Shown here one piece after another: positions 1 to 58,260 of a DNA stretch of 58,260 nt. Position 1 is the first letter of the stretch; the number at the start of each line of letters is the position of its first letter. The DNA is taken from positions 1-58,260 of the IMG/VR virus record IMGVR_UViG_3300042344_000667. One strand, given 5' to 3'. This DNA comes from a virus. Below the pieces are notes generated by a model, which was given only the letters and a program-made list of their open reading frames with translations, did no database searches and was not told the origin of the DNA. The translations under genes and the position numbers were made by a program.

Positions 1-13
1 AGGTAATTCGAAT
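1..13. other. Left copy of 13-bp terminal repeat (putative cos cohesive end)
   Basis: The sequence AGGTAATTCGAAT forms the first 13 bases and is repeated exactly as the last 13. When the ends are joined, the 13-mer is flanked by GCG on the left and CGC on the right, giving a small GCGA/TCGC dyad centred on it. Lambda-type terminases make staggered cuts leaving 5' overhangs; filling in such ends would put the overhang sequence at both termini. This is inferred. An overlap left by circular assembly is the alternative. Confidence 0.6.
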
Positions 14-160
14 CGCTCCATACGGCTAGGTACAATTCGCCGAAGTATCTTCTATTCGTCAAACAATGCGTCCCCTACCCCGTCCGCTTTCGAAAAAGCC
101 GGGCATTATATCACAAGATTTTGCTTTACGCTAGCTGGACATTGCGTGTAACATCTATTT
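14..160. promoter_or_regulatory. Noncoding cos-proximal region upstream of terS
   Basis: No gene is visible. ATTCG occurs at 6, 35 and 54, which could be terminase-binding repeats of the cosB kind. TTTACG at 125 and TAACAT at 149 are separated by 18 bases and loosely resemble a sigma-70 promoter ahead of terS. Both readings are tentative. Confidence 0.3.
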
Positions 161-688
161 ATGCCATTGATTACGAGATCCGAGGCAGCGCGCGCGCTGG
201 GCGTGACACCAGAGGCGGTGTATGCAGCAGTGAAAGCAGGCCGCTTGCCGGTAGTGCGAACAGCGGATGGTCGCGAGCTGGTGAACAGCGAAACCATGCG
301 CGAGCACTGGGCGAAAAACACACAGAAGCGAATTGGTCGAGGACCAAAGCCGCCGTTGGGAGAGAAAGCATTTCCGGCAGCCAGATCGCGGATGGCGAGG
401 ACTGAGGAGTCAATTCCTGATTACGACGAGTCAAGAGCACGCACCGAGCACCTAAAAGCAGAGTTGCTCGAGTTAGATCGCAAGCAAAAAGAAGGATTAC
501 TGATCAAGGCAGACGAGGTGGAGTTGCAATGGGTTGAGATTGTGACGCTGGCTAGGACAAAGATTATGGGTATTCCAACCAAGGCAAAGCAAAGGATCCC
601 TGATCTTGATACTGATGCGGTATCAATGCTGGAAGATATTGTTCGCGAGACACTGGAGGACTTGTCGGAGAGCGCGGCTGATGAATGA
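161..688 (+). CDS. terS: Terminase small subunit (Nu1-like)
   Basis: This 175-residue protein probably recognises the cos DNA and brings the large terminase to it. Residues about 4-30 form a winged helix-turn-helix of the Nu1/MerR-like type (ITRSEAARALGV followed by VYAAVKAGRL). The rest is charged and helical, as expected for an oligomerisation and large-subunit-binding tail. It is the first gene after the putative cos site and its end overlaps the large terminase by 8 bases, the arrangement seen in lambda. No good Shine-Dalgarno sequence precedes the ATG. Confidence 0.85.
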   Translation: MPLITRSEAARALGVTPEAVYAAVKAGRLPVVRTADGRELVNSETMREHWAKNTQKRIGRGPKPPLGEKAFPAARSRMARTEESIPDYDESRARTEHLKAELLELDRKQKEGLLIKADEVELQWVEIVTLARTKIMGIPTKAKQRIPDLDTDAVSMLEDIVRETLEDLSESAADE

Positions 689-2534
689 GGACAACCTGCT
701 AAGGGTAAAAAAAGCAGCGTTTATGGCGTTTCGACCGCCAGAAAAGCTGACTTTGAGCGAGTGGGCAGATCGTTATGCATTTTTAAGCGCAGAAAGCAGC
801 GCAGAGGGCGGCAGATGGCATACTTTGCCGTATCAAAAAGGAATTATGGATGCAATAACGGATGCAAAGGTTGAACAGGTGACGGTGATGAAGAGCGCCC
901 GCGTGGGGTACTCGAAGATTTTGAACCACACCATTGCATTCCATATTCACCAGGATCCGTGTCCGATCATGCTGGTGCAGCCAACAATTGAGGATGCGCA
1001 GGGATATTCGAAGGAAGAGATCGCGCCGATGTTGCGTGATACGCCTTGCTTGAAGGGTTTGGTGAGCGAGTCGAAGGCGAAAGATGGCGCGAATACGATT
1101 TTGCAAAAGCAGTTTCCAGGTGGAACGCTGAGCATGGTGGGCGCTAATAGCCCGCGCGGGTTTAGACGTGTGAGTCGGAGGGTGGTGTTATTTGACGAGA
1201 TCGACGGTTACCCAGCCTCTGCGGGTGCGGAAGGCGACCAGATCAAGCTTGGTATCCGAAGGACTGAGTACTACTGGAATCGCACAATTGTGTCCGGTAG
1301 CACGCCGACAGTGAAGGACTTCAGCCGTGTGGAGCGCATGTTCCTGCAAACGGATCAGCGTCGCTATTTCGTCCCGTGTCCTGATTGTGGTCATATGCAG
1401 TACCTGAAATGGCCAAACATTCGCTGGACTGATGGTGACCCGAGCACAGCGGGGTACTGCTGCGAGTCATGTGGCGTAATAATTCCACATTCTAAAAAGC
1501 GTTGGATGGTGGAGCGCGGTGAGTGGCGCGCTACTGCACCGGGCAACGGGAAGCATGTGGGGTTTCATATCTGGGCGGCCTATAGCTACAGCCCGAATGC
1601 AACGTGGCCAAATCTGGTGGAAGAATTCTTGGATGCAAAAAATGACGCAGAACAGCTAAAAACGTTCGTCAATACGGTGCTTGGCGAGACGTGGGAAGAC
1701 GAGTATGCGTCGAAGGTTGGCGCCGATTCTCTGCTCGAGCGTGCAGCAGAGGAGCAGTATCAGCAATATGTGCCACCTGCCGAGGTACTGGCGTTGACGA
1801 TTGGCTGTGACGTGCAGGATGACCGCCTGTCGCTCAGCGTGTGGGGATGGGGCCGCGAGGAAGAAGGCTGGCTGATCGATCGCGTGAAGCTATATGGGAG
1901 TCCATCTCGACCAGAGGTATGGAAGCAGTTGGACGAAATTTTGCAGAAGCCTTACCTAAACGAGGCCGATGAAGAGATGAAGGTGCTGTGTTGCGCGATT
2001 GACTCCGGCGGTCATCACACGCAAGAGGTGTATCAGTACAGCAGGGAGCGTGCAGCAATGGGCGTGATTGCGATTAAGGGTATGTCGCAGAAGGGCAAGC
2101 CACCGCTTGGCAAGGCATCGAAGGTAGACGTGGACTACAAAGGTAAAGCGCTAAAGAAAGGGGCACAGTTGTTTCCGGTCGGCGTCGACACGGTGAAATC
2201 GCTGTTGTTTGGTCGGTTGAAGCACAATGAGCCCGGGGCGGGATATTTGCATTTCTTCCCAACGATTGGAACGGATTATTTCGAGGAATTGACAGCCGAG
2301 AAGCAGATCCTGCGGTTTAGGAACGGCTATCCCGAGCGTGTGTGGGTGAAGAAGAGTCAGGCTGCAAACGAAGCGTTGGATGAAATGAATTATGCGTATG
2401 CGGCATTGCATCGTTTGTACCAGAAGATGGACAGGAGGACGATATGGGATCAACTCGAAAGGCGCGGTGAGGAGAAGCCGAAGCGTGTGCGTGCGGCGGC
2501 GGCACCGAAGCGGAGTTTTGTGAAGCAGTGGTGA
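681..2534 (+). CDS. terL: Terminase large subunit, lambda gpA family
   Basis: ATP-driven packaging motor and cos endonuclease, 617 residues. The variant Walker A region is MKSARVGYSK at about residues 70-79, and the Walker B region is VVLFDEIDGYP at about 167-177. A zinc-binding insert has CPDCG near 233 and CCESCG near 260. The nuclease half has GCDVQ near 375 and AIDSGG near 440 as acidic motifs. The family call (Terminase_GpA) is secure from motif order and length. A longer reading from 606 would overlap most of the end of terS; I chose ATG 681, which gives the usual short overlap. Confidence 0.93.
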   Translation: MNEDNLLRVKKAAFMAFRPPEKLTLSEWADRYAFLSAESSAEGGRWHTLPYQKGIMDAITDAKVEQVTVMKSARVGYSKILNHTIAFHIHQDPCPIMLVQPTIEDAQGYSKEEIAPMLRDTPCLKGLVSESKAKDGANTILQKQFPGGTLSMVGANSPRGFRRVSRRVVLFDEIDGYPASAGAEGDQIKLGIRRTEYYWNRTIVSGSTPTVKDFSRVERMFLQTDQRRYFVPCPDCGHMQYLKWPNIRWTDGDPSTAGYCCESCGVIIPHSKKRWMVERGEWRATAPGNGKHVGFHIWAAYSYSPNATWPNLVEEFLDAKNDAEQLKTFVNTVLGETWEDEYASKVGADSLLERAAEEQYQQYVPPAEVLALTIGCDVQDDRLSLSVWGWGREEEGWLIDRVKLYGSPSRPEVWKQLDEILQKPYLNEADEEMKVLCCAIDSGGHHTQEVYQYSRERAAMGVIAIKGMSQKGKPPLGKASKVDVDYKGKALKKGAQLFPVGVDTVKSLLFGRLKHNEPGAGYLHFFPTIGTDYFEELTAEKQILRFRNGYPERVWVKKSQAANEALDEMNYAYAALHRLYQKMDRRTIWDQLERRGEEKPKRVRAAAAPKRSFVKQW

Positions 2535-2577
2535 GTTACGGCGCTAAAGTACCAAGAAGCCTGAAGTTAGAGGTCGA

Positions 2578-3165
2578 ATGGCGATTCCCCCGTCCATAAC
2601 AGCCGGCGTGGACGTGGTGTGGACTGACGCTGCGACCACGGATATTTTCGGCAACGCGGTAACGAGTGCAACGCATAATCTTATGTATTATTTCAGATTG
2701 AATACAGCAGGCGAGGGTGTTACCGCGACCGGTACTGCGTATTCAGATGGTTGGCGGATCACGATTCCTGCTGCAACCAGCGCCGGAATGGATGCCAGCA
2801 CTGGGTGGTATTTCCAGGCTGTGCTGACTGCGATCAGCGGTGGTGCGGTCAGTGAGTACAGCCGAGGTCAGATCGAGGTCCAGGCATCATTGGCTTATGC
2901 CGGATCGCCTGCAGCATTTGACGGCCGAACGCAGGCGCAGAAAGATTTAGAGGCGGTTCAGGCTGCAATTCGCTCCTTGATGACAGGGGGTGCAACGCAG
3001 GAATATCGCATTGGCAATCGCAGCCTGAAGCGATATGACCTGACTGATTTGCTCGCCCTGGAGTCGCAGTTGAAGGCAACTGTGGTGCGTGAGAATAAAG
3101 CGAAAATTATCGCCTCTGGTTTAGGCGATCCAAACAATTTGTTTATCCGTTTCGGTAACGGCTGA
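2578..3165 (+). CDS. Head-tail connector-like protein (gpW/DUF6148-like C-terminus)
   Basis: A 195-residue protein between terminase and portal. The N-terminal 100 residues are beta-rich and Thr/Gly/Ala-rich, resembling an Ig-like virion domain. Residues about 115-180 contain a helical segment with YRIGNRSLKRYDLTDLL and a following helix, the pattern of small gpW-like connector or scaffold proteins found at this position in lambda-like phages. Fusion of a beta-rich domain to this helical domain is the notable point. Its stop overlaps the portal start (TGATG). Function is inferred from position and the helical motif. Confidence 0.65.
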   Translation: MAIPPSITAGVDVVWTDAATTDIFGNAVTSATHNLMYYFRLNTAGEGVTATGTAYSDGWRITIPAATSAGMDASTGWYFQAVLTAISGGAVSEYSRGQIEVQASLAYAGSPAAFDGRTQAQKDLEAVQAAIRSLMTGGATQEYRIGNRSLKRYDLTDLLALESQLKATVVRENKAKIIASGLGDPNNLFIRFGNG

Positions 3166-4673
3166 TGGGCATCCGCACCAACATTCTGCGTCGTATTGGC
3201 CTCCAGCCGATTCCCAAGGCACTGCCACCTGTGAGGCGGCGTAATTATGCGGGCGCAATCATCAGTCGCCTAACTGCGGATTGGATGTCGTCACAAGCGA
3301 GTGCGGACGCTGAAATTCGCACCAGTCTGCGCAAGCTGCGTGATCGCAGCCGCGAAATGGTGCGGAATAATCCGTACGCAAAGCAGGCAAAGCGGACAAC
3401 GCAAATCAACGTTGTCGGCAGTGGCATCAAGATGCAGTCGCAGGTTGCATTGCTGCGCGGTAATCGCCGTGATGAGCGGACAAACAGCTTGATTGAGCAG
3501 GAGTGGGCGTCTTGGTGCCGCGCTGAGCATTGTGATGTAGCTGGGCGCCAAAGCTTCCACATGATGGAGTGGTTGGCAATTGGCGCACTGCCGGAGTCAG
3601 GAGAGGCGCTGTTCAGGATTGTTCGCCGTCCGTTCGGTGGCAGTCGAGTGCCATTGGCGCTCCAAATGCTTGAGGCTGATTACCTGGATGAGGAGTATCA
3701 AGGCCCAACCCTCGCCCAGGGGAACGAATGGCGTATGGGCGTGGAGGTCAATGAATGGGGCCGCCCTGTGCGGTACGCCTTCCTCACGCGCCATCCAGGT
3801 GACTATTGGTTCCAGAATGCGCCGCAGCGAAATGAAAAGCATGTCTTCCTGCCGGCGGAAGATGTCATTCATTTGTTTATCCCAGAGAGGCCACAACAGC
3901 ATCGTGGCGTGCCGTGGTTCCACTCTGTGATGGCCGATGCGCATCAACTTCAAGGGTATGAAGAAGCTGCTGTGATTCGGGCGCGCGCTGGTGCGTCAAT
4001 CATGGGTTTTATTACGAATCAAGAGGGCGAGCTAAATGCTGACGACGTCGACAACGAGCGTCGGATCAGTGAGTTTGAGCCAGGGATGTTCAAGTATTTG
4101 ATGCCGGGCGAGAACGTGACGGTGCCAAGCATCGACTCGCCAGATCAGCAATTTGAAATGTTTGTCAAAAATAAAGTACGTCGATTTGCGAGCGGTTTTG
4201 GCTGCTCGTATGAAACGCTAAGCCGTGATTTTAGTGATACGAATTATTCGAGCAGCAGGCTGTCGTTGCTTGAGGATCGGGAGCACTGGAAGGTGGTGCA
4301 GGCTTATCTGATTGAGCATTTCCACTTGCGCGTATTCCGTGAATGGCTGTCGCTGGCTGTGCTTGCTGGTGAGCTGCCGTTTGATGACTTTGAAGCGCGG
4401 CCTGAGCGTTATGACACGCCGCGCTGGATGGCGCGTGGCTGGGATTGGGTGGATCCGCTCAAGGAAGTGAAGGCTTATCGCGAGATGGAGCAGGCGGGTT
4501 ATATGACCAAGGCGCAAATTGTTGCGAAACTTGGCGGTGATTTTGACGATAATTTAGCCGAGATTGCTCGCGAGCAAGCTGCTGCTGAACGTTTGGGTGT
4601 TGAGTTGGATCGGGACATCATTGAGCAGCCGATGTTGCCGGCTGATCAACCGTTACCGCAGGAGGAAGGCTGA
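3165..4673 (+). CDS. Portal protein, lambda gpB family
   Basis: Predicted dodecameric head vertex through which DNA enters and leaves, 502 residues, the usual length for the family. The N-terminal part has the typical NNPYAKQAKRTTQINVVG segment, followed by the central portal core with YEEAAVIRARAGA and a C-terminal clip/wing region including GFGCSYETLSRDFSDTNYSS, a hallmark segment of lambda-type portals. It overlaps its neighbours by TGATG at both ends, suggesting translational coupling with connector and capsid genes. Confidence 0.92.
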   Translation: MGIRTNILRRIGLQPIPKALPPVRRRNYAGAIISRLTADWMSSQASADAEIRTSLRKLRDRSREMVRNNPYAKQAKRTTQINVVGSGIKMQSQVALLRGNRRDERTNSLIEQEWASWCRAEHCDVAGRQSFHMMEWLAIGALPESGEALFRIVRRPFGGSRVPLALQMLEADYLDEEYQGPTLAQGNEWRMGVEVNEWGRPVRYAFLTRHPGDYWFQNAPQRNEKHVFLPAEDVIHLFIPERPQQHRGVPWFHSVMADAHQLQGYEEAAVIRARAGASIMGFITNQEGELNADDVDNERRISEFEPGMFKYLMPGENVTVPSIDSPDQQFEMFVKNKVRRFASGFGCSYETLSRDFSDTNYSSSRLSLLEDREHWKVVQAYLIEHFHLRVFREWLSLAVLAGELPFDDFEARPERYDTPRWMARGWDWVDPLKEVKAYREMEQAGYMTKAQIVAKLGGDFDDNLAEIAREQAAAERLGVELDRDIIEQPMLPADQPLPQEEG

Positions 4674-7573
4674 TGGGCGCAATGCCGACTGATGGAATGA
4701 GGGAAGAGGCGCGACGTTATCGCGCATGGAAAGAAGAGGGACGCAAGGGTGGAACTGAGGTTGCAGCCAGGCGTGCTGGGCAGATTTTGAGCGGTGATGA
4801 GCTGAGCGATGAGACTATTCGCACGATGAGTGCATGGTTTGCTCGTCATGAGATTGACAAGCGAGCTGATGGTTTCAGTCCTGGCGAAGAAGGGTATCCA
4901 TCGCCTGGCAGGGTGGCATGGGCGGCCTGGGGAGGTGACTCGGGTAAAACATGGAGTGATGCACTTGTGGCTCGCATGGAATCTGACCGTGAGTTGACTG
5001 TTGATCTGACTGCGCCACAGGTGCAGTTGTATGAGGCTTACGAGGAAATAGCCGAGGAGCTTGGCCAATTTGGTCAGGATGCTGGACCGCATGGTTCGCA
5101 TTACATGGCGCAGAGCCCTTTCGCGGGTGACGGCATGGTGTGCGCGAATTGTGTGTTTTATGCGGGTCCGCGTGCTTGCGAGATTGTGAGCGGCGATATC
5201 GCTCCTGAAGGTGTTTGCAAGTTTTGGATTATTCCAGAGCGATTGATGAGCGAATCACCAGAGACGGGGGAAGGGCGACCGTATCCCAATGAGCATGCCG
5301 CGAGACTGCGTGATCCCGATCAGTACGATCGTTTCCGCCGTCGCAATAATGCAGCCGGTAAAGGTGTTGATTTTATTTTCGGTATCAAGACTGGTGAGAG
5401 TGGTGCTGAATTGCAGGCAATTCGTTTCAAGCTTTCTGAGTTCACTGCTGCTGAAGCGCGTACGTGGCTGCGTGAGCGTGACTATGAGCCGCTTCAATTT
5501 GAAGAGGCAACAGGTGAGCGTTCTAAGGTGGACGAAATTGAGAACGCAGCCGTGACTGAAAAACGTGCAGCGCCTGACGCGCTGAAGGAGGGTGATTTTG
5601 TTTCGTGGAACAGCTCTGGCGGTCGCGCGCGCGGTCGTATTGAGCATGTGATGCGCGAGGGTACGTTGGGCGTGCCTGACACTGAATTCAGCATTGATGC
5701 AACCGAAGAGGATCCGGCTGCGTTGATTCGGATTTATCGCGACGGTGAGGCGACTGAGACGATGGTGGGTCATCGTTTTAGTACTTTGACCAAGATCGAT
5801 CCGATCCGTGCGACTGAGGGCGGCAAGTTTCAGCGATCTGAGGTCACATCATTCCGCGCGCTGGATGAAGAGCGGAGCTTCGAATTTCCGTTTAGCTCTG
5901 AGTATCCGGTGATGCGCTACTTCGGGAATGAAGTGCTGAGCCACGAGATGGATGCAGCAAACCTGAGTCGTCTGAACGATGGCGCCCCGCTGCTGTTTAA
6001 TCACGATCCTGATCGCGTGGTCGGCGTTGTGGAGCGCGCTTGGGTTGATGGGCAGAAACGACGCGGTTATGTGAAGGTGCGCTTCTCGCGTAACAAGTTT
6101 GCGCAAGAAGTGCTCGACGATGTCCGCGATAATATTTTGCGCGGCATCAGCTTCGGCTATTCGATCGACAAGATGGAAGAGCGCGGAGATGACTTTGTAG
6201 CGACCAGATGGTCGCCTTACGAAGTCAGCGTGGTCTCTATACCTGCTGACCCTACGATTGGAATCGGCAGGTCTCTAACTGACGAGACCGTTGTTCAAGC
6301 GGCCCCAGCCGCATCACCAACACCTGAACCCGAAATGGAAAACACTCCAGATCTGGAGGTGATCCGGTCCGAGGCCGTCGAGGCCGAGCGTACCCGTATC
6401 GCCGCCATCAGTGCACTGGGCGATAAGCACCAGATGCAAGACCTGGCTCGCGAGCTGATCGACGGTGGTCGCACTATCGACGAAGCTCGTGCTGCTGTCC
6501 TTGAAAAACTCGGCACTCAACCCGTGGAACAAGTCATTCGCTCTGCTGACATCACCTCTAACGATGTCGGCCTCTCCGATAAGGAGACCCGTTCGTTCAG
6601 CTTTGCTCGCGCACTGAACTTCCTTGCTAACCCCAGCGACGTTTCTGCTCGTCGGGCTGCCGAGTTTGAGATCGAAGTCGGTAAGGCTGCTGCTCAAAAG
6701 TATGAGCGCTCCTCTAACGGCATCGTGATCCCCAACGAGGTGCTGCGTCGTGATCTGGTGGTGGGCACTCCTACTGCTGGTGGCAACCTGGTTGCCGATG
6801 AGCTGCTGGCCGGTAGTTTCATCGACCTGCTGCGCAATCGTCTGGCACTGGCCCAGGCTGGCGTCACCATGCTGACCGGCCTGCAGGGCACCATCAGCAT
6901 CCCCCGTCAGACTTCTGCTGCTACCGCCTACTGGGTGGGTGAGAACGGTTCGCCGACCGAGAGCCAGCAGGCAATCGATCAGGTCAACATGACCCCCAAG
7001 ACTGTGGGTGCTTTTGTTGATTACAGCCGTCGTCTGCTGCTGCAGTCTTCCATCGATGTGGAAGGCATGATCCGGAACGATCTTGCTCGCGTGATCGCTC
7101 TCGAGCTTGACCGCGCTTCCATCTACGGCACCGGCTCTAGCAACCAGCCCCTTGGTCTGACCAACACCACCGGTATTGGCAGCCAGACCATCACCACCTT
7201 CGGTACTTTTGCTGAGTACATCGGCATGGAAACCGATGTGGCATCTGCCAACGCCGATGCCGGCAGCCTGCGTTACATCATCAACGCTGCTGCTCGCGGT
7301 GCTCTGAAGTCGACCGAAAAAGCGACCAATACTGGCGCTTTTGTCTTTGAGGACAACGAGATCAACGGCTACCCCGTGATCGTGTCGAACCAGCTCCAGA
7401 ACAACGATGCGCTGTTCGGCGACTTCTCCATGATGATCATGGGCATGTGGTCTGGTCTGGATCTGACTGTTGATCCTTACGCCGGTGCTACCGCTGGCAC
7501 CGTCCGCGTTATTGCTCTGCAGGACGTGGATGTGGCTGTGAAGCAGCCTGGCGCCTTCTGCCTCGGCACCTGA
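4673..7573 (+). CDS. Accessory domain + prohead protease + major capsid protein fusion (HK97 type)
   Basis: A 966-residue polyprotein. Residues about 1-105 form a basic domain (YRAWKEEGRKGGTEVAARRA, then WFARHEIDKRADGF and WAAWGGD) common ahead of cyanobacterial phage proteases. About 155-190 is Cys-rich (VCANCVFY, CEIVSGD, VCKFW). About 400-545 is a serine-type HK97 prohead protease (FPVSS-like opening, NHDPDRVVGVVERAW, GISFGYSI, SPYEVSVVSIPADP). About 555-640 is a delta/scaffold-like region, and about 640-966 is the HK97 capsid fold (RSFSFARALNF, then TSAATAYWVGENG). Codon usage shifts near 6290 to C-ending, highly optimised codons, consistent with separate origin or high capsid demand. Self-cleavage would release the mature capsid protein. 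Confidence 0.9.
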   Translation: MGAMPTDGMREEARRYRAWKEEGRKGGTEVAARRAGQILSGDELSDETIRTMSAWFARHEIDKRADGFSPGEEGYPSPGRVAWAAWGGDSGKTWSDALVARMESDRELTVDLTAPQVQLYEAYEEIAEELGQFGQDAGPHGSHYMAQSPFAGDGMVCANCVFYAGPRACEIVSGDIAPEGVCKFWIIPERLMSESPETGEGRPYPNEHAARLRDPDQYDRFRRRNNAAGKGVDFIFGIKTGESGAELQAIRFKLSEFTAAEARTWLRERDYEPLQFEEATGERSKVDEIENAAVTEKRAAPDALKEGDFVSWNSSGGRARGRIEHVMREGTLGVPDTEFSIDATEEDPAALIRIYRDGEATETMVGHRFSTLTKIDPIRATEGGKFQRSEVTSFRALDEERSFEFPFSSEYPVMRYFGNEVLSHEMDAANLSRLNDGAPLLFNHDPDRVVGVVERAWVDGQKRRGYVKVRFSRNKFAQEVLDDVRDNILRGISFGYSIDKMEERGDDFVATRWSPYEVSVVSIPADPTIGIGRSLTDETVVQAAPAASPTPEPEMENTPDLEVIRSEAVEAERTRIAAISALGDKHQMQDLARELIDGGRTIDEARAAVLEKLGTQPVEQVIRSADITSNDVGLSDKETRSFSFARALNFLANPSDVSARRAAEFEIEVGKAAAQKYERSSNGIVIPNEVLRRDLVVGTPTAGGNLVADELLAGSFIDLLRNRLALAQAGVTMLTGLQGTISIPRQTSAATAYWVGENGSPTESQQAIDQVNMTPKTVGAFVDYSRRLLLQSSIDVEGMIRNDLARVIALELDRASIYGTGSSNQPLGLTNTTGIGSQTITTFGTFAEYIGMETDVASANADAGSLRYIINAAARGALKSTEKATNTGAFVFEDNEINGYPVIVSNQLQNNDALFGDFSMMIMGMWSGLDLTVDPYAGATAGTVRVIALQDVDVAVKQPGAFCLGT

Positions 7574-7575
7574 TC

Positions 7576-7815
7576 ATGAAGATCGAGATCCTGCGTCAAG
7601 TCATGATCTCGGGGGAGCCGGTTCAGGCTGGCTCCTTTGTCGAGGTCAACGAGGCTGACGGCAATCTGTTGGTTGGTAGCGGTAAGGCCGTTGTGGTACC
7701 TGCCGTGGAGAAGCCCGCACCTGTTGAGGTGACGGAAGAGCCTGCTCCAGTGCCTGCTGTTAAGCCGGTGCGGAAGGCTAAGACTGTGACTTCTGAATTC
7801 CCTACTAAGGACTGA
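7576..7815 (+). CDS. Small capsid-associated protein
   Basis: A 79-residue protein right after the capsid gene. Residues 1-40 are compact (MKIEILRQVMISGEPV, then EVNEADGNLLVGSGKAV) and resemble small virion proteins encoded beside HK97-type capsids. Residues 40-79 are a Pro/Ala/Val/Glu-rich flexible tail ending in basic residues. Codon usage matches the capsid region, suggesting high expression. The exact function is unknown. Confidence 0.75.
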   Translation: MKIEILRQVMISGEPVQAGSFVEVNEADGNLLVGSGKAVVVPAVEKPAPVEVTEEPAPVPAVKPVRKAKTVTSEFPTKD

Positions 7816-7817
7816 TC

Positions 7818-8228
7818 ATGTCTATCCTCTCTACTGGCCTGGAGAAGCTCCAGCATTTTGCGCTGGCTCCTACTGCTCAACGCACCTCCAACCTGGACGG
7901 CACTGCCGTTGACATGAATGATTACGAGGGCGACCTCGTGATCATCCTTGATGTTGAGGCTGGCGGGACCTCGACTTTGGATGTAAAAATCCAATCGAGC
8001 GACACCTCTGGTGGTAGCTACACCGATGTGACCACCGTGTTCAATCGCGGCGGCACTGAACAGGCTTCTGGCGCCGTGGCTTTCGCCCAAGCAAGCACCT
8101 CTGCTTCCAAGCAGTTTCTGGTGTTTCCTAAGGGCGCTGCTAAGCGTTGGATCAAGGCTGTGTCGACCACTTCGACCTCGACCCACACCTATTCGATTAA
8201 TGGTGTTGGCGTGAAGAAGTACGGCTGA
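7818..8228 (+). CDS. Putative head decoration protein
   Basis: A 136-residue, Ser/Thr/Gly-rich, beta-rich protein with the same strongly optimised codons as the capsid gene. Position directly after capsid genes and the pattern ...GTAVDMNDYEGDLVIILDV...GGSYTDV fit head decoration or head-fibre-like proteins. Its stop codon lies inside a perfect 7-bp hairpin at 8219-8237, which may stabilise the capsid-decoration transcript. The role is inferred from context. Confidence 0.7.
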   Translation: MSILSTGLEKLQHFALAPTAQRTSNLDGTAVDMNDYEGDLVIILDVEAGGTSTLDVKIQSSDTSGGSYTDVTTVFNRGGTEQASGAVAFAQASTSASKQFLVFPKGAAKRWIKAVSTTSTSTHTYSINGVGVKKYG

Positions 8229-8237
8229 TAGCCGTAC
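8219..8237 (+). other. Hairpin over the decoration-gene stop codon
   Basis: GTACGGC and GCCGTAC are perfect inverted 7-mers around the loop TGATA, which contains the stop codon. There is no T tract, so it may protect the mRNA end or assist the terminator that follows. Confidence 0.5.
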
Positions 8238-8244
8238 TGCATTG

Positions 8245-8275
8245 GCCCTGGGTTGCTTCGGCGGCCTGGGGCTTT
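8245..8275 (+). terminator. Probable (leaky) transcription terminator
   Basis: GCCCTGGG pairs with CCTGGGGC (eight pairs, two of them G-T) across a 12-base loop and is followed by TTTATG. It separates the capsid-decoration block from the head-tail joining genes. The short T tract suggests partial read-through. Confidence 0.45.
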
Positions 8276-8286
8276 ATGCTGTTTAC
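8276..8286 (+). promoter_or_regulatory. Possible promoter -10 region (TATGCTGTT)
   Basis: TATGCTGTT directly follows the terminator hairpin, and the same 9-mer follows the terminator at 10579. TATGCT would be the -10 hexamer; no convincing -35 is visible. Confidence 0.3.
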
Positions 8287-8571
8287 ATGGCATTCACCGA
8301 AGACCTGAGCGTATTTTTCGACCTTCAGGGTTTCGGTGTACCTGTTGTGCATGAAGGTGTGACTGGCGTTGGCATTTTAGATATGCCAAGCGAAATGCTC
8401 GCTGATGGGGTGGTGTTGAGCACGGATTACAAGCTGACTGTCCGTAGCGCAGTGTTTAACGAATTTTTGAGCGGCGATACGGTAACCGTTGATGGCGTTT
8501 CGTACAAAGTTCGCAATCCAAGTCTTGTAGACGACGGTAAAATTACAGAAGTAATGCTAATGAGGGTTTAA
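8287..8571 (+). CDS. Head-tail joining protein (gpFII-like)
   Basis: A 94-residue protein with FFDLQGFGVPVV near the start, LSTDYKLTVRSAVF in the middle and GDTVTVDGVSYKVRNP towards the end. That pattern matches lambda gpFII-type joining proteins, which cap the portal and form the tail attachment surface. I chose ATG 8287 because the upstream in-frame ATG at 8242 lies inside the terminator hairpin. Confidence 0.75.
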   Translation: MAFTEDLSVFFDLQGFGVPVVHEGVTGVGILDMPSEMLADGVVLSTDYKLTVRSAVFNEFLSGDTVTVDGVSYKVRNPSLVDDGKITEVMLMRV

Positions 8572-8573
8572 TT

Positions 8574-8900
8574 GTGCCTGAGATCTACGGGAGCTGGGCT
8601 AGCAGGAGCGATAATATAGTCATTCTCGGAACCCTTGCTGCGACTGGGTCGACGCCTGGAGTTGAAGTTTCAGGTAATAGTTTTACGTTTGTTCATGATA
8701 CGACTGCAGGCAATATCACCGTTGTCGACGAAGGCAGCCTTGACGGTGTGAGTTGGTTTTCGCTTGATGAAGCAAAAAGCCATAGCCAGTCTGGAGTTCA
8801 TGCGTATTTTTATTCGCCAAGAATTGTTCGCTATGTGAGATCTAGAGTTACGGCAATTCAAAATGGCGCATCTATTACAATTGCAATGGCATGCGATTAG
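8574..8900 (+). CDS. Unknown virion-associated protein
   Basis: A 108-residue protein with a GTG start two bases after the previous stop. It is beta-rich and Ser/Gly-rich (GSWASRSDNIVILGTL, GVEVSGNSFTF, GSLDGVSWFSL). I do not recognise the family. Position between the joining protein and tail terminator suggests a neck or head component, and its fold pattern is reminiscent of the decoration protein at 7818. Confidence 0.6.
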   Translation: MPEIYGSWASRSDNIVILGTLAATGSTPGVEVSGNSFTFVHDTTAGNITVVDEGSLDGVSWFSLDEAKSHSQSGVHAYFYSPRIVRYVRSRVTAIQNGASITIAMACD

Positions 8901-8902
8901 CC

Positions 8903-9067
8903 ATGGACCGCGACACCTTCAAGAATTGGGTCAAGGTCATGCAAGCGCTAGAAGAAGCTGAAAAGACAGATAGCTATATTTATTATCGAGCGAAATCAAT
9001 TGTGACCAAGCAGGTCGATCCTGGCGCGTTTGGTCCGCTTCCCAAGCGAGGATTCAATGACCACTAA
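8903..9067 (+). CDS. Small head-tail region protein (54 aa)
   Basis: ATG at 8903, two bases after the previous stop, opens a 54-residue frame (MDRDTFKNWVKVMQALEEAE... ending LPKRGFNDH). It is charged and helical, with a Gly/Pro-containing end. It overlaps the start of the tail terminator by 11 bases. Tight packing and coding-like composition support it. No function is assigned. Confidence 0.6.
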   Translation: MDRDTFKNWVKVMQALEEAEKTDSYIYYRAKSIVTKQVDPGAFGPLPKRGFNDH

Positions 9068-9482
9068 GCGCGAACGGATTCTGAGTGCGATTGCAAGCGC
9101 ACTTGCTAGCACTGCGGGCGTGAATGGTCGCGTGTATCGCAGCAGGGTCACTGCAATGCAGCGCGCTGAGTCGCCTGCAATTGTCATTGAACCGATCAGT
9201 GACACGCCAACGCAAAACACCAGCTTGCCGACATTGGATTGGCGCATGCGTGTGCGTGTAACGGTAATCGTGCGCGGTGACACGCCAGATCAACTTGCTG
9301 ATCCAATTATTGAGAGCATGCACGCCAAGATGGTGGCTGATTTGACGCTTGGCGGCTATGCGATTGACGTGCAGCCGGATGAAGTGACCTACAACATGCT
9401 GGACGCCGATCAGCCTGCCGGTGTAATTTTCAATGATTATATTGTTCAATATCGTACAACTGTTGCGAGTTTGGCCACGTAG
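9057..9482 (+). CDS. Putative tail terminator / minor tail protein U-like
   Basis: A 141-residue protein with the alternating pattern of gpU/tail-terminator proteins: an N-terminal helix (RERILSAIASALAST), a strand with VYRSRVTAMQRAESPAIVIEP, then LDWRMRVRVTVIVRGDTPDQLADPI and a C-terminal VQYRTTVASL strand. Such proteins cap the tail tube and dock to the head. Start chosen at ATG 9057, overlapping the preceding small gene. Confidence 0.75.
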   Translation: MTTKRERILSAIASALASTAGVNGRVYRSRVTAMQRAESPAIVIEPISDTPTQNTSLPTLDWRMRVRVTVIVRGDTPDQLADPIIESMHAKMVADLTLGGYAIDVQPDEVTYNMLDADQPAGVIFNDYIVQYRTTVASLAT

Positions 9483-9507
9483 AGTCTGATAAGTCGCGCG
9501 ATTTACA

Positions 9508-9747
9508 GTGATTGATGAGTTTCAAGGGCAAGGTGGCTCGTACATCCTTGACCCCGAGACAGGCATCCGCACCCTCGTTCAGCGGACGCTGCCACCTGTT
9601 CCACAAGAGGTAATTTCCAATGCCCCTTCTAACTCGGAAACGCCTGATCCTTCTGGAGACGGAGACGACTTACGGGACGGATCCGACTCCCGACGGAGCG
9701 GACGCCGTTCTGGTTCGCGATCTGAATATCACTCCTCTGCAGAGTGA
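9508..9747 (+). CDS. Small protein overlapping the tail tube gene
   Basis: A GTG start at 9508 opens a 79-residue frame. The first 40 residues (GQGGSYILDPETGIRTLVQRT) look like a genuine conserved small protein of cyanobacterial phages. The remaining half overlaps the tail tube gene for 128 bases and is low-complexity Ser/Arg/Asp, a reading forced by the other frame. The natural product may be only the N-terminal part extended by stop loss. Function unknown. Confidence 0.5.
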   Translation: MIDEFQGQGGSYILDPETGIRTLVQRTLPPVPQEVISNAPSNSETPDPSGDGDDLRDGSDSRRSGRRSGSRSEYHSSAE

Positions 9748-10555
9748 TGTTGTCAGTCGTGACTTGATTCGTCCTTATCTGGGCGCGTCTCAGCAACTGC
9801 TGGCTAACACTCGTGTTGAGTGCACCTTCAGCGTTGAATTGGCTGGTTCTGGCACTGCTGGCACCGCTCCTCGCTATGGCAAGGCTCTGCTTGCTTGTGG
9901 TATGAGCGAAACCATCGTGGCTACTACCAGCGTGACCTATGCGCCCGTCAGCGCAAGTTTTGGTAGCTGCACCATCTATTACAACATTGATGGTCTGCTG
10001 CATAAAGTGACCGGCGCGCGCGGCACTTATACGCTGAATGTAGCCGTCGGCGAGATCCCCACCATTGATTTCACTTTCACTGGTGTGTACAACGCTCCCA
10101 CTGACACCGCAGCGCCTTCGGTCACCTACGCCAATCAAGCCAACCCGGTAGTCGCCAAGAATGGCAATACGACTGACTTTCAGTTGCTGTCCTATAGCGG
10201 CTGCCTGCAGTCGGTGACTTTCGACATCGGCAACACTCTGGTGTACCGCGACTTGATCAACTGCACCAAGCAGGTGCTGCTGACTGATCGCGCCAGCACT
10301 GGCAGTGTGACCATCGAAGCGCCAACCATTGCGCAGAAGGACTACTTCACTGCTGCGCTTGCTGACGGCGCGCTTGGCAACCTGCTGTTCCAGCACGGCC
10401 AGACCGCCGGCAACATCGTTGATTTCGCCTCCACCAAGGTCGACATCGGCGATGTCAGCTACAGCGATCAGGATGGCATCCACATGCTGACCATCCCCTA
10501 CACCTGCGTTCCCTCGACCGCAGGCAACGACGAGTTCAGCCTCGTCTACACTTGA
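9620..10555 (+). CDS. Major tail tube protein
   Basis: A 311-residue protein with MPLLTRKRLILLETETTYGTDPTP at the N-terminus, the usual opening of siphovirus tail tube proteins, followed by beta-rich sequence (QLLANTRVECTFSVELAGSG, TYTLNVAVGEIPTIDFTFTG). It should stack as rings to form the tail tube. Codon usage is strongly optimised, as in the capsid, and a strong terminator follows, both expected for an abundant virion protein. Confidence 0.85.
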   Translation: MPLLTRKRLILLETETTYGTDPTPDGADAVLVRDLNITPLQSDVVSRDLIRPYLGASQQLLANTRVECTFSVELAGSGTAGTAPRYGKALLACGMSETIVATTSVTYAPVSASFGSCTIYYNIDGLLHKVTGARGTYTLNVAVGEIPTIDFTFTGVYNAPTDTAAPSVTYANQANPVVAKNGNTTDFQLLSYSGCLQSVTFDIGNTLVYRDLINCTKQVLLTDRASTGSVTIEAPTIAQKDYFTAALADGALGNLLFQHGQTAGNIVDFASTKVDIGDVSYSDQDGIHMLTIPYTCVPSTAGNDEFSLVYT

Positions 10556-10578
10556 TTCGTTGGACAGACGGATGATGA

Positions 10579-10602
10579 GGGCCGGTAATGCGGCCCTTTT
10601 TT
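10579..10602 (+). terminator. Rho-independent terminator after tail tube gene
   Basis: GGGCCG and CGGCCC form a perfect stem around GTAATG, followed by six T residues. It is the clearest terminator in the structural module. TATGCTGTT follows at 10612, repeating the arrangement seen at 8245-8286. Confidence 0.85.
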
Positions 10603-10640
10603 ATTGGGTGTATGCTGTTGCAGTATCGCGTGAATTACGC

Positions 10641-10967
10641 ATGGCATTTGTCCGCAAAAAGGTAAAGGTTTTCTCTTGGCCCGTTTCCATCGAGGAGCCC
10701 AGCGATGGTGGCACTTTTGATACGGCCACCTTTGACGCGAAGTTCAAGCGCGTGGGACGGAAGGAATTTCAAAAGCTGGGCGAGAAAGGTGAGCTTGACC
10801 TGCTCAAGGTAATTATGGTCGGCTGGGATGGGATTCTTGACGAGGACGGCAAAGAGGTACCGTTTTCGCTTGAGGCAATGCGCGAATTTAGCGATGATCA
10901 TTACTGGATTCGCGGCGTGTTGAAGGCTTATACCGAGACATTTGAGGGTGGTCGCCAGGGAAACTGA
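10641..10967 (+). CDS. Tail assembly chaperone (gpG-like)
   Basis: A 108-residue protein (MAFVRKKVKVFSWPVSIEEP, then FKRVGRKEFQKL, LDLLKVIMVGWDGI and FSLEAMREF) matching short tail assembly chaperones that sit between tail tube and tape measure genes. Chaperones of this type coat the tape measure protein during tail assembly. The final sense codons GGA AAC lie within GGGAAAC, a -1 slippery heptamer just before TGA, so some ribosomes should continue into the next frame. Confidence 0.8.
   Translation: MAFVRKKVKVFSWPVSIEEPSDGGTFDTATFDAKFKRVGRKEFQKLGEKGELDLLKVIMVGWDGILDEDGKEVPFSLEAMREFSDDHYWIRGVLKAYTETFEGGRQGN
10958..10964 (+). other. Programmed -1 ribosomal frameshift site GGGAAAC
   Basis: The heptamer fits X XXY YYZ in the zero frame (G GGA AAC) immediately before the TGA at 10965. 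A -1 slip continues with CTG AAA GAT GCT and stays open to 11311. Lambda uses the near-identical GGGAAAG for gpG-gpGT. Confidence 0.8.
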
Positions 10968-11311
10968 AAGATGCTGCCGTCTATTGGGCGGACGGCGGCA
11001 AGCGAATAGAAGATAAAACAAAGGAGGACGCTGCTGTGTTTGGCATCGTCCTCCCTGAGCAACCTGCCGAGCAATCGAACGATTTCGAGGTTTGGGAGGA
11101 GAATTGGGATGTGGTGATGATGTTTTTGCGTATGCAAACGCAATGGACGACGACGATGGCGGGTTATATGGGACTGCGATATGACGTGCTTGTTTGCCCC
11201 GGCGGAATGTTCGACCTCTACAATGTGGAGAATCGCCGCGAGATGCTTGAAGACCTCCAGATCATGGAGGCTACGGCGTTAAGCGAATTGGCCAAGGACA
11301 AGGATGGCTAG
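10964..11311 (+). CDS. T domain of the tail chaperone, made by -1 frameshift (gpGT-like)
   Basis: The -1 frame runs from 10964 to 11311 (about 115 residues) and would be fused to the protein encoded at 10641. It has DAAVYWADGGKR, then FEVWEENWDVVMMFLRMQTQW and GYMGLRYDVL, a DUF1799-like pattern typical of the T part. A GTG at 11036 inside it could start a shorter free protein, but conserved-looking sequence upstream and the slippery site argue for the fusion. It overlaps the tape measure start by 8 bases. Confidence 0.78.
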   Translation: MKDAAVYWADGGKRIEDKTKEDAAVFGIVLPEQPAEQSNDFEVWEENWDVVMMFLRMQTQWTTTMAGYMGLRYDVLVCPGGMFDLYNVENRREMLEDLQIMEATALSELAKDKDG

Positions 11312-14300
11312 CAAGCAGGTTCAAGACATTAAAGTCCGCCTTGGCATTGAAGGCTTTGAGGGGCTGGACCGGCTAAAGGGTTCTTTTCGCGAACTTGGAA
11401 AAGTAACGAATCTTAGCGATAAGGATATTTCTCGCGCTCGCGATAGTCTTGTTAATTTTGCTAAAAATGCTGGGAATACAGAGCAGGTAACCAAGGGCCT
11501 GCTTGAGGCGCTTAAGGGTCTTCAAGGTCAGGCGACAAGAAGCTCTTCAGCGTACAATAAATTAAGCGAAGACATTATCAAATTAAATCAATCTTTAAAG
11601 TTAACAGATTCTGAAATTCAAAAGCAAGCAGAATTGCTTGCAAAATCTGCTCGCGCGCATTCTCAGTCGGAAGCGTCAATCAAAGGGCATGTAAAAGCCC
11701 TGCAAGATCTTCGCACTCAGGCTTCGCTTGGCGGACAAGCATACATTGGCATTGGAGCTGAAATTGATCGATTAAATACTAAACTTGAAGAGGGCACCAA
11801 AAAAAGTCGCTCATATCGGAGTGTCCTTGGTCAAGCTTTGTCTGGCGATCCAGAAAAGCTTTCTGCTCAGCTTGAAAAGCTTAAGCAGACTTTGGCTGAC
11901 ACTGGCAACACGGCCGAGCAAACTGGTCGCGCGATGGCTCAACTGGCTATCGGTGGAGCCACAGAATCACGCGCTCGTATTGCTGCATTTACAAAAGAAA
12001 TCGAAGATCAGCGCCGAGCTATTACGCGATTAGACGAAGCCTTTTTGGAGCTTCCTAGGACTTCTGCTATTTATGCTCAAAGACTTAACGAATTAAATCT
12101 TGAGCTCAATAACACTGTAATCGCAAGTACTCGTTATTACGAAATTCTTGCAGATATTTCAACACTTCAACTTGAGCTTCAGAGGGCTCAGTCCATTGGT
12201 CGCGGGCAGGTTTTATTTGAGCGACTTTTCCTGCCAGAAGGAACGGCATCAAGGCTTGCGTCAACCCAAAAAAACCTGGGCATGGTCATTGGCGCATTGC
12301 GCGAAGAAATGTCCATGCTTGATACAAGCACGGCAGAAGGAAGCGCTAAATTTGCCCAGCAATCTCGTCAAGTTGCACAATTAGAGGAGCAACTTAAAAA
12401 ACTAAATAATCAATACATTAGCGTTGGTCAATCGCAAGCTGCAGCAGCGCAAACTGAAATTAATCCATATCAGCCATCTGGCGCAAGAAATCTGCTTTTC
12501 GACAAAGAAATTGCTCGTCAAGCCGCTGAAGGTGTCAAAGAATTCAGAAAAACATATAATGATGCGATAGATTCGCTAATTAGCGCAAAACGTAATTTTA
12601 GAGAAGAAGAAGCTCGCCTTATTGAGCAAAATAATCAACAGCAAGAAAGTGCTCATAGAGCCGAAATGGCTCGTATTGAAGCTGAAAATAATGCTGCAGT
12701 TACTGCGTTCGATGAACAGTTAAGGATTAGAGCAAATTTACTTGACGCACAGCGAAAAGCAGCAGCTTCCGCCATGGGTTTTGGCGGGCGTGAGTTATCA
12801 CCTCTTTACGAAAGAATCACGGGGCTAGCTGGCGCTTCGGTTCAGCGCGAACAGCTAATGATGGGGCGAAGCGCAACTCAAGTCTTAACAGACATGCTGA
12901 CTGCCTTTGAGAAGGGCGGTCGAGGCGTTGACATTGCACAAAAAAGCACCCAAATTGGGGAAAGCATTGCGCAAGGCGTTACAGCAGGGGCAACAGACAA
13001 AGGAATCCTGGCTTCTGGCGCAAATACACTTTCAGAGCAATTTATTTTTTCGCTTAAAAAAGCTTTCAGAATTAAAAGCCCCTCTGGCGAGTCGCGCGAT
13101 GAGATTGGGGTACCTATTGGACAGGGTATTGGTCAAGGCATTATTCAAGGTCTCAAAGAGGTTCGTGGCGATGTTATCTCTGCTGTTCGTTTGTTGTTTT
13201 CTGATATAGCAGCTACTCCTCAACGCGCTAATTTACCTGCGCAGCAAACTGCTCTTGCTGACAAGCTTCAGTCTTTCCTGGCTCGCACTTCAGCCAAAAC
13301 ATCCACCTTTCTTCCTTTTGCTCGTTTAATGGGAGAAGAAGCCGTCTCTTCCCCCGCGCTCACTCTCGCCACGTACAGAAAAGCGTATGAGCGAGGTGGC
13401 ATTGTGCCTTCGATGTACATGCCGACCGAGCAACGTAGGAATGTTCGAGGCGTTTCTGGTCTTCCTGGCTTTGGGCTGGAGCAAGAGATTGTTGCCGGGG
13501 CAATTCGCAATGTTGGTCGCACTGGCGCCTTTGTGGGTCCCCTGAGCGGCCCTCGGGTTTCGCTAGGAGGCGCGCGCTCACCCTTTGCAGCCGGAATTGG
13601 CATGCAGCAGCCTGCGGGAACACCCGCAGAGTTTCAAGGATTGGCGAATGCTCTTGCCTCTGTTGCAAAAAATGTTGACGTAGCGGCTCGTCAGATTCAA
13701 GACGTTGGATTCCTGAATTTACCGACAAGAACAACTGGCGCGCGAGGGTTTGCTCTTAATGCGGCAATCAACCAAGCCGCATGGCAGCGTCGAGGTGCAA
13801 CATCTTTTGCGGGGCAGTCTGCACCACTTTTTGGTGCGTCTTCTCCTGTGCCTGCGCAGGGTTCGTTCCGTTATGGGATGGCAGCCGCGCAGTCGTTTCC
13901 AGTTGAGGGAATGCTTGGCGGTGGTCGCTCTATGCAGTTTGGTAGAGAAGCTGCCGCTAGTTCAACAAGGGAAGCAATTGTTTCTTATCGTCAAGCTGTA
14001 TCAAATTTTTGGGAAGGTGAAACAGGCACCTTTGAAACAGTTCGACGTATTGTGTCATCAGGCGTTCAATTAAGCGCAAGTCGTCTTGCAAGGCGTTTGA
14101 CTGAATCTATTGAATTACCAAATATTTCTGGCATTGGTCGTCGGATTGGTGGCGCCATGCCAAGCCTGTCTGGTCTTCGCGCAGGGTTGTCAAATATTTC
14201 GATACCAGGTGCATCGGCGCTGCATGAGCTTTTAACCGGAGACAAAGCCTTTATGCAGCGACTGGAAAGGCAAGATATGGCGTATGGCGTTTCAAGACTT

Positions 14301-17300
14301 GGCGAATTTCCTATATCTGGGATGGCGCAAATTGGAAATATCGGTGCAGGTGGTGGCTCTTTTATTCCGCTAATGGCCGGAGCTGCTGGCGGTGGCGGTG
14401 GCGGTGGTCGTCCTCCCGCTGCAGTCATCCCTCCTGCCGCTCCATCTGAGTATGAAAAGCTCACTGCGGCTGTAAGCCGTTTTGGTGATGTAAATCGCCG
14501 TAGTACTGCTGATTTGCGTGAGTTTTCTGGAAGCTTGGCTTTGCTTCAGGACATACTTGATCCAACGGCTGCTGATTTTAAGCAGGTAAATCAAGAAATT
14601 GAAAAACAAGGACGGTTGGTTGACCGTGAGCTGGAAAAGCGGCAACGAGGCGCCCGCCGCCGTATGAGCGGAATGGAAGTCGCTCAAGCTGCTGGCGCTG
14701 CATTGAGTGGTGGCATCTTTGGCGGTCCCGAGGGTTTCCTCGGTGGCGCAGTTGGCGGCGTGTTTGGCGGCGTGGGGGGTGCATTTGCTGGTGCTGCTGC
14801 TGGTGCGCAAGTTGGCATGCTGAGGCAACAGCTTGGTGGATTTGCTGACTATGCAGCACAGATCCAGAAAATGCAGATCGCACTGCGAGATGCGGCTGGA
14901 AGCCAGGATCAATTCAACCAAGCCGTTGAAGCAGCTAATTTTGCGGTGCGCAACCTGAATGTGCCGCAAGACGTTGCGATTCAGGGCATGACGAAATTGA
15001 CCGCTGCGGTGAGAGGAGCAGGCGGTCAGGTCACCGATGCCGAATTGGTCTTCAAGAATGTGACCGCAGCAATCAAGGCAACCGGTGGGTCGGCGCAGGA
15101 TGTTGACGGTGCCATCACTGCGATGGTTCAGGTGTTCTCGAAAGGCAAGGTAAGCGCAGAAGAGTTAAGCGGTCAGCTTGGCGAGCGCTTGCCCGGCGCA
15201 GTTACGAAGTTTGCCCAAGCGAACGAAATGACGCTGCCTGAGCTGTCAAAAGCGCTCGAGCAAGGTCAGGTTGGCTTGAACGAGCTAATGAATTTCATCG
15301 TGCAGCTTGGTGATGAATACTCTGGTACCGCAAATCAAATCGCAGATTCCAGTCAGGATGCTGGCGCTCGCCTGACGGTGGCATTCAACGATATGAGGAT
15401 TGCGATTGGCGAAACGCTTCAGCCAGTTGGTGCTCAACTACAGGAAACTTTCGCAAAATTTGTAACCGATATTACGCCAGCAGTGGCTGCAAGTGCTAAA
15501 GCAATCGCGGACGCCTTCTCGTTCTTTTTAGACAATGAGATTCTTTCCGGAATTGCCGCTTTTGCCCTAAAGCTTGGGCTTGTCACGGCGGCGACTGTTG
15601 CGTTACGCGCTGCAATCACATCGCTTGCTCAGATAAATATTGTTAGCTGGTTCACCGGCGTCAGTTCTGCGGCTCGAATTACTGGCGATGTAATGGCAGC
15701 TTCTGCGGTCAAAACTACAGGCTTCGCTACTGCAATGCGCGGTCTGTTTGGCATATTAAGAAGCATTGCTGCACTTGGTGCAATTACCGTCGCAATTGAT
15801 GTAGTTGTTCGCAATTTTGCGCAACTCATGGCTGCGCGTCAAGCTTTTAGGGAGCTAAACGCAAAACGAGATCCCGTTGGCGCAACTGGTCCTCAGCCAG
15901 CAATGACAGCGGAAAGGCGCTATACAGGTGCCGCAAGAGAAAAAGTGATTGAAGACATAAACAAGCAGCGAGAGCACGCTGCTCGTCTTAGGAGAGAAAT
16001 ACAAGATATTGAATCACGGTTGCTTGTGGCGGAAAGTGTACCGGGAGCGGGACGCGCTTCTCTGTTTACCGCAGGCTTAAAGGCCCAAGCCGACCTAAAA
16101 AGGGTTCAACTTCGCGAAGCGGAAGAGGTAATTAAGCTTGATCTAAAAACGTTCAAAACTCGCGAGCAGATTCAATCTGAATACTTGCGCGGCATGAATG
16201 AGCGCTTCAAGACGGTAGATGGCGGCGAAGGCAAAGCAGATAAAGAAGCTGAAAAGGCTGCTCGTGAAGCTCAACGCCTATACGAGGAAAATCTTCGCAA
16301 TGCAATGCGCTTGCAAGACGTTGGCCTGCGAACGCTTCAGCTTGAAGAGCTGACAACGCTTGAGAGAGAGCGCCAACAGCTTGTCAACCGCGACGCCGAC
16401 AGAATTGAGTTTGCAATCCTTGACCTAAAGCAAAAACAATTTGGCCTTGATATCAGGCAAACGCATTTGAATGAAGTCAACGAGCGCTTGGAAGACTTGC
16501 GGGTCCAGGGGCTAAGGCAAGGGCTTGATGTTTCAAAAACAGCGGAAGAAATTTCTAAAAATAAAATTGAATATTTAGAGCTTCAGCTTGAGGCTGAAAA
16601 AAATATCACTGACCAACTTGAGCTGCAACGGCAAATTATTGAAGCCACGGGACTGACGCGGGAAATGCGTCAAGCCGGTCGTCGCGCTGCGATTGGCGTT
16701 TTTGATTACGGCCAAGCTGGCGCTGCCAATTTTGCTGGTGGCGAGCAGATCTACCAGCCTCAAGAATTTATGACGCCAGAAGCTCAGCGCTTCCAAGAAA
16801 TGCGTCAACAACTGGAGGAAATGATTTCCCTTCAGAATCAAGTGCAAGCTGGCGCCATGCAGATGGGAGAGGCGTTCTCCAGTGCATTTATTGAAACGAT
16901 TACGGGCTCTAAGTCAGCAAAGCAGGCACTTGCCGACTTGATGGCGTCAATTGGCAAGCATTTTCTGGACATGGCGCAACAAATCATTACGCAACAAATT
17001 GCGATGATTCTTTACGGCACCATCATGAAAGCGCTTGGGGTGGGTCTCAGCGGTGGAGGCGCCGCTCCTAACTACAGCGGTGTTTTCAGTAGCGGTCAGG
17101 CAGGGTTCAATCCATCCGTGTTTACGGGGCCAAGTTTGCTTCCGGCGGCCAATGGAGCGGCGTTTGCTCAAAACGGCATTCAACCCTTCGCAATGGGCGG
17201 CATCGTCACCAAGCCGACATTCTTCAAGTACGCGAAGGGTGGCGAGATGCAAAACGGCCTCATGGGCGAAGCCGGGGCTGAGGCGATTATGCCGCTCAAG

Positions 17301-17615
17301 CGTGGTGCTGATGGCAAGCTTGGCGTCGCCGCTCGCCTGGACGGTGCCATGAAACGGTACCGTTCGACGCCTGGTAGCGCAGCCGCCGCAGCAGAAGGTG
17401 ACAGCGCCTCGCTGGCTGCGGCAGGGGCGGCCACAATGGAGCCGATTGACGTCCGCTACAGCGTGGAACGCATCAACAACGTGGATTACGTCACCGCTGA
17501 TCAGTTTCAGCGCGGCATGGCACAGGCTGCCCAACAGGGCGCAATCCAAGGCGAACGCCGCGCCATGCGTAGCCTCAAAAACAGCGCCGCCACACGTAGA
17601 GGAGTCGGCATCTAA
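11304..17615 (+). CDS. Tape measure protein
   Basis: A 2103-residue protein that sets tail length and is ejected with DNA. The N-terminal third is helical coiled coil. A segment near residue 590 has FRIKSPSGESRDEIGVPIG. A Gly/Ala-rich region near 1030 precedes the conserved tape-measure domain at about 1195-1370 (FKNVTAAIKATGGSAQDVDG, SGQLGERLPGAV). Hydrophobic stretches at about 1410-1510 may cross the membrane during ejection. A long coiled coil follows, then a C-terminal GGEMQNGLMGEAGAEAIMPL motif. The first 2.5 kb is more AT-rich than the rest, suggesting a recombined N-terminal part. Confidence 0.93.
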   Translation: MASKQVQDIKVRLGIEGFEGLDRLKGSFRELGKVTNLSDKDISRARDSLVNFAKNAGNTEQVTKGLLEALKGLQGQATRSSSAYNKLSEDIIKLNQSLKLTDSEIQKQAELLAKSARAHSQSEASIKGHVKALQDLRTQASLGGQAYIGIGAEIDRLNTKLEEGTKKSRSYRSVLGQALSGDPEKLSAQLEKLKQTLADTGNTAEQTGRAMAQLAIGGATESRARIAAFTKEIEDQRRAITRLDEAFLELPRTSAIYAQRLNELNLELNNTVIASTRYYEILADISTLQLELQRAQSIGRGQVLFERLFLPEGTASRLASTQKNLGMVIGALREEMSMLDTSTAEGSAKFAQQSRQVAQLEEQLKKLNNQYISVGQSQAAAAQTEINPYQPSGARNLLFDKEIARQAAEGVKEFRKTYNDAIDSLISAKRNFREEEARLIEQNNQQQESAHRAEMARIEAENNAAVTAFDEQLRIRANLLDAQRKAAASAMGFGGRELSPLYERITGLAGASVQREQLMMGRSATQVLTDMLTAFEKGGRGVDIAQKSTQIGESIAQGVTAGATDKGILASGANTLSEQFIFSLKKAFRIKSPSGESRDEIGVPIGQGIGQGIIQGLKEVRGDVISAVRLLFSDIAATPQRANLPAQQTALADKLQSFLARTSAKTSTFLPFARLMGEEAVSSPALTLATYRKAYERGGIVPSMYMPTEQRRNVRGVSGLPGFGLEQEIVAGAIRNVGRTGAFVGPLSGPRVSLGGARSPFAAGIGMQQPAGTPAEFQGLANALASVAKNVDVAARQIQDVGFLNLPTRTTGARGFALNAAINQAAWQRRGATSFAGQSAPLFGASSPVPAQGSFRYGMAAAQSFPVEGMLGGGRSMQFGREAAASSTREAIVSYRQAVSNFWEGETGTFETVRRIVSSGVQLSASRLARRLTESIELPNISGIGRRIGGAMPSLSGLRAGLSNISIPGASALHELLTGDKAFMQRLERQDMAYGVSRLGEFPISGMAQIGNIGAGGGSFIPLMAGAAGGGGGGGRPPAAVIPPAAPSEYEKLTAAVSRFGDVNRRSTADLREFSGSLALLQDILDPTAADFKQVNQEIEKQGRLVDRELEKRQRGARRRMSGMEVAQAAGAALSGGIFGGPEGFLGGAVGGVFGGVGGAFAGAAAGAQVGMLRQQLGGFADYAAQIQKMQIALRDAAGSQDQFNQAVEAANFAVRNLNVPQDVAIQGMTKLTAAVRGAGGQVTDAELVFKNVTAAIKATGGSAQDVDGAITAMVQVFSKGKVSAEELSGQLGERLPGAVTKFAQANEMTLPELSKALEQGQVGLNELMNFIVQLGDEYSGTANQIADSSQDAGARLTVAFNDMRIAIGETLQPVGAQLQETFAKFVTDITPAVAASAKAIADAFSFFLDNEILSGIAAFALKLGLVTAATVALRAAITSLAQINIVSWFTGVSSAARITGDVMAASAVKTTGFATAMRGLFGILRSIAALGAITVAIDVVVRNFAQLMAARQAFRELNAKRDPVGATGPQPAMTAERRYTGAAREKVIEDINKQREHAARLRREIQDIESRLLVAESVPGAGRASLFTAGLKAQADLKRVQLREAEEVIKLDLKTFKTREQIQSEYLRGMNERFKTVDGGEGKADKEAEKAAREAQRLYEENLRNAMRLQDVGLRTLQLEELTTLERERQQLVNRDADRIEFAILDLKQKQFGLDIRQTHLNEVNERLEDLRVQGLRQGLDVSKTAEEISKNKIEYLELQLEAEKNITDQLELQRQIIEATGLTREMRQAGRRAAIGVFDYGQAGAANFAGGEQIYQPQEFMTPEAQRFQEMRQQLEEMISLQNQVQAGAMQMGEAFSSAFIETITGSKSAKQALADLMASIGKHFLDMAQQIITQQIAMILYGTIMKALGVGLSGGGAAPNYSGVFSSGQAGFNPSVFTGPSLLPAANGAAFAQNGIQPFAMGGIVTKPTFFKYAKGGEMQNGLMGEAGAEAIMPLKRGADGKLGVAARLDGAMKRYRSTPGSAAAAAEGDSASLAAAGAATMEPIDVRYSVERINNVDYVTADQFQRGMAQAAQQGAIQGERRAMRSLKNSAATRRGVGI

Positions 17616-18067
17616 TGGAATACGCCTACGGCCACCTACTGGACATCGGCCCCAGCGGCCAAGCAGCCCAATACCGCTTCCAGAACTACGCGATCAACCA
17701 AAACGTAGACGGCTACTTGTTTCTGCCGTTCAGCTTTGGTGGAGCGGTAGCCACACTTCAAGGCGACAACCTTGATGCGGCACTCCAGTTCGCCAACATC
17801 GAAATGACCCGCGCGTGGATTGTCGAGGCCCTCGATAACCTATGGGTTGCCAAGGTCACCACGGTGCTCTGGGAACCCTCCACTGGAGCAGTCCAGCGCA
17901 CCCTTTACACCTACTGGGGCACCTGCTCTAGCGGCGGCTGGGATGAGGTCAACATCCAAGTCAGCTTAAACTCAGTGCTTGACGCGGTTCAAACCAACAT
18001 CCCGGGGCGCCGCCTTCATCGCTGGCAGGTCGGCAGCATCCCGTTTACAGCTCAAATCAGTGTGTGA
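17615..18067 (+). CDS. Minor tail protein (distal tail region)
   Basis: A 150-residue protein between the tape measure and NlpC-like genes. It has RFQNYAINQNVDGYLFLPF, then AALQFANIEMTRAWIVEAL and WDEVNIQVSLNSVLDAV, consistent with a gpL-like or DUF1833-like tail tip component. The start ATG overlaps the tape measure stop (TAATG). Assignment is by order and overall pattern. Confidence 0.7.
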   Translation: MEYAYGHLLDIGPSGQAAQYRFQNYAINQNVDGYLFLPFSFGGAVATLQGDNLDAALQFANIEMTRAWIVEALDNLWVAKVTTVLWEPSTGAVQRTLYTYWGTCSSGGWDEVNIQVSLNSVLDAVQTNIPGRRLHRWQVGSIPFTAQISV

Positions 18068-18404
18068 GCACCTGATTGGCCGACGCTATGAATACGGCGG
18101 TGACGACTGCATCCACCTCGTCATCGACGCGCTAAAAGCCCTAGGTAAAAACCCGCCAGACGTCGCTGACGATTGGTATCGGCTCAGCCCACGCGGCATC
18201 TTGCGGGAGCTGTCGGTTTACTGCGACACTCTGGATGCTCCCATCTACGATGGTGACATCATTCTGTTTGGCGCCAAGCCACCTGAATTCGGAGTCCAAT
18301 GGCAGAGTGGCATCCTATTCATAAACCACTTGATTTCCGCAGTGGACTGGAAACCGGTGGCAAGCTTTACGATCCGCCGCTCTTACCGTATGAGATCGCG
18401 CTAA
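18060..18404 (+). CDS. NlpC/P60-like tail protein (gpK-like), probably degenerate
   Basis: A 114-residue protein starting at GTG 18060 and overlapping the previous stop. RRYEYGGDDCIHLVIDAL matches the catalytic Cys segment of NlpC/P60 peptidases, with the Cys near residue 18. The second catalytic motif, usually a His in a GHVG-like strand, appears as FGVQWQSGILFI without a clear His, so peptidase activity is doubtful. Position before the gpJ-like gene matches lambda gpK order. Confidence 0.7.
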   Translation: MCEHLIGRRYEYGGDDCIHLVIDALKALGKNPPDVADDWYRLSPRGILRELSVYCDTLDAPIYDGDIILFGAKPPEFGVQWQSGILFINHLISAVDWKPVASFTIRRSYRMRSR

Positions 18405-21400
18405 TTGAAGCGCTTGGTTGCACTGAACAGGAATACAAAGAATTTGTCCGTTACGCACGCGATGCGGCTTATGTGCGTCCGGCTGAGTATGAAAATATCC
18501 CCAAAATTTATGCAGCAATGGTGCCAGTAGTTGCTGCTGTAGCGGTATCCGCAAAATCTGTTGCAACAACCATCGCAGTTAATGTTGCAATCGGCTTGGC
18601 GCTTACTGCTATCAGCATTCTTCTGGCACCAAAAGCACCAGCCCTAGAAACACCTGCCAAAATTCGCGGCAAAAAGCTCGCGGATCAGATCGGCCCTAGC
18701 CGCTTCAACCAAACCACCAGCTTCGATAACGTCAGCAGCCTTGCCGAATACGGTCAGCCAATTCCCATTCCCTTCGGCAAGCGGGGCACTGGCGCTGACG
18801 GCGCTCTAACCGGCGGTTTGATCCTTGCACCGGCACTGGTATGGAGCCGCATCTACAGCTACGGCAGCTACCAAGCGTTTGAAGGTATCTACGTCGCTGG
18901 CGAGTACGGCAGTGAGGCCCCCGAGCTTGGCGGCATCCGCGTTGGCACCACAGCGCTGAACAGCCTCGGCAACCGCGATTTTGCAGTGTTCTGGTCAAGC
19001 CAGTTAGGCGAAAATAGACCAGGGACAGCACGCTTAGTCGCTGGCACCCACATAGAAGGGGACGGCACCACCGGCACCGTTGGCCGCCAGATTTTTACCG
19101 CTCCAACCGAGGACGGACAGTTCAGCCAGGGATTTTCCATGGCTTACACCCCTCAAGCGGATACGTCGTTTGGAACAGCCGAGCCAATCCACAACGGCAC
19201 GGCATTCCGCTTCAACTGGGAAATTATCTCGGCGCCCTATGCAGCAACCGAAGGCCCGGACAATAAAGAAGCACGGTTTGAAACCCAAGCCCGCCGCCGA
19301 AAAATCGCAGGTTCCGATGCTGATGTTTTGCATCGCTACGCCGATCAACCCAAAGAGGATATTCCGCAGGTTGGGATGCCTGGCGTGGGACGTGCCTACT
19401 CTCGCCGCATGGGGTTTGTTGCACACAGCGGCACTAATGGCGGTGCTGACGTAGAAAATCGCACGATCGTATCAGTAGCCGAAAACGATACCTTAACATT
19501 CGAAATCAATGGTAATAACTGGAAAGACTTTAATCAAGATGATTTCAAGGACACAGAGGTTAATGTCAAAGACTTGAAGGCTTCTGCTGATTCTTGGAGA
19601 GCAAGGGCTTCTGATTTGTTGGCCATAGGCTCTAAATGGATTATCGGCGCTTCGGTGTGGGTTGTTGAAAGCAGAAGCCCCGCCACTTGGACACAGTTTC
19701 AAACCCAACGCATTACATTTAAATGCACCGCAATTACCGGCGTAGCAACTGTCGGGCTGGCTGGCAGAAGAACAGTAGAAGAACCACTCGGCGGCTACGA
19801 AGGTAGTGTCTTTAACCCCAACAAACACTGCGGCGCAGCTTTCTTCAACATCTGCCGTCTGCATATGGCAAGCATCCGTCCCGTGCGACGTGATGCCCAA
19901 GTCATCGAAATTGGACTCCGTAGCCAAGTCTGGAACCGCGCCAACGGCCTGTGCAACTTCAACGCAATTCCTACGCCTTTCAAACTGCACCAACTCGATA
20001 AACAGGACATTACGCTCACAACGCCTCGAATGGATAAGTACTTCGAGCGCACATCGTGCTTTTCTATTTGGGTACGCCCAGTTGAGGTTTATGGCCAAGC
20101 CCAGCAGCCTTGGCGCAGGATGCCGCAAGTTTTCTGCGTTACTGGTAATGCCCCGGTCGATCAGTACAACTACATCCGTATTCGTCCTAAGCAAATTGGA
20201 TACTACGAGTACCGATTTATTCCGCGCACGGGATCGGATATTGCAATCAACAGCATAGATACAAATAGAGTTATCCGATTAAATGCGAATACTGGCAGCA
20301 TCTTAGGAATAGACTTAGACACAGACTATGGCGGTTTTAGAGTCACAACCAATGGCGATGACACTATAACTATCGCTGACATTCGCGTGAACGACGAACT
20401 TGTAACAGACCCGCAAGAAGCCAGCAGCGTAACCACCACACAAACCACGCTCCCAACAGCGCTATCCCAATACGACCAAAGCTCGAGCAATGGCAGCATC
20501 CAGCAAGTCGTCAATGCGTGGCTCACCGAAAGACTGGGATATGCACGCGATTATCCCGGTCGCGTCCGCAGCGCCACCATCACATTTGATAAGCCCGGCG
20601 TGGGGCAAATTGTCTTCAACGTAAACGCTACATCTGTAGCTGGCACACTTGGCGTCACCATCGGTCCGGTCTATCTCAGCGCAAACCTTGAGAATCCTTA
20701 CCAGTGGACAAACGTCTCGTACAACGTCATTTCTGCAAACGGCACGTGGAATACATCCCACAGATTCACTGTCGTCATTCCGGTCAACAATGACTTTTCG
20801 CGTGTAGGCGGCTACTCGGCAGTGAACGTTGCCTTTGCTGTTACTGCTGTCCAAGCTGTATCAACAGTGAACAGCTCCACGGTCAGCAGCGCTGAGCGCG
20901 TATTTGAAGAAAACTCACAGGTCTCAGACTGCAGCCATTATCTGGAGTTGACCAAATCCAATGAAAGCGGACCCGAGCATCAGATCGTTTACGTCAACGA
21001 GTGCATTTCCAACGAAACACTTGCCGAGTATTACGGCATGTCCACACTGGGATTCACCGTAAAGTCCAGCGGTCAACTTGGCGGCATCGGTCAAATCCGC
21101 GCCTGGGTCCCAACCGGCATCAGTGTTTACCGCTTGATTGAACAGGACAACAAACCCAGCAACCTTTTCGCCGATCTTGTCTACTACCTCCTGACCAGCA
21201 AGAGCCAAGGTGTCGGCAACGTCGTCCCTACAGAGCTGATCGACGTTGACTCACTCACCACAACCGCCCAGTACTTACGCGCCAACAAGATCTTCTTTGA
21301 CGGCGTGGTGGAAGACAGCGACAGCCTGCGCTCGTTCCTGTACGACAACGCTGCGCTTCAGCTATGCAACTTCACAATTAAAAACGGCCGTTTCGGCATG

Positions 21401-22171
21401 ATGCCGGCGCTGCCCTACGACAGCAGCTACCAGATCAGCACCACGCCCATCGCAATCGAGCAGATTTTCACCTCGGGCAACATCATCCAAGACAGCTTGC
21501 AGGTCCAGTACATCGACGCCGCCCAGCGTTCAAACTTCCGTGCTCTGGTTAGTTGGCGCGTCACCGTCGAAAACGATCTACCAACGCAAGCCTCCGCTTT
21601 GGTCGACTGGGCCGACATCCCCGAAGGCAGCCGTTCCACGACCCAGCAAGCTTTCGATCTAACTGACTTCTGCACCAACCGTGCCCAAGCACTGAAGACC
21701 GCACGGTTCCTGCTGAGCATCCGCCGCCGCGTCACTCACACCGTCAGCTTCAAAACCGTACCCGACGCCCTCGGCATCCAACCCGGTTCCTACATCCGCG
21801 TTATCACCGAAGCCACCACCTACAGCGCCACCAACAACGGCGGTATCACGGACGCTGGGACCTTGGTCAGCGTAACCTCCATCGCCAACGGGACCTACGA
21901 CGCCCTGATCTACAACCCCAGCACCGGAGCCGTAACCGAGCAACGCATTACGATCCAGAACAACACTGTTACAGATTCCGCCTTGCGCGGCTGTCTGTTT
22001 ACGTTGCTCAGCCTCCAGACCAGCGCATCCGTTTATCAAGTGGAGCAGCTCACACTGGACGAAGACGGCTTGGTGAATATCAGCGCCGTAGAAGTGCCCG
22101 TCGATTCCACCGGCGTTAGCATTGTGGCTAAGGACGTGCTTACTGAAGCAAATTTCCGCGTACTGGAGTAA
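18299..22171 (+). CDS. Tail tip attachment protein (gpJ-like)
   Basis: A 1290-residue central tip protein. Residues about 1-70 include YEIALIEALGCTEQEYKEFV. A hydrophobic segment at about 70-110 (MVPVVAAVAVSAKSV, IGLALTAISILLAP) resembles gpI sequence joined to gpJ. FDNVSSLAEYGQPIPIPFGK is the conserved opening of the J core. The rest is beta-rich, with FLLSIRRRVTHTVSF and GIQPGSYIRVI near the end. It should form the hub that contacts the host surface. ATG 18299 overlaps the NlpC-like gene by 106 bases; a later start is possible. Confidence 0.88.
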   Translation: MAEWHPIHKPLDFRSGLETGGKLYDPPLLPYEIALIEALGCTEQEYKEFVRYARDAAYVRPAEYENIPKIYAAMVPVVAAVAVSAKSVATTIAVNVAIGLALTAISILLAPKAPALETPAKIRGKKLADQIGPSRFNQTTSFDNVSSLAEYGQPIPIPFGKRGTGADGALTGGLILAPALVWSRIYSYGSYQAFEGIYVAGEYGSEAPELGGIRVGTTALNSLGNRDFAVFWSSQLGENRPGTARLVAGTHIEGDGTTGTVGRQIFTAPTEDGQFSQGFSMAYTPQADTSFGTAEPIHNGTAFRFNWEIISAPYAATEGPDNKEARFETQARRRKIAGSDADVLHRYADQPKEDIPQVGMPGVGRAYSRRMGFVAHSGTNGGADVENRTIVSVAENDTLTFEINGNNWKDFNQDDFKDTEVNVKDLKASADSWRARASDLLAIGSKWIIGASVWVVESRSPATWTQFQTQRITFKCTAITGVATVGLAGRRTVEEPLGGYEGSVFNPNKHCGAAFFNICRLHMASIRPVRRDAQVIEIGLRSQVWNRANGLCNFNAIPTPFKLHQLDKQDITLTTPRMDKYFERTSCFSIWVRPVEVYGQAQQPWRRMPQVFCVTGNAPVDQYNYIRIRPKQIGYYEYRFIPRTGSDIAINSIDTNRVIRLNANTGSILGIDLDTDYGGFRVTTNGDDTITIADIRVNDELVTDPQEASSVTTTQTTLPTALSQYDQSSSNGSIQQVVNAWLTERLGYARDYPGRVRSATITFDKPGVGQIVFNVNATSVAGTLGVTIGPVYLSANLENPYQWTNVSYNVISANGTWNTSHRFTVVIPVNNDFSRVGGYSAVNVAFAVTAVQAVSTVNSSTVSSAERVFEENSQVSDCSHYLELTKSNESGPEHQIVYVNECISNETLAEYYGMSTLGFTVKSSGQLGGIGQIRAWVPTGISVYRLIEQDNKPSNLFADLVYYLLTSKSQGVGNVVPTELIDVDSLTTTAQYLRANKIFFDGVVEDSDSLRSFLYDNAALQLCNFTIKNGRFGMMPALPYDSSYQISTTPIAIEQIFTSGNIIQDSLQVQYIDAAQRSNFRALVSWRVTVENDLPTQASALVDWADIPEGSRSTTQQAFDLTDFCTNRAQALKTARFLLSIRRRVTHTVSFKTVPDALGIQPGSYIRVITEATTYSATNNGGITDAGTLVSVTSIANGTYDALIYNPSTGAVTEQRITIQNNTVTDSALRGCLFTLLSLQTSASVYQVEQLTLDEDGLVNISAVEVPVDSTGVSIVAKDVLTEANFRVLE

Positions 22172-22545
22172 TGGCTTTTCCGACACTGACGCCAACCAGC
22201 CGCGAGTTCAGCCCTGGTGCGTGGCCCATCAAAAACTACAACTCACAATCCGGCGCCGAGATCCGAATTTTGTATGGGTCTCAGCGAACCAACGCCAAGC
22301 TGGGCCTTAGCTACGAAAACGTAACTGACGCAAACGCCCAGCTTTTCATCGACGACTTCAACTCAAACATCGGCACACTTCGCACTTTTACACTTCCTTC
22401 CGCTACGCGAAACGGCTGGAGCGGTAGCGCGGCAACTTTGGATGCGCCACCTGGTACAAAGTGGCGCTACGAAAGCGAGCCGCAAATCCGCTCAGTGAGA
22501 CCCGGCCGTAGCAGCGTTACAGTGAATCTGGTGGCGGTGATCTAA
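22171..22545 (+). CDS. Minor tail tip protein
   Basis: A 124-residue protein (MAFPTLTPTSREFSPGAWP at the N-terminus, SQRTNAKLGLSYENV and DAPPGTKWRYESEPQIRSV later). It resembles short gpM/DUF2460-type tip proteins that bind the distal tail. Overlapping starts and stops (TAATG) link it to both neighbours in one transcript. Confidence 0.7.
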   Translation: MAFPTLTPTSREFSPGAWPIKNYNSQSGAEIRILYGSQRTNAKLGLSYENVTDANAQLFIDDFNSNIGTLRTFTLPSATRNGWSGSAATLDAPPGTKWRYESEPQIRSVRPGRSSVTVNLVAVI

Positions 22546-22970
22546 TGGCCAAGGTTTATACCGGACGCGATGGCCGCCTGCTGATCAACGACACCGAGCA
22601 GATCAAGGTCAGTAACTGGACCTTGACTGGCTCTCTTGAAGTGCTGGAAACCACCACGCTTGGCGAATCACAACGCAGTTACGCGCCAGGCGTCCAAGAA
22701 TTCAACGGCAGCGCCACACTGCTGTACTACAAAGACGACGCAGGCCGCAACGACGCCGCCACAGCTTTGAAGAGAGTGCTGCGTGTTGCTGGCGTATCCA
22801 GCAGCGATACCGTCACAATGCGTCTGCGTTTGGCGGATGGCAACACAAACAGCGACGTGCAACTGACTGCTTACATCACCAGCGTCTCGTTTGGTGCCAG
22901 CGTGGGTGAAGTCAGCTCTGCCCAAATCAGCTTCCAAGCCACTGGCGCACTCACGGCGGTGACAATCTGA
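22545..22970 (+). CDS. Tail protein with tail-tube-like fold
   Basis: A 141-residue protein with VSNWTLTGSLEVLETTTLGES, then RSYAPGVQEFNGSATLLYY and AYITSVSFGASVGEVSSAQISFQATG. This is the pattern of tail-tube or V-like proteins with a two-layer beta fold. Being downstream of gpJ rather than beside the tube gene suggests a tip-associated paralogue. Overlaps its neighbours by TAATG and TGATG. Confidence 0.65.
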   Translation: MAKVYTGRDGRLLINDTEQIKVSNWTLTGSLEVLETTTLGESQRSYAPGVQEFNGSATLLYYKDDAGRNDAATALKRVLRVAGVSSSDTVTMRLRLADGNTNSDVQLTAYITSVSFGASVGEVSSAQISFQATGALTAVTI

Positions 22971-23866
22971 TGGGCATCTACCTCGGCAATGTCGGCAATA
23001 TTGAGCTGACTCGCCTGTCGCTTGAAGGCAGCAAAGAGTCTGTGGTCAATCCGTCAGACGTCAATGCCGCTCGCGATCGATTTAGCTTTGATTTTGACCC
23101 TAGTTATTTAATCAGTGGTGACCTAGTTGAGATTGCCACAACAGATAGCACGAATCTTGATTTCGTCGCCGCAAGTGGATGGGCGAATAACACTGTTCAA
23201 CCAAGTGGAAATTGGTACGCATTTATTGATGAACTAGGCGGTATTCGTCTGTACACAAACTTTGACGACAGCCTTGAGGGTGCTAGTACCGGCCTCGTGG
23301 CCCTCAATGCAATTGCTCGCAATATTCCAATCAGAGTTAAGGTGCGTAACCGTGATGCCAGATTGCTGGGGTGTGTGTCTGACTATGAAATTAATACAAC
23401 GCGAGAAACGGTCGATGTCACTGCATTGAGCGATGAATACAGGCAGCAATACAGCAGCCTGATCACTGGCAGCGGTCGCTTAACCGCTCAATGGGATTAC
23501 GTAAAAGAAGGCAATACAGAGCCGGTCAACTATCTGATGCAGCTTGTATTGCGCACAGAGGTTGGTTCATCATTTCACGCAAAATTTTTCATTAAATCTG
23601 CGGGTACACGCGCGTCCGGTGGTTCGTTTGATTCCGCTCAAATCAATGACGCATTGTGGTGGGAGTTCGATGGCTTGATCACCTCTAGCGCTACAAGCTT
23701 TGCATCGGGCAATATCATCGTCAGTTCTGTCGATTTTGTTGCAACTGGTCCTATCAGGCTGCGCGCCAAGACACGCACAACCGAATACTTGCTCCAAGAA
23801 TCTGGAGACAAATTCAAGCTTGAGCAAGATGGCGCATCATTCTTGCTTTTGGAGCAATCCGACTGA
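22970..23866 (+). CDS. Tip-associated tail protein with tube-like domain
   Basis: A 298-residue protein. The N-terminal half (MGIYLGNVGNIELTR, RFSFDFDPSYLISGDLVEI) is unfamiliar. From about residue 130, CVSDYEINTTRETVDVTALSDEYRQ and SLITGSGRLTAQWDY resemble tail tube domains like that of the preceding protein. The last 30 residues are a Leu/Glu repeat-like tail (YLLQESGDKFKLEQDG, LLLEQSD). It probably extends the tail tip or fibre base. Confidence 0.65.
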   Translation: MGIYLGNVGNIELTRLSLEGSKESVVNPSDVNAARDRFSFDFDPSYLISGDLVEIATTDSTNLDFVAASGWANNTVQPSGNWYAFIDELGGIRLYTNFDDSLEGASTGLVALNAIARNIPIRVKVRNRDARLLGCVSDYEINTTRETVDVTALSDEYRQQYSSLITGSGRLTAQWDYVKEGNTEPVNYLMQLVLRTEVGSSFHAKFFIKSAGTRASGGSFDSAQINDALWWEFDGLITSSATSFASGNIIVSSVDFVATGPIRLRAKTRTTEYLLQESGDKFKLEQDGASFLLLEQSD

Positions 23867-23883
23867 CACTAAACTGGTGTCAG
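23863..23883 (+). other. Inverted repeat between tail tip and fibre genes
   Basis: CTGACAC and GTGTCAG form a perfect 7-bp stem around TAAACTG and include the stop codon of the upstream gene. No T tract follows, so it may be an attenuator, mRNA end structure or operator. Confidence 0.4.
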
Positions 23884-23918
23884 GCCATGCCTACCAGCAC
23901 TTATAGCCGCACATCACC

Positions 23919-25589
23919 ATGGCAGACCTCAGGATCACCGAATTAGCAGCGCTCTCCAGCGGTGACCTGGCTGCAGGTGACTTTCTGGCAGTCGCTGATA
24001 TCAGCGCTAGTGAAACCAAAAAAATTACCGTTACTGACTTTACCGGCAAAGCGGTCACGCTGATCGCTGACGCCACCATCCCTGGCGCCAAGATTCTGTT
24101 CGGCACTGCCGAGATTGCAGGCACTGCGCTGGAAGATGGCGCTGTTGACACGTTGCAGCTTGCTGCTGATGCTGTAACAGCCGCCAAACTCGCTGACGAA
24201 TCCAGCGTCGATCTCGTCACGACGCTTCCGGCCTCTGGCGCCTTCGTCGGTCAGATCGCGCTCGACACCGCCGACAGCAAGATCTACTGCTGGAACGGCA
24301 GCACTTGGGTCAGCATCAAAGCCGCTGGCTCAATTAACACTGTCATCGGTGGTACGGCCGGAGTCGTCAACGTTACTGTCACCACAACTGGCGACAGCGT
24401 AACGGTCAACACGACACTGGACGCTACTGGCGCAGCAGCGCAATTCCTCGCCGGTCCAACTGCCGGAGCTGGCGCAGTCACCTACCGCACGATTGCAGCC
24501 GGCGATCTCCCTACGGCAACCACCGGTGCCAAAGGCGCTGTTGTCGTCAACGGCAACGGTCTGACAATGAGCGGCGACACCATCGCCATCAACAACACGG
24601 TCACCGCCGAATCCAGCAATTATCACGTCGTTCAGTACAACGCCAAGGGTCTGGTCACCGGCGGCCGGCAAATCATCGCGGCCGACGTCCCTGTCGCCAC
24701 GGCTAGCAGCATCGGTGTCGTCAAACCCGGCTCCGGCCTTGGTGTCGATGGCGCTGGAACACTCAACCACAGCAACTCAATTACACCCGGTAGCGCCGCC
24801 AAGGTCACCTACGACAGCCAAGGCCACATTGTTGCTGCACTGGCACTGTCCGCAACAGATATTCCCGAACTAGACGCCAGCAAAATTACGACTGGTACGT
24901 TTGCATCAGCGCGGCTTGCTGCCAATAGCGTCACAGCACAACAGCTTGCCGACTACGGCATTGCGCAAGTCAGTAGCAGCCAGCCAGTTCCTGAGTTTGC
25001 GGGCCAGCTCTGGATCAACCCGACCGACCGCACCGCTTACGTGTGGGTTGGCCAAGTCTCCCCAGCTCAGGGCTACTACCTCCCGCTCAACAACGAGTTC
25101 GGCGCCCAAGCCAACCTCCGCTTCGGTGGTACGTACAACGCCAGCACTAACACAATCGCCAGCCTCAATAACTATGGCGCAGCGGCAGGCCTGACTGTTG
25201 GTTCAGCTCTGGTTGCTCCAACCAGAGCAAGTTCTGGTCTCTACTTGCTGGTTACTACGTCAGGTACTGGCACGGCTCCGGCACCAGCCGTTGCACTAGA
25301 CGTTGGCGACTGGATCTTGAGCCCAGGTTCTGGTACCACTTGGACTCACGTCAACATCGTGGGCGCAGGCATCAGCGTCATTGATGCGGGCGACGTTACT
25401 TTCAACGGTGGAGCACTCAGTCCGGCAATGACCGGTGTGGCAGACGCCGAAGCTGCGTTGATCACACTGTGGGGCCGCGTGCAGGTTGCGACAGTGTCAG
25501 TGGCTGGAATTGTGCGTGAAACTACAGAGATCGCCGTAGATAGCGTTGGAGCAATGACAGTTGGAGTGGTCGATGAAGGCACCTACTGA
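23919..25589 (+). CDS. Tail fibre protein
   Basis: A 556-residue Thr/Ala/Gly/Val-rich protein opening with MADLRITELAALSSGDLAAGD, the common N-terminus of cyanophage fibre proteins. Middle features include GQIALDTADSKIYCWNGSTWVS and repeated GVVxxGxGL-like segments, as in trimeric fibre shafts. The C-terminus has TTEIAVDSVGAMTVGVVDEGTY. It probably binds the host surface. It is separated from the tip genes by an inverted repeat. Confidence 0.8.
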   Translation: MADLRITELAALSSGDLAAGDFLAVADISASETKKITVTDFTGKAVTLIADATIPGAKILFGTAEIAGTALEDGAVDTLQLAADAVTAAKLADESSVDLVTTLPASGAFVGQIALDTADSKIYCWNGSTWVSIKAAGSINTVIGGTAGVVNVTVTTTGDSVTVNTTLDATGAAAQFLAGPTAGAGAVTYRTIAAGDLPTATTGAKGAVVVNGNGLTMSGDTIAINNTVTAESSNYHVVQYNAKGLVTGGRQIIAADVPVATASSIGVVKPGSGLGVDGAGTLNHSNSITPGSAAKVTYDSQGHIVAALALSATDIPELDASKITTGTFASARLAANSVTAQQLADYGIAQVSSSQPVPEFAGQLWINPTDRTAYVWVGQVSPAQGYYLPLNNEFGAQANLRFGGTYNASTNTIASLNNYGAAAGLTVGSALVAPTRASSGLYLLVTTSGTGTAPAPAVALDVGDWILSPGSGTTWTHVNIVGAGISVIDAGDVTFNGGALSPAMTGVADAEAALITLWGRVQVATVSVAGIVRETTEIAVDSVGAMTVGVVDEGTY

Positions 25590-25747
25590 TGTCAAGCTTC
25601 AATTACAACGGCGAATACCTCCCTCGCGGCGGCGTTGAAGGCGAAATGCTGATCAAAGTCAGCAATGCTGACTATTACCTGCAGTACAAAACGCTGCCCG
25701 AAATCTTCGACGAATACGACATTGTGATCGACGAGGGTGAGTATTAG
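25589..25747 (+). CDS. Small fibre-associated protein (52 aa)
   Basis: ATG 25589 overlaps the fibre stop (TGATG) and opens 52 residues: MSSFNYNGEYLPRGGVEG, then MLIKVSNADYYLQYKTLP and an acidic end. The two stop codons TAG TAG terminate it. Its position between two fibres suggests a fibre connector or assembly factor; family not recognised. Confidence 0.65.
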   Translation: MSSFNYNGEYLPRGGVEGEMLIKVSNADYYLQYKTLPEIFDEYDIVIDEGEY

Positions 25748-25787
25748 TAGACTGCCTGAGTAACGCCGTCCCGCAGGGAGTTAAGGC

Positions 25788-28142
25788 ATGGCCACGTACA
25801 AGCATCTTCGTAGCAGCACTGCAAATAAGCGTCCCACAACAACGATTGTTGACGGCCAGCTCGCAATCAACACAAACACCGCTAGCCCCGGCCTGTTTTT
25901 CAAGGATTCTGCTGGTACAGGCATCGTCAAAGTAGGCCCAGTACACGTCGGCACCACAGCACCAAACAGTGTGCCGGCTTCCGGCGGAAGCAGCGGAAAC
26001 TACACAGGTGAGCAGTGGCTGGACACAAGTGTGTCTCCTGCTCAGATGAAAGTCTGGAACGGCAGCACCTGGGTCGGCATCGTCGCCGATGAACTGCCTG
26101 TCTCGAAGCTACAAGATGGCGCAGCCCGTCAGCTCATCCAAACTGATGCTGCTGGTACTGGTGTTGAGTGGACCAGCAACGTAGACGTGCCCGGCACGCT
26201 GGACGTTACCAGCACCGCAACATTCGACAGCATTGCGCAGCATCCGTTGGGTACTGCTGGCGCACCGACGATTACCTTCACCGGTGACACCAACACCGGC
26301 ATCTACTCCCCCGGCGCAGACCAGGTAGCCATCTCGACTAATGGCACTCGGCGTTTGCTTATCACAAGCGACGGAAAGGTTGGATTAGGAGCAGCAGGTG
26401 TTTTTCAGCAAGGTTCTGGAATTGACGGAGGATCTGGAGCAGGAATACTTGATCTTTATAACGGGGCTACGGGAAACACAACCCTTGAGAATACAGGTGC
26501 GTTTCCAATTATTTTCAAAACCAACGGATCGGAGCGTGCTCGCATCACCTCGACAGGGCACGTTGGCGTTGGAACATCAACTCCAAACGTAACTGGTTTT
26601 GGTGGCGCAACTGTTTTAACAGTATCTAATACTGCATCTTCAGTAAATACAGGCGTTGTAGAGATTCAGGGCGGATCCAGTGGAAACGGCATACTTAGTT
26701 TTTTGTCAGGCGCACAGCGTCAGGCAATGCTTACAAATACTCCTGATGGGCAGCTTCAGTTCTGGACTGGAGGCGCATCAATCAGCGAGAAACTGCGCAT
26801 CACATCGGCAGGTGCTCTAGGTCTGGGGACTAGTAGCCCTAGTACAACTCTTTCCGTCGCTGGAGGTATTTCCGGCACGGCTGGCATGAACATCAGCGGC
26901 GCTGGGTGGGGCGTGCTGCCTTACGTTGCAAACTCGCTGGTCATTGATAACAACGCTGGCGAGGCTCGATTCTTTGCAACTGGTGCCAACGCAACAACCA
27001 GAGGATCGTTCATCTTCTACAACGGAGAAACTGACGGCGGCGCAGGTGCCGCGATGGTTATTGACACCTCATCGCGTGTAGGGATTGGCACTACGACGGT
27101 TACTGGGTATCAATCAAACATTGTTCATCTGAATGGCTCTACCGGAGCCGAGCTGCACATCACTACTGGAGGAACAGGAACAGCGCAGTCTGATGGCCTG
27201 AGTCTCTATGTCCGCGATAGTGATGGCTCAGCGGGGCTAATGATGCGCGAAAACAACGCGCTTACATTTGGCACAAACGATAACGAACGCGCCCGCATCG
27301 ACAGCTCCGGCAGGTTGTTAGTTGGCACGTCTATTGCTCTTGCCACGGGAAACACTAATTTATTGCAAGTTTCTAGCAGCGACGGGGCAACCTTGTCTTT
27401 ATGTCGCTTTGATAGCACAGTAAGCACAAGTGAATACCTTGGAGGAATTAACTTTTTAGGTAGAGATACGTTTGTTGCTAACGAGGCTGCGTTAATAAAA
27501 GCGGAAGCAGATGCTGCCCACACAGATACTTCCTCCCCCGGCCGCCTAGTATTTTCCACTACCGCCGACGGAGCGAGCAGCCCGACGGAGCGGTTGCGTA
27601 TTACGAGTGGTGGCGCGGTTCTTGTTGGCGGCACATCACCCACTGGAATCGGTATGCTAGAAACGCCCTCTGTACAAACTTGGCAAACAACCAACGCCAG
27701 TGCAAACGTTTTTCGTCTTGCAAAATACACAATCGGCACATCTACGCAAACGATTCTTTCAATTACGGTTCCAGCGGCGCCTTATTTTATTAGCATTGAA
27801 GCGACTTTTATCGGCTCTAGAGCGCCAACTGGTAATGTCGGCACAAGTCGAATAGCCAAAGAACATTATTTGATCTCTCGAAACGGTAGTGGTTCAGATG
27901 TTGTCTTGAACTCAGACGTCAACAGTCTCGACTTTGAAGTTGCGTCTACAACTGCAGGTGGCACCAACAATAAAGATGTAATGGGTGCATCTATTCAAAG
28001 AGGTGGCGCCGAAGCCAATACTGGTCCACAAGTAGTAACCATTGCACTTGATAGTGGCGTGAATACCAGTTCTACCGGGCAAGTTCTTGGAGTATTTGAC
28101 ATTATGGTGCTAGGAGGCACCTCTGGACTCGGTATCGCCTAG
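25788..28142 (+). CDS. Large tail fibre with GVGIGT-type repeats
   Basis: A 784-residue fibre. The N-terminus (MATYKHLRSSTANKRPTT, DGQLAINTNTASPGLFFKDS) is a phage-attachment domain typical of cyanophage fibres. Several units of the form GxVGLGxxxP / RLLITSDGKVGL / ERARITSTGHVGVGTSTP follow, interrupted by globular segments. The C-terminal 150 residues look like a distinct receptor-binding tip. GGGAG precedes the ATG as ribosome binding site. No intramolecular chaperone motif is evident. Confidence 0.85.
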   Translation: MATYKHLRSSTANKRPTTTIVDGQLAINTNTASPGLFFKDSAGTGIVKVGPVHVGTTAPNSVPASGGSSGNYTGEQWLDTSVSPAQMKVWNGSTWVGIVADELPVSKLQDGAARQLIQTDAAGTGVEWTSNVDVPGTLDVTSTATFDSIAQHPLGTAGAPTITFTGDTNTGIYSPGADQVAISTNGTRRLLITSDGKVGLGAAGVFQQGSGIDGGSGAGILDLYNGATGNTTLENTGAFPIIFKTNGSERARITSTGHVGVGTSTPNVTGFGGATVLTVSNTASSVNTGVVEIQGGSSGNGILSFLSGAQRQAMLTNTPDGQLQFWTGGASISEKLRITSAGALGLGTSSPSTTLSVAGGISGTAGMNISGAGWGVLPYVANSLVIDNNAGEARFFATGANATTRGSFIFYNGETDGGAGAAMVIDTSSRVGIGTTTVTGYQSNIVHLNGSTGAELHITTGGTGTAQSDGLSLYVRDSDGSAGLMMRENNALTFGTNDNERARIDSSGRLLVGTSIALATGNTNLLQVSSSDGATLSLCRFDSTVSTSEYLGGINFLGRDTFVANEAALIKAEADAAHTDTSSPGRLVFSTTADGASSPTERLRITSGGAVLVGGTSPTGIGMLETPSVQTWQTTNASANVFRLAKYTIGTSTQTILSITVPAAPYFISIEATFIGSRAPTGNVGTSRIAKEHYLISRNGSGSDVVLNSDVNSLDFEVASTTAGGTNNKDVMGASIQRGGAEANTGPQVVTIALDSGVNTSSTGQVLGVFDIMVLGGTSGLGIA

Positions 28143-28202
28143 ATATTTTAGTCCTACTCGCTAAAATGCTTGGCGTGATACACTAAACAGATCAGCGGTC
28201 GC

Positions 28203-28274
28203 GGATTCGCCAAGACTGCCGAGGTAGCCGAGCCCCTGGGAAACCGGGGGCTTTGGTGTGCTTGGGCGAATTCC
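28203..28274 (+). terminator. Structured terminator with GAAA tetraloop
   Basis: AGCCCCTGG pairs with CCGGGGGCT at 28231-28252 around a GAAA tetraloop and is followed by TTT. An outer stem joins GGATTCGCCAAG (28203) with CTTGGGCGAATTCC (28261) with two single-base bulges. It ends the fibre transcript and may form a stable multi-helix RNA. The surrounding 28143-28347 interval holds no other gene that I can see. Confidence 0.6.
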
Positions 28275-28347
28275 TTGACCAGCGTGGTAGTGTGGTAGGG
28301 CAGCGGTGCGTCAACACCCTGCCCCTGGCCACGATCCCCTGGAGACC

Positions 28348-28521
28348 ATGACCACAGAATGGTACTGCGTCGTGCCCCACACGCCCTGGGCCAAAGACGG
28401 AAAAGTCTTTTTGTCCAACGACGAAGACAGTTTCTACACCCAAGAGTTCCGAAACCGCGAAGAACTGGAAGTTTTTATCCAGCAGTTGCGTGCCGTCGCT
28501 GATGAGGCGTGGCCAAACTGA
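28348..28521 (+). CDS. Small protein, VFLSNDxDS family
   Basis: A 57-residue protein: TPWAKDGKVFLSNDEDSFY, then FRNREELEVFIQQL and ADEAWPN. The same domain forms the N-terminal half of the protein at 38892 on the other strand, so the phage carries two diverged copies. CTGGAGACC upstream gives a weak ribosome site. Function unknown; an accessory role in the early-late boundary region is all that context suggests. Confidence 0.7.
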   Translation: MTTEWYCVVPHTPWAKDGKVFLSNDEDSFYTQEFRNREELEVFIQQLRAVADEAWPN

Positions 28522-28542
28522 TTAACCATTACCACTAATCGC
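28522..28542 (+). promoter_or_regulatory. Heptad leader repeat before ATG 28545
   Basis: Three consecutive 7-base units, TTAACCA, TTACCAC and TAATCGC, end two bases before the start codon. There is no Shine-Dalgarno sequence. The phase is identical to the leaders at 51735, 54452, 55500, 55705 and 56777. Confidence 0.6.
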
Positions 28543-28544
28543 CC

Positions 28545-28700
28545 ATGACTGAAGAACAAATTGAAATGCTTCGCTGCATCATCAAACAAGAGATTGAAGC
28601 GGCTGGTATTGATGGTATGGAGCACGGCGCTTGGGGCTGGGCGGAACGAGTGCTTGATGAAAACTGGGAAGAGTTTAGAAAATCCTTCGACGTCCAGTAG
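28545..28700 (+). CDS. Small acidic protein (51 aa)
   Basis: ATG 28545 opens a 51-residue acidic helical protein: MTEEQIEMLRCIIKQEIEA, then GAWGWAERVLDENWEEF. It starts 23 bases after the previous gene behind a heptad leader rather than a Shine-Dalgarno site. Family unknown. A direct repeat, a palindrome and a terminator follow it. Confidence 0.65.
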   Translation: MTEEQIEMLRCIIKQEIEAAGIDGMEHGAWGWAERVLDENWEEFRKSFDVQ

Positions 28701-28722
28701 TCACCTTCTCTAGTCACCTTCT
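28698..28722. repeat. Direct repeat of TAGTCACCTTCT
   Basis: TAGTCACCTTCT occurs at 28698-28709 and 28711-28722, separated by one base. It spans the stop codon of the upstream gene. Confidence 0.6.
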
Positions 28723-28737
28723 AATTTGACTCAAATT
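28723..28737. promoter_or_regulatory. Palindrome AATTTGA-C-TCAAATT
   Basis: A perfect 7-bp inverted repeat with one central base, resembling an operator. It is the first element of a roughly 290-bp stretch without genes upstream of the 29046 operon. Confidence 0.45.
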
Positions 28738-28874
28738 TGAAGTTGGCCGGTCCACGTCGATACTGTTCTTGCGCAGGACGGGCCTGGCGGGTGCATTTTT
28801 TGCCAGCCAGACTTATTCTTGAGCAAAGCAGAAAACCTGCGTTACTGTCGGCATTGAACAGACATCAGGATTCT

Positions 28875-28893
28875 CAATAAACGCCATTTATTG
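28875..28893. promoter_or_regulatory. Inverted repeat CAATAAA / TTTATTG
   Basis: A 7-bp perfect inverted repeat with a 5-base spacer, 12 bases before a terminator. It could be an operator or part of the termination structure. Confidence 0.4.
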
Positions 28894-28904
28894 AAAAACC
28901 AACT

Positions 28905-28930
28905 AGCCGGGCCATCCGTCCGGCTTTTTA
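28905..28930 (+). terminator. Rho-independent terminator
   Basis: AGCCGG and CCGGCT form a stem around GCCATCCGT, followed by a run of five T residues. It separates 28348-28700 from the operon beginning near 29046. Confidence 0.8.
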
Positions 28931-29045
28931 ATATGCTATTATGCTTAAGCTTATCTTCAGCATTATGTCCATTACTCTGAATCGGTAATCCGCCGTGTCT
29001 TTCGGTGGCGATACTGCTAAATTTGCTTTATCGCCACTTTTTCTT

Positions 29046-29357
29046 ATGGCAACCACTTTTGAATGGCACGTCGCCAATATGGAGCACTACACCGCTGACG
29101 GTGTGGTATTTACGGTGCATTATACGATTAGCGCCAACGATGACACCTACAGCAGCTCGGCGTACGGATCTGTCGGCCTTGAAAAACCCGAACCCGGCAG
29201 CATGATCTCTTACGCCGATCTGACCGAAGAGCTGGTGATTGGCTGGGTTAAGGAGCATTTTGGCGCTGAGAAGGTCGGCGAGATCGAGGCTGCCCTTCAG
29301 GAGCAGCTCAACCAGCAGCACGCTCCCACCACTGCACCTGGTGTTCCATGGGCTTGA
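29046..29357 (+). CDS. Phage protein of the DUF7936-like type
   Basis: A 103-residue protein: MATTFEWHVANMEHYTADG, then VVFTVHYTISANDDTY, YGSVGLEKPEPGS and LTEELVIGWVKEHFG. This small-protein pattern is common in marine and cyanobacterial phages; function unknown. Start ATG 29046 fits the family opening. An in-frame GTG at 28995 would add 17 residues and is itself preceded by heptad-like units TTACTCT, GAATCGG and TAATCCG, so the upstream start remains possible. Confidence 0.75.
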   Translation: MATTFEWHVANMEHYTADGVVFTVHYTISANDDTYSSSAYGSVGLEKPEPGSMISYADLTEELVIGWVKEHFGAEKVGEIEAALQEQLNQQHAPTTAPGVPWA

Positions 29358-29455
29358 TCATCGTCGCTGCTGCATCACTGCTAGCTATCGCCATTCTTGG
29401 AATGATGGTTTGGCAGTGGTGTCACACCTCTGACTGGCAGGATCGGCTTTGGTGA
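29348..29455 (+). CDS. Single-span membrane protein (35 aa)
   Basis: ATG 29348 overlaps the previous gene by 10 bases and encodes 35 residues with one hydrophobic helix (GLIIVAAASLLAIAILGMMVW) and a polar C-terminus. Its placement ahead of lysis genes suggests a membrane accessory role. Family unknown. Confidence 0.65.
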   Translation: MGLIIVAAASLLAIAILGMMVWQWCHTSDWQDRLW

Positions 29456-29544
29456 TGACTGTATTTGCATTTGCGCTGGCATGGGCAGCCGGAATACTGA
29501 TGGCCTACTCCCTAGTGGCAATCAACCCCCGCGATGACGACTGA
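29455..29544 (+). CDS. Very small membrane protein (29 aa)
   Basis: Starts on the last base of the preceding stop (TGATG). It encodes MTVFAFALAWAAGILMAYSL followed by an acidic tail ending DDD. One predicted membrane helix. Tight coupling with both neighbours supports it despite its size. Confidence 0.55.
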   Translation: MTVFAFALAWAAGILMAYSLVAINPRDDD

Positions 29545-29678
29545 TGGCTGTACGCGCTAAAACCGGCACCGCAAGCCTTGACCGTCCAGTTCGCAAACCG
29601 AAGCTGACGCATCAGGGCAATGGCAAGCGCTCCAAACCACGCGGAAGCCGCAAACTTCTGCGTGGGCAGGGTCGCTAA
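29544..29678 (+). CDS. Small basic protein (44 aa)
   Basis: Begins in the stop of the previous gene (TGATGG). The product is strongly basic: RPVRKPKLTHQGNGKRSK, then RGSRKLLRGQGR. I associate this QGNGxxSKPxxRxxxxxRGQGR type of small protein with cyanobacterial phages. Nucleic-acid binding is a reasonable but unproven guess. Confidence 0.65.
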   Translation: MAVRAKTGTASLDRPVRKPKLTHQGNGKRSKPRGSRKLLRGQGR

Positions 29679-29699
29679 CCTAGAGCAAGGAGGTACGTC

Positions 29700-30038
29700 A
29701 TGGCAGTTTCACCCGGCACGTACAACATCAGCCTGCAACGCCGGGCGGATTACAACGTCACGCTGCAGTTTAAAGACAGCACTGGAACTGCCATTGACCT
29801 CACAGGTTGGACTGTAGCCGCACAAGCTTGGAATCAATCTCGCGTAAAAAAATACGCTGATTTAAGCGTGGCATATACAGATCGCTCAACCGGTACTGTT
29901 TCGATCTCCTTGACGGACGAACAAACCGCCACGCTTCCTAATGAAGCATGGTATGACGTGTTGCTGACTGATACTGCTGGAATCAAGGAATATTACTTGG
30001 AAGGAATAATTTTTGTATCAGAGGGATACACGGCATGA
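29700..30038 (+). CDS. BppU-like beta-sandwich domain protein
   Basis: A 112-residue protein: GTYNISLQRRADYNVTLQF, then TAIDLTGWTVAAQAWN and EAWYDVLLTDTAGIKEYYLEG. The pattern matches BppU/baseplate-like N-terminal domains found in fibre or head-fibre systems. AAGGAGGT upstream is a near-perfect Shine-Dalgarno sequence, contrasting with heptad-led genes. It may be a structural accessory expressed late. Confidence 0.7.
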   Translation: MAVSPGTYNISLQRRADYNVTLQFKDSTGTAIDLTGWTVAAQAWNQSRVKKYADLSVAYTDRSTGTVSISLTDEQTATLPNEAWYDVLLTDTAGIKEYYLEGIIFVSEGYTA

Positions 30039-30196
30039 CGACAGTCAATGTGACGACAACTCAAAATACTGTTGTCGTCTCCGATGACGGCAAAACCGTC
30101 ACGATCTTGCGTGGCGATGTAAGCAGCGACGCTTTTGCCGCACTAGAAGCACGAGTAACCGACGTTGAAAATTCATTTGACGGCGGAACCTACTAA
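30035..30196 (+). CDS. Small protein (53 aa), structural accessory
   Basis: ATG 30035 overlaps the previous stop (ATGA). The 53 residues MTTVNVTTTQNTVVVSDDGK, then VTILRGDVSSDAFAALEARV and an acidic end look like a short beta segment plus trimerising helix, as in fibre fragments. Coupled to the BppU-like gene. Confidence 0.65.
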   Translation: MTTVNVTTTQNTVVVSDDGKTVTILRGDVSSDAFAALEARVTDVENSFDGGTY

Positions 30197-30236
30197 GCCC
30201 AAGGTCGTTAACCTATTGAAGTAGCCCGTTGCTGCC

Positions 30237-30488
30237 ATGATTGAAGTCATTGCCGCAGTGGCCGGCGCGTCGATCTCTGTTGCTGCCATGGTCGCAATGG
30301 GGTTTTCACGCAAGTCCGACGAGGCTCGTGATGCGGTTATTCGCCTCACGAGTGCCGTCGAACACATCGCAACACAATTAGAAGTATTGCATTCAGACAT
30401 TAAAGAAGATCGCAAAGAATTTTTCTCGCGTCTTAATACCGTTGAACAAAGGGTCTCTAAGCTGGAAGTACGCCCACCGTCCTGCTGA
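30237..30488 (+). CDS. Holin-like membrane protein with coiled coil
   Basis: An 83-residue protein: an N-terminal membrane helix (MIEVIAAVAGASISVAAMV) followed by a cytoplasmic coiled coil (SAVEHIATQLEVLHSDIKE, LNTVEQRVSKLEV). This layout occurs in holins and spanin-like lysis proteins. It lies two genes before the endolysin. The upstream sequence has weak 7-base periodicity ending CC-ATG, and no strong Shine-Dalgarno site. Confidence 0.65.
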   Translation: MIEVIAAVAGASISVAAMVAMGFSRKSDEARDAVIRLTSAVEHIATQLEVLHSDIKEDRKEFFSRLNTVEQRVSKLEVRPPSC

Positions 30489-30491
30489 CCC

Positions 30492-30632
30492 ATGGACTTC
30501 CTGTCCCATCCAGCATTCTGGATCATTATCGCGGCAGCTTCTGAGCTGATCGCACTGTCGCCTCTTAAAGACAACAGCATTATCCAACTTGTCTTTCACG
30601 CTCTGCGCGCGCTCAAAGGAAAAAAGCTCTGA
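30492..30632 (+). CDS. Small holin-like protein (46 aa)
   Basis: ATG 30492 opens 46 residues: MDFLSHPAFWIIIAAASELI, then ALSPLKDNSIIQLVF and a basic end LKGKKL. A hydrophobic segment with basic C-terminus and its location just upstream of the endolysin suggest a holin or antiholin. The stop overlaps the unusual start of the next gene. Confidence 0.65.
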   Translation: MDFLSHPAFWIIIAAASELIALSPLKDNSIIQLVFHALRALKGKKL

Positions 30633-30892
30633 TCAGCTTTGGCAAGCCAGGCTGGCAGCTTCGACTGGAACAGGCCATCAGGCAATGGTGGTTTGAGCTG
30701 ACACTGCCGGCCAAACTTGATCAAGCTGAGGCAGAGTGGCATGCAACGCAACCACCTGCGATCGAGCCGCCTGTCATCATCGAGCACCCGGTTGACCCTG
30801 AACTGCAAACCGGCAACAGCCGCCTCCTCGGTGGCGCAATGAGTATTCACGCCCCTTGGACTGATGACGCAAAACAAAATCCGCCTGCTTGA
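30629..30892 (+). CDS. Lysis-region protein with probable CTG start (87 aa)
   Basis: The frame from 30569 to 30892 contains no ATG, GTG or TTG before the conserved-looking part (ISFGKPGWQLRLEQAIRQWW). CTG at 30629 lies about 9 bases after AAAGGA and overlaps the previous TGA, so it is the likely start. The product has an amphipathic N-terminus and Pro/Glu-rich middle (PPAIEPPVIIEHPVDP). It overlaps the endolysin gene by 29 bases. A mutated GTG start that has reduced expression is the alternative. Confidence 0.6.
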   Translation: MISFGKPGWQLRLEQAIRQWWFELTLPAKLDQAEAEWHATQPPAIEPPVIIEHPVDPELQTGNSRLLGGAMSIHAPWTDDAKQNPPA

Positions 30893-31949
30893 TCTTTTTA
30901 AATACTATCGGCAGCTCCCACACCAGTCTGCGGCGTTGTCTGAATTAGAAGAAGCAATTAACAAGGCCAACCCGCACATCCTTGGTCGCGAGCAGGGTTG
31001 GTTCAAGACTTGGAGTCAAGGCGGCAAGCAGGGTGATTATGCCCCAGCGCTAAAACTCATTAAAGAATTTGAAGGCTGTCACCTCACCGCTTACCCAGAC
31101 CCTCTCAGTGGCGGTGACCCCTGGACAATCGGTTATGGCACCACTCGCTACCCAGGCGGCAGGCGTGTCAGCCGTGGCGACAAGATCACCGTGATCGAGG
31201 CGGATATGTTTGTCCGCACCGAAATCGATCAAATCGCTAAAAAGCTCGGCGAAACAGTGCCGCACTGGTCGGCGATGACGGATGGGCAACAATCTGCCCT
31301 TATTTCCTTTTCTTACAATCTTGGCAGCGGCTTCTATGGCTCTGCTGGCTTTGAGACGATCAGCAAGCGTCTGCGCGAGCAAGACTGGAATGCAGTGCCA
31401 GCAGCACTTGAGTTGTATCGCAATCCGGGTACGAATGTGGAGGCTGGTCTTCTTCGCCGTCGTCGCGCGGAAGGAGAACTCTGGCGCTCTAGCTTGCCGA
31501 AGCAGCCTGAGGTTCAGCAGGATGCTGCCAAGCTGACACCAAGCAGCCCGTTCAGTGCTCGACTGACGCCGCACATCACGTTACGCGAATTTGCACTTGG
31601 ACAGGAAGCACGCAGGTTTGATCACCAGTACCAGGTCGACACAGCGGCTGAACTGGCGGCATTCCTTGAGCGGGCGCGGACGGCTTTTGGCAACAAGCCG
31701 GTGATTGTTACGAGTGGCTACAGGCCGCCAGCTATCAATAAGTCTGTGGGCGGAGCTTCGGGTTCAGAGCACCTGTTCAATGCACCTGGAGTCGGCGCTG
31801 TTGATTTTTATATTGAAGGAGTTGACATTTATAAGCTTCAGGACTGGTGTGACAAAAACTGGCCCTTCAGTCTTGGGTATGGCGCACCAAAAGGATTTTG
31901 CCATCTTGGAATTCGCGCAGGGCGTCCTAGAGTTCGCTGGGATTACTAG
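30864..31949 (+). CDS. Bifunctional endolysin: GH24 muramidase + M15 peptidase
   Basis: A 361-residue lysis enzyme. Residues 1-55 form a helical leader. Residues about 60-210 are a GH24 lysozyme domain with catalytic Glu70 in EFEGCHLTAYPD and the GYGTT motif at 90-94. Residues about 230-361 are an M15-type zinc peptidase: SGYRPPAINKSVGGASGSEH, GVGAVDF and CHLGI supply the zinc ligands and catalytic acid. It should cut both the glycan and peptide parts of peptidoglycan. No signal peptide, so holins are needed. Confidence 0.9.
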   Translation: MTQNKIRLLDLFKYYRQLPHQSAALSELEEAINKANPHILGREQGWFKTWSQGGKQGDYAPALKLIKEFEGCHLTAYPDPLSGGDPWTIGYGTTRYPGGRRVSRGDKITVIEADMFVRTEIDQIAKKLGETVPHWSAMTDGQQSALISFSYNLGSGFYGSAGFETISKRLREQDWNAVPAALELYRNPGTNVEAGLLRRRRAEGELWRSSLPKQPEVQQDAAKLTPSSPFSARLTPHITLREFALGQEARRFDHQYQVDTAAELAAFLERARTAFGNKPVIVTSGYRPPAINKSVGGASGSEHLFNAPGVGAVDFYIEGVDIYKLQDWCDKNWPFSLGYGAPKGFCHLGIRAGRPRVRWDY

Positions 31950-31958
31950 GACCATTTC

Positions 31959-32474
31959 GTGATTCTTGCCGACCATCAGATCCGTGAGCTTTGCCAGAAA
32001 GAGGCAATGGTCACGCCCTATGACGAATCGCTGCTGAATCCGGCAAGTCTTGATGTAAGACTTGGGCGACTCATTCTTGTTGAGGTTGAGCACACCGAAA
32101 AACTGCAGCCAACTGACATCAGTCATCACACAGAGGCTGACCCATACTGGCTTGCGCCCGGTGAATTTGTTCTTGCAGAAACTCAGGAAACATTCAACCT
32201 TCCTGAAGATGTTGCGGCTCAATTTATTTTGAAAAGCAGCCGTGGCCGCGAAGGTTACTCTCACGCGCTTTGCGGCTACTGCGACCCAGGATGGCATGGC
32301 AGCAAGCTGACGCTTGAACTCCACTCCCTCAGGAGGTTTCACTCATTGCCGCTATATCCAGGCATGAAAATTGGGCAGATTGTTTTCTCTTTGATGTCAG
32401 ATCAACCTGAGCGCTCTTATGCGGTCACTGGTCGCTACAACGAAGATCGATGCGTGACCGCCAGCAAGGGCTAG
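31959..32474 (+). CDS. dcd: dCTP deaminase-like protein
   Basis: A 171-residue protein starting with GTG. It has ESLLNPASLDVRLGRLILV, the substrate-binding ILKSSRGREG near residue 91, and GYCDPGWHGSKLTLELHSL near 110-125 with the catalytic Glu. dCTP deaminases convert dCTP to dUTP for thymidylate synthesis, which fits ThyX and dNMP kinase elsewhere in this genome. A dUTPase role or bifunctionality cannot be excluded from sequence alone. Confidence 0.85.
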   Translation: MILADHQIRELCQKEAMVTPYDESLLNPASLDVRLGRLILVEVEHTEKLQPTDISHHTEADPYWLAPGEFVLAETQETFNLPEDVAAQFILKSSRGREGYSHALCGYCDPGWHGSKLTLELHSLRRFHSLPLYPGMKIGQIVFSLMSDQPERSYAVTGRYNEDRCVTASKG

Positions 32475-32505
32475 CTACCCTGTAACCGAGCCCCGACTCG
32501 CCCTT

Positions 32506-32871
32506 ATGGAGCACCAGATCGATGGCGTCGAACTGGTTAGCAAAAAAGTTACAAGACAGCGATTCAGGGCATCAATCTTTGACGCATGGCATGACTGCTG
32601 TGCATATTGTGGTCGTCACGCCACCACAATTGATCACGTAAAGCCAAAAGCGAGAGGCGGGCTCACGGTTCCCGAGAACTGCGTGCCCGCCTGTCTTTCT
32701 TGTAATGCTTCAAAAGGTCACACTTCGTTGTGGACGTGGTGGACGATGCAACATCACTGGAACTGGCATCGCGCACAACAGGTTTACGAATGGATCACTG
32801 GGGCCTGTTACCCTTCAAATGTTCAATATAGATTTGCACCTGCCATAGATCATTGGCATACCGGCAGATAG
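32506..32871 (+). CDS. HNH endonuclease
   Basis: A 121-residue protein with CAYCGRHATTIDHVKPKARGG, then ENCVPACLSCNASKGH: the DH and N...C..CN..K motifs of HNH nucleases, with paired Cys binding zinc. The C-terminal WTWWTMQHHWNWHRAQQVY segment is shared with the HNH protein at 44231. It may be a homing or packaging-linked nuclease. Its 3' end converges and overlaps by 77 bases with the minus-strand gene at 32795. Confidence 0.85.
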   Translation: MEHQIDGVELVSKKVTRQRFRASIFDAWHDCCAYCGRHATTIDHVKPKARGGLTVPENCVPACLSCNASKGHTSLWTWWTMQHHWNWHRAQQVYEWITGACYPSNVQYRFAPAIDHWHTGR

Positions 32872-32998
32872 CACCACCGGGGCTGCAGGCGGCATAACGC
32901 ACCTCGCCAATGCCCGGCTCTTCGCCAATCTCAATAAAATAACCATCGCCGCAGTCAATTGCCCCTGTAGGCACTGCAGTCTCTTGCGAATCGGCCAC
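32795..32998 (-). CDS. Small hypothetical protein (67 aa)
   Basis: GTG start at 32998, overlapping the preceding gene by 44 bases. Acidic and Gly/Tyr-rich (GDGYFIEIGEEPGIGEV, CRYANDLWQVQIYIEHL). Family unknown. It is the last gene of the leftward operon from 38599 and runs into the HNH gene from the other strand. Confidence 0.55.
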   Translation of the reverse strand: MADSQETAVPTGAIDCGDGYFIEIGEEPGIGEVRYAACSPGGAICRYANDLWQVQIYIEHLKGNRPQ

Positions 32999-33260
32999 CG
33001 GATGCTCTCCCTTCTGGAAAACCTAAATTACATCTTGCCGCAACTGCCTTCCAGTGGATGCATTGCTGGCAATATGGATGACTGTCGTCGATCGCGCGAG
33101 CATCAGCATAAAGCTGCTCTGCCTCTGGTACCGCTAGTTCCAGGTTGATGGCTCCAAGCGGCAGATCGAGCTTGCCTTTCTTGGTTTTAATGCGCACCCG
33201 CCAGCCGGGTGGCGCCTCGTAAAGCACCATCCGACCGGCGTGGTAACGCAAACTTGCCAT
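32955..33260 (-). CDS. Small Cys-motif protein (CxxCxHW...PEG...ARDCS)
   Basis: A 101-residue protein. After a basic N-terminus (YEAPPGWRVRIKTKKGKLDL) the C-terminal 35 residues contain CQQCIHW, CNLGFPEGRA and FARDCSAY, likely a metal site. The same C-terminal motif occurs in the protein at 34345. Start is two bases from the upstream dNMP kinase stop. Function unknown. Confidence 0.7.
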   Translation of the reverse strand: MASLRYHAGRMVLYEAPPGWRVRIKTKKGKLDLPLGAINLELAVPEAEQLYADARAIDDSHPYCQQCIHWKAVAARCNLGFPEGRASGGRFARDCSAYRGN

Positions 33261-33262
33261 TT

Positions 33263-33799
33263 TTACACGGGTATTTCCCGGAGTTTACAGATCAAGTCAT
33301 CAATTGTCCCATCATTCACGATATGACGACTGAAACCGTCAAAATCGTCAAGACTGCCTTCGCTGACGTGACCGTGTTCATGCGGCACACCAGGTCGCTC
33401 GATGCGCCACATTTCACCACCCAGCAGCTTGATCATTGCTGCTTCATTCGGGAAGCGCACGTCGTCCGCAACCACGGCCGAGTACTGCTGAGCGCGCCCT
33501 TTCCAGCAGCGCACCCAGATATCAGGATGAATACAGGCTCGTCCCCACTCTGTGCCCAAAGTTTGCAACATGTGCCGCACGCTCACGCCAGCGTCACCGA
33601 CGACAACCTGCTTAGCCTGATGAACCAGGTAATTCGCGCCATGCCTGTCATAGCCAAGTGATTCCAGCATCGGAATCAGCATCAGCTTGAGCGTTTCAGC
33701 AAACGGCACAATGACGTAACCGCGCTGCTCCAGCTCGCTAGCAACAGTTGATTTGCCCGACTGCGGTGCCGGACTATAAAGACCAATAATTTTTTGCAT
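33263..33799 (-). CDS. Deoxynucleoside monophosphate kinase
   Basis: A 178-residue P-loop protein: GLYSPAPQSGKSTVASEL contains the Walker A loop near residues 9-18, followed by LQTLGTEWGRACIHPDIW and VVADDVRFPNEAAMI, the segments seen in phage dNMP kinases (T4 gp1-like). It should phosphorylate dNMPs for viral DNA synthesis, downstream of ThyX. ATG overlaps the previous stop (TAATG). Confidence 0.85.
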   Translation of the reverse strand: MQKIIGLYSPAPQSGKSTVASELEQRGYVIVPFAETLKLMLIPMLESLGYDRHGANYLVHQAKQVVVGDAGVSVRHMLQTLGTEWGRACIHPDIWVRCWKGRAQQYSAVVADDVRFPNEAAMIKLLGGEMWRIERPGVPHEHGHVSEGSLDDFDGFSRHIVNDGTIDDLICKLREIPV

Positions 33800-34071
33800 T
33801 AAAGAGTACCAGTTGAAATGTGACCGGCGCGCATGATTTCGGCAGTGTCATTTTTGAACTGCTCCCACAGGCCGGTATACGTGCCACGCAAGCCAATCTC
33901 GGCATTGTCGCGGTCGTAAAGCTCATAAAGATAATTAAGGAAATCAGACTTGCCGGTCTCGATTTGCCATGGCTTCAGCTCTTCGCAAAGCATCTCGGCA
34001 GTCAAGGGACGGATAATCCCAGTAAACAATTCTTCCATTGAAAAACCAAGGTTTGAAATAGGTTTCGACAC
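33799..34071 (-). CDS. Hypothetical protein (90 aa)
   Basis: An acidic, aromatic-rich helical protein: MEELFTGIIRPLTAEMLCEE, then GKSDFLNYLYELYDRDNAEIG and WEQFKNDTAEIMRAGH. Similar small proteins accompany nucleotide genes in cyanobacterial phages, but I cannot assign a function. Coupled to dNMP kinase through TAATG. Confidence 0.65.
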   Translation of the reverse strand: MSKPISNLGFSMEELFTGIIRPLTAEMLCEELKPWQIETGKSDFLNYLYELYDRDNAEIGLRGTYTGLWEQFKNDTAEIMRAGHISTGTL

Positions 34072-34132
34072 CCCAGGTCACAGGGTGAACGCCAAAGGAC
34101 CCCACCCCTGCACTTGGCAGGTACATGTAGGT

Positions 34133-34366
34133 CTAACGCTGGGCGTCAGGTGCATGGTAAAGCCGCTCGAACTGCATCGAAGGCGGCTCTTCAAAGTCTT
34201 CATCTTCCTGCTGAAGATCAGCGACGCAAAGATCAGACTCATCGCGAACGATCCAGCTCACAAGCGAACTGTGCTCTTTAACCATGATCATGCCAATGCG
34301 AGGTGAGCGGCTGATCCAACGGATAAGGGCCGCTTCAAGGGGATTCAAGAAGGGATGGCTTCGCAT
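34133..34366 (-). CDS. Hypothetical protein (77 aa)
   Basis: ATG 34366 lies within the end of the upstream gene (22-base overlap). The product has PLEAALIRWISRSPRIGMIM, VSWIVRDESDLCVADL and an acidic linker before FERLYHAPDAQR. A longer reading from 34471 would run fully through the neighbouring gene in Arg-rich sequence and is less likely. Family unknown. Confidence 0.55.
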   Translation of the reverse strand: MRSHPFLNPLEAALIRWISRSPRIGMIMVKEHSSLVSWIVRDESDLCVADLQQEDEDFEEPPSMQFERLYHAPDAQR

Positions 34367-34632
34367 AATTCGTTTTGAAGTAGTAGTAGGGAGCAGTCCC
34401 GTGCGTATTCTGATCCGCCTTCTGGCAGACCGAGGCCGCAGCGACCGATCCAGTGCAAGCATGCCGCACATGGACCGCCATTATGCGCGGGCTTATATTT
34501 CTGTAACCGATTCTTCAGTTTCGCTTCGGCTTTGCCAGCAGCAGTTTCCTTGTAACAAGCTGGGCACTGCAGCAAGCTGGTTGTCATACGGCTGCAGGTT
34601 ATGCAGGGTCGAGCATTCTTAGAGACTGCCAT
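34345..34632 (-). CDS. Double Cys-cluster protein with CxxCxHW...PEG...ARDCS motif
   Basis: A 95-residue protein beginning MAVSKNARPCITCS. The N-terminal part has CITC and CPAC pairs, likely a zinc ribbon. After a basic linker, CAACLHWIGRCGLGLPEGG and YARDCS repeat the C-terminal motif of the protein at 32955. ATG 34632 overlaps the upstream zinc-ribbon gene by 14 bases. Function unknown. Confidence 0.65.
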   Translation of the reverse strand: MAVSKNARPCITCSRMTTSLLQCPACYKETAAGKAEAKLKNRLQKYKPAHNGGPCAACLHWIGRCGLGLPEGGSEYARDCSLLLLQNELCEAIPS

Positions 34633-34843
34633 CAGGAAAAGCGACGCGACGGTATGAGGGCAGGCGAATAATTCTGGGTTCGCCTCTTTTGTGCTGTGCA
34701 GCGCCTTGCGGCAGCTCAACCTCAACGGTGAATGTCTTGTAGCCGCATTTCAAGCATTTGCGATGTCTTGTAATAGATTCCGCAGTGTCTCTAGCAGTAT
34801 GCGTAACGCGCATTTCGTAGTGATCGCAGCTAGGGCATCTCAC
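34619..34843 (-). CDS. NrdR-like zinc-ribbon protein lacking the ATP cone
   Basis: A 74-residue protein with MRCPSCDHYEMRVTHTARD then SITRHRKCLKCGYKTFTVE, matching the N-terminal zinc ribbon of NrdR, the repressor of ribonucleotide reductase genes. The ATP-cone domain that senses nucleotides in NrdR is absent. GTG at 34843 is preceded by GGAGG and overlaps the ThyX stop. It might bind NrdR boxes or compete with host NrdR; this is inference. Confidence 0.7.
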   Translation of the reverse strand: MRCPSCDHYEMRVTHTARDTAESITRHRKCLKCGYKTFTVEVELPQGAAQHKRGEPRIIRLPSYRRVAFPDGSL

Positions 34844-35465
34844 CGAATGCTGCCTCCGCGATAGTCGGGAACTGTTCGGTGAAAATGTCGCGGCAGGCAA
34901 TGGCGATCTCTTGGTGCTCTAGCTGGGTGCCGTGAGCAGAGCGCAGTTGGATGTAATGCAACCACGAACGCAAAGAGCCGCACATATAAAGGGTGGTCGG
35001 CGTGCATAGCGGCAGAATCCTGCGTGCGGTCTCCTTGGCGATGCCTTCCTCGAGCATCTGCTCATACAGGGTGAATGAACGCGCAATTACGTCGCTTGTG
35101 CGCTCTGCCCAGTAGTTCTGCATATACGGTTCCAGCTCATCGATGCTGTTCTGCCGATTTTTGTGGTCCTGCAATCGTTGGTGCGGTGCGTCGGCGATGT
35201 CGGTCTTGGCGTAGCGGGTGCTGAACTCTTGAAAGGCAAACGAAGAATGCCGCAAAATCTGCGCCGCAATGTCCCGCTCAGTCTCAATTTGAACGCACAT
35301 TGTCGCCATCTGAAACGGACTCCAGTGGGAATGCTTGATCAGGTAACGCAGCAGTCGAGGTGCTGTTTCATCGTTTTCCTGGTTGGCTGGATTGGACACT
35401 CGCGCCATCCGCACAATCAACTTTTCCGCATCCGGCGTGCAATGCACCAAGCTGACGCGACTCAT
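34830..35465 (-). CDS. thyX: Flavin-dependent thymidylate synthase ThyX
   Basis: A 211-residue protein. The ThyX motif appears as RHSSFAFQEFSTRY near residues 72-85, where most family members have RHR at the first three positions; here the third is Ser. HWSPFQMATMCVQIETERDIA and the C-terminal LRSWLHYIQLRSAHGTQLEH segment complete the fold. It methylates dUMP using folate and reduced flavin. GGAGGTGG precedes the ATG. Confidence 0.9.
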   Translation of the reverse strand: MSRVSLVHCTPDAEKLIVRMARVSNPANQENDETAPRLLRYLIKHSHWSPFQMATMCVQIETERDIAAQILRHSSFAFQEFSTRYAKTDIADAPHQRLQDHKNRQNSIDELEPYMQNYWAERTSDVIARSFTLYEQMLEEGIAKETARRILPLCTPTTLYMCGSLRSWLHYIQLRSAHGTQLEHQEIAIACRDIFTEQFPTIAEAAFGEMP

Positions 35466-35554
35466 TTCACCACCTCCACCTGAGCCATCGGCCAGCGTGC
35501 AGCGGCATATTGCCTTGCCTTCGTCGCTGATTCTGCTGGAATGCTGAATTTCAT
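35462..35554 (-). CDS. Very small protein (30 aa) upstream of thyX
   Basis: ATG 35554 has AGGAG nine bases upstream and gives MKFSIPAESATKARQYAAAR then WPMAQVEVVK. An earlier in-frame ATG at 35593 would give 43 residues but lacks a ribosome site. The stop overlaps the ThyX start, suggesting coupling. Function unknown. Confidence 0.55.
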   Translation of the reverse strand: MKFSIPAESATKARQYAAARWPMAQVEVVK

Positions 35555-35682
35555 GGGCCTTGCTCCTGGTTGCTTTACGATTAAATTAAACATTTTTGTT
35601 CTGACACCTGCTGGCGCTCTGCTGATCCCTTCCCCGTGCTGTGTTTTGCCAGCGTCTTCCTCGACCCAGTGCATGATGAAAA

Positions 35683-35886
35683 ATGGAATGGATTAAAAAC
35701 AACATTTCGCCCGAGCAGGAGCTGCAGCATGAACTCGCTGCTCGTTCGATGACGGAGCGTGAGGCTAGCCTCTACCGCTCCTGCGTGATGTACCAAAACA
35801 TGCTTCAGCAAGCAGTTTGGGAAATTATGCGCCTTGAGCTGGCACTTGAAGATCTGCAAGCGCAAGATCCCTCGCTTCTGCCTTGA
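35683..35886 (+). CDS. Small helical protein on the opposite strand (67 aa)
   Basis: A 67-residue acidic helical protein: EQELQHELAARSMTEREASLY, then MYQNMLQQAVWEIMRLELA. Its composition looks coding, but it lies alone on the plus strand within a leftward block and overlaps the end of the gene at 35825 by 62 bases. Ribosome site weak. It could be an early regulator or an unrelated frame. Confidence 0.45.
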   Translation: MEWIKNNISPEQELQHELAARSMTEREASLYRSCVMYQNMLQQAVWEIMRLELALEDLQAQDPSLLP

Positions 35887-36247
35887 TCTCGTCAAAAACA
35901 GTTTGACCAAGCTCCTCAAGCAAAAGCTCGTCCAATCTTTGCTGATAGATCGTCACGAAGCTGGTCGGCTGCTGGGGCGTCGTCGAACTTTCCATCGCTT
36001 GCTTTACCTGCGTAGCAAACGCAACGCAGATGCGACGTTTTTTCTTGACGCGATGAATCCAATCTTTATCGGCAGGAATGCCTGATGCTTGCGCTGTAAT
36101 TTGCGCTTCATTAACCTTGTCGTCCATTGCTTGGACGGCGATCACAAGTTCAGCGTGCAGCTTGCGGGCATCAGTAGCCGTCAGCTCGTGAATTTGATGC
36201 AGCGAAACTTGACGCTCTAGAGATTTGCTGTTGAAGGTAAATTCCAT
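35825..36247 (-). CDS. Hypothetical recombination-region protein (140 aa)
   Basis: A helical protein: MEFTFNSKSLERQVSLHQIH, then ATDARKLHAELVIAVQAMDD, VKKKRRICVAFATQVKQAME and an acidic C-terminus. It sits downstream of the SSB-like gene in the putative recombination operon. I do not recognise a domain. Confidence 0.65.
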   Translation of the reverse strand: MEFTFNSKSLERQVSLHQIHELTATDARKLHAELVIAVQAMDDKVNEAQITAQASGIPADKDWIHRVKKKRRICVAFATQVKQAMESSTTPQQPTSFVTIYQQRLDELLLEELGQTVFDEIKAEARDLALADLQVPAQGA

Positions 36248-36289
36248 AATTTCGCGAAGTAAGGGGCGACCGAAGCCGCCCCAGGTTGA

Positions 36290-36700
36290 TCAGAAGGGCA
36301 GTTCGTCTTCGAAGGTTGAGACCACGCCGTTAAACGCAGTTGCAATCTGCTGAGCAGCTTGTTGCACCACTGGTGGCGGAGCTGCCACTACGGGTGCGGG
36401 TGCGGGCGCCGGAGCGACTTGCTGTACACGTGAATCAGGCTTGAAGCTCAAGCTCAGATACGGCTTTCCGGAATTCGACTGCTTTTTCCAGCCTGAGATC
36501 CGCACCGGGATTTCCTGCCGTTCACCAATCGGCTGCCCGTTCATCAAGTACTGAGCAAGCGCATACGCCTGATCAGCCGGGATATTCATGATCCCGTCAT
36601 ACTGCGGATAATTCTTGGATGCATCGTAACGATCACCAAGACGCTGTTGAAGTTGCTCTGCGGTCTGTTGAAACAGCGCGCCACTAGCGGTAAAAGTCAA
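36290..36700 (-). CDS. SSB-like DNA-binding protein
   Basis: A 136-residue protein starting with TTG overlapping the upstream TGA and preceded by AGGAG. After an N-terminal folded part (IPVRISGWKKQSNSGKPYLSL) a Pro/Ala-rich linker leads to the acidic tip FEDELPF, very similar to the DDDIPF tip of bacterial SSB that recruits repair proteins. The body is not a canonical SSB OB fold that I can prove. Probably coats single-stranded DNA during replication or recombination. Confidence 0.65.
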   Translation of the reverse strand: MTFTASGALFQQTAEQLQQRLGDRYDASKNYPQYDGIMNIPADQAYALAQYLMNGQPIGERQEIPVRISGWKKQSNSGKPYLSLSFKPDSRVQQVAPAPAPAPVVAAPPPVVQQAAQQIATAFNGVVSTFEDELPF

Positions 36701-37029
36701 GAGACTGTCTCCTGGATTTTGGGCTTCCGACCACGCTTTGGACGCAATGCATCCTCAGGGGTTTTGGCAATGCACATCACGTAACAGCCGTCGCCATCCG
36801 TGTTCTTGCGCATTGAATATCGCAGCTCACCGTCTTTCGACATCTGGCTGACGACCTGGGCGACCGTGGTCGGCTTGAACCCATCGCCCGTTTCCGAATT
36901 ATAGAACGAAACGGAGATCGCGTCACCTGCCTGCATGGCGAGAATTTCGTCCCGCAGCGGGGTGGTCTTACTGCGACGCGCAATGCGACTGCGCGCCTCT
37001 TCGATCGATACCTTTTCGAACTCCGACAT
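36697..37029 (-). CDS. Hypothetical protein (110 aa), basic tail
   Basis: Start chosen at ATG 37029, giving MSEFEKVSIEEARSRIARR. A middle part (EILAMQAGDAISVSFYNSE, VAQVVSQMSKDGELRYSM) looks like a winged-helix or DNA-binding fold; a basic RPKRGRKPK segment near the end could contact DNA. Its stop overlaps the SSB-like start. Function unknown. Confidence 0.65.
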   Translation of the reverse strand: MSEFEKVSIEEARSRIARRSKTTPLRDEILAMQAGDAISVSFYNSETGDGFKPTTVAQVVSQMSKDGELRYSMRKNTDGDGCYVMCIAKTPEDALRPKRGRKPKIQETVS

Positions 37030-37060
37030 AACGCAAAATAAAACGAACTCGATAAACAGA

Positions 37061-37609
37061 CTACACTCTAGCTTCGATTGCAGCAACCAATTGCGCTGCC
37101 TCCTCGGCTGTCAGTTCGCCCTGTGCGGTGAGCTGATCAACCCTGGCACGCATCGCTGGCATTTGATCTGGCGTCGCTTGATGGATTGCATTCCACGCCG
37201 TCACGTAATACCCAGTTGGCTGCAGCGTTTGCACAAGCTTGCGGCGTTTCGGTGGCTGCCACTCACACACCACCTGCTCACGAATATCGGGACTGCCGAA
37301 CACACGAATGCACGGTTCATTACGCCTTTTCGGAAACGGCATGATGTCCGTCGTTGCATACAACGTCAAACGCTTGCCAATCCATGCTTGAACATCGCTG
37401 CCAAACATCGCACGGACAGCAACGGCATTCACCTTGGGAAGAACTAGCTGTAATGCGGTTTCTTCGAATCCCATCACAACCTTGTCCTCGAGGCCGCGTT
37501 CACCCTCGATCTGCTCCTTTGCGACAGATTTAATCGTGTAATTTGCTTTTCCGTTTGGGATCAGGCCAGCTTTCAAGAAGCGGCCTGGATACAGCTCATC
37601 AAAATTCAC
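37061..37609 (-). CDS. Putative recombination-associated protein (182 aa)
   Basis: A 182-residue protein: MNFDELYPGRFLKAGLIPNG, then QLVLPKVNAVAVRAMFG, DVQAWIGKRLTLYATTDI and a helical C-terminus (LTAEEAAQLVAAIEARV). It lies directly after the RecE-like nuclease with a 4-base overlap, the position where phages often encode a single-strand annealing partner or accessory. No annealase motif is clear, so that role is only suggested by context. Confidence 0.6.
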   Translation of the reverse strand: MNFDELYPGRFLKAGLIPNGKANYTIKSVAKEQIEGERGLEDKVVMGFEETALQLVLPKVNAVAVRAMFGSDVQAWIGKRLTLYATTDIMPFPKRRNEPCIRVFGSPDIREQVVCEWQPPKRRKLVQTLQPTGYYVTAWNAIHQATPDQMPAMRARVDQLTAQGELTAEEAAQLVAAIEARV

Positions 37610-38442
37610 TCGAGGCCCTCCAGTTCAAGGTCATCAGCATCGGTTGCATTCGCAGGATCATCCGCATGCGCCCAGCGCGGTACATCCATCTCAACAGTGC
37701 CCCATGACGGCCACTGATCAGCTTCCATGCAGCGCTTGACTGCAACGATCGCTTCCTCGCGGCGGCGATGGCCCTCCTCAATCAGATCGGGGCTGAGTAC
37801 GTTGACGCTGATGTTATGCGGCCACTGCCACTCATACGCAACAAGGATGTGAGTGTGCGGGGGCTCGCCGTAACGATCAGCCCAGCCTGCGCTGTAATGC
37901 GCCATCTGCAAGTCATACGCCAGCGAATACGACTGCGCCGCAAACATCCGAGGACTCGCGGACCGTGCCTTTTTGAGGTCCACAAGGATGCCGCGATCAG
38001 GATGCTCTACATCAGGCTTGTACCGGCAGTCGACCTCCATCAGGCTGTCATGCCAGAAGTGAGGCTCCTGCCCTTGACCATCCCTGAGCAGTGAAGCTGC
38101 ATCTGGATCACGCATCAGCGCCTCCACAACGCGCAGTGCATTGTCCTGCCAGTCGCGGGTGATCACATCACGACCGGCGGCTTCGGCCTGGAACTCAGAC
38201 CAGATCGCTTTTCCCTCCTTGGTGCGGCGATCACACTGAGGTGCAACCAGATACCTTGTCGAGTACTCGGCCGGCTCCGTAATCAGGCAATCGACCAAAC
38301 TGCCCTGACGCATTGCATCTGTGGGTAGGAATGGCTTGCGATCTGGATCGACGTGCTTTGCCCAGTAGTCACGCGGTGTGCCACTGATAATTGTCTTGAG
38401 CTTCGACGCTGACAGCGCTGGATGTGAGTGGTAATCAGACAC
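37606..38442 (-). CDS. RecE-like PD-(D/E)XK exonuclease
   Basis: A 278-residue nuclease starting with GTG. LSASKLKTIISGTPRDYW is the usual N-terminal signature, GSLVDCLITEP follows, then the active-site residues RYKPDV (Asp144) and ILVDLKKA (Asp155, Lys157) and QMAHYSAGW. This matches the PDDEXK-like/exonuclease VIII family that resects double-stranded ends for annealing recombination. It overlaps the small gene upstream by 8 bases. Confidence 0.85.
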   Translation of the reverse strand: MSDYHSHPALSASKLKTIISGTPRDYWAKHVDPDRKPFLPTDAMRQGSLVDCLITEPAEYSTRYLVAPQCDRRTKEGKAIWSEFQAEAAGRDVITRDWQDNALRVVEALMRDPDAASLLRDGQGQEPHFWHDSLMEVDCRYKPDVEHPDRGILVDLKKARSASPRMFAAQSYSLAYDLQMAHYSAGWADRYGEPPHTHILVAYEWQWPHNISVNVLSPDLIEEGHRRREEAIVAVKRCMEADQWPSWGTVEMDVPRWAHADDPANATDADDLELEGLE

Positions 38443-38599
38443 GATGAGATAAGTCGCGAGCGAGCTTTAGGTTTTCAAGTGAGTGGCGAAGCGCGAGAAA
38501 TGACTCCGCCATGCCGTCTTGCCAATAAATCTTGCCGAGCACCTGATCAAGCTGGTCTCGGATTGGGACCAATGCGTCCCGAAATTCCTCTGGAGTCAT
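38435..38599 (-). CDS. Small hypothetical protein (54 aa), first gene of leftward operon
   Basis: ATG 38599 encodes MTPEEFRDALVPIRDQLDQV, then LGKIYWQDGMAESFLALRH and SLENLKLARDLSHRV. Helical and amphipathic. Its stop overlaps the nuclease GTG. Upstream sequence on this strand carries GTACCTT and TATCCAC before TT-ATG, a degenerate heptad leader. Function unknown. Confidence 0.6.
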   Translation of the reverse strand: MTPEEFRDALVPIRDQLDQVLGKIYWQDGMAESFLALRHSLENLKLARDLSHRV

Positions 38600-38656
38600 A
38601 AGTGGATAAAGGTACCTATAAAGGCTACCATAGCCCTACACGAATTGTCCAGCCCC
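38600..38656. promoter_or_regulatory. Divergent promoter region
   Basis: A 57-bp intergenic segment between the leftward operon (38599) and the rightward HTH gene (38657). It is the most AT-rich short interval nearby and contains TATAAAGG and its neighbourhood GGTACCTATAAAGGCTACC. It probably carries overlapping promoters controlled by the HTH protein; elements cannot be assigned precisely. Confidence 0.4.
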
Positions 38657-38866
38657 ATGCCTGAAGCCTTTGATCGAGAGCTGATCTTCTTCATGCACCG
38701 TGGTGGCATGAAAGCTGCCGCCATCGCGCGCGCACTCGAAATCCCGTACAGCCGGGTCTTGCGGACCCTTCGGCCCCCAATGTCGAATGACACCCGCAAT
38801 GATGAAACAATTCGTGATCAAGTAACTGGCAAGGATCACGAGCCGGATCAAGGCAACCCGATCTGA
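38657..38866 (+). CDS. Helix-turn-helix regulator (69 aa)
   Basis: A 69-residue protein with MHRGGMKAAAIARALEIPYS then RVLRTLRPP, a clear HTH of the resolvase/sigma region-4 type near residues 14-40. The C-terminus is polar. It faces away from the leftward replication operon across a 57-bp region, a typical arrangement for a regulator of divergent early transcription. Confidence 0.75.
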   Translation: MPEAFDRELIFFMHRGGMKAAAIARALEIPYSRVLRTLRPPMSNDTRNDETIRDQVTGKDHEPDQGNPI

Positions 38867-38891
38867 CTCGCGATCACATGCGCTGGCCCGC

Positions 38892-39305
38892 TCACCCAGC
38901 GCTTTTGCGAGCAGTCTCCACACGGCGAATACCTGTGATCAAGTAAGCGTAGTCTCGCGTTTCCGTAACCCAGGTTTGTGCGTCGCATACGTCGCACTTG
39001 CCGATTCGACTGCTGCTGCACCCAACGCTGTAAACGCCATACGTGGTGCCGCATGACTTGCAGCACTGGTAGGCGTTGCGCAGACGCTCCAGCAGATCGT
39101 CAGACTGTTTGGGCCAGGCTTCATCAGCGATCTGCCAGAGGTGGTCGACAAATGCTTGAAGCTGTTCTCGGTTTTTGAAGTCTTGCTGGTAATAAGAGTC
39201 ATCGTCATTGGACAGGAACACCCTGCCGTTCTTGACCCAGGCTGTATGAGTGCAGTTACCACCTTTGGGATCATGTTTTTTTGACGACGCTTGAGGATGG
39301 GTCAT
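38892..39305 (-). CDS. VFLSNDxDS-domain protein with C-terminal zinc ribbon
   Basis: A 137-residue protein. Residues about 20-65 (VKNGRVFLSNDDDSYYQQDF, FVDHLWQIADEAWP) duplicate the small protein at 28348. The C-terminal half has CCKSCGTTYG and CDVCDAQTW, a likely zinc ribbon. AAGGAG precedes the ATG. The pair indicates an ancient duplication or domain shuffling inside the genome. Function unknown. Confidence 0.75.
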   Translation of the reverse strand: MTHPQASSKKHDPKGGNCTHTAWVKNGRVFLSNDDDSYYQQDFKNREQLQAFVDHLWQIADEAWPKQSDDLLERLRNAYQCCKSCGTTYGVYSVGCSSSRIGKCDVCDAQTWVTETRDYAYLITGIRRVETARKSAG

Positions 39306-39317
39306 TTGTCCAACTCC

Positions 39318-39644
39318 TTAACGAGCAAATTCGGCGGTGACGACAAAAGCATCTTCCTCGTCAATGGCTTCAAGCTCATCAGCGATTGCGAGGAGTTGGG
39401 TGCGGATAGCCTGAGATTGACGCCACTGCACATTAGAGATGAAATTGCCCATGTGCGGCGAGCTGGCTGGCTCTTGTTGATCTTGCACCACCTGATCCGC
39501 AGCAGCGCGAAGGACGGCGGCGACATCGGATTTGATCTGGTCAATCGACTTCGGACAGGCGTAGTAAGGTACGTCGTAGCGATTAAGTGTTACGGCGTTC
39601 AGTACTGCTTGCGCGGCGGGGGAGAGATCAAAAGCGGGTGCCAT
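39318..39644 (-). CDS. Hypothetical protein (108 aa), DLSPAAQAVL family
   Basis: Starts MAPAFDLSPAAQAVLNAV and continues IDQIKSDVAAVLRAAADQVV and IRTQLLAIADELEAIDEED. I associate this helical type of protein with picocyanobacteria and their phages; no function known to me. ATG 39644 is preferred over upstream starts because they would read through the neighbouring gene. Confidence 0.65.
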   Translation of the reverse strand: MAPAFDLSPAAQAVLNAVTLNRYDVPYYACPKSIDQIKSDVAAVLRAAADQVVQDQQEPASSPHMGNFISNVQWRQSQAIRTQLLAIADELEAIDEEDAFVVTAEFAR

Positions 39645-39831
39645 GGTAGTCACAAGACGAACAATGAACGCGATATTGAGGGGGATAACTACCAAGCACC
39701 GTAGAAGGGTTGGAATCTAGCAATTCACAACCACAGGCTGGACAAGCAATTCCGTTTCTACGGGGACGTGTGAAGTCATAAAGAGTACCGTGCTTTTTGT
39801 TGTGCTCTTCAAGTGAGATTAGGCCAGTCAT
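39628..39831 (-). CDS. Zinc-ribbon protein (67 aa)
   Basis: MTGLISLEEHNKKHGTLYDF is followed by IACPACGCELLDSNP and VHCSSCDYHGTRF: two CxxC knuckles of a zinc ribbon. It overlaps both neighbours. Possibly nucleic-acid binding. Confidence 0.7.
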   Translation of the reverse strand: MTGLISLEEHNKKHGTLYDFTRPRRNGIACPACGCELLDSNPSTVLGSYPPQYRVHCSSCDYHGTRF

Positions 39832-39926
39832 TGACGGTAATTGATCAAGTGATGGATTGCGATCCAGAGCATGGGATTAGCCAAAAAACCAATCATAAAT
39901 GCTTGTATCATTCGGTTGTCAATCAT
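39828..39926 (-). CDS. Very small membrane protein (32 aa)
   Basis: ATG 39926 gives MIDNRMIQAFMIGFLANPML then WIAIHHLINYRQ, one hydrophobic helix. It overlaps the upstream stop by 8 bases and the downstream start by 4. A longer reading from 40037 would run inside the upstream gene. Confidence 0.5.
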   Translation of the reverse strand: MIDNRMIQAFMIGFLANPMLWIAIHHLINYRQ

Positions 39927-40239
39927 CGGGGGTCTCCAGTCGATAGGGAGCAGTGAGTTGGCCGTGCTCGTCAACAAAGCCCGCCTCCTGCAGGAACTGC
40001 CTGGCGGCAGCACGATCACCGGCCAGAGCTCGGTCAAGCAAGGTGGGAGCGGTTAATTCAGTGGCAAACTCTTCAAGGGTGTCAACCGTTACCCCGTGCC
40101 AATACTCGTCGCCATCGCTGTAGTTGTCCCAGGTGGCGGCCAAGTGCAGCAGCACGTTGGCAATGCCCTCGCGAACGCTTTCGCCGTACTCAAACTCTTC
40201 TATTAGACGCTGGGCGCGGGAGGTGAGATGGTCAGTCAT
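39919..40239 (-). CDS. Hypothetical protein (106 aa)
   Basis: MTDHLTSRAQRLIEEFEYGE, then ANVLLHLAATWDNY and WHGVTVDTLEEFATEL, ending with RAAARQFLQEAGFVDEHGQL. The C-terminal segment resembles a degenerate ARxxLxxAGxxDExG motif common in picocyanobacterial proteins. Start ATG 40239 overlaps the preceding gene. Function unknown. Confidence 0.65.
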   Translation of the reverse strand: MTDHLTSRAQRLIEEFEYGESVREGIANVLLHLAATWDNYSDGDEYWHGVTVDTLEEFATELTAPTLLDRALAGDRAAARQFLQEAGFVDEHGQLTAPYRLETPDD

Positions 40240-40411
40240 TGGACTGCTCCTCCACAAGCGGCAGTGTGGGGCCAAGGCTTTCAAGCCAACACAACATGCA
40301 CCAGTGCCCTTCGTGGCCTTCAATGTCGCTGCTGATGTAATGCTTGTGCGTGCCGTGTTTGGGGCACGCAATTTGCTTCTGGGAAATCTTTAGATTCAAG
40401 AAATCAGTCAT
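40232..40411 (-). CDS. Small zinc-finger-like protein (59 aa)
   Basis: MTDFLNLKISQKQIACPKHG then THKHYISSDIEGHEGHW and CMLCWLESLG: CPKH and CMLC pairs could bind one zinc. ATG 40411 overlaps the LDD-TGA end of the upstream paralogue. Similar CxxHGxHxxxISxxxxxxxxWCxxC proteins occur in cyanophages. Confidence 0.7.
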   Translation of the reverse strand: MTDFLNLKISQKQIACPKHGTHKHYISSDIEGHEGHWCMLCWLESLGPTLPLVEEQSND

Positions 40412-40721
40412 CGAGCTGCTCCAGTGCGCGGCGGATGGTGTCAACCTCAGCTTCACTCCAAAAATCTTTTGGATATTTCAGCGTTTCCAGCGCCTGCTCC
40501 TTCAAGCTCTGAGGTTTAGGCCGGCGTGTGGCGCGGAGTGCGTTTGCACCAATATTGGGATAGTCATGCTGTAGCCACTCACAGCACGCCTCCAGCTCAG
40601 CGGCTGCTCCTGCTCTGTAAATATCTTCAAACATTGCATAGAGTGATCTCCCTGCTTCAAACTGTTCTGACCACTTTTGGATCAGCTCCGGCGGCGGGAC
40701 AATGGGGTGCTCAGTTGTCAT
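40404..40721 (-). CDS. TEHPxxPPPEL family protein, copy 1
   Basis: A 105-residue protein: MTTEHPIVPPPELIQKWSEQ, AELEACCEWLQHDYPNIGA, LRATRRPKPQSLKEQALETL and DTIRRALEQLDD. The same blocks in the same order occur in the protein at 42430, and a remnant of a third copy lies at 40910. The family is widespread in picocyanobacteria and their phages; function unknown. Confidence 0.75.
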   Translation of the reverse strand: MTTEHPIVPPPELIQKWSEQFEAGRSLYAMFEDIYRAGAAAELEACCEWLQHDYPNIGANALRATRRPKPQSLKEQALETLKYPKDFWSEAEVDTIRRALEQLDD

Positions 40722-40917
40722 CAGTTTTCTCCAGGTTGGAAGCGGTTTGTTCAGCCCATGCCAGCAGGTCGCGAACGCGCACCATTTGGCTACCTTCTTC
40801 TGGCCCTTCAGCAACACGCCAATGGCAATCGGCAGTGTCTTTGATTGCGTTGTAGATGACAGCGCGGATGAGTTGAGCAGAGGTTGTGTGGAATTCTTGA
40901 AGTTTGGAATTAGTCAT
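40711..40917 (-). CDS. Hypothetical protein (68 aa)
   Basis: MTNSKLQEFHTTSAQLIRAV, then AIKDTADCHWRVAEGPEEGS and RVRDLLAWAEQTASNL. Helical. It starts inside the remnant of a lost TEHP-family gene and overlaps copy 1 by 11 bases. No assignable function. Confidence 0.65.
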   Translation of the reverse strand: MTNSKLQEFHTTSAQLIRAVIYNAIKDTADCHWRVAEGPEEGSQMVRVRDLLAWAEQTASNLEKTDDN

Positions 40918-40936
40918 CGAGCTGCTTTAGTGTGTG
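40910..40936 (-). pseudogene. Remnant 3' end of a third TEHP-family gene
   Basis: The minus-strand codons read HTLKQLDD-stop, closely matching RALEQLDD-stop at the ends of the two intact copies, including the nucleotide sequence AGCAGCTCGATGACT. No open frame of that family continues upstream, so this looks like the scar of a deleted copy. Confidence 0.55.
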
Positions 40937-40966
40937 GCAAATTGTTGATCCTCGTAGTGCGTAGAT

Positions 40967-41074
40967 CTAAAAATCACAGTAGTGAAAAGCCGCATCAAGC
41001 AACCAGCAATACTCCAAATAAGCGATCTGCCATTCAAGATCACTATCGAACATGTAGCGCCATTCACGCATCAT
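40967..41074 (-). CDS. Very small protein (35 aa)
   Basis: Two adjacent ATG codons overlap the upstream stop (GATGATGCGTGA). The product MMREWRYMFDSDLEWQIAYL then EYCWLLDAAFHYCDF is rich in aromatic residues and acids. Tight overlap and composition support it; function unknown. Confidence 0.5.
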   Translation of the reverse strand: MMREWRYMFDSDLEWQIAYLEYCWLLDAAFHYCDF

Positions 41075-41264
41075 CCTCAAGCTCCTTCAGCATTTGCTGA
41101 AGAATATCAACATTCTCAAGGCTCTTGGCAATGACGCTAAGCAGCAGATACGTAACAAGTCCAGGAAAAAATAATCCCAAAACTCCAAATGCAAGTAAGG
41201 AGAAGCGACCTTTAAATCCCAAAGTCTCAGCGCATGTCTTGCAAAAATCGCTCGCCTTGCTCAT
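41064..41264 (-). CDS. Small membrane protein (66 aa), PspC-like pattern
   Basis: MSKASDFCKTCAETLGFKGR precedes two hydrophobic segments (FSLLAFGVLGLFFPGLVTY, LLLSVIAKSL) and an acidic helical tail. The layout resembles PspC-type membrane proteins, which respond to envelope stress, but the similarity is weak. Overlaps the exonuclease stop. Confidence 0.6.
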   Translation of the reverse strand: MSKASDFCKTCAETLGFKGRFSLLAFGVLGLFFPGLVTYLLLSVIAKSLENVDILQQMLKELEDDA

Positions 41265-41929
41265 GCCGCCACCTCCCGAACGCCAAACACTAGCTCAGCA
41301 ACCTTCGACTCACGCATCTTTCGCAACCACCTGCGCTGCTCACCATCCCACCGGAACCCAGCATCCTTTGCCTTTTGACGGTCGTCATAGCTCACCATCG
41401 CCATGTATAACCGCTTTGGTTCCAACGCTTGCGTCAGCAGCAATTCCAAATCAGGCTCGCGCTCCATTACCTGCGCCAGATAAATGCAATCAGTCAGCGC
41501 GCGATGTGCTGCCCACACTGGTACGCCATAAGCAAGCGCAAGATGCGTCACAGCAGGGCGGCTCCGTGTGACACGAGGCCACTCCACATCATCCATCGTG
41601 CAAATCCACTGCTGACCGAGCGCAGGCAGCGAACCGTGACCGAACCATTGCCGGTCGAAGTCAGTGTTATGAGCCACGATGTAGTCAGCCTGTTTTGCCA
41701 TTGCATAGAAATACTCCATGCCAGCGCGAACAGCTTGCGGGCGTTTTGTTAGCTCCGCCCTGATTCCGTTAATGTGCGCAACCGGATTCTCATCCGTTGG
41801 CAACAAAAACGAGCACTGCCCCAAAACAGCACGCTCATCAACGCTAAATAAAATTCCGCCCACTTCAATGCAGCGCGCATCAGCAGGCGTCAGACCAGTC
41901 GTCTCTGTGTCAACAATTAGTAAATTCAT
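41261..41929 (-). CDS. DnaQ-like 3'-5' exonuclease with DUF5710-like tail
   Basis: A 222-residue DEDDh exonuclease: Asp7 and Glu9 in VDTETTGL, HNTDFDRQWF for the second motif, and HRALTDC for the third. Residues about 185-215 (YDDRQKAKDAGFRWDGEQRR) form a DUF5710-like small domain often attached to primases and nucleases. It may proofread for host polymerase or process DNA ends, since no phage DNA polymerase is present. Confidence 0.85.
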   Translation of the reverse strand: MNLLIVDTETTGLTPADARCIEVGGILFSVDERAVLGQCSFLLPTDENPVAHINGIRAELTKRPQAVRAGMEYFYAMAKQADYIVAHNTDFDRQWFGHGSLPALGQQWICTMDDVEWPRVTRSRPAVTHLALAYGVPVWAAHRALTDCIYLAQVMEREPDLELLLTQALEPKRLYMAMVSYDDRQKAKDAGFRWDGEQRRWLRKMRESKVAELVFGVREVAA

Positions 41930-42294
41930 CGGCGTAAACGATTAGAAAAATCGAACGTGTAACCCTTGCTTTCGGGTTCGCGATAAGTTTTGCCTTTGCA
42001 AATATCGCAGATGCAAGTTTCGCTTACATCAAATGACCTTGCGAGTGAAAGCAGCGTTTCACCCATGCTTCGTCTGCGCTTAATCTCCTCGATCTGCGCA
42101 TCAGACATCCATTCCTTCTTGCGGCCACGCTTAATTGGATCCTGCTCCAATGGTGGGCGGCGGCGAATTCGCCTAATCACACTGGTAAGCGCAGGATGTA
42201 CATTTACGATTCGCGAAATCGAATCGTAGTCGTAACCTTGACTGCGAAGATCCCAGATACGATCTTCCTTGACAATTGAAATACGTTGCTTCAT
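41926..42294 (-). CDS. Double helix-turn-helix protein
   Basis: A 122-residue basic protein. WDLRSQGYDYDSISRIVNVH and IEEIKRRRSMGETLLSLARS / FDVSETCICDIC form two HTH units separated by a basic RRIRRRPPLEQDPIKRGRKK linker, as in phage regulators or homing-nuclease DNA-binding regions. It overlaps the exonuclease by 4 bases. Confidence 0.75.
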   Translation of the reverse strand: MKQRISIVKEDRIWDLRSQGYDYDSISRIVNVHPALTSVIRRIRRRPPLEQDPIKRGRKKEWMSDAQIEEIKRRRSMGETLLSLARSFDVSETCICDICKGKTYREPESKGYTFDFSNRLRR

Positions 42295-42437
42295 GGATTA
42301 AGCAGCACTGCCTGCCTATAAAAACGTGCAAGGTTCGAATTCATCAGCTTGTGCCTAGCCTCAACGGCGGTCACCGCTCTGATTACCTCGTAAAGATTCA
42401 GCGTCGGAAAAGCAAACACAAAGCGTCGCTCAGTCAT
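42291..42437 (-). CDS. Small hypothetical protein (48 aa)
   Basis: MTERRFVFAFPTLNLYEVIR then AVTAVEARHKLMNSNLARFY. The segment ALEARxKL is reminiscent of phage/cyanobacterial small proteins with a one-helix repeat. ATG 42437 overlaps the TEHP copy-2 end exactly as at 40411. Confidence 0.6.
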   Translation of the reverse strand: MTERRFVFAFPTLNLYEVIRAVTAVEARHKLMNSNLARFYRQAVLLNP

Positions 42438-42768
42438 CGAGTTGCTGCAGTGCTCGGCGGATGGTGTCACATACGAGGTTGCCACCGTGAGTCATTCGGA
42501 ATACGGTTGCAATTCCATCCAACTGCTCTAGCGCCTGCTCCTTCAGGCTCGGCGGTTTGGGACGGCGGGCGGCGCGGAGTTTGTCAGCGCGTATTTCGTC
42601 CCAGCCTTCTTTCAGCCACTCACAGCACGCCTCCAGCTCCTGGTCTGCGCCCCATTGGGCGGCCTGGGTGGCTACATCAGTTACCCACTGGTCAACAGGC
42701 ATCGCCTTGGCGCCAAGAAACCACTGCCGCACCAGCTCCGGCGGTGGGGTGATGGGATGCTCAGTCAT
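42430..42768 (-). CDS. TEHPxxPPPEL family protein, copy 2
   Basis: A 112-residue paralogue of the protein at 40404: MTEHPITPPPELVRQWFLGA, WGADQELEACCEWLKEGW, DKLRAARRPKPPSLKEQALE and DTIRRALQQLDD. The copies share block order and the ending that overlaps the next ATG. Function unknown. Confidence 0.75.
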   Translation of the reverse strand: MTEHPITPPPELVRQWFLGAKAMPVDQWVTDVATQAAQWGADQELEACCEWLKEGWDEIRADKLRAARRPKPPSLKEQALEQLDGIATVFRMTHGGNLVCDTIRRALQQLDD

Positions 42769-42898
42769 GCCGCACCACCTGCTGCGTGCCGGAGTGGGTG
42801 GGGCTGTGGTGTGCGCCAGCCTCAATGCCAAGCATTGCAAACGCCCACGCTGCAATCAATGCAGCGCAGATGTCCCCAAGTCGATGTGGTGTCATCAT
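42761..42898 (-). CDS. Small membrane protein (45 aa)
   Basis: Two ATG codons overlap the previous TGA. MMTPHRLGDICAALIAAWAF then AMLGIEAGAHHSPTHSGTQ has one short hydrophobic helix and a His/Thr-rich tail. Overlaps the next start by 8 bases. Function unknown. Confidence 0.5.
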   Translation of the reverse strand: MMTPHRLGDICAALIAAWAFAMLGIEAGAHHSPTHSGTQQVVRHD

Positions 42899-43125
42899 CA
42901 ATCCTCCGCAAGCCGAACCAGTGTGTGCCCTGCCAGCATGCCGCGCACCTTAATCAATGCATGCGAATAATCACGCGCCTCAAAGCGCACCGTCTTGACT
43001 AGCTGCGTCGACCGGCTTCGAACAGTCGCAACAAAAGGGCGCTCCTCCCTCAAGCCACGCAATGCCTCTGCGCGGCCAGGCGACTCCGGCACCCCAGCAC
43101 GTTCCAAAATCTCAGTCCAATCCAT
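42898..43125 (-). CDS. Hypothetical protein (75 aa), heptad-led
   Basis: MDWTEILERAGVPESPGRAE then ALRGLREERPFVATVRSRS and FEARDYSHALIKVRGMLAG. Compact and charged. It is the first gene of the leftward operon to 38892 and has a heptad leader instead of a Shine-Dalgarno site. Family unknown. Confidence 0.65.
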   Translation of the reverse strand: MDWTEILERAGVPESPGRAEALRGLREERPFVATVRSRSTQLVKTVRFEARDYSHALIKVRGMLAGHTLVRLAED

Positions 43126-43127
43126 AA

Positions 43128-43141
43128 GCGGTAACCCTTAG
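43128..43141 (-). promoter_or_regulatory. Heptad leader repeat before ATG 43125
   Basis: On the minus strand the units CTAAGGG and TTACCGC are followed by TT and ATG. The last unit and its two-base gap match the plus-strand leader at 51735-51748. Confidence 0.5.
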
Positions 43142-43231
43142 GGCTCGCCCACCCTACCCCAAATCTGGCTTAAGCGCAATGTCTTGCATAATCCAGGTCG
43201 GCAATAGGTGGTGTCCGCTGCCAGGTCAGCC

Positions 43232-43432
43232 ATGCATCATCCTTCCGTTTGCGATGCCCGCAACAAACTCAACGACTGGATCGCCCACCACCTTCCCATC
43301 CTCTGCAGCGAAGCTGCCAGCGCCGAAGAAGCTGACATGGTGAGCAGCCTTGGTCGCCTAGCTCTCTGGACTCGCATTCAACTCAGCGCCATCGAAGAGC
43401 GACGAACCCAAGACTTCGAATCACAGATGTAA
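43232..43432 (+). CDS. Hypothetical protein (66 aa)
   Basis: MHHPSVCDARNKLNDWIAHH then ICSEAASA-like sequence and SLGRLALWTRIQLSAIEERR. Helical. ATG 43232 is preferred; a GTG at 43208 would add 8 residues. GGCAATAGGTGG lies upstream and recurs before the gene at 44065. Function unknown. Confidence 0.55.
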   Translation: MHHPSVCDARNKLNDWIAHHLPILCSEAASAEEADMVSSLGRLALWTRIQLSAIEERRTQDFESQM

Positions 43433-43452
43433 AGGTTTTGTCGCATTAGATG

Positions 43453-43485
43453 GCCCAGATGTGCTGCAGCAGCAGGGATCTGGGC
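43453..43485. terminator. Possible bidirectional terminator
   Basis: GCCCAGAT and ATCTGGGC form an 8-bp stem with a 17-base loop between two convergent genes. No T tract is present on either side, so confidence is low. Confidence 0.35.
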
Positions 43486-43486
43486 T

Positions 43487-43843
43487 CTATCCTTCGGACC
43501 CTAGCACCCGCTGGGCATCCTCCACACTTCGCACGACAGCAGCCACACCACCCGCCTCCAGCACCACACGCCGCCAGTTCTCCTGCTCTGGCCTCACCCT
43601 TCCCGTAGCCGTCTTCACCTCCAAACTCACGAACTGCGCCACCTTCTGTCCCACCATCTCCGGTGTCACCGTCACTGTCCGCCAGCCCAGCAGATCAGCA
43701 GCGCCAGCTCCGCCGACACCAAACTCAACCCACCGCCCAGTTCTCGGATCTGGCAACTTACCCACATTGTTCCGAAACATTCGCACCCATGGCAGCTTCC
43801 CCAGCGCCAACCTGATCCGTTGCTGTATCGCCGTTTCGCTCAT
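43487..43843 (-). CDS. VRR-NUC domain nuclease
   Basis: A 118-residue protein: MSETAIQQRIRLALGKLPWV, RMFRNNVGKLP, then VEFGVGGAGAADLLGWRTV and FVSLEVKTATGRVRPEQENW. These match the Glu, G-D and ExK active-site pattern of stand-alone VRR-NUC nucleases, often cutting branched DNA. A Holliday-junction or replication-fork role is plausible. Confidence 0.88.
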   Translation of the reverse strand: MSETAIQQRIRLALGKLPWVRMFRNNVGKLPDPRTGRWVEFGVGGAGAADLLGWRTVTVTPEMVGQKVAQFVSLEVKTATGRVRPEQENWRRVVLEAGGVAAVVRSVEDAQRVLGSEG

Positions 43844-43859
43844 GTCTGCTAAATTTGCG

Positions 43860-43885
43860 GCCTAGAACCTTTCTGAGGTCTAGGC
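43860..43885. other. Hairpin in divergent intergenic region
   Basis: GCCTAG and CTAGGC, then ACCT and AGGT, form a ten-pair stem with one bulged A and loop TTCTG. It is the first element of a 220-bp structured, gene-free interval (43844-44064), which also has GGCCGGCT and AGCCGGCC inverted arms about 110 bases apart. Confidence 0.5.
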
Positions 43886-44064
43886 GATACCGTAGAGGCC
43901 GGCTGCGGGCAATAGGTGGACACCGCGTGAGGACCCACTACCGGCCACCCTCTTACAGTGACCACGTTCCCGCTCTGCTTTCGCATCGGGCAGTAGCCGG
44001 CCCCGGGTTCACTGGGGCTTGGCACTGTCTATCTCGCTACCGTAAGGCAAGTCGCGGGCGGTGC

Positions 44065-44250
44065 ATGCAGGCACACCTGGTTGAAATCAACGCCAAAGTC
44101 ATCATCCGCAGCGACATCCCAGCCGATGAGCTGCCCGCAAATATTTATTCGCAGCTTTCAGAATTTATTCACAACGACGACGACATCATCGATTTAGACA
44201 TAGGTGTATTCGTCCTTCCGCGCTGGGACGATGCGCCTGCCCCGCAGTAA
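44065..44250 (+). CDS. Hypothetical protein (61 aa)
   Basis: MQAHLVEINAKVIIRSDIPA then IYSQLSEFIHNDDDIIDLD and FVLPRWDDAPAPQ. Acidic. It overlaps the following HNH gene by 20 bases, suggesting co-expression. Upstream region is long and structured. No family recognised. Confidence 0.6.
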   Translation: MQAHLVEINAKVIIRSDIPADELPANIYSQLSEFIHNDDDIIDLDIGVFVLPRWDDAPAPQ

Positions 44251-44527
44251 ACGCGATCAAATTCACCTCGCGTGGAATTATGAATGCGCTTACTGCGCTG
44301 AACCCCTCGGACGTTCCGGTACCCTTGATCACGTCATCCCAAAAGCCCTCGGTGGCTCAGCAGAACTTCACAACACAATTTCCTGCTGTCTCGCTTGCAA
44401 TAGCTCCAAGGGCCATCGCGATTGGATCACTTGGTATCGCACTCAGCACTTCTGGTCTGATACCCGTGAATGGGCAATCGTTCTGTGGCTAGGGCAGAAG
44501 CAACCACGCCATCCACAACAACGCTGA
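44231..44527 (+). CDS. HNH endonuclease, paralogue of 32506
   Basis: A 98-residue protein: MRLPRSKRDQIHLAWNYECA, CAYCAEPLG, LDHVIPKALGG and CCLACNSSKGH, with DWITWYRTQHFWSDTREW after the motif. The order and the Trp-rich C-terminus match the HNH protein at 32506. Start ATG 44231 lies inside the previous gene. Confidence 0.85.
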   Translation: MRLPRSKRDQIHLAWNYECAYCAEPLGRSGTLDHVIPKALGGSAELHNTISCCLACNSSKGHRDWITWYRTQHFWSDTREWAIVLWLGQKQPRHPQQR

Positions 44528-44555
44528 ACACACGCCCACATACGCAGCGCACAGC

Positions 44556-44726
44556 TCAAGAATTAGCTTCAAGCTCATGGATCAACACCTTGAGTTCACC
44601 CACATATTCACGCAACTTCGCGGCTAGGTGCATGTGCCTAACATCACCTGTTTCGAAATACGCACAGTTATGACGGTCGACAGCCTGTAGCGCTTCCTTG
44701 ATCAGTGCATTCCATGGCGCTCTCAC
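44556..44726 (-). CDS. Small helical protein (56 aa)
   Basis: GTG 44726 overlaps the helicase stop (GGTGAG). The product (APWNALIKEALQAVDRHNCA, HMHLAAKLREYVGELKVLIH) is helical. Last gene of the helicase operon. Function unknown. Confidence 0.55.
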   Translation of the reverse strand: MRAPWNALIKEALQAVDRHNCAYFETGDVRHMHLAAKLREYVGELKVLIHELEANS

Positions 44727-46126
44727 CGGAGTATTCCACTCGCGGCGGCTCGCTTCGCTTCCCGTGCAGCCATCACGCGACGCGCCCATCCTGGTTTATA
44801 TCCCCTATCGCGGGCGATCGTTTCCAATTCTGACAAAGTTCGAGCCTGCGCCTGCTCTTTTTGCTTACTCTTAACCTCCGCTCTCTCCATCGCGGCCGCC
44901 TCTCGCATCGTAAATTCCACCAGCTCGCCATCAACCTGCTGCGGACCATTCCGCTGAATCGTCGTGTAAATATGTCCGCACATCGGACACACTGGCGCTG
45001 GCTCATGCACGCCAAAACACATCGGGCACTGCTTCACCGCAGGCGCATCTGATTTCTTCTTTTTCTTCCTTCCTTCCAAGCTCCACTCGCGCTGGATATC
45101 AGGCATCCCGTGCTCAAATACGCATCCCGCATGATCGAGCACCGTGCAATGCTGCTTCCCATCAGCAAGCCTGAGACCGCGACCAATAGCCTGCAAATAA
45201 AACGTCAAGCTCTTCGTTGGACGCAGCAAAATAATGCACTCGATCCCAGGTACATCAACGCCCGCTACCCATAGCTGGGCGTTGCACACCACATCCAGCC
45301 TTCCCGCACGCAATCCTTCTAATGCCTGCTTGCGCTCATCCTTCGTCGACTTGCCCGACACCGAAACTGCTCGATATCCCGCCGCTTTGAATTGATCCGC
45401 AACATGCTCTGCATGGCTAATGCTTACGCAAAACGCTACAGCCGGTCTACCACTGCACATCTTTCGATAATGCTGCACAGCATCACCCGTAATCGAAGCC
45501 TTGTCAACGGCCTCCTGCAGTTGCTCCAGCGCATAATCCCCGGCCCTGGTTCGGATGCCGCTTAGCTCTGGTTTGCTGGGAGCAAAATATTTAATCGGCG
45601 ACAGCATGCCATCATCAATAAGAGCAGCAGTGCTACAGGTCGGGATGATGCGGTCAAACATCTCCCCCAAGCCGCGACCATCAAGCCTGCATGGCGTACC
45701 GGTCAGGCCAAGTATTGGCGGATTGCCGGCAGCAGCCAATACCTGCTTATAGGTGTTCGCAACCGCAAGGTGACACTCATCGATAATGATCAACCCAGGC
45801 TTAATCGAAAACGATCGTCGCATCGCCGTCTGCACCGAAACCACCTGCACATCGCGGTACATATTGGTTGGCTTGCCAGCCATAATGAAGCCATGGGGTA
45901 TCTCAGCAGCGCGCAATCGAGCTGAGGTGTCATCCAAAATCTCGCGCAAATGCGCCAAAAACCACACGCGATTACCCTTCGCAATCGCAGATTTAATAAT
46001 CTCAGCGGCCGTAAAAGTCTTCCCTGCCCCAGTTGGAGCACACAAAATAGGCGCGCGGCAGCCTTCGGCATAAGCTGCGCGCACGTCTTGGATCGCTTTG
46101 ATTTGATGGGGGCGGAGTGCGCTCAT
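44723..46126 (-). CDS. SF2 DNA helicase with zinc ribbon
   Basis: A 467-residue helicase: PTGAGKTF near residues 31-38 (Walker A), IIIDECH (motif II), LTGTPCRLDGRG (motif III) and QAIGRGLRLADGK (motif VI). After the RecA-like domains, CPMCFG and CPMCGH form a zinc ribbon, followed by a basic coiled coil. Similar proteins unwind DNA in phage replication or recombination. ATG overlaps the upstream stop (ATGA). Confidence 0.88.
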   Translation of the reverse strand: MSALRPHQIKAIQDVRAAYAEGCRAPILCAPTGAGKTFTAAEIIKSAIAKGNRVWFLAHLREILDDTSARLRAAEIPHGFIMAGKPTNMYRDVQVVSVQTAMRRSFSIKPGLIIIDECHLAVANTYKQVLAAAGNPPILGLTGTPCRLDGRGLGEMFDRIIPTCSTAALIDDGMLSPIKYFAPSKPELSGIRTRAGDYALEQLQEAVDKASITGDAVQHYRKMCSGRPAVAFCVSISHAEHVADQFKAAGYRAVSVSGKSTKDERKQALEGLRAGRLDVVCNAQLWVAGVDVPGIECIILLRPTKSLTFYLQAIGRGLRLADGKQHCTVLDHAGCVFEHGMPDIQREWSLEGRKKKKKSDAPAVKQCPMCFGVHEPAPVCPMCGHIYTTIQRNGPQQVDGELVEFTMREAAAMERAEVKSKQKEQAQARTLSELETIARDRGYKPGWARRVMAAREAKRAAASGILR

Positions 46127-47532
46127 GAGCAATCAAAATGAACAGACTTACTGGCGCGTGTAGCAGCCACATAAAGCAATGAATTCCGATAATCAGACGT
46201 GCAACGATTTACATCACCGTCGACAAAAACATGCTTAAAAGTGCTGCCTTGAGACTTGTGGACTGTCATTACGCTTGCCGAATAAATAATAGGGAAATAT
46301 TTATCGTATTCGCGAACCGCAGCCCAAAATAAGTCGCATAGCGGAACCTTGTATTTCTTTAGATCGCCAATTTTTCGCTTAAATGCGCGGCGCTGCTTGC
46401 GCACGGTCTCATCGTCAAGCAGGGGGCAATATGCAGTAAAAATCATATAACTTTTTCTCAATATTAAGCGTTGAAATTTTCCTTCAAGTCTTACAGAAAG
46501 CTCTCTAGGTTGCCCGGAAGGGGTCCGATATTGCAATGGCCTTCCAAAAGTAAAATCAAGATCTACCAGATCAACCCTTTCAACTACTGCCTCCGTCTGA
46601 GAATAAATAACCTGCGATGGAACTCCGGGCTCCGCAGGTGGCAATTCAGTATATTTTGGAAAAGCAATGGTTTCTCCTGGTATCCAGCAGCTCAACGCCT
46701 TGTTACCGTGTAAATCAAGCCGAAGAGCTTTGGTCAAAAACTTGCATTCAGTATTGGTATGCGTTACAGCCCTAGCATCTAAACCGTAACTACGACAAAA
46801 CTCAAAAAAAGATCTCATCCATTCGAACTTATACCGGTAAACGTGAATTGATGACTCTTTGTCTACAATGCCGCGTGCGGGAAAAGTATGAAAATTGAAA
46901 AAATCATTGCGGATGGAAGTTGCGTAATCAAGGACTGGGCCGGAATGCCTGAGGACTTTTGTTAAGGAAAAGTTTTTCCTGTTTCTATCAAATTGATGGC
47001 ACATATTTTTACTATAAACAAAGCCCGTCTCATCTCCATCCTCATCGTGTACCGTTGATTCAACAGGTGGGAGCTGATATGGGTCTCCAGAAAAAAGTAA
47101 GCCAGCCTCGCACTCGTCAGCGATAAGTTGAATTGAATTTGCGGCTTCCTGGCTGACCATTGAAGACTCATCGACAACCACCAAAGCAAGCCTCTTCTGC
47201 TTCCACTGCTTGGCCAATTCCTTTGCCCTCTCAACGCTTGGTTTCTCAAATACGGTTTGATCTTCATGTTTTCTCCCTTTCTGCCCGATAAAAGATGCGA
47301 CAGTTAAAACCTTAAAGTTTCGCATTTTTTCCCTTAGCACGCTTCCAGCTTTATGAGTTGGGGTCAAAAAGACAGTCAACTGAGGATTTAGCCTCTTGGA
47401 CGCAAGCTGAAGGGTTGTCGTCTTGCCGGTGCCAGCGGCGCCATGAAACGACGCGCACAAGCCGACCTGTTGGAGGCCGTAAATGCCTCGGATCGCCCCG
47501 AGCTGGTCTTCTGTCGGTTTTGGTTGGGGCAT
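46123..47532 (-). CDS. SF1 helicase, RecD/Dda-like
   Basis: A 469-residue helicase: HGAAGTGKTTT (motif I, residues about 30-40), VVVDESSMV (II), GDPYQLPPV (III), VMTVHKSQGSTF (V) and LLYVAATRAS (VI). The motif set is that of Dda/RecD2-type 5'-3' helicases. It is the promoter-proximal gene of the leftward pair and diverges from the ribbon-helix-helix/primase operon. Confidence 0.9.
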   Translation of the reverse strand: MPQPKPTEDQLGAIRGIYGLQQVGLCASFHGAAGTGKTTTLQLASKRLNPQLTVFLTPTHKAGSVLREKMRNFKVLTVASFIGQKGRKHEDQTVFEKPSVERAKELAKQWKQKRLALVVVDESSMVSQEAANSIQLIADECEAGLLFSGDPYQLPPVESTVHDEDGDETGFVYSKNMCHQFDRNRKNFSLTKVLRHSGPVLDYATSIRNDFFNFHTFPARGIVDKESSIHVYRYKFEWMRSFFEFCRSYGLDARAVTHTNTECKFLTKALRLDLHGNKALSCWIPGETIAFPKYTELPPAEPGVPSQVIYSQTEAVVERVDLVDLDFTFGRPLQYRTPSGQPRELSVRLEGKFQRLILRKSYMIFTAYCPLLDDETVRKQRRAFKRKIGDLKKYKVPLCDLFWAAVREYDKYFPIIYSASVMTVHKSQGSTFKHVFVDGDVNRCTSDYRNSLLYVAATRASKSVHFDCS

Positions 47533-47594
47533 GGGGGTTGCCGTACTGCCTCACGGACTGTAGCATGGCAAAGCACTGGCGCAACTCCAGCACA

Positions 47595-47753
47595 ATGCCC
47601 CCAAAACAACCCCGCTCTGCCATTACTCTCGATATCCCGCCAGAGTTGCTGCACTTCTGCGACCAGCGCGCCAAACTGCTTTCCGTATCAAGATCGGCCT
47701 TCATCAGGCTTTTGATCGTCCAGGCCCGAGAGACCGCAGGCCAGCAATCGTAA
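47595..47753 (+). CDS. Ribbon-helix-helix protein (52 aa)
   Basis: MPPKQPRSAITLDIPPELLH then FCDQRAKLLSVSRSAFIRLL matches CopG/Arc-type ribbon-helix-helix regulators: a short strand and two helices. ATG 47595 is preferred; ATG 47565 would add 10 residues. Its end meets the primase start, so it may autoregulate the replication operon. Confidence 0.7.
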   Translation: MPPKQPRSAITLDIPPELLHFCDQRAKLLSVSRSAFIRLLIVQARETAGQQS

Positions 47754-50593
47754 TGAAAAACATAAAATCCAGTGACTGGGTGGCAGTAGCCGCTGCCCTT
47801 GGCGGACTTGATCGCCATCAGCTCAATGGCTCACCATCGAAGTGCCCTCTCTGCGGCACTGACGACTCCTTTATTTTTGATAGCGAAACCGGATACTGGC
47901 AATGCTCGGGTCCGCACCCCGACTTCGGTCGCTGTAGCGGTATTCGTCACGATGGCGGGCCTGATGTCCTTTCTAATTTTCTTGCTCGATTACTGAAAAC
48001 AACTCCTATTGAACAAGACCAAAACATTGAAGCCTTTATTGCTTCTATGAAGATTGACTTTGAGCAGTCAAGAGCATTTGTCAAAGCCCTGCAAAAACCG
48101 CCAACATCCATCAGACTTCGCGGTTTCTACGACAAAACAGACCCACGCAAATCAGAGGACAAAGGCGCCAAAGGAGCAGCTTCAAAGGAGTTGGTACAAG
48201 CATGGGTTGCTGACCGTCGCGGTGTTTACGTAGTAGTCAACGATGGAGGTGACAAAGACGCCGAAATCACCAATTGCCGCTCTTTCTTTTGCGAATGGGA
48301 CAATAAGCCTAAGGACTGGCAGGTAACTGCTTGGCAGGAACTTGAACTTCCAGAACCTACAATCCAGGTCGACACTGGCGGTAAATCAATCCACAACTAT
48401 TGGGTACTGGCAGAGTCAATCGCCCCAGATGCTTGGCGTGACATCCAAACACGTCTTCTTGAGTTTGCAGACGCCGATCGTTCGCTGAAGAACCCTTCTC
48501 GGGTGATGCGCCTACCAGGCACTCCACACCCCGCAACTGGAGAAGTGTGTCAAATAATCCACGCATCTGATAAAATTTACCTCGCAAGCGATATATCAAA
48601 ACTGCTACCTCTTACAGAGCAAATCAAACAACAAGAGGCGGCATCGAAATCTTCATACACCCCTCAAGATATATCTGAAATTAAAAAAGCTTTATCTTTT
48701 ATCGCGCCGCGCATCCCAGGCGGTGAAACCTATTTCTTTTATCGCAATCTTCTCTGGGGACTTGTCAAGGCAGTTGAAGAAGCTGGCAGCACCCTCGATG
48801 AAGCCGTCGCAATCATGGAGGCTCATTCACCTCAATGGAAGGGCATTCGTCAAATCGCAACATCAGGTGGTGACAAAATCAACCCCGGCACCTTCTGGTA
48901 TCACTGCATCCAAAACGGCTACAAACAACCCAAGCGTACCGTCGCACCTCCACCTCAAATAGCCCAGCAGGTCACTACCCCAACTTCAGATTTCCCCTTC
49001 CGCCTCCTTGGCTTTGATCGCACTACTTTTTACTATCTTCCAAAATCTTCTGCTCAAGTAATATCGATTACTGCCGCTCAACACAACAAAAACTACTTCT
49101 ACCTTCTCGCTGAATTGGAATGGTGGGCGCATGGTTTTTCGGCCGAAAACGGGCGCATAGACTGGGATTCTGCTCAAGATGCCATCATCAGCGCCTCCAT
49201 CGCTCAAGGCGTTTATGATCCATCCCGCATCCGTGGCCGTGGTGCATGGACCGATGCTGAACGTGTCATCTTTCACCTAGGCAATCGCTTAATCGTTGAT
49301 GGCAAATCGCATCCGATTACTAATCTCCCGGCCAGTTTTGAAAGCTATTACTTCTACGAACACGCCAAAGCAATCGACGGCCCCGGCTCTGAACCTTTAT
49401 CTGATAATGCCGCTCGCGAAATATCAAACATTGCTGAACGCTTCCGCTGGGAAACACCCGCATCCGCTCAGCTCCTTCTTGGCTGGATTGTTCTCGCACC
49501 TGCATGCGGCGCCCTTAACTGGCGTCCGCACATCTGGATCACAGGTGGCGCGGGCACTGGCAAGACCACCATCCTCAAGCAGTTCATGAAGCCACTCCTC
49601 GGCGGCATGTACGAAGGCGCTACCGGCGGCACCACTGAAGCTGGCTTGCGCGGTCAGCTCCGTTCAGACGCCATCCCTGTCGTTTTTGATGAGCTTGAGC
49701 AGAACGAACAGAAGGACAAGCAGATCGTTCAGAACATCCTTGCTCTCGCTCGCATCGCCTCATCTGAAGGCGGAAAGATCTATAAGGGCACCGCGACCGG
49801 CGGATCCAACACCTTTGAGATCCGCTCCATGTTCTGCGTCTCTTCCATCAACGTCGCTTTGGTGCAGCGGGCTGACCTGGATCGCTTTTGCGTTCTAGCC
49901 CTCCGTAAAGACGAAATGGAGCGCGACGACTGGACCTGCTTCGAGCAGGCCATCCTCGACACCTGTACTGAAGAGAACGGTCGCCGTTTAATCGCGCGCA
50001 CCCTTAAGCACATCCCATCCATTCGCAAGAACGCCAAGACCCTCGCCACTGCCCTCTCGCGGCGGTTTGGCCAGCGTTTTGGTGATCAATACGGAACGCT
50101 CCTTGCCGGCGCGTGGAGTCTGGAGCCAAACGGCGGGGGGGAGCTGTCGCTGGAACACGCGCTCCAATGGATTGATCAGATGGATTGGGAGTCGCGCGAG
50201 ATCGACGGCAACGACGCTGACGAGACCAAGTGCCTCAACCACATCCTTCAGCACCTGCTGCAGGTTGAGGGTGGCAAGCGCATGAGCGTGATCGAGCTAA
50301 TCGGACTCGCCAGGCGTGGTGTGATGTTTGCATTGCCTGGCCGCGATCAGCCGTCTGACGAGGTGGAGACGATCCTTGGTCGCTATGGCTTGCGCGTAAT
50401 GGATGGGGAACTAGCCATCGCAAATAACAGCACAAACCTGCAGGCAATCTTGCGCGAGACGCCGTGGGCTGGGACGGCCTATCGGCAGGCGCTAAGGAGG
50501 GTGCGAGGAGCGTCTGCAAGCGGCGCAGGAATTCGTTTTAAGGGCATGGGGGTGTCACGGGCGACCCTTGTGCCACTCGAGCGATTGGAATAG
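47753..50593 (+). CDS. Primase-helicase replication protein
   Basis: A 946-residue protein. Residues about 30-60 form a primase zinc finger (CPLCGTDDSFIFDSETGYW). About 155-300 is a RepB/archaeo-eukaryotic-type primase domain: VVVNDGGDKDAEITNCRSFF and TIQVDTGGKSIHNYW. About 560-790 is an SF3/D5-like helicase with GGAGTGKTT near 600 and VVFDELEQ near 645. Such proteins prime and unwind at phage or plasmid origins. The putative origin repeats lie immediately downstream. No DNA polymerase is found in the window. Confidence 0.85.
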   Translation: MKNIKSSDWVAVAAALGGLDRHQLNGSPSKCPLCGTDDSFIFDSETGYWQCSGPHPDFGRCSGIRHDGGPDVLSNFLARLLKTTPIEQDQNIEAFIASMKIDFEQSRAFVKALQKPPTSIRLRGFYDKTDPRKSEDKGAKGAASKELVQAWVADRRGVYVVVNDGGDKDAEITNCRSFFCEWDNKPKDWQVTAWQELELPEPTIQVDTGGKSIHNYWVLAESIAPDAWRDIQTRLLEFADADRSLKNPSRVMRLPGTPHPATGEVCQIIHASDKIYLASDISKLLPLTEQIKQQEAASKSSYTPQDISEIKKALSFIAPRIPGGETYFFYRNLLWGLVKAVEEAGSTLDEAVAIMEAHSPQWKGIRQIATSGGDKINPGTFWYHCIQNGYKQPKRTVAPPPQIAQQVTTPTSDFPFRLLGFDRTTFYYLPKSSAQVISITAAQHNKNYFYLLAELEWWAHGFSAENGRIDWDSAQDAIISASIAQGVYDPSRIRGRGAWTDAERVIFHLGNRLIVDGKSHPITNLPASFESYYFYEHAKAIDGPGSEPLSDNAAREISNIAERFRWETPASAQLLLGWIVLAPACGALNWRPHIWITGGAGTGKTTILKQFMKPLLGGMYEGATGGTTEAGLRGQLRSDAIPVVFDELEQNEQKDKQIVQNILALARIASSEGGKIYKGTATGGSNTFEIRSMFCVSSINVALVQRADLDRFCVLALRKDEMERDDWTCFEQAILDTCTEENGRRLIARTLKHIPSIRKNAKTLATALSRRFGQRFGDQYGTLLAGAWSLEPNGGGELSLEHALQWIDQMDWESREIDGNDADETKCLNHILQHLLQVEGGKRMSVIELIGLARRGVMFALPGRDQPSDEVETILGRYGLRVMDGELAIANNSTNLQAILRETPWAGTAYRQALRRVRGASASGAGIRFKGMGVSRATLVPLERLE

Positions 50594-50598
50594 GACTA

Positions 50599-50625
50599 GT
50601 CTCATGCGAGTCTCAAATGAGACAA
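50599..50625. promoter_or_regulatory. GTCTCA/TGAGAC operator-like repeats
   Basis: GTCTCA occurs at 50599 and 50610, and TGAGAC at 50618; the last two form GTCTCA-AA-TGAGAC. The same hexamers flank the start of the gene at 52872, suggesting a shared regulator site. Confidence 0.45.
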
Positions 50626-50640
50626 ATGGGACCGGCAAAG

Positions 50641-50893
50641 CGTAACGCTGTTACGGATGCTGTAACGCCGAGATCCCTTGCACCGCAAGGGTTGTTACGC
50701 TTTTACGCCTTGTTACGCTTTTCCACGGAACACCCCTATAAACACCCCCCTATATATATAATGTTGCGTATAAATACCCCCCTCTTCTTCTTCTTATCTT
50801 CCTATATAGAGATATGTGTTACAACGTTACAACCCTTGCGCTGGAAGGGATCTCGGCGTTACGGTCCCCGTAACAGGGCGTAACAGCGTTACA
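50641..50893. other. Candidate replication origin: GTWAC boxes around an AT-rich core
   Basis: At least eleven GTTAC/GTAAC boxes occur here. Two 37-bp inverted arms (50662-50698 and 50826-50862, 34 of 37 positions complementary) flank an AT-rich core at about 50720-50820 with TATATATATAA. Outer elements GTAAC-GCT-GTTAC (50642) and GTAAC-AGC-GTTAC (50880) are also mirror images. Placement right after the primase-helicase gene suggests an iteron-type origin. An operator array is the alternative. Confidence 0.65.
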
Positions 50894-50987
50894 AGCCCCT
50901 TTGGGCACTGGAAATGGGCTCCCCCCCCCACAACCGGAGAAGCCGCGCGCGCAGTCCGTGGCCGGAATTCCCGCCTACGCTCAAGCC

Positions 50988-51716
50988 ATGGCCCGCTCCA
51001 TCGAATTCGACGCCGAAAAGCTGATCGGGAGCATCGACGCCTTGCGCGGTGCTCAGCTTCCATTCGCTGGTAACCGCGCCCTGCAGCAGCTCGGTTTTCA
51101 GCTCAGGCAGGACCTGCAGCGTGAGATGCGCGACAAGTTCGAGAACCCGGTGCCGTTCACGCTCTCTAGCCCGCGTTATCGGGTGGATGGGCTCGAGCTG
51201 ACGGTGTCGATTTCGAAGGACGGGGCGAAGGGGCAGGATCCGGCGCGGTATTTGTTCCCGGTGACTGCTGAGGGGGGCGGGGCTGGTGGCGGGAAGCCTG
51301 CGTACATCACACGCTTCACTAGGGCCGTGCGAGCGCTTGGTGTGGTGGATGCGAGCTACTACGCGATTCCGTTCCTGAAGGGTCGTGGCGTGCGGGTGAA
51401 CGCCTACGGGAACATGTCGCCTGGCCAGTATCAGCAGGTGCTGCAGGGGCTGAAGACGGGCATGGGCGCGGGCAGGCAGGGGTCGCAATGGCGGTACTTC
51501 TCGGTGCCGGATGGTCGAGGTGGCGGTCGCAACACGGGTCGGTTGAAGCCGGGCATCTACCGAGCGAAGTCGAACGACGTGCAGCTCCTGTTCACGTATG
51601 CGCGCAGGCAACCGACAGTGCCGGTGCTGTTTGATTTCGAGGGTGTGGTGGCTCGTCGTTCGCAGGAGCTGCTGCCGTCGCTGCTGTCGCGGGCGCTTGA
51701 CAACGCGCTGAAATAG
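50988..51716 (+). CDS. Phage structural protein (neck/minor tail type)
   Basis: A 242-residue basic protein: MARSIEFDAEKLIGSIDALR, LPFAGNRALQQLGFQLRQDL, REMRDKFENPVPFTLSSPRY and GRGVRVNAYGNMSPGQYQQV. This is the pattern of phage virion or tail-completion proteins otherwise found between capsid and tail tube genes. Its placement amid replication genes is unusual. ATG 50988 has no clear ribosome site. Confidence 0.7.
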   Translation: MARSIEFDAEKLIGSIDALRGAQLPFAGNRALQQLGFQLRQDLQREMRDKFENPVPFTLSSPRYRVDGLELTVSISKDGAKGQDPARYLFPVTAEGGGAGGGKPAYITRFTRAVRALGVVDASYYAIPFLKGRGVRVNAYGNMSPGQYQQVLQGLKTGMGAGRQGSQWRYFSVPDGRGGGRNTGRLKPGIYRAKSNDVQLLFTYARRQPTVPVLFDFEGVVARRSQELLPSLLSRALDNALK

Positions 51717-51734
51717 GTGCCATAATTCGTGGCG

Positions 51735-51748
51735 TTATCGCTTACCGG
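51735..51748 (+). promoter_or_regulatory. Heptad leader repeat before ATG 51751
   Basis: Units TTATCGC and TTACCGG are followed by TT-ATG. There is no Shine-Dalgarno sequence in the 30 bases upstream. Confidence 0.65.
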
Positions 51749-51750
51749 TT

Positions 51751-52473
51751 ATGTCGGTTGATTCGTTGAGGAAGCAGGTGCGGCAGGCAGACGCGGCTTA
51801 CAGGGCCGGCCAGGCGCTGATGACCGATGCCGAGTTCGATGCGCTGTGTGCAGAGCTGCGCGTGGTGGCACCGATGGCGCCAGAGCTGCAGCAGCCAGGC
51901 GGTGGTACGGCGCTGTTGTCGCTCGATAACGGCCTGCTCGAGGATTGGTGGCCTGGTGTGCCGGTGTTGGTGCAGCCGAAGATCGACGGCGCTGCAGTGG
52001 CGCTGCGCTACGAGCGTGGTGTGCTTGCTGCGGCGTGGACACGGAGCGGCCGCGATTGCATGGCGGTGGTGCAGGGGCTGGTGCCTGCGCGGCTGCCTGT
52101 GAGTGATGTGTTGGAGGTGCGCGGTGAGCTGTGGGGGCACGATGGCCGCCAGAGCACGCCAGCGACGGCTCTGAGGCGCATGAAGGGTGGTTCAGGTGGT
52201 TTGGGCTTCATCGCATACGGAGGCGCCTTCCAGGAGCGCACAGAGATCGATGCGATGGCGTTGATCGGCGACCTGGGTTTCGACGTGGTCGATTCACTGC
52301 TCACCACCCGCATCGATGAGGTGCAGGGGCTGCATGCGAAGTGGAAGGCAGGGAGGCTGTGGAATCGCCCGTGGGGTACCGATGGCGTGGTGGTGAAGGT
52401 GGTCTGCCGTGAGCTGCAGCGCGAAATGGGCGAGACCGGCCGCGCACCTCGGTGGGCGCTGGCCGTTAAGTGA
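51751..52473 (+). CDS. Minimal NAD-dependent DNA ligase-like adenylation domain
   Basis: A 240-residue protein matching the LigA nucleotidyltransferase domain: an N-terminal helical part (LRKQVRQADAAYRAG), LSLDNGLLEDWW, the adenylation lysine in QPKIDG (Lys77), LEVRGELW, FIAYG, TDGVVVKV and RAPRWALAVK. The oligonucleotide-binding, zinc, helix-hairpin-helix and BRCT parts of bacterial LigA (about 670 residues) are missing. It may be a compact ligase or an adenylyltransferase acting on another target. Confidence 0.8.
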   Translation: MSVDSLRKQVRQADAAYRAGQALMTDAEFDALCAELRVVAPMAPELQQPGGGTALLSLDNGLLEDWWPGVPVLVQPKIDGAAVALRYERGVLAAAWTRSGRDCMAVVQGLVPARLPVSDVLEVRGELWGHDGRQSTPATALRRMKGGSGGLGFIAYGGAFQERTEIDAMALIGDLGFDVVDSLLTTRIDEVQGLHAKWKAGRLWNRPWGTDGVVVKVVCRELQREMGETGRAPRWALAVK

Positions 52474-52503
52474 TCGCTTTGTTTAACTCTTATTTTTTTA
52501 ATC

Positions 52504-52833
52504 ATGAAACGCACAGTGATTTTTTTTGCCGCAATTCTTCAGCAGTTGGTGCCTGCGCCAGCAGATGCACGGCCAGTGACTGCAACGGTTTACGACGGTT
52601 GGTATCACGGTCGCACTGAATATTGCGGCGGCACATATCAACACTGGGGAATTTCAGCAGCGCATCCATGGCTGCCGTGTAACACGCGGGTGACGGTGCG
52701 ACACCGAGGGCGCGTGCTCGTCGTGCCGATCCGTGACAGGTGCGATTGCAATTCGATCGATCTCAGTGCTGGTGCTGCACATCGCCTTGGTGTGCCGCTG
52801 GATGGCATCGCGACAGTGCAGATCTCATATTGA
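52504..52833 (+). CDS. Secreted RlpA/expansin-like double-psi barrel protein
   Basis: A 109-residue protein with a signal peptide (MKRTVIFFAAILQQLVPAPA, cleavage near residue 22) and a DPBB domain: VTATVYDGWYHGRTEYCGG, GISAAHPWLPCNTRVTV, RVLVVPIRDRC and SIDLSAGAAHRLGV. RlpA-like domains act on peptidoglycan or bind it. In a phage this may aid lysis or alter the envelope of the infected cell. Confidence 0.8.
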   Translation: MKRTVIFFAAILQQLVPAPADARPVTATVYDGWYHGRTEYCGGTYQHWGISAAHPWLPCNTRVTVRHRGRVLVVPIRDRCDCNSIDLSAGAAHRLGVPLDGIATVQISY

Positions 52834-52868
52834 GACTCACTGCGCCGGAAGGAATCTCATCTGTCTCA
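52831..52868. promoter_or_regulatory. TGAGAC ... GTCTCA inverted pair
   Basis: TGAGAC at 52831 (overlapping the RlpA-like stop) and GTCTCA at 52863 flank the region just before ATG 52872. They match the hexamers at 50599-50625. Confidence 0.4.
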
Positions 52869-52871
52869 ACT

Positions 52872-53288
52872 ATGAAGCTCATCACCCGTCACACCCGCGC
52901 TCCACGCGCTGGCGCCTTCATTCGCTGCCCTTACTGTCAAGAGGTATCGCTTGTGCATCACTTCTGCTGGAGCGCGCTCACTTGCGCGCATTGTTCGGAG
53001 TCGGTCTCGAAGCCGAGTTGGGCTTACTGCGATCGCACCGAGGTGGATCCGCTCACGATCCTGCAGCTCGGCTCACCCGTCACTCTCCGCGATGACGACG
53101 AGTGGGCATCGTGGTTGCCTGATGGCGATCGCGTGATCTCGATGTACGGCACTGGCGGTCATGTATCGCACAGCCGCAATCGAATGGAAGGCCGCATCCA
53201 GATCTCGCGTGAGGTTGCGTTGCGGCAGGTTCAGACACATCTTGAATACGGCTGGAAGATGGACACACGCGGCAAGGGGCTGATCTGA
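52872..53288 (+). CDS. Zinc-ribbon protein (138 aa)
   Basis: After a basic N-terminus, IRCPYCQEVSLVHHFCWS and LTCAHCSESV give CPYC and CAHC zinc knuckles. The C-terminal half (DDEWASWLPDGDRVISMYG, REVALRQVQTHLEYGWKM) is unfamiliar. TGAGAC/GTCTCA repeats precede it. Function unknown, possibly nucleic-acid binding. Confidence 0.7.
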   Translation: MKLITRHTRAPRAGAFIRCPYCQEVSLVHHFCWSALTCAHCSESVSKPSWAYCDRTEVDPLTILQLGSPVTLRDDDEWASWLPDGDRVISMYGTGGHVSHSRNRMEGRIQISREVALRQVQTHLEYGWKMDTRGKGLI

Positions 53289-53554
53289 TGAGTACTGGAT
53301 CTCGTTCGCTGCGGCTTGCTGATCAGCTTGCGCGTCAGCCGTATGTATGGCCCGGTGGCTACCCGCTGCATGGTGTCACCGACGATGGTGGCGTGATCTG
53401 TCGTATCTGCGCTGTTGATGAACGTGAATCAATCGCGTTGACTGACGGGCGTGATGGATGGTGCTTGATTTCGCTTCGGGTGAACTGGGAAGACCCGGAG
53501 CTGCGATGTGATTGCTGTGGGCGGGTTGTGGAGGCAGCGTATGAAGACGATTGA
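53288..53554 (+). CDS. Small Cys-rich protein (88 aa), WPGGYP family
   Basis: LRLADQLARQPYVWPGGYPL, then TDDGGVICRICAVDE, DGWCLISLRVNWEDPELRC and CDCCGRVVEAAYEDD. CRIC and CDCC probably bind zinc. The WPGGYP...DDGGxxCxxC...NWEDPxxxCDxCG pattern occurs in several phage groups. ATG overlaps the previous stop (TGATG). Confidence 0.75.
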   Translation: MSTGSRSLRLADQLARQPYVWPGGYPLHGVTDDGGVICRICAVDERESIALTDGRDGWCLISLRVNWEDPELRCDCCGRVVEAAYEDD

Positions 53555-53954
53555 AAAGGACAGGGACCCGCTGTGTGTCGGTTTTTATTGCTTTCTTGCG
53601 CAGCCAAAAAAATTTAGGAACCCTGGAGGTTCGGTTTTTATAGGGGTATTTTTACTTTTATTTACATACACATTCCGATCCGTTTTTACCCCCTTCCGCC
53701 CAGCCGCAGCGAGAGACGCGGGATTGCGCCGCCAAAAAACACACCCCTATTATATATAGATAGTGCTGCATGGTTTGCAACAGCATGCAAGTGCGATTGC
53801 AGGAGAGGTGTAGCGAACCGCGTGGAGGGTTGGCTACATCGCAATCGCGATTGCAGGCGCCGGCATGCACGGGCGCAGAGAGTTAGCAACACAAACTCGC
53901 GGTGAGTTTGCATCGGTTACTGCTGCGCGGTTGGTATTTGCAATTTGCGCCGGC
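53555..53954. other. Noncoding region with AT-rich and TGCA-rich segments
   Basis: No convincing gene is seen. TTTATAGGGGT at 53637 is the exact complement of ACCCCTATAAA at 50732 in the putative origin, and CACCCCTAT with TATATATA follows at 53742. From 53765 to 53945 there are many TGCA-containing boxes, including a direct repeat CGATTGCAGG (53793 and about 53850). GTTAGCAAC near 53882 is inverted as GTTGCTAAC near 54247. A second origin or regulatory region is possible. Confidence 0.45.
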
Positions 53955-54214
53955 TTGGTGAAGCTCACTACCCCGTGGGGTTGGTGAAGCTCACTACCCC
54001 GTGGGGTTGGTGAAGCTCACTACCCCGTGGGGTTGGTGAAGCTCACTACCCCGTGGGGTTGGTGAAGCTCACTACCCCGTGGGGTTGGAGATGCTCACTA
54101 CCCCGTGGGGTTGGTGAAGCTCACTACCCCGTGGGGTTGGTGAAGCTCACTACCCCGTGGGGTTGGTGAAGCTCACTACCCCGTGGGGTTGGTGAAGCTC
54201 ACTACCCCGTGGGG
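53955..54214. repeat. Tandem array of ten 26-bp repeats
   Basis: Ten consecutive units, nine identical; the sixth (54085-54110) differs at two positions. Each unit contains GTGA-AGC-TCAC and ACCCC-GT-GGGGT inverted repeats. The 26-base period and stop codons in every frame exclude coding. Iterons, a binding array for a phage protein, or an RNA of stacked hairpins are possible roles. Confidence 0.9.
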
Positions 54215-54451
54215 TGAGTTAGCTACCGCTACCCGTGCGGGTTTGGGTTGCTAACTGCGCGCGGGTTGCTGATGCGATCGCGCGGCGGGGTTGCTGATGC
54301 AAACCCGAGGCCGCCCGCTGATGGGGTGACCTGTGCCGAGGGTGGCCCGGGTGGCTGTGCCGGGAGCAACCCGGCCGGGTGGGCCGGTGGCACCCTCGCT
54401 ATGGGGTGTGGGTTGCCAGGTGGGCGGGGGCGGCTATATAAAGGGTGGGCG
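54215..54451. other. GC-rich noncoding leader of the cassette
   Basis: Contains a degenerate eleventh repeat with ACCCG-TG-CGGGT at 54231, two GGTTGCTGATGC copies (54264 and 54290), a HIP1 site GCGATCGC at 54274, and TATATAA at 54434 shortly before the heptad leader. The last could be a -10-like element for the cassette. Confidence 0.4.
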
Positions 54452-54465
54452 TTATCGCTTATCTC
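54452..54465 (+). promoter_or_regulatory. Heptad leader repeat before ATG 54468
   Basis: Units TTATCGC and TTATCTC followed by TT-ATG. TATATAA lies about 12 bases upstream of the first unit. Confidence 0.65.
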
Positions 54466-54467
54466 TT

Positions 54468-55418
54468 ATGTCGACCTTGATTCCTGCCGATCAGGCCCTC
54501 GCGATCCTGCGCGCTGCGGGCGTGAACGCTGCTAAGAGCCCCGCGCGCGGGCGCTGCCGCACCCTTTGCTATCTGGTGGGCGGTCAATACGTGAACCTCG
54601 GCCGACTGCGGGAGCTCGCCCGGGAGGCTCAGGCCGCCCAGGCTGAGCCCGCCCGGGTGGTGGCTGAGCCTGAGGCTGAGGCTGTCGCCCACCTGTGCCG
54701 CAAGTTCCCCATCAGCACCCCCGCCACCTGGATCCCTGCTGTCGCCCGCCTGCAGGCCCGGGGTGCGGCTGTGACCGTGGGCGCAATCCTGCGGGAGACT
54801 GAGCGCCCTGCCCCTGTGCTGCCGGGTGAGGCCCGCCCCGGTGCTGCCCCTGAGCCCCTCGCCCAGGTGGAAGTCGACCCTTACAAGCGGGGTGAGTGGC
54901 AGCGCACAGGTATTGGCCCCGATCCTGTGGCCGTTGCTGAGCGCAGGGCGGCCAGGTGGGCTGAGCGCAACCCAGAGCACTCTTATCGAGTTGTGGTTGT
55001 GGCCCCACGTCCGGTGCTGCCGGGTGAGACTGAGCCCCCGGCCCCTGTTGCGCAGGATGGCCCGGCCCCTGATCTGCCGAACCTGGCCACCCCCGCGCCC
55101 ACGGGTGACGGCTGGGCGGGGCAGCCGTGGGACCCCGGCACCCCTGAGGCCCGCGCGCGGGTGGCGCAGCAGGGTGAGCGGGTGGCAACCCTGTGGCCCA
55201 TCGCCCAGGCTGTTAAGGGTGCGGGGTTTGATCTGCCGCCCGTGTGGTGGGCTGATGGCCCGATCCTGGCTGGTGAGCGAACCTATGGGGAGGCCCTGGC
55301 TGCGCTGCCCCTGGGCGCAATTGCGGCAGCCGCTGCCGCCCTGGCTGCGCTGCCGCCCGTTACGGCTGCGCAGGATCGGGCGCTCAGGCTGTGTCGGGGT
55401 GACCTGGCCGCAGTGTGA
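54468..55418 (+). CDS. Unknown Ala/Pro-rich protein (316 aa)
   Basis: N-terminal segment MSTLIPADQALAILRAAGVN followed by RCRTLCYLVGGQYVNLGRL looks like a folded DNA- or protein-binding unit (AxxILRAAGV...). A long Ala/Pro/Glu-rich middle contains repeated PVLPGE segments near residues 115 and 185. The C-terminus (TYGEALAALPLGAIAAAAAA) is Ala-rich. Very high GC and codon bias to GCC/CTG/GGC. No family recognised. Confidence 0.65.
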   Translation: MSTLIPADQALAILRAAGVNAAKSPARGRCRTLCYLVGGQYVNLGRLRELAREAQAAQAEPARVVAEPEAEAVAHLCRKFPISTPATWIPAVARLQARGAAVTVGAILRETERPAPVLPGEARPGAAPEPLAQVEVDPYKRGEWQRTGIGPDPVAVAERRAARWAERNPEHSYRVVVVAPRPVLPGETEPPAPVAQDGPAPDLPNLATPAPTGDGWAGQPWDPGTPEARARVAQQGERVATLWPIAQAVKGAGFDLPPVWWADGPILAGERTYGEALAALPLGAIAAAAAALAALPPVTAAQDRALRLCRGDLAAV

Positions 55419-55499
55419 CAATTGCGCAGCCTTGCCACCCGGTAGGGGCTGCGCTGCTCACCTGGCCCCATAGTGGGTCTGCGCCCGCAGGGCGCCCCT

Positions 55500-55520
55500 T
55501 TATCTCTTACCTGTTGCCTC
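55500..55520 (+). promoter_or_regulatory. Heptad leader repeat before ATG 55523
   Basis: Three units, TTATCTC, TTACCTG and TTGCCTC, followed by TG-ATG. Confidence 0.65.
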
Positions 55521-55522
55521 TG

Positions 55523-55690
55523 ATGTTGAACCGTTCCGCCGCTGCCGCCCTCGCTGCAGGCCTTGCTTTCGGATCCTGTGCCCTGGCTGTTTGCCTGACT
55601 GCGGGGATTAATCAGGCCCTGGCCCTGGCCGCATGCCGGGAGGATGCCGCCTTGGCCCGTATCTCTGCTGATCACTGCGCCCTGCGCTGA
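55523..55690 (+). CDS. Small membrane or exported protein (55 aa)
   Basis: MLNRSAAAALAAGLAFGSCA then LAVCLTAGINQALALAACRE: one long hydrophobic Ala-rich segment, possibly an uncleaved signal anchor, and a short polar tail. No lipobox is certain, although GSCA resembles one. Heptad-led; function unknown. Confidence 0.55.
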   Translation: MLNRSAAAALAAGLAFGSCALAVCLTAGINQALALAACREDAALARISADHCALR

Positions 55691-55704
55691 TTCTCCCGCC
55701 TCTC

Positions 55705-55725
55705 TTATCTCTTACTTGTTAACTG
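55705..55725 (+). promoter_or_regulatory. Heptad leader repeat before ATG 55728
   Basis: Three units, TTATCTC, TTACTTG and TTAACTG, followed by CC-ATG. They begin 14 bases after the previous stop. Confidence 0.7.
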
Positions 55726-55727
55726 CC

Positions 55728-56465
55728 ATGCAAACCCTTTCTCACCCTTACGATCCCGCCGCCCTAACTGCCCTCGGATGCGACAGGGTGGCCACTGATG
55801 TTGCCCACGGCCCCGTGGTGAGCTCCCGCGCGGCTGTCGTTGTCCGCTACGGCTGCGATTCTCAGGGCCGGGGCCAGTGGGTCGCGACCCTTAAGCGCAG
55901 TTCTCGCGACAGGGCCGCCCGGCTGGCCGTACCTGCCGCCGATGGCCCGGATGCGGCAGCCGCTGCCCTTCTAAAACGGCAGGGCCTGCCATGGCGCGCC
56001 CTGCCCGCTGTGGGCTCACTTGACGGGGGCGAGTCCTATGCGTACGTAACGGCCCTCACCCCCAGCGAGGGCGAGGCCCTGGCCCATGGCGCCCAGGCGA
56101 TACAGGCCCTGGCCGCATGCCGGGAGTTGGTGGCGGCCTGTGCTGCCGGGGCTGATGCTGAGGCCCTGGCCCTGCCGCTGATGCTGGCCAGGATGGCCAC
56201 CGGGCAGGAGAGGGGCGCGCGCCCAGTGGTTGCTGGGTTCGCCCTGATGCGTTACGGGGTTGAGGTTAGGGGCATCCTGGGCGAGGCCCTTTTCACCCTG
56301 CCCGATACCTACAGCCCCGCCCACGTCTTGGCCTGCGCTGAGGTTGCCGGCTGGCTTTTGACCGCTGAGATGCGGGCGGTAGCCGCCCGGCATCGTGAGG
56401 TTTGCGCATCTGAGCCTCACCCGGACGGGGTGGCGATCGCGCGGGCTGCCCGGGGGGTGGCCTGA
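55728..56465 (+). CDS. Unknown protein (245 aa) of the GC-rich cassette
   Basis: MQTLSHPYDPAALTALGCDR, VVSSRAAVVVRYGCDSQGRG, then DGGESYAYVTALTPSEGEAL and an Ala-rich helical C-terminus. The first 130 residues look like a compact alpha/beta fold; I do not recognise it. It starts MQT, as does the last gene of the cassette. The stop overlaps the next start. Confidence 0.6.
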   Translation: MQTLSHPYDPAALTALGCDRVATDVAHGPVVSSRAAVVVRYGCDSQGRGQWVATLKRSSRDRAARLAVPAADGPDAAAAALLKRQGLPWRALPAVGSLDGGESYAYVTALTPSEGEALAHGAQAIQALAACRELVAACAAGADAEALALPLMLARMATGQERGARPVVAGFALMRYGVEVRGILGEALFTLPDTYSPAHVLACAEVAGWLLTAEMRAVAARHREVCASEPHPDGVAIARAARGVA

Positions 56466-56716
56466 TGGCACGCCAGCACAGGATCCAGCCCGGCGATCGG
56501 GTGCGTTACAGCTCCACCTTCTGTCAGCAGATGGGGGCGGTTACCGGCTGGCTCCCACAGGCCCGGGGTGTGGTGGTGGCCCTGTGGGGTGGCGGCCAGG
56601 ATCTGGCCCGTATCCGTTGGGATCACCACCCGGATGGCCCGGGCACCCTGGGCGGCGCCCACGTGGAGAACCTCCAGCGCCAAACCCCTGACGGCAGGTG
56701 GGCGCCCCGCCGCTGA
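56465..56716 (+). CDS. SH3/KOW-like small protein (83 aa)
   Basis: IQPGDRVRYSSTFCQQMGAV then TGWLPQARGVVVALWGGGQD and LARIRWDHHPDGP, ending with HVENLQRQ. This beta-rich pattern (GDRVRxSxxFxxxxGxxTGxxPxxRGxVxxL) is common in small phage proteins. Translationally coupled (TGATGG) to the gene upstream. Function unknown. Confidence 0.75.
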   Translation: MARQHRIQPGDRVRYSSTFCQQMGAVTGWLPQARGVVVALWGGGQDLARIRWDHHPDGPGTLGGAHVENLQRQTPDGRWAPRR

Positions 56717-56776
56717 TGGCCACCCGGTGCCCTGCCCCTGCCCGGGGTGGGCACCCTGTGGCCCTCGCCCGGCCTC

Positions 56777-56797
56777 TTACCTATTACCTGTTACCTC
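56777..56797 (+). promoter_or_regulatory. Heptad leader repeat before ATG 56800
   Basis: Three nearly identical units, TTACCTA, TTACCTG and TTACCTC, followed by AA-ATG. This is the cleanest array in the window. Confidence 0.75.
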
Positions 56798-56799
56798 AA

Positions 56800-57885
56800 A
56801 TGCAAACCACAGCAACCGCCACCCGTTGCGCCCCCGTGAGGATGCCGGCTGATATCAGCGCCCACCTGGCCCGGTTTGGCCTCACCCTGGGCGACCTGTT
56901 GACGGATTCAAACCCCAAAATGCAAAAGGGCAGCGCTCAGGCTGTGGGGGTGATTCTTCACCACCTGCCCGCGCGCGCCCTGGCTGCCGCTGTCACCCCC
57001 GGGCACCGGGGCAGCACAGCACCCCGTAGTTATTTGCCCGCCCTCGCCCACCTGGCCGATAGAGAGGGGCTGGGCGAACAGGCCCGCGCCCATAACGGCT
57101 GCCCCTGGGCTACGGCTGGCTGTGCTGCCGGCTGTCTCAACTGGGCGGGCCACGGGGGGCTTAGCCCGGCTGTTGCTGCTGCTCGTGGGCGTCGCACTCT
57201 TGCGATGCTGGCGGATCCTGGCCTTTACGGGCGGGCGATTCTGTGGGCGATCGTGAGGGCGTGGGCGCGCGCCCAGGCTCAGGGGCTGCCCCTGGCCGTG
57301 AGACTGCGCGGAACCGATGAAGGCCCCCGGTGCGGCTGGCATCGGCTGGGGTTGCTTGTGCCGGTTGCTGATGCTGTGGCCCTGGCCCATAGGTTTGGCG
57401 CTGCTATCAGCCCCGGGGCCGTCACTCTGGCCGAGGCTTTGGGCGTCTTGCGCAGTGAGGGCGCTCTCTACCTTTATGAGTATTCAAAGGCGCCCCTATC
57501 AGGCCCTTTGGGGCTCTGGGCTCAGGCTGATGCCGGGTTTGACGTGACAGCCAGCCTGGCTGCCGATCGGGCTACGGCTGTGGCTGATGCGGCCCTGGCT
57601 GTTCGCGCGGGATTCCGGTTGGCTGTGCCCGTGGCCCTGCGCAAGGGGCAGCCGCTGCCGGTGGCCCTCGCCCTGGCCCCGGATCACGGGCCAGCCGTAA
57701 CGGTGCCTTGCGTTAACGGTGACCTCTCAGATCACAGGTGGGCGGATCCTGAGGGCGTAGCCGTGATCCTGCGCAGCAAAATGAGCCGAGGGGCAGGGCC
57801 TGAGGCTGCCCCGTTCCACCTGGCCCCGATCGCTGACGCCCAGCCCCTGGCTGATGGGGCCGCCCGTCTGATCTGGGCGCCCTGA
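56800..57885 (+). CDS. Gp88-domain protein
   Basis: A 361-residue protein. SNPKMQKGSAQAVGVILHHL begins the domain, then GCPWATAGCAAGCLNWAGHG with Cys101, Cys108 and Cys112, AARGRRTLAMLADPGLYGRA and VRLRGTDEGPRCGWHRLG. This matches the 'gene product 88' family of mobile elements and phages, with a Cys cluster that may bind a metal. Biochemical function is unestablished. The C-terminus includes HRWADPEGVAVILRSKMSRG, resembling the NDxRxxDPxGxxVGLxxKG segment of these proteins. Confidence 0.8.
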   Translation: MQTTATATRCAPVRMPADISAHLARFGLTLGDLLTDSNPKMQKGSAQAVGVILHHLPARALAAAVTPGHRGSTAPRSYLPALAHLADREGLGEQARAHNGCPWATAGCAAGCLNWAGHGGLSPAVAAARGRRTLAMLADPGLYGRAILWAIVRAWARAQAQGLPLAVRLRGTDEGPRCGWHRLGLLVPVADAVALAHRFGAAISPGAVTLAEALGVLRSEGALYLYEYSKAPLSGPLGLWAQADAGFDVTASLAADRATAVADAALAVRAGFRLAVPVALRKGQPLPVALALAPDHGPAVTVPCVNGDLSDHRWADPEGVAVILRSKMSRGAGPEAAPFHLAPIADAQPLADGAARLIWAP

Positions 57886-57911
57886 GCCTTATCCCATAGC
57901 CTCAGCTCCTG

Positions 57912-57942
57912 GCCCTCGCCCTTTACCGGGCGGGGGCTTTTG
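57912..57942 (+). terminator. Strong terminator at end of the GC-rich cassette
   Basis: GCCCTCGCCC pairs with GGGCGGGGGC around TTTACC, followed by TTTTGTTG. A ten-pair GC stem. Confidence 0.85.
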
Positions 57943-57946
57943 TTGT

Positions 57947-57976
57947 GCCCTCGCCCTGTTGATCGGGCGGGGCTTT
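57947..57976 (+). terminator. Second terminator-like hairpin
   Basis: GCCCTCGCCC again pairs with GGGCGGGGC around TGTTGATC and is followed by TTTGCTG. It appears to be a duplicate of the first terminator. Confidence 0.65.
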
Positions 57977-58114
57977 GCTGTGCCGAGCGTGGGCAGTTGC
58001 GCCCCGGTTGCTGTCACACTGGGCGGCTGATTCCAGCCCGGGCGCCCCGTAACTTGGCTTGCAATTGCGCAGGGGTGAGCATCAGCAACCGCCCCGCAAT
58101 ATCGGCAGCCGCCC
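57977..58114. other. Noncoding region before cos
   Basis: No gene seen. GCATCAGCAACC near 58079 is the inverted copy of GGTTGCTGATGC at 54264 and 54290. Several TGCAA boxes are present. Confidence 0.35.
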
Positions 58115-58135
58115 GCCCTCATTGGTGGGCTTTTG
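58115..58135 (+). terminator. Weak terminator-like hairpin
   Basis: GCCC and GGGC form a short stem followed by TTTTG. Weak, but in line with the two terminators before it. Confidence 0.35.
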
Positions 58136-58152
58136 TATTTGTATTTGTATTT
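58135..58152. repeat. Three tandem GTATTT hexamers
   Basis: GTATTT is repeated three times without interruption, about 100 bases from the right end. It could be a bent or easily melted part of the packaging region. Confidence 0.6.
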
Positions 58153-58247
58153 GCGAAAATCTGCTAAGTGTTAGAAACCCCTTGCAATCCTAAGTGCTGC
58201 AAATATCTTTATACAAACTCGGGTCCCTCTGGCGCCCGGGACTCGCG

Positions 58248-58260
58248 AGGTAATTCGAAT
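58248..58260. other. Right copy of 13-bp terminal repeat (putative cos cohesive end)
   Basis: AGGTAATTCGAAT repeats bases 1-13. It follows CTCGCG, so the cut would lie at CGCG^AGGT. The bottom strand of lambda cosN is cut in the same local sequence, as lambda's known left end implies. Confidence 0.6.

Follow-up and report, generated by a model that had tools for sequence, protein, structure and literature searches.

The choice of a start codon in the absence of a Shine-Dalgarno sequence is not well understood, particularly in cyanobacteria, and the viral DNA described here raises this question at several of its genes, where 7-base units (heptads) stand in tandem just before the ATG. The window (the whole stretch of DNA that was analysed) is the IMG/VR virus record IMGVR_UViG_3300042344_000667, 58,260 bases in length. 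An initial annotation had claimed that two or three such units per gene end exactly two bases before the ATG, and had proposed for them either an alternative translation-initiation or RNA-binding signal, or a slippage-prone array which tunes expression by unit number. The leaders, the genes behind them and the one promoter-like site nearby are as follows:

28522..28544, plus strand, probable degenerate heptad leader TTAACCA TTACCAC TAATCGC CC, filling a 23-nt gap
43126..43134, minus strand, single unit TTACCGC followed by TT, preceding a 75-aa gene that starts at 43125
51697..51726, plus strand, promoter-like site TTGACA-18-CATAAT with 11/12 consensus matches
51735..51750, plus strand, heptad leader TTATCGC TTACCGG TT, preceding the ligase-domain gene at 51751
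51751..52473, plus strand, NAD-dependent DNA ligase adenylation-domain protein
52483..52503, plus strand, degenerate leader TTAACTC TTATTTT TTTAATC, preceding the DPBB-domain gene at 52504
54452..54467, plus strand, heptad leader TTATCGC TTATCTC TT, preceding the ATG at 54468
54468..55418, plus strand, protein whose N-terminal part is common to L034:2406 and L070:1523
55500..55522, plus strand, heptad leader TTATCTC TTACCTG TTGCCTC TG, directly 3' of the hairpin 55481-55495
55523..55690, plus strand, short ORF of 55 aa
55705..55727, plus strand, heptad leader TTATCTC TTACTTG TTAACTG CC, within a 37-nt gap
55728..56465, plus strand, protein with homologs in L034, L070 and L083, likewise with heptad leaders
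56777..56799, plus strand, heptad leader TTACCTA TTACCTG TTACCTC AA, preceding the ATG at 56800
56800..57885, plus strand, GP88-like protein (PF17338)

The tandem arrangement, with its last unit two bases before the ATG, is exact at 51751, 54468, 55523, 55728 and 56800, while the other starts originally named fared unevenly. At 43125 (minus strand) the string TTACCGC-TT-ATG is conserved, with one full unit rather than the two or three claimed, and at 28545 the leader is plausible by its sequence and by the gap that it fills, but an ortholog of the ORF behind it (51 aa) was sought in the relatives and none was found. The leader at 52504 is degenerate indeed, and relatives retain TAACTCTTATTT there. 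Two further supposed degenerate cases had to be given up, since in the relatives the conserved stretch before 28995 (GAATCGGTAATCCGCC) does not contain repeated units, and no credible units exist before 38599. As to the surroundings of these leaders, the ligase gene (51751-52473) encodes only 240 aa and seems to comprise the adenylation domain alone, TATATAAA lies about 10 bases upstream of the 54452..54467 leader, and the hairpin 55481-55495 is G+C-rich.

The host is likely a picocyanobacterium, as judged from the phage relatives, because the capsid-portal protein is nearest to those of the Synechococcus phages S-CBS1, S-CBS3 and S-LBS1 and the primase-like protein to that of Synechococcus phage S-H1. 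IMG/VR holds one nearly full-length relative (G022, 58,171 bases), partial relatives (G034, G038, G039 and G040) and two more distant ones (G041 and G045). A DNA search of plasmid and phage collections with the window returned no matches, as did a protein search of plasmids with two genes of the module at 54.2-57.9 kb, and a short-query search of annotated phages returned chance-level matches only. Phage genes that match a 966-aa ORF of the window (4673-7573) carry the annotation major capsid protein, to which some records add portal protein; the middle segment of the ORF appears variable, because many relatives match it in two or three pieces.

Within the window, TTAYC pairs at a lag of 7 nt number six, five of which directly precede an ATG (the sixth lies within the primase ORF, at 48692), while 200 dinucleotide shuffles of the window averaged 0.13 such pairs and never exceeded 2. 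At lags 5, 6 and 8-13 the window has no TTAYC pair, and at lags 14 and 15 one each, the lag-14 pair coming from a three-unit array. The six clade members (the window, G022, G034, G038, G039 and G040) hold 23 lag-7 pairs, 22 of them before an ATG, which correspond to about a dozen distinct cases, given that G039 and G040 are nearly identical and that the members are kin; at the other lags from 5 to 15 they hold 10 pairs in all. The heptads are direct 7-nt repeats without spacers, in two or more copies, all on the sense strand and ending within several nucleotides of the start codon. They are a real, conserved and non-random start-codon element, whose location, orientation, recurrence and lack of a Shine-Dalgarno sequence are matters of direct observation.

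Comparison with the relatives shows which properties of the element are kept. Heptads before starts recur in the clade, but the fixed two-base spacing holds only within the window genome: among the relatives, 2 and 5 bases are the usual intervals between the last unit and the ATG (a distance of 9 being counted as 2), some leaders have 0, 1, 3 or 6, and the phase is not conserved either. The 51751 leader is retained in relatives with 77-99% protein identity, and even the ligase homolog of G041 (41% protein identity) has TTACCGC TTACCCG before its ATG. The leader at 43125 is TTACCGC in the window and TTACCTC or TTACCTT in relatives, each followed by TTATG, which keeps the TTACC core and varies positions 6-7. 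Beginning at the 26-bp repeat array, DNA-level alignment with G022 fails for the module at 54.2-57.9 kb, whose proteins are 40-51% identical over matched stretches, and both gene sets have heptad leaders; for instance, TTATCTC TTACTTG TTAACTG CC ATG in the window corresponds to TTACCGC TTACCGC TTGCCTG CC ATG in G022. More generally, the sequence of the units drifts between orthologs at 50-78% protein identity, but their number stays at two or three. These similar numbers, together with the differences between units of one leader and the copy number of only 2-3, speak against the proposed tuning of expression by slippage.

For the GP88-like gene, homologs in other phages (54-60% identical to that of the window) have no heptad leader, except for G045/L097. 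The idea that this gene gained its leader after transfer from a heptad-free phage was dropped, as the tree joins most heptad-bearing homologs in one group (89/99) with long branches (the L070 row being mistranslated). In heptad-free L103, L105, L109 and L124 the region before the GP88-like gene often contains a short hairpin of the GGCGCGAGCC type and, 3' of it, a C-rich leader that lacks a Shine-Dalgarno motif.

At which level do the heptads act? Many of them sit in short same-strand operon gaps (about 23-83 nt, often 23-37 nt), and the gaps of 23-37 nt are almost wholly occupied by units. The promoter-like site at 51697..51726, the only one found in 51.5-58.3 kb, ends 8 bases before the 51751 leader; the predicted transcript would begin close to the first heptad, which would leave a leader hardly longer than the heptads themselves. 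The sense orientation, the fixed place and the lack of a promoter inside the operon argue for action at the RNA level, and translation is the step most likely affected, because the operon gaps leave no evident space for a promoter.

A Shine-Dalgarno motif (GGAG, GAGG or AGGA at -18 to -4) is present in 0/17 heptad leaders versus 12/31 other starts, these being hand-picked from the ORF list (Fisher p=0.002), and a purine-rich anti-Shine-Dalgarno match sought at -5 to -13 is absent from the heptad leaders. The earlier statement that heptad starts mostly go without a Shine-Dalgarno sequence while other genes have one is thereby upheld, and the motifs cited before 29700, 35465 and 39305 were confirmed. 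The predicted unpaired fraction of the region -22 to +3 is 0.57 for heptad leaders, versus 0.45 for other starts (p=0.004) and 0.37 for random positions. Lack of structure nevertheless fails to explain the 7-nt order, because the predicted accessibility of the native leaders barely exceeds that of leader-shuffled ones (0.566 versus 0.524, native being higher in 12/17).

Based on these features, we give a probability of about one half to the reading that the heptads would act on the RNA as an initiation element independent of Shine-Dalgarno pairing, the probable reader being ribosomal protein S1 or a different OB-fold protein. The sense strand, the operon gaps, the missing Shine-Dalgarno sequence, the accessible start and the recurrence in diverged relatives support the alternative initiation or RNA-binding signal proposed at the outset. 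The repeats would be cis-acting mRNA elements, in which each gene presents two or three sense-strand 7-nt units that share the core UUAYC, end at about -3 to -6 and so lie where the Shine-Dalgarno sequence is normally found. Their most likely role would be to bring in the 30S subunit in the absence of Shine-Dalgarno pairing, and they might do so by offering an unstructured, pyrimidine-rich and repeated site to S1 or a similar OB-fold protein. To our knowledge, S1 is not known for sequence-specific reading, which counts against this protein as the reader; the lack of such leaders in the likely host family also weighs against the reading. In a stricter form, which we consider quite unlikely, the leaders would be a modular, sequence-specific initiation code free of Shine-Dalgarno pairing: a dedicated protein of phage or host would recognise one UUAYC in every seven bases, and the third unit would set the start codon by its register; if true, this code would be the phage clade's own translation channel.

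The same leaders could also be the targets of a phage-encoded translational regulator which, on binding the units, would cover the start codon and switch a set of genes, the spaced copies permitting cooperative binding. In phage T4, RegA and gp32 have translational operators around the start codon, with gp32 covering about 7 nt per monomer, and the heptads are likewise phage elements around the start codon, although the sequences differ. Such a regulator would fit a feature that is found in the phage clade but does not exceed the control in 300 Cyanobiaceae genomes, that retains the TTAYC core while other positions drift, and whose 7-nt period continues into the start codon (TTAYCNN-TTATG). 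However, among the window proteins tested we recognised neither a RegA or gp32 homolog nor any RNA-binding protein family, and the genes concerned (ligase, GP88-like and others) have no visible common regulon logic, so we see this explanation as possible but unlikely. Were the units instead DNA operators, a repressor would bind 7-bp direct sites beside promoters and the nearness to the ATG would follow from short leaders, which agrees with the good promoter before 51751 and with TATA-like boxes similarly spaced before 54468 and the relatives' first module gene. The omega repressor of pSM19035, which has 7-bp sites in promoter regions, is of this kind, but its consensus WATCACW is incompatible with TTAYCNN; moreover, every unit is in sense orientation and the majority occupy short gaps within operons where no promoter is visible, which makes operators very improbable.

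Slippage could also have produced heptamers that persist neutrally, since intergenic DNA before an ATG is free to carry them. Heptanucleotide repeats are common in some bacteria (PMC4679880), and unrelated contigs do contain long perfect TTACCNN arrays, most of which are not near start codons. Against this origin, already weakened and in our view distinctly improbable, stand the 22/23 pairs that precede an ATG, the diverged units that stay in register within a leader, and the register kept in orthologs only ~50% identical. Pairing of the units with 16S rRNA outside the anti-Shine-Dalgarno stretch was suggested by the 530-loop GCGGUAA, which is complementary to the frequent unit TTACCGC. With the 16S rRNA of a Cyanobium-related genome, 7/8 leaders paired no better than their shuffles and the best run of the eighth was equalled by 8/100, so rRNA pairing was rejected as the reader of the heptads and is scarcely credible. 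A search against Rfam 15 gave no window match above the gathering score.

Nor do the heptads reflect a host-wide habit. In four Cyanobium-like genomes the close TTACC pairs total 13, of which one is at lag 7, and 300 Cyanobiaceae genomes have 22 triple units versus about 36 in the reversed control; the likely host family (the host itself being deduced from the phage relatives) is at or below control, and this explanation was rejected. Across the phylum (244 genomes), TTAYCNNTTAYCNNTTATG has 94 occurrences and the control 37; nearly all of the former are in larger genomes, mainly in repeats such as TTACCAA and TTATCAG, and in 4/12 cases examined the ATG opens a long ORF. These intergenic heptamers (TTACCAA, TTATCAG, TTACCCA) are the same kind of 7-nt unit with a TTAYC core, a few ending in TTATG at the start of a long ORF, but they are nearly perfect repeats, often away from gene starts, in genomes larger than those of the likely host family.

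The closest described arrangement is that of Cand. Maribeggiatoa (Beggiatoaceae), where TAACTGA direct repeats stop a few bases short of start codons that for the most part lack a ribosome-binding site (MacGregor 2015, PMC4679880). There are ~170 sets of 2-6 copies, which related 7-mers can interrupt; the heptamers are present in some cyanobacteria and Bacteroidetes too, and S1, cold-shock or CsrA-like proteins have been proposed as readers, with a cited binding of one CspB per heptamer (PMC4679880). Both systems have 7-nt direct repeats, mostly or wholly in sense orientation, near the start codon, usually without a ribosome-binding site. They differ in the unit, which is nearly invariant for TAACTGA and degenerate (TTAYCNN) in the phages, where it is nearer to the reverse complement TTATCAG, and in the carrier, a chromosome in one case and a small phage clade in the other. 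Since the architecture is common while unit, orientation and carrier differ, we regard the phage leaders as a variant of this rarely described arrangement and, within the open-access literature, as the first phage-clade case known of such heptamer leaders. Shine-Dalgarno-independent initiation with ribosomal protein S1 in cyanobacteria was reportedly described by Mutsuda and Sugiura in 2006 for rbcS, which shares with the phage leaders a similar host group and the dispensable Shine-Dalgarno sequence; as far as we know, no heptamer repeats have been described there. The clade offers a compact natural set of leaders with a common period and core and differing other positions, and the Shine-Dalgarno genes of the same genome are built-in controls, which makes the question testable with simple reporters.

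Repeats of other kinds were also seen. When 4-fold TTACCNN arrays were sought, most of those found were ordinary perfect repeats distant from starts, and long perfect arrays (up to ~16 units) occur in the unrelated viral contigs L292, L307, L313 and others. The module at 54000-58000, which has 69% G+C versus ~53% in the rest of the genome, is the part exchanged for a diverged module in G022. Upstream of the module lie 25-26-bp tandem arrays (window 53955-54215; L034 2044-2211; L070 1254-1360; L083 12186-12330; L082 11545-11740), whose period is kept while the unit sequence differs between lineages. Short palindromes, GTGAAGCTCAC and GGTGATGCTCACC among them, form the cores of these units, and the array is a candidate iteron, centromere or operator array.
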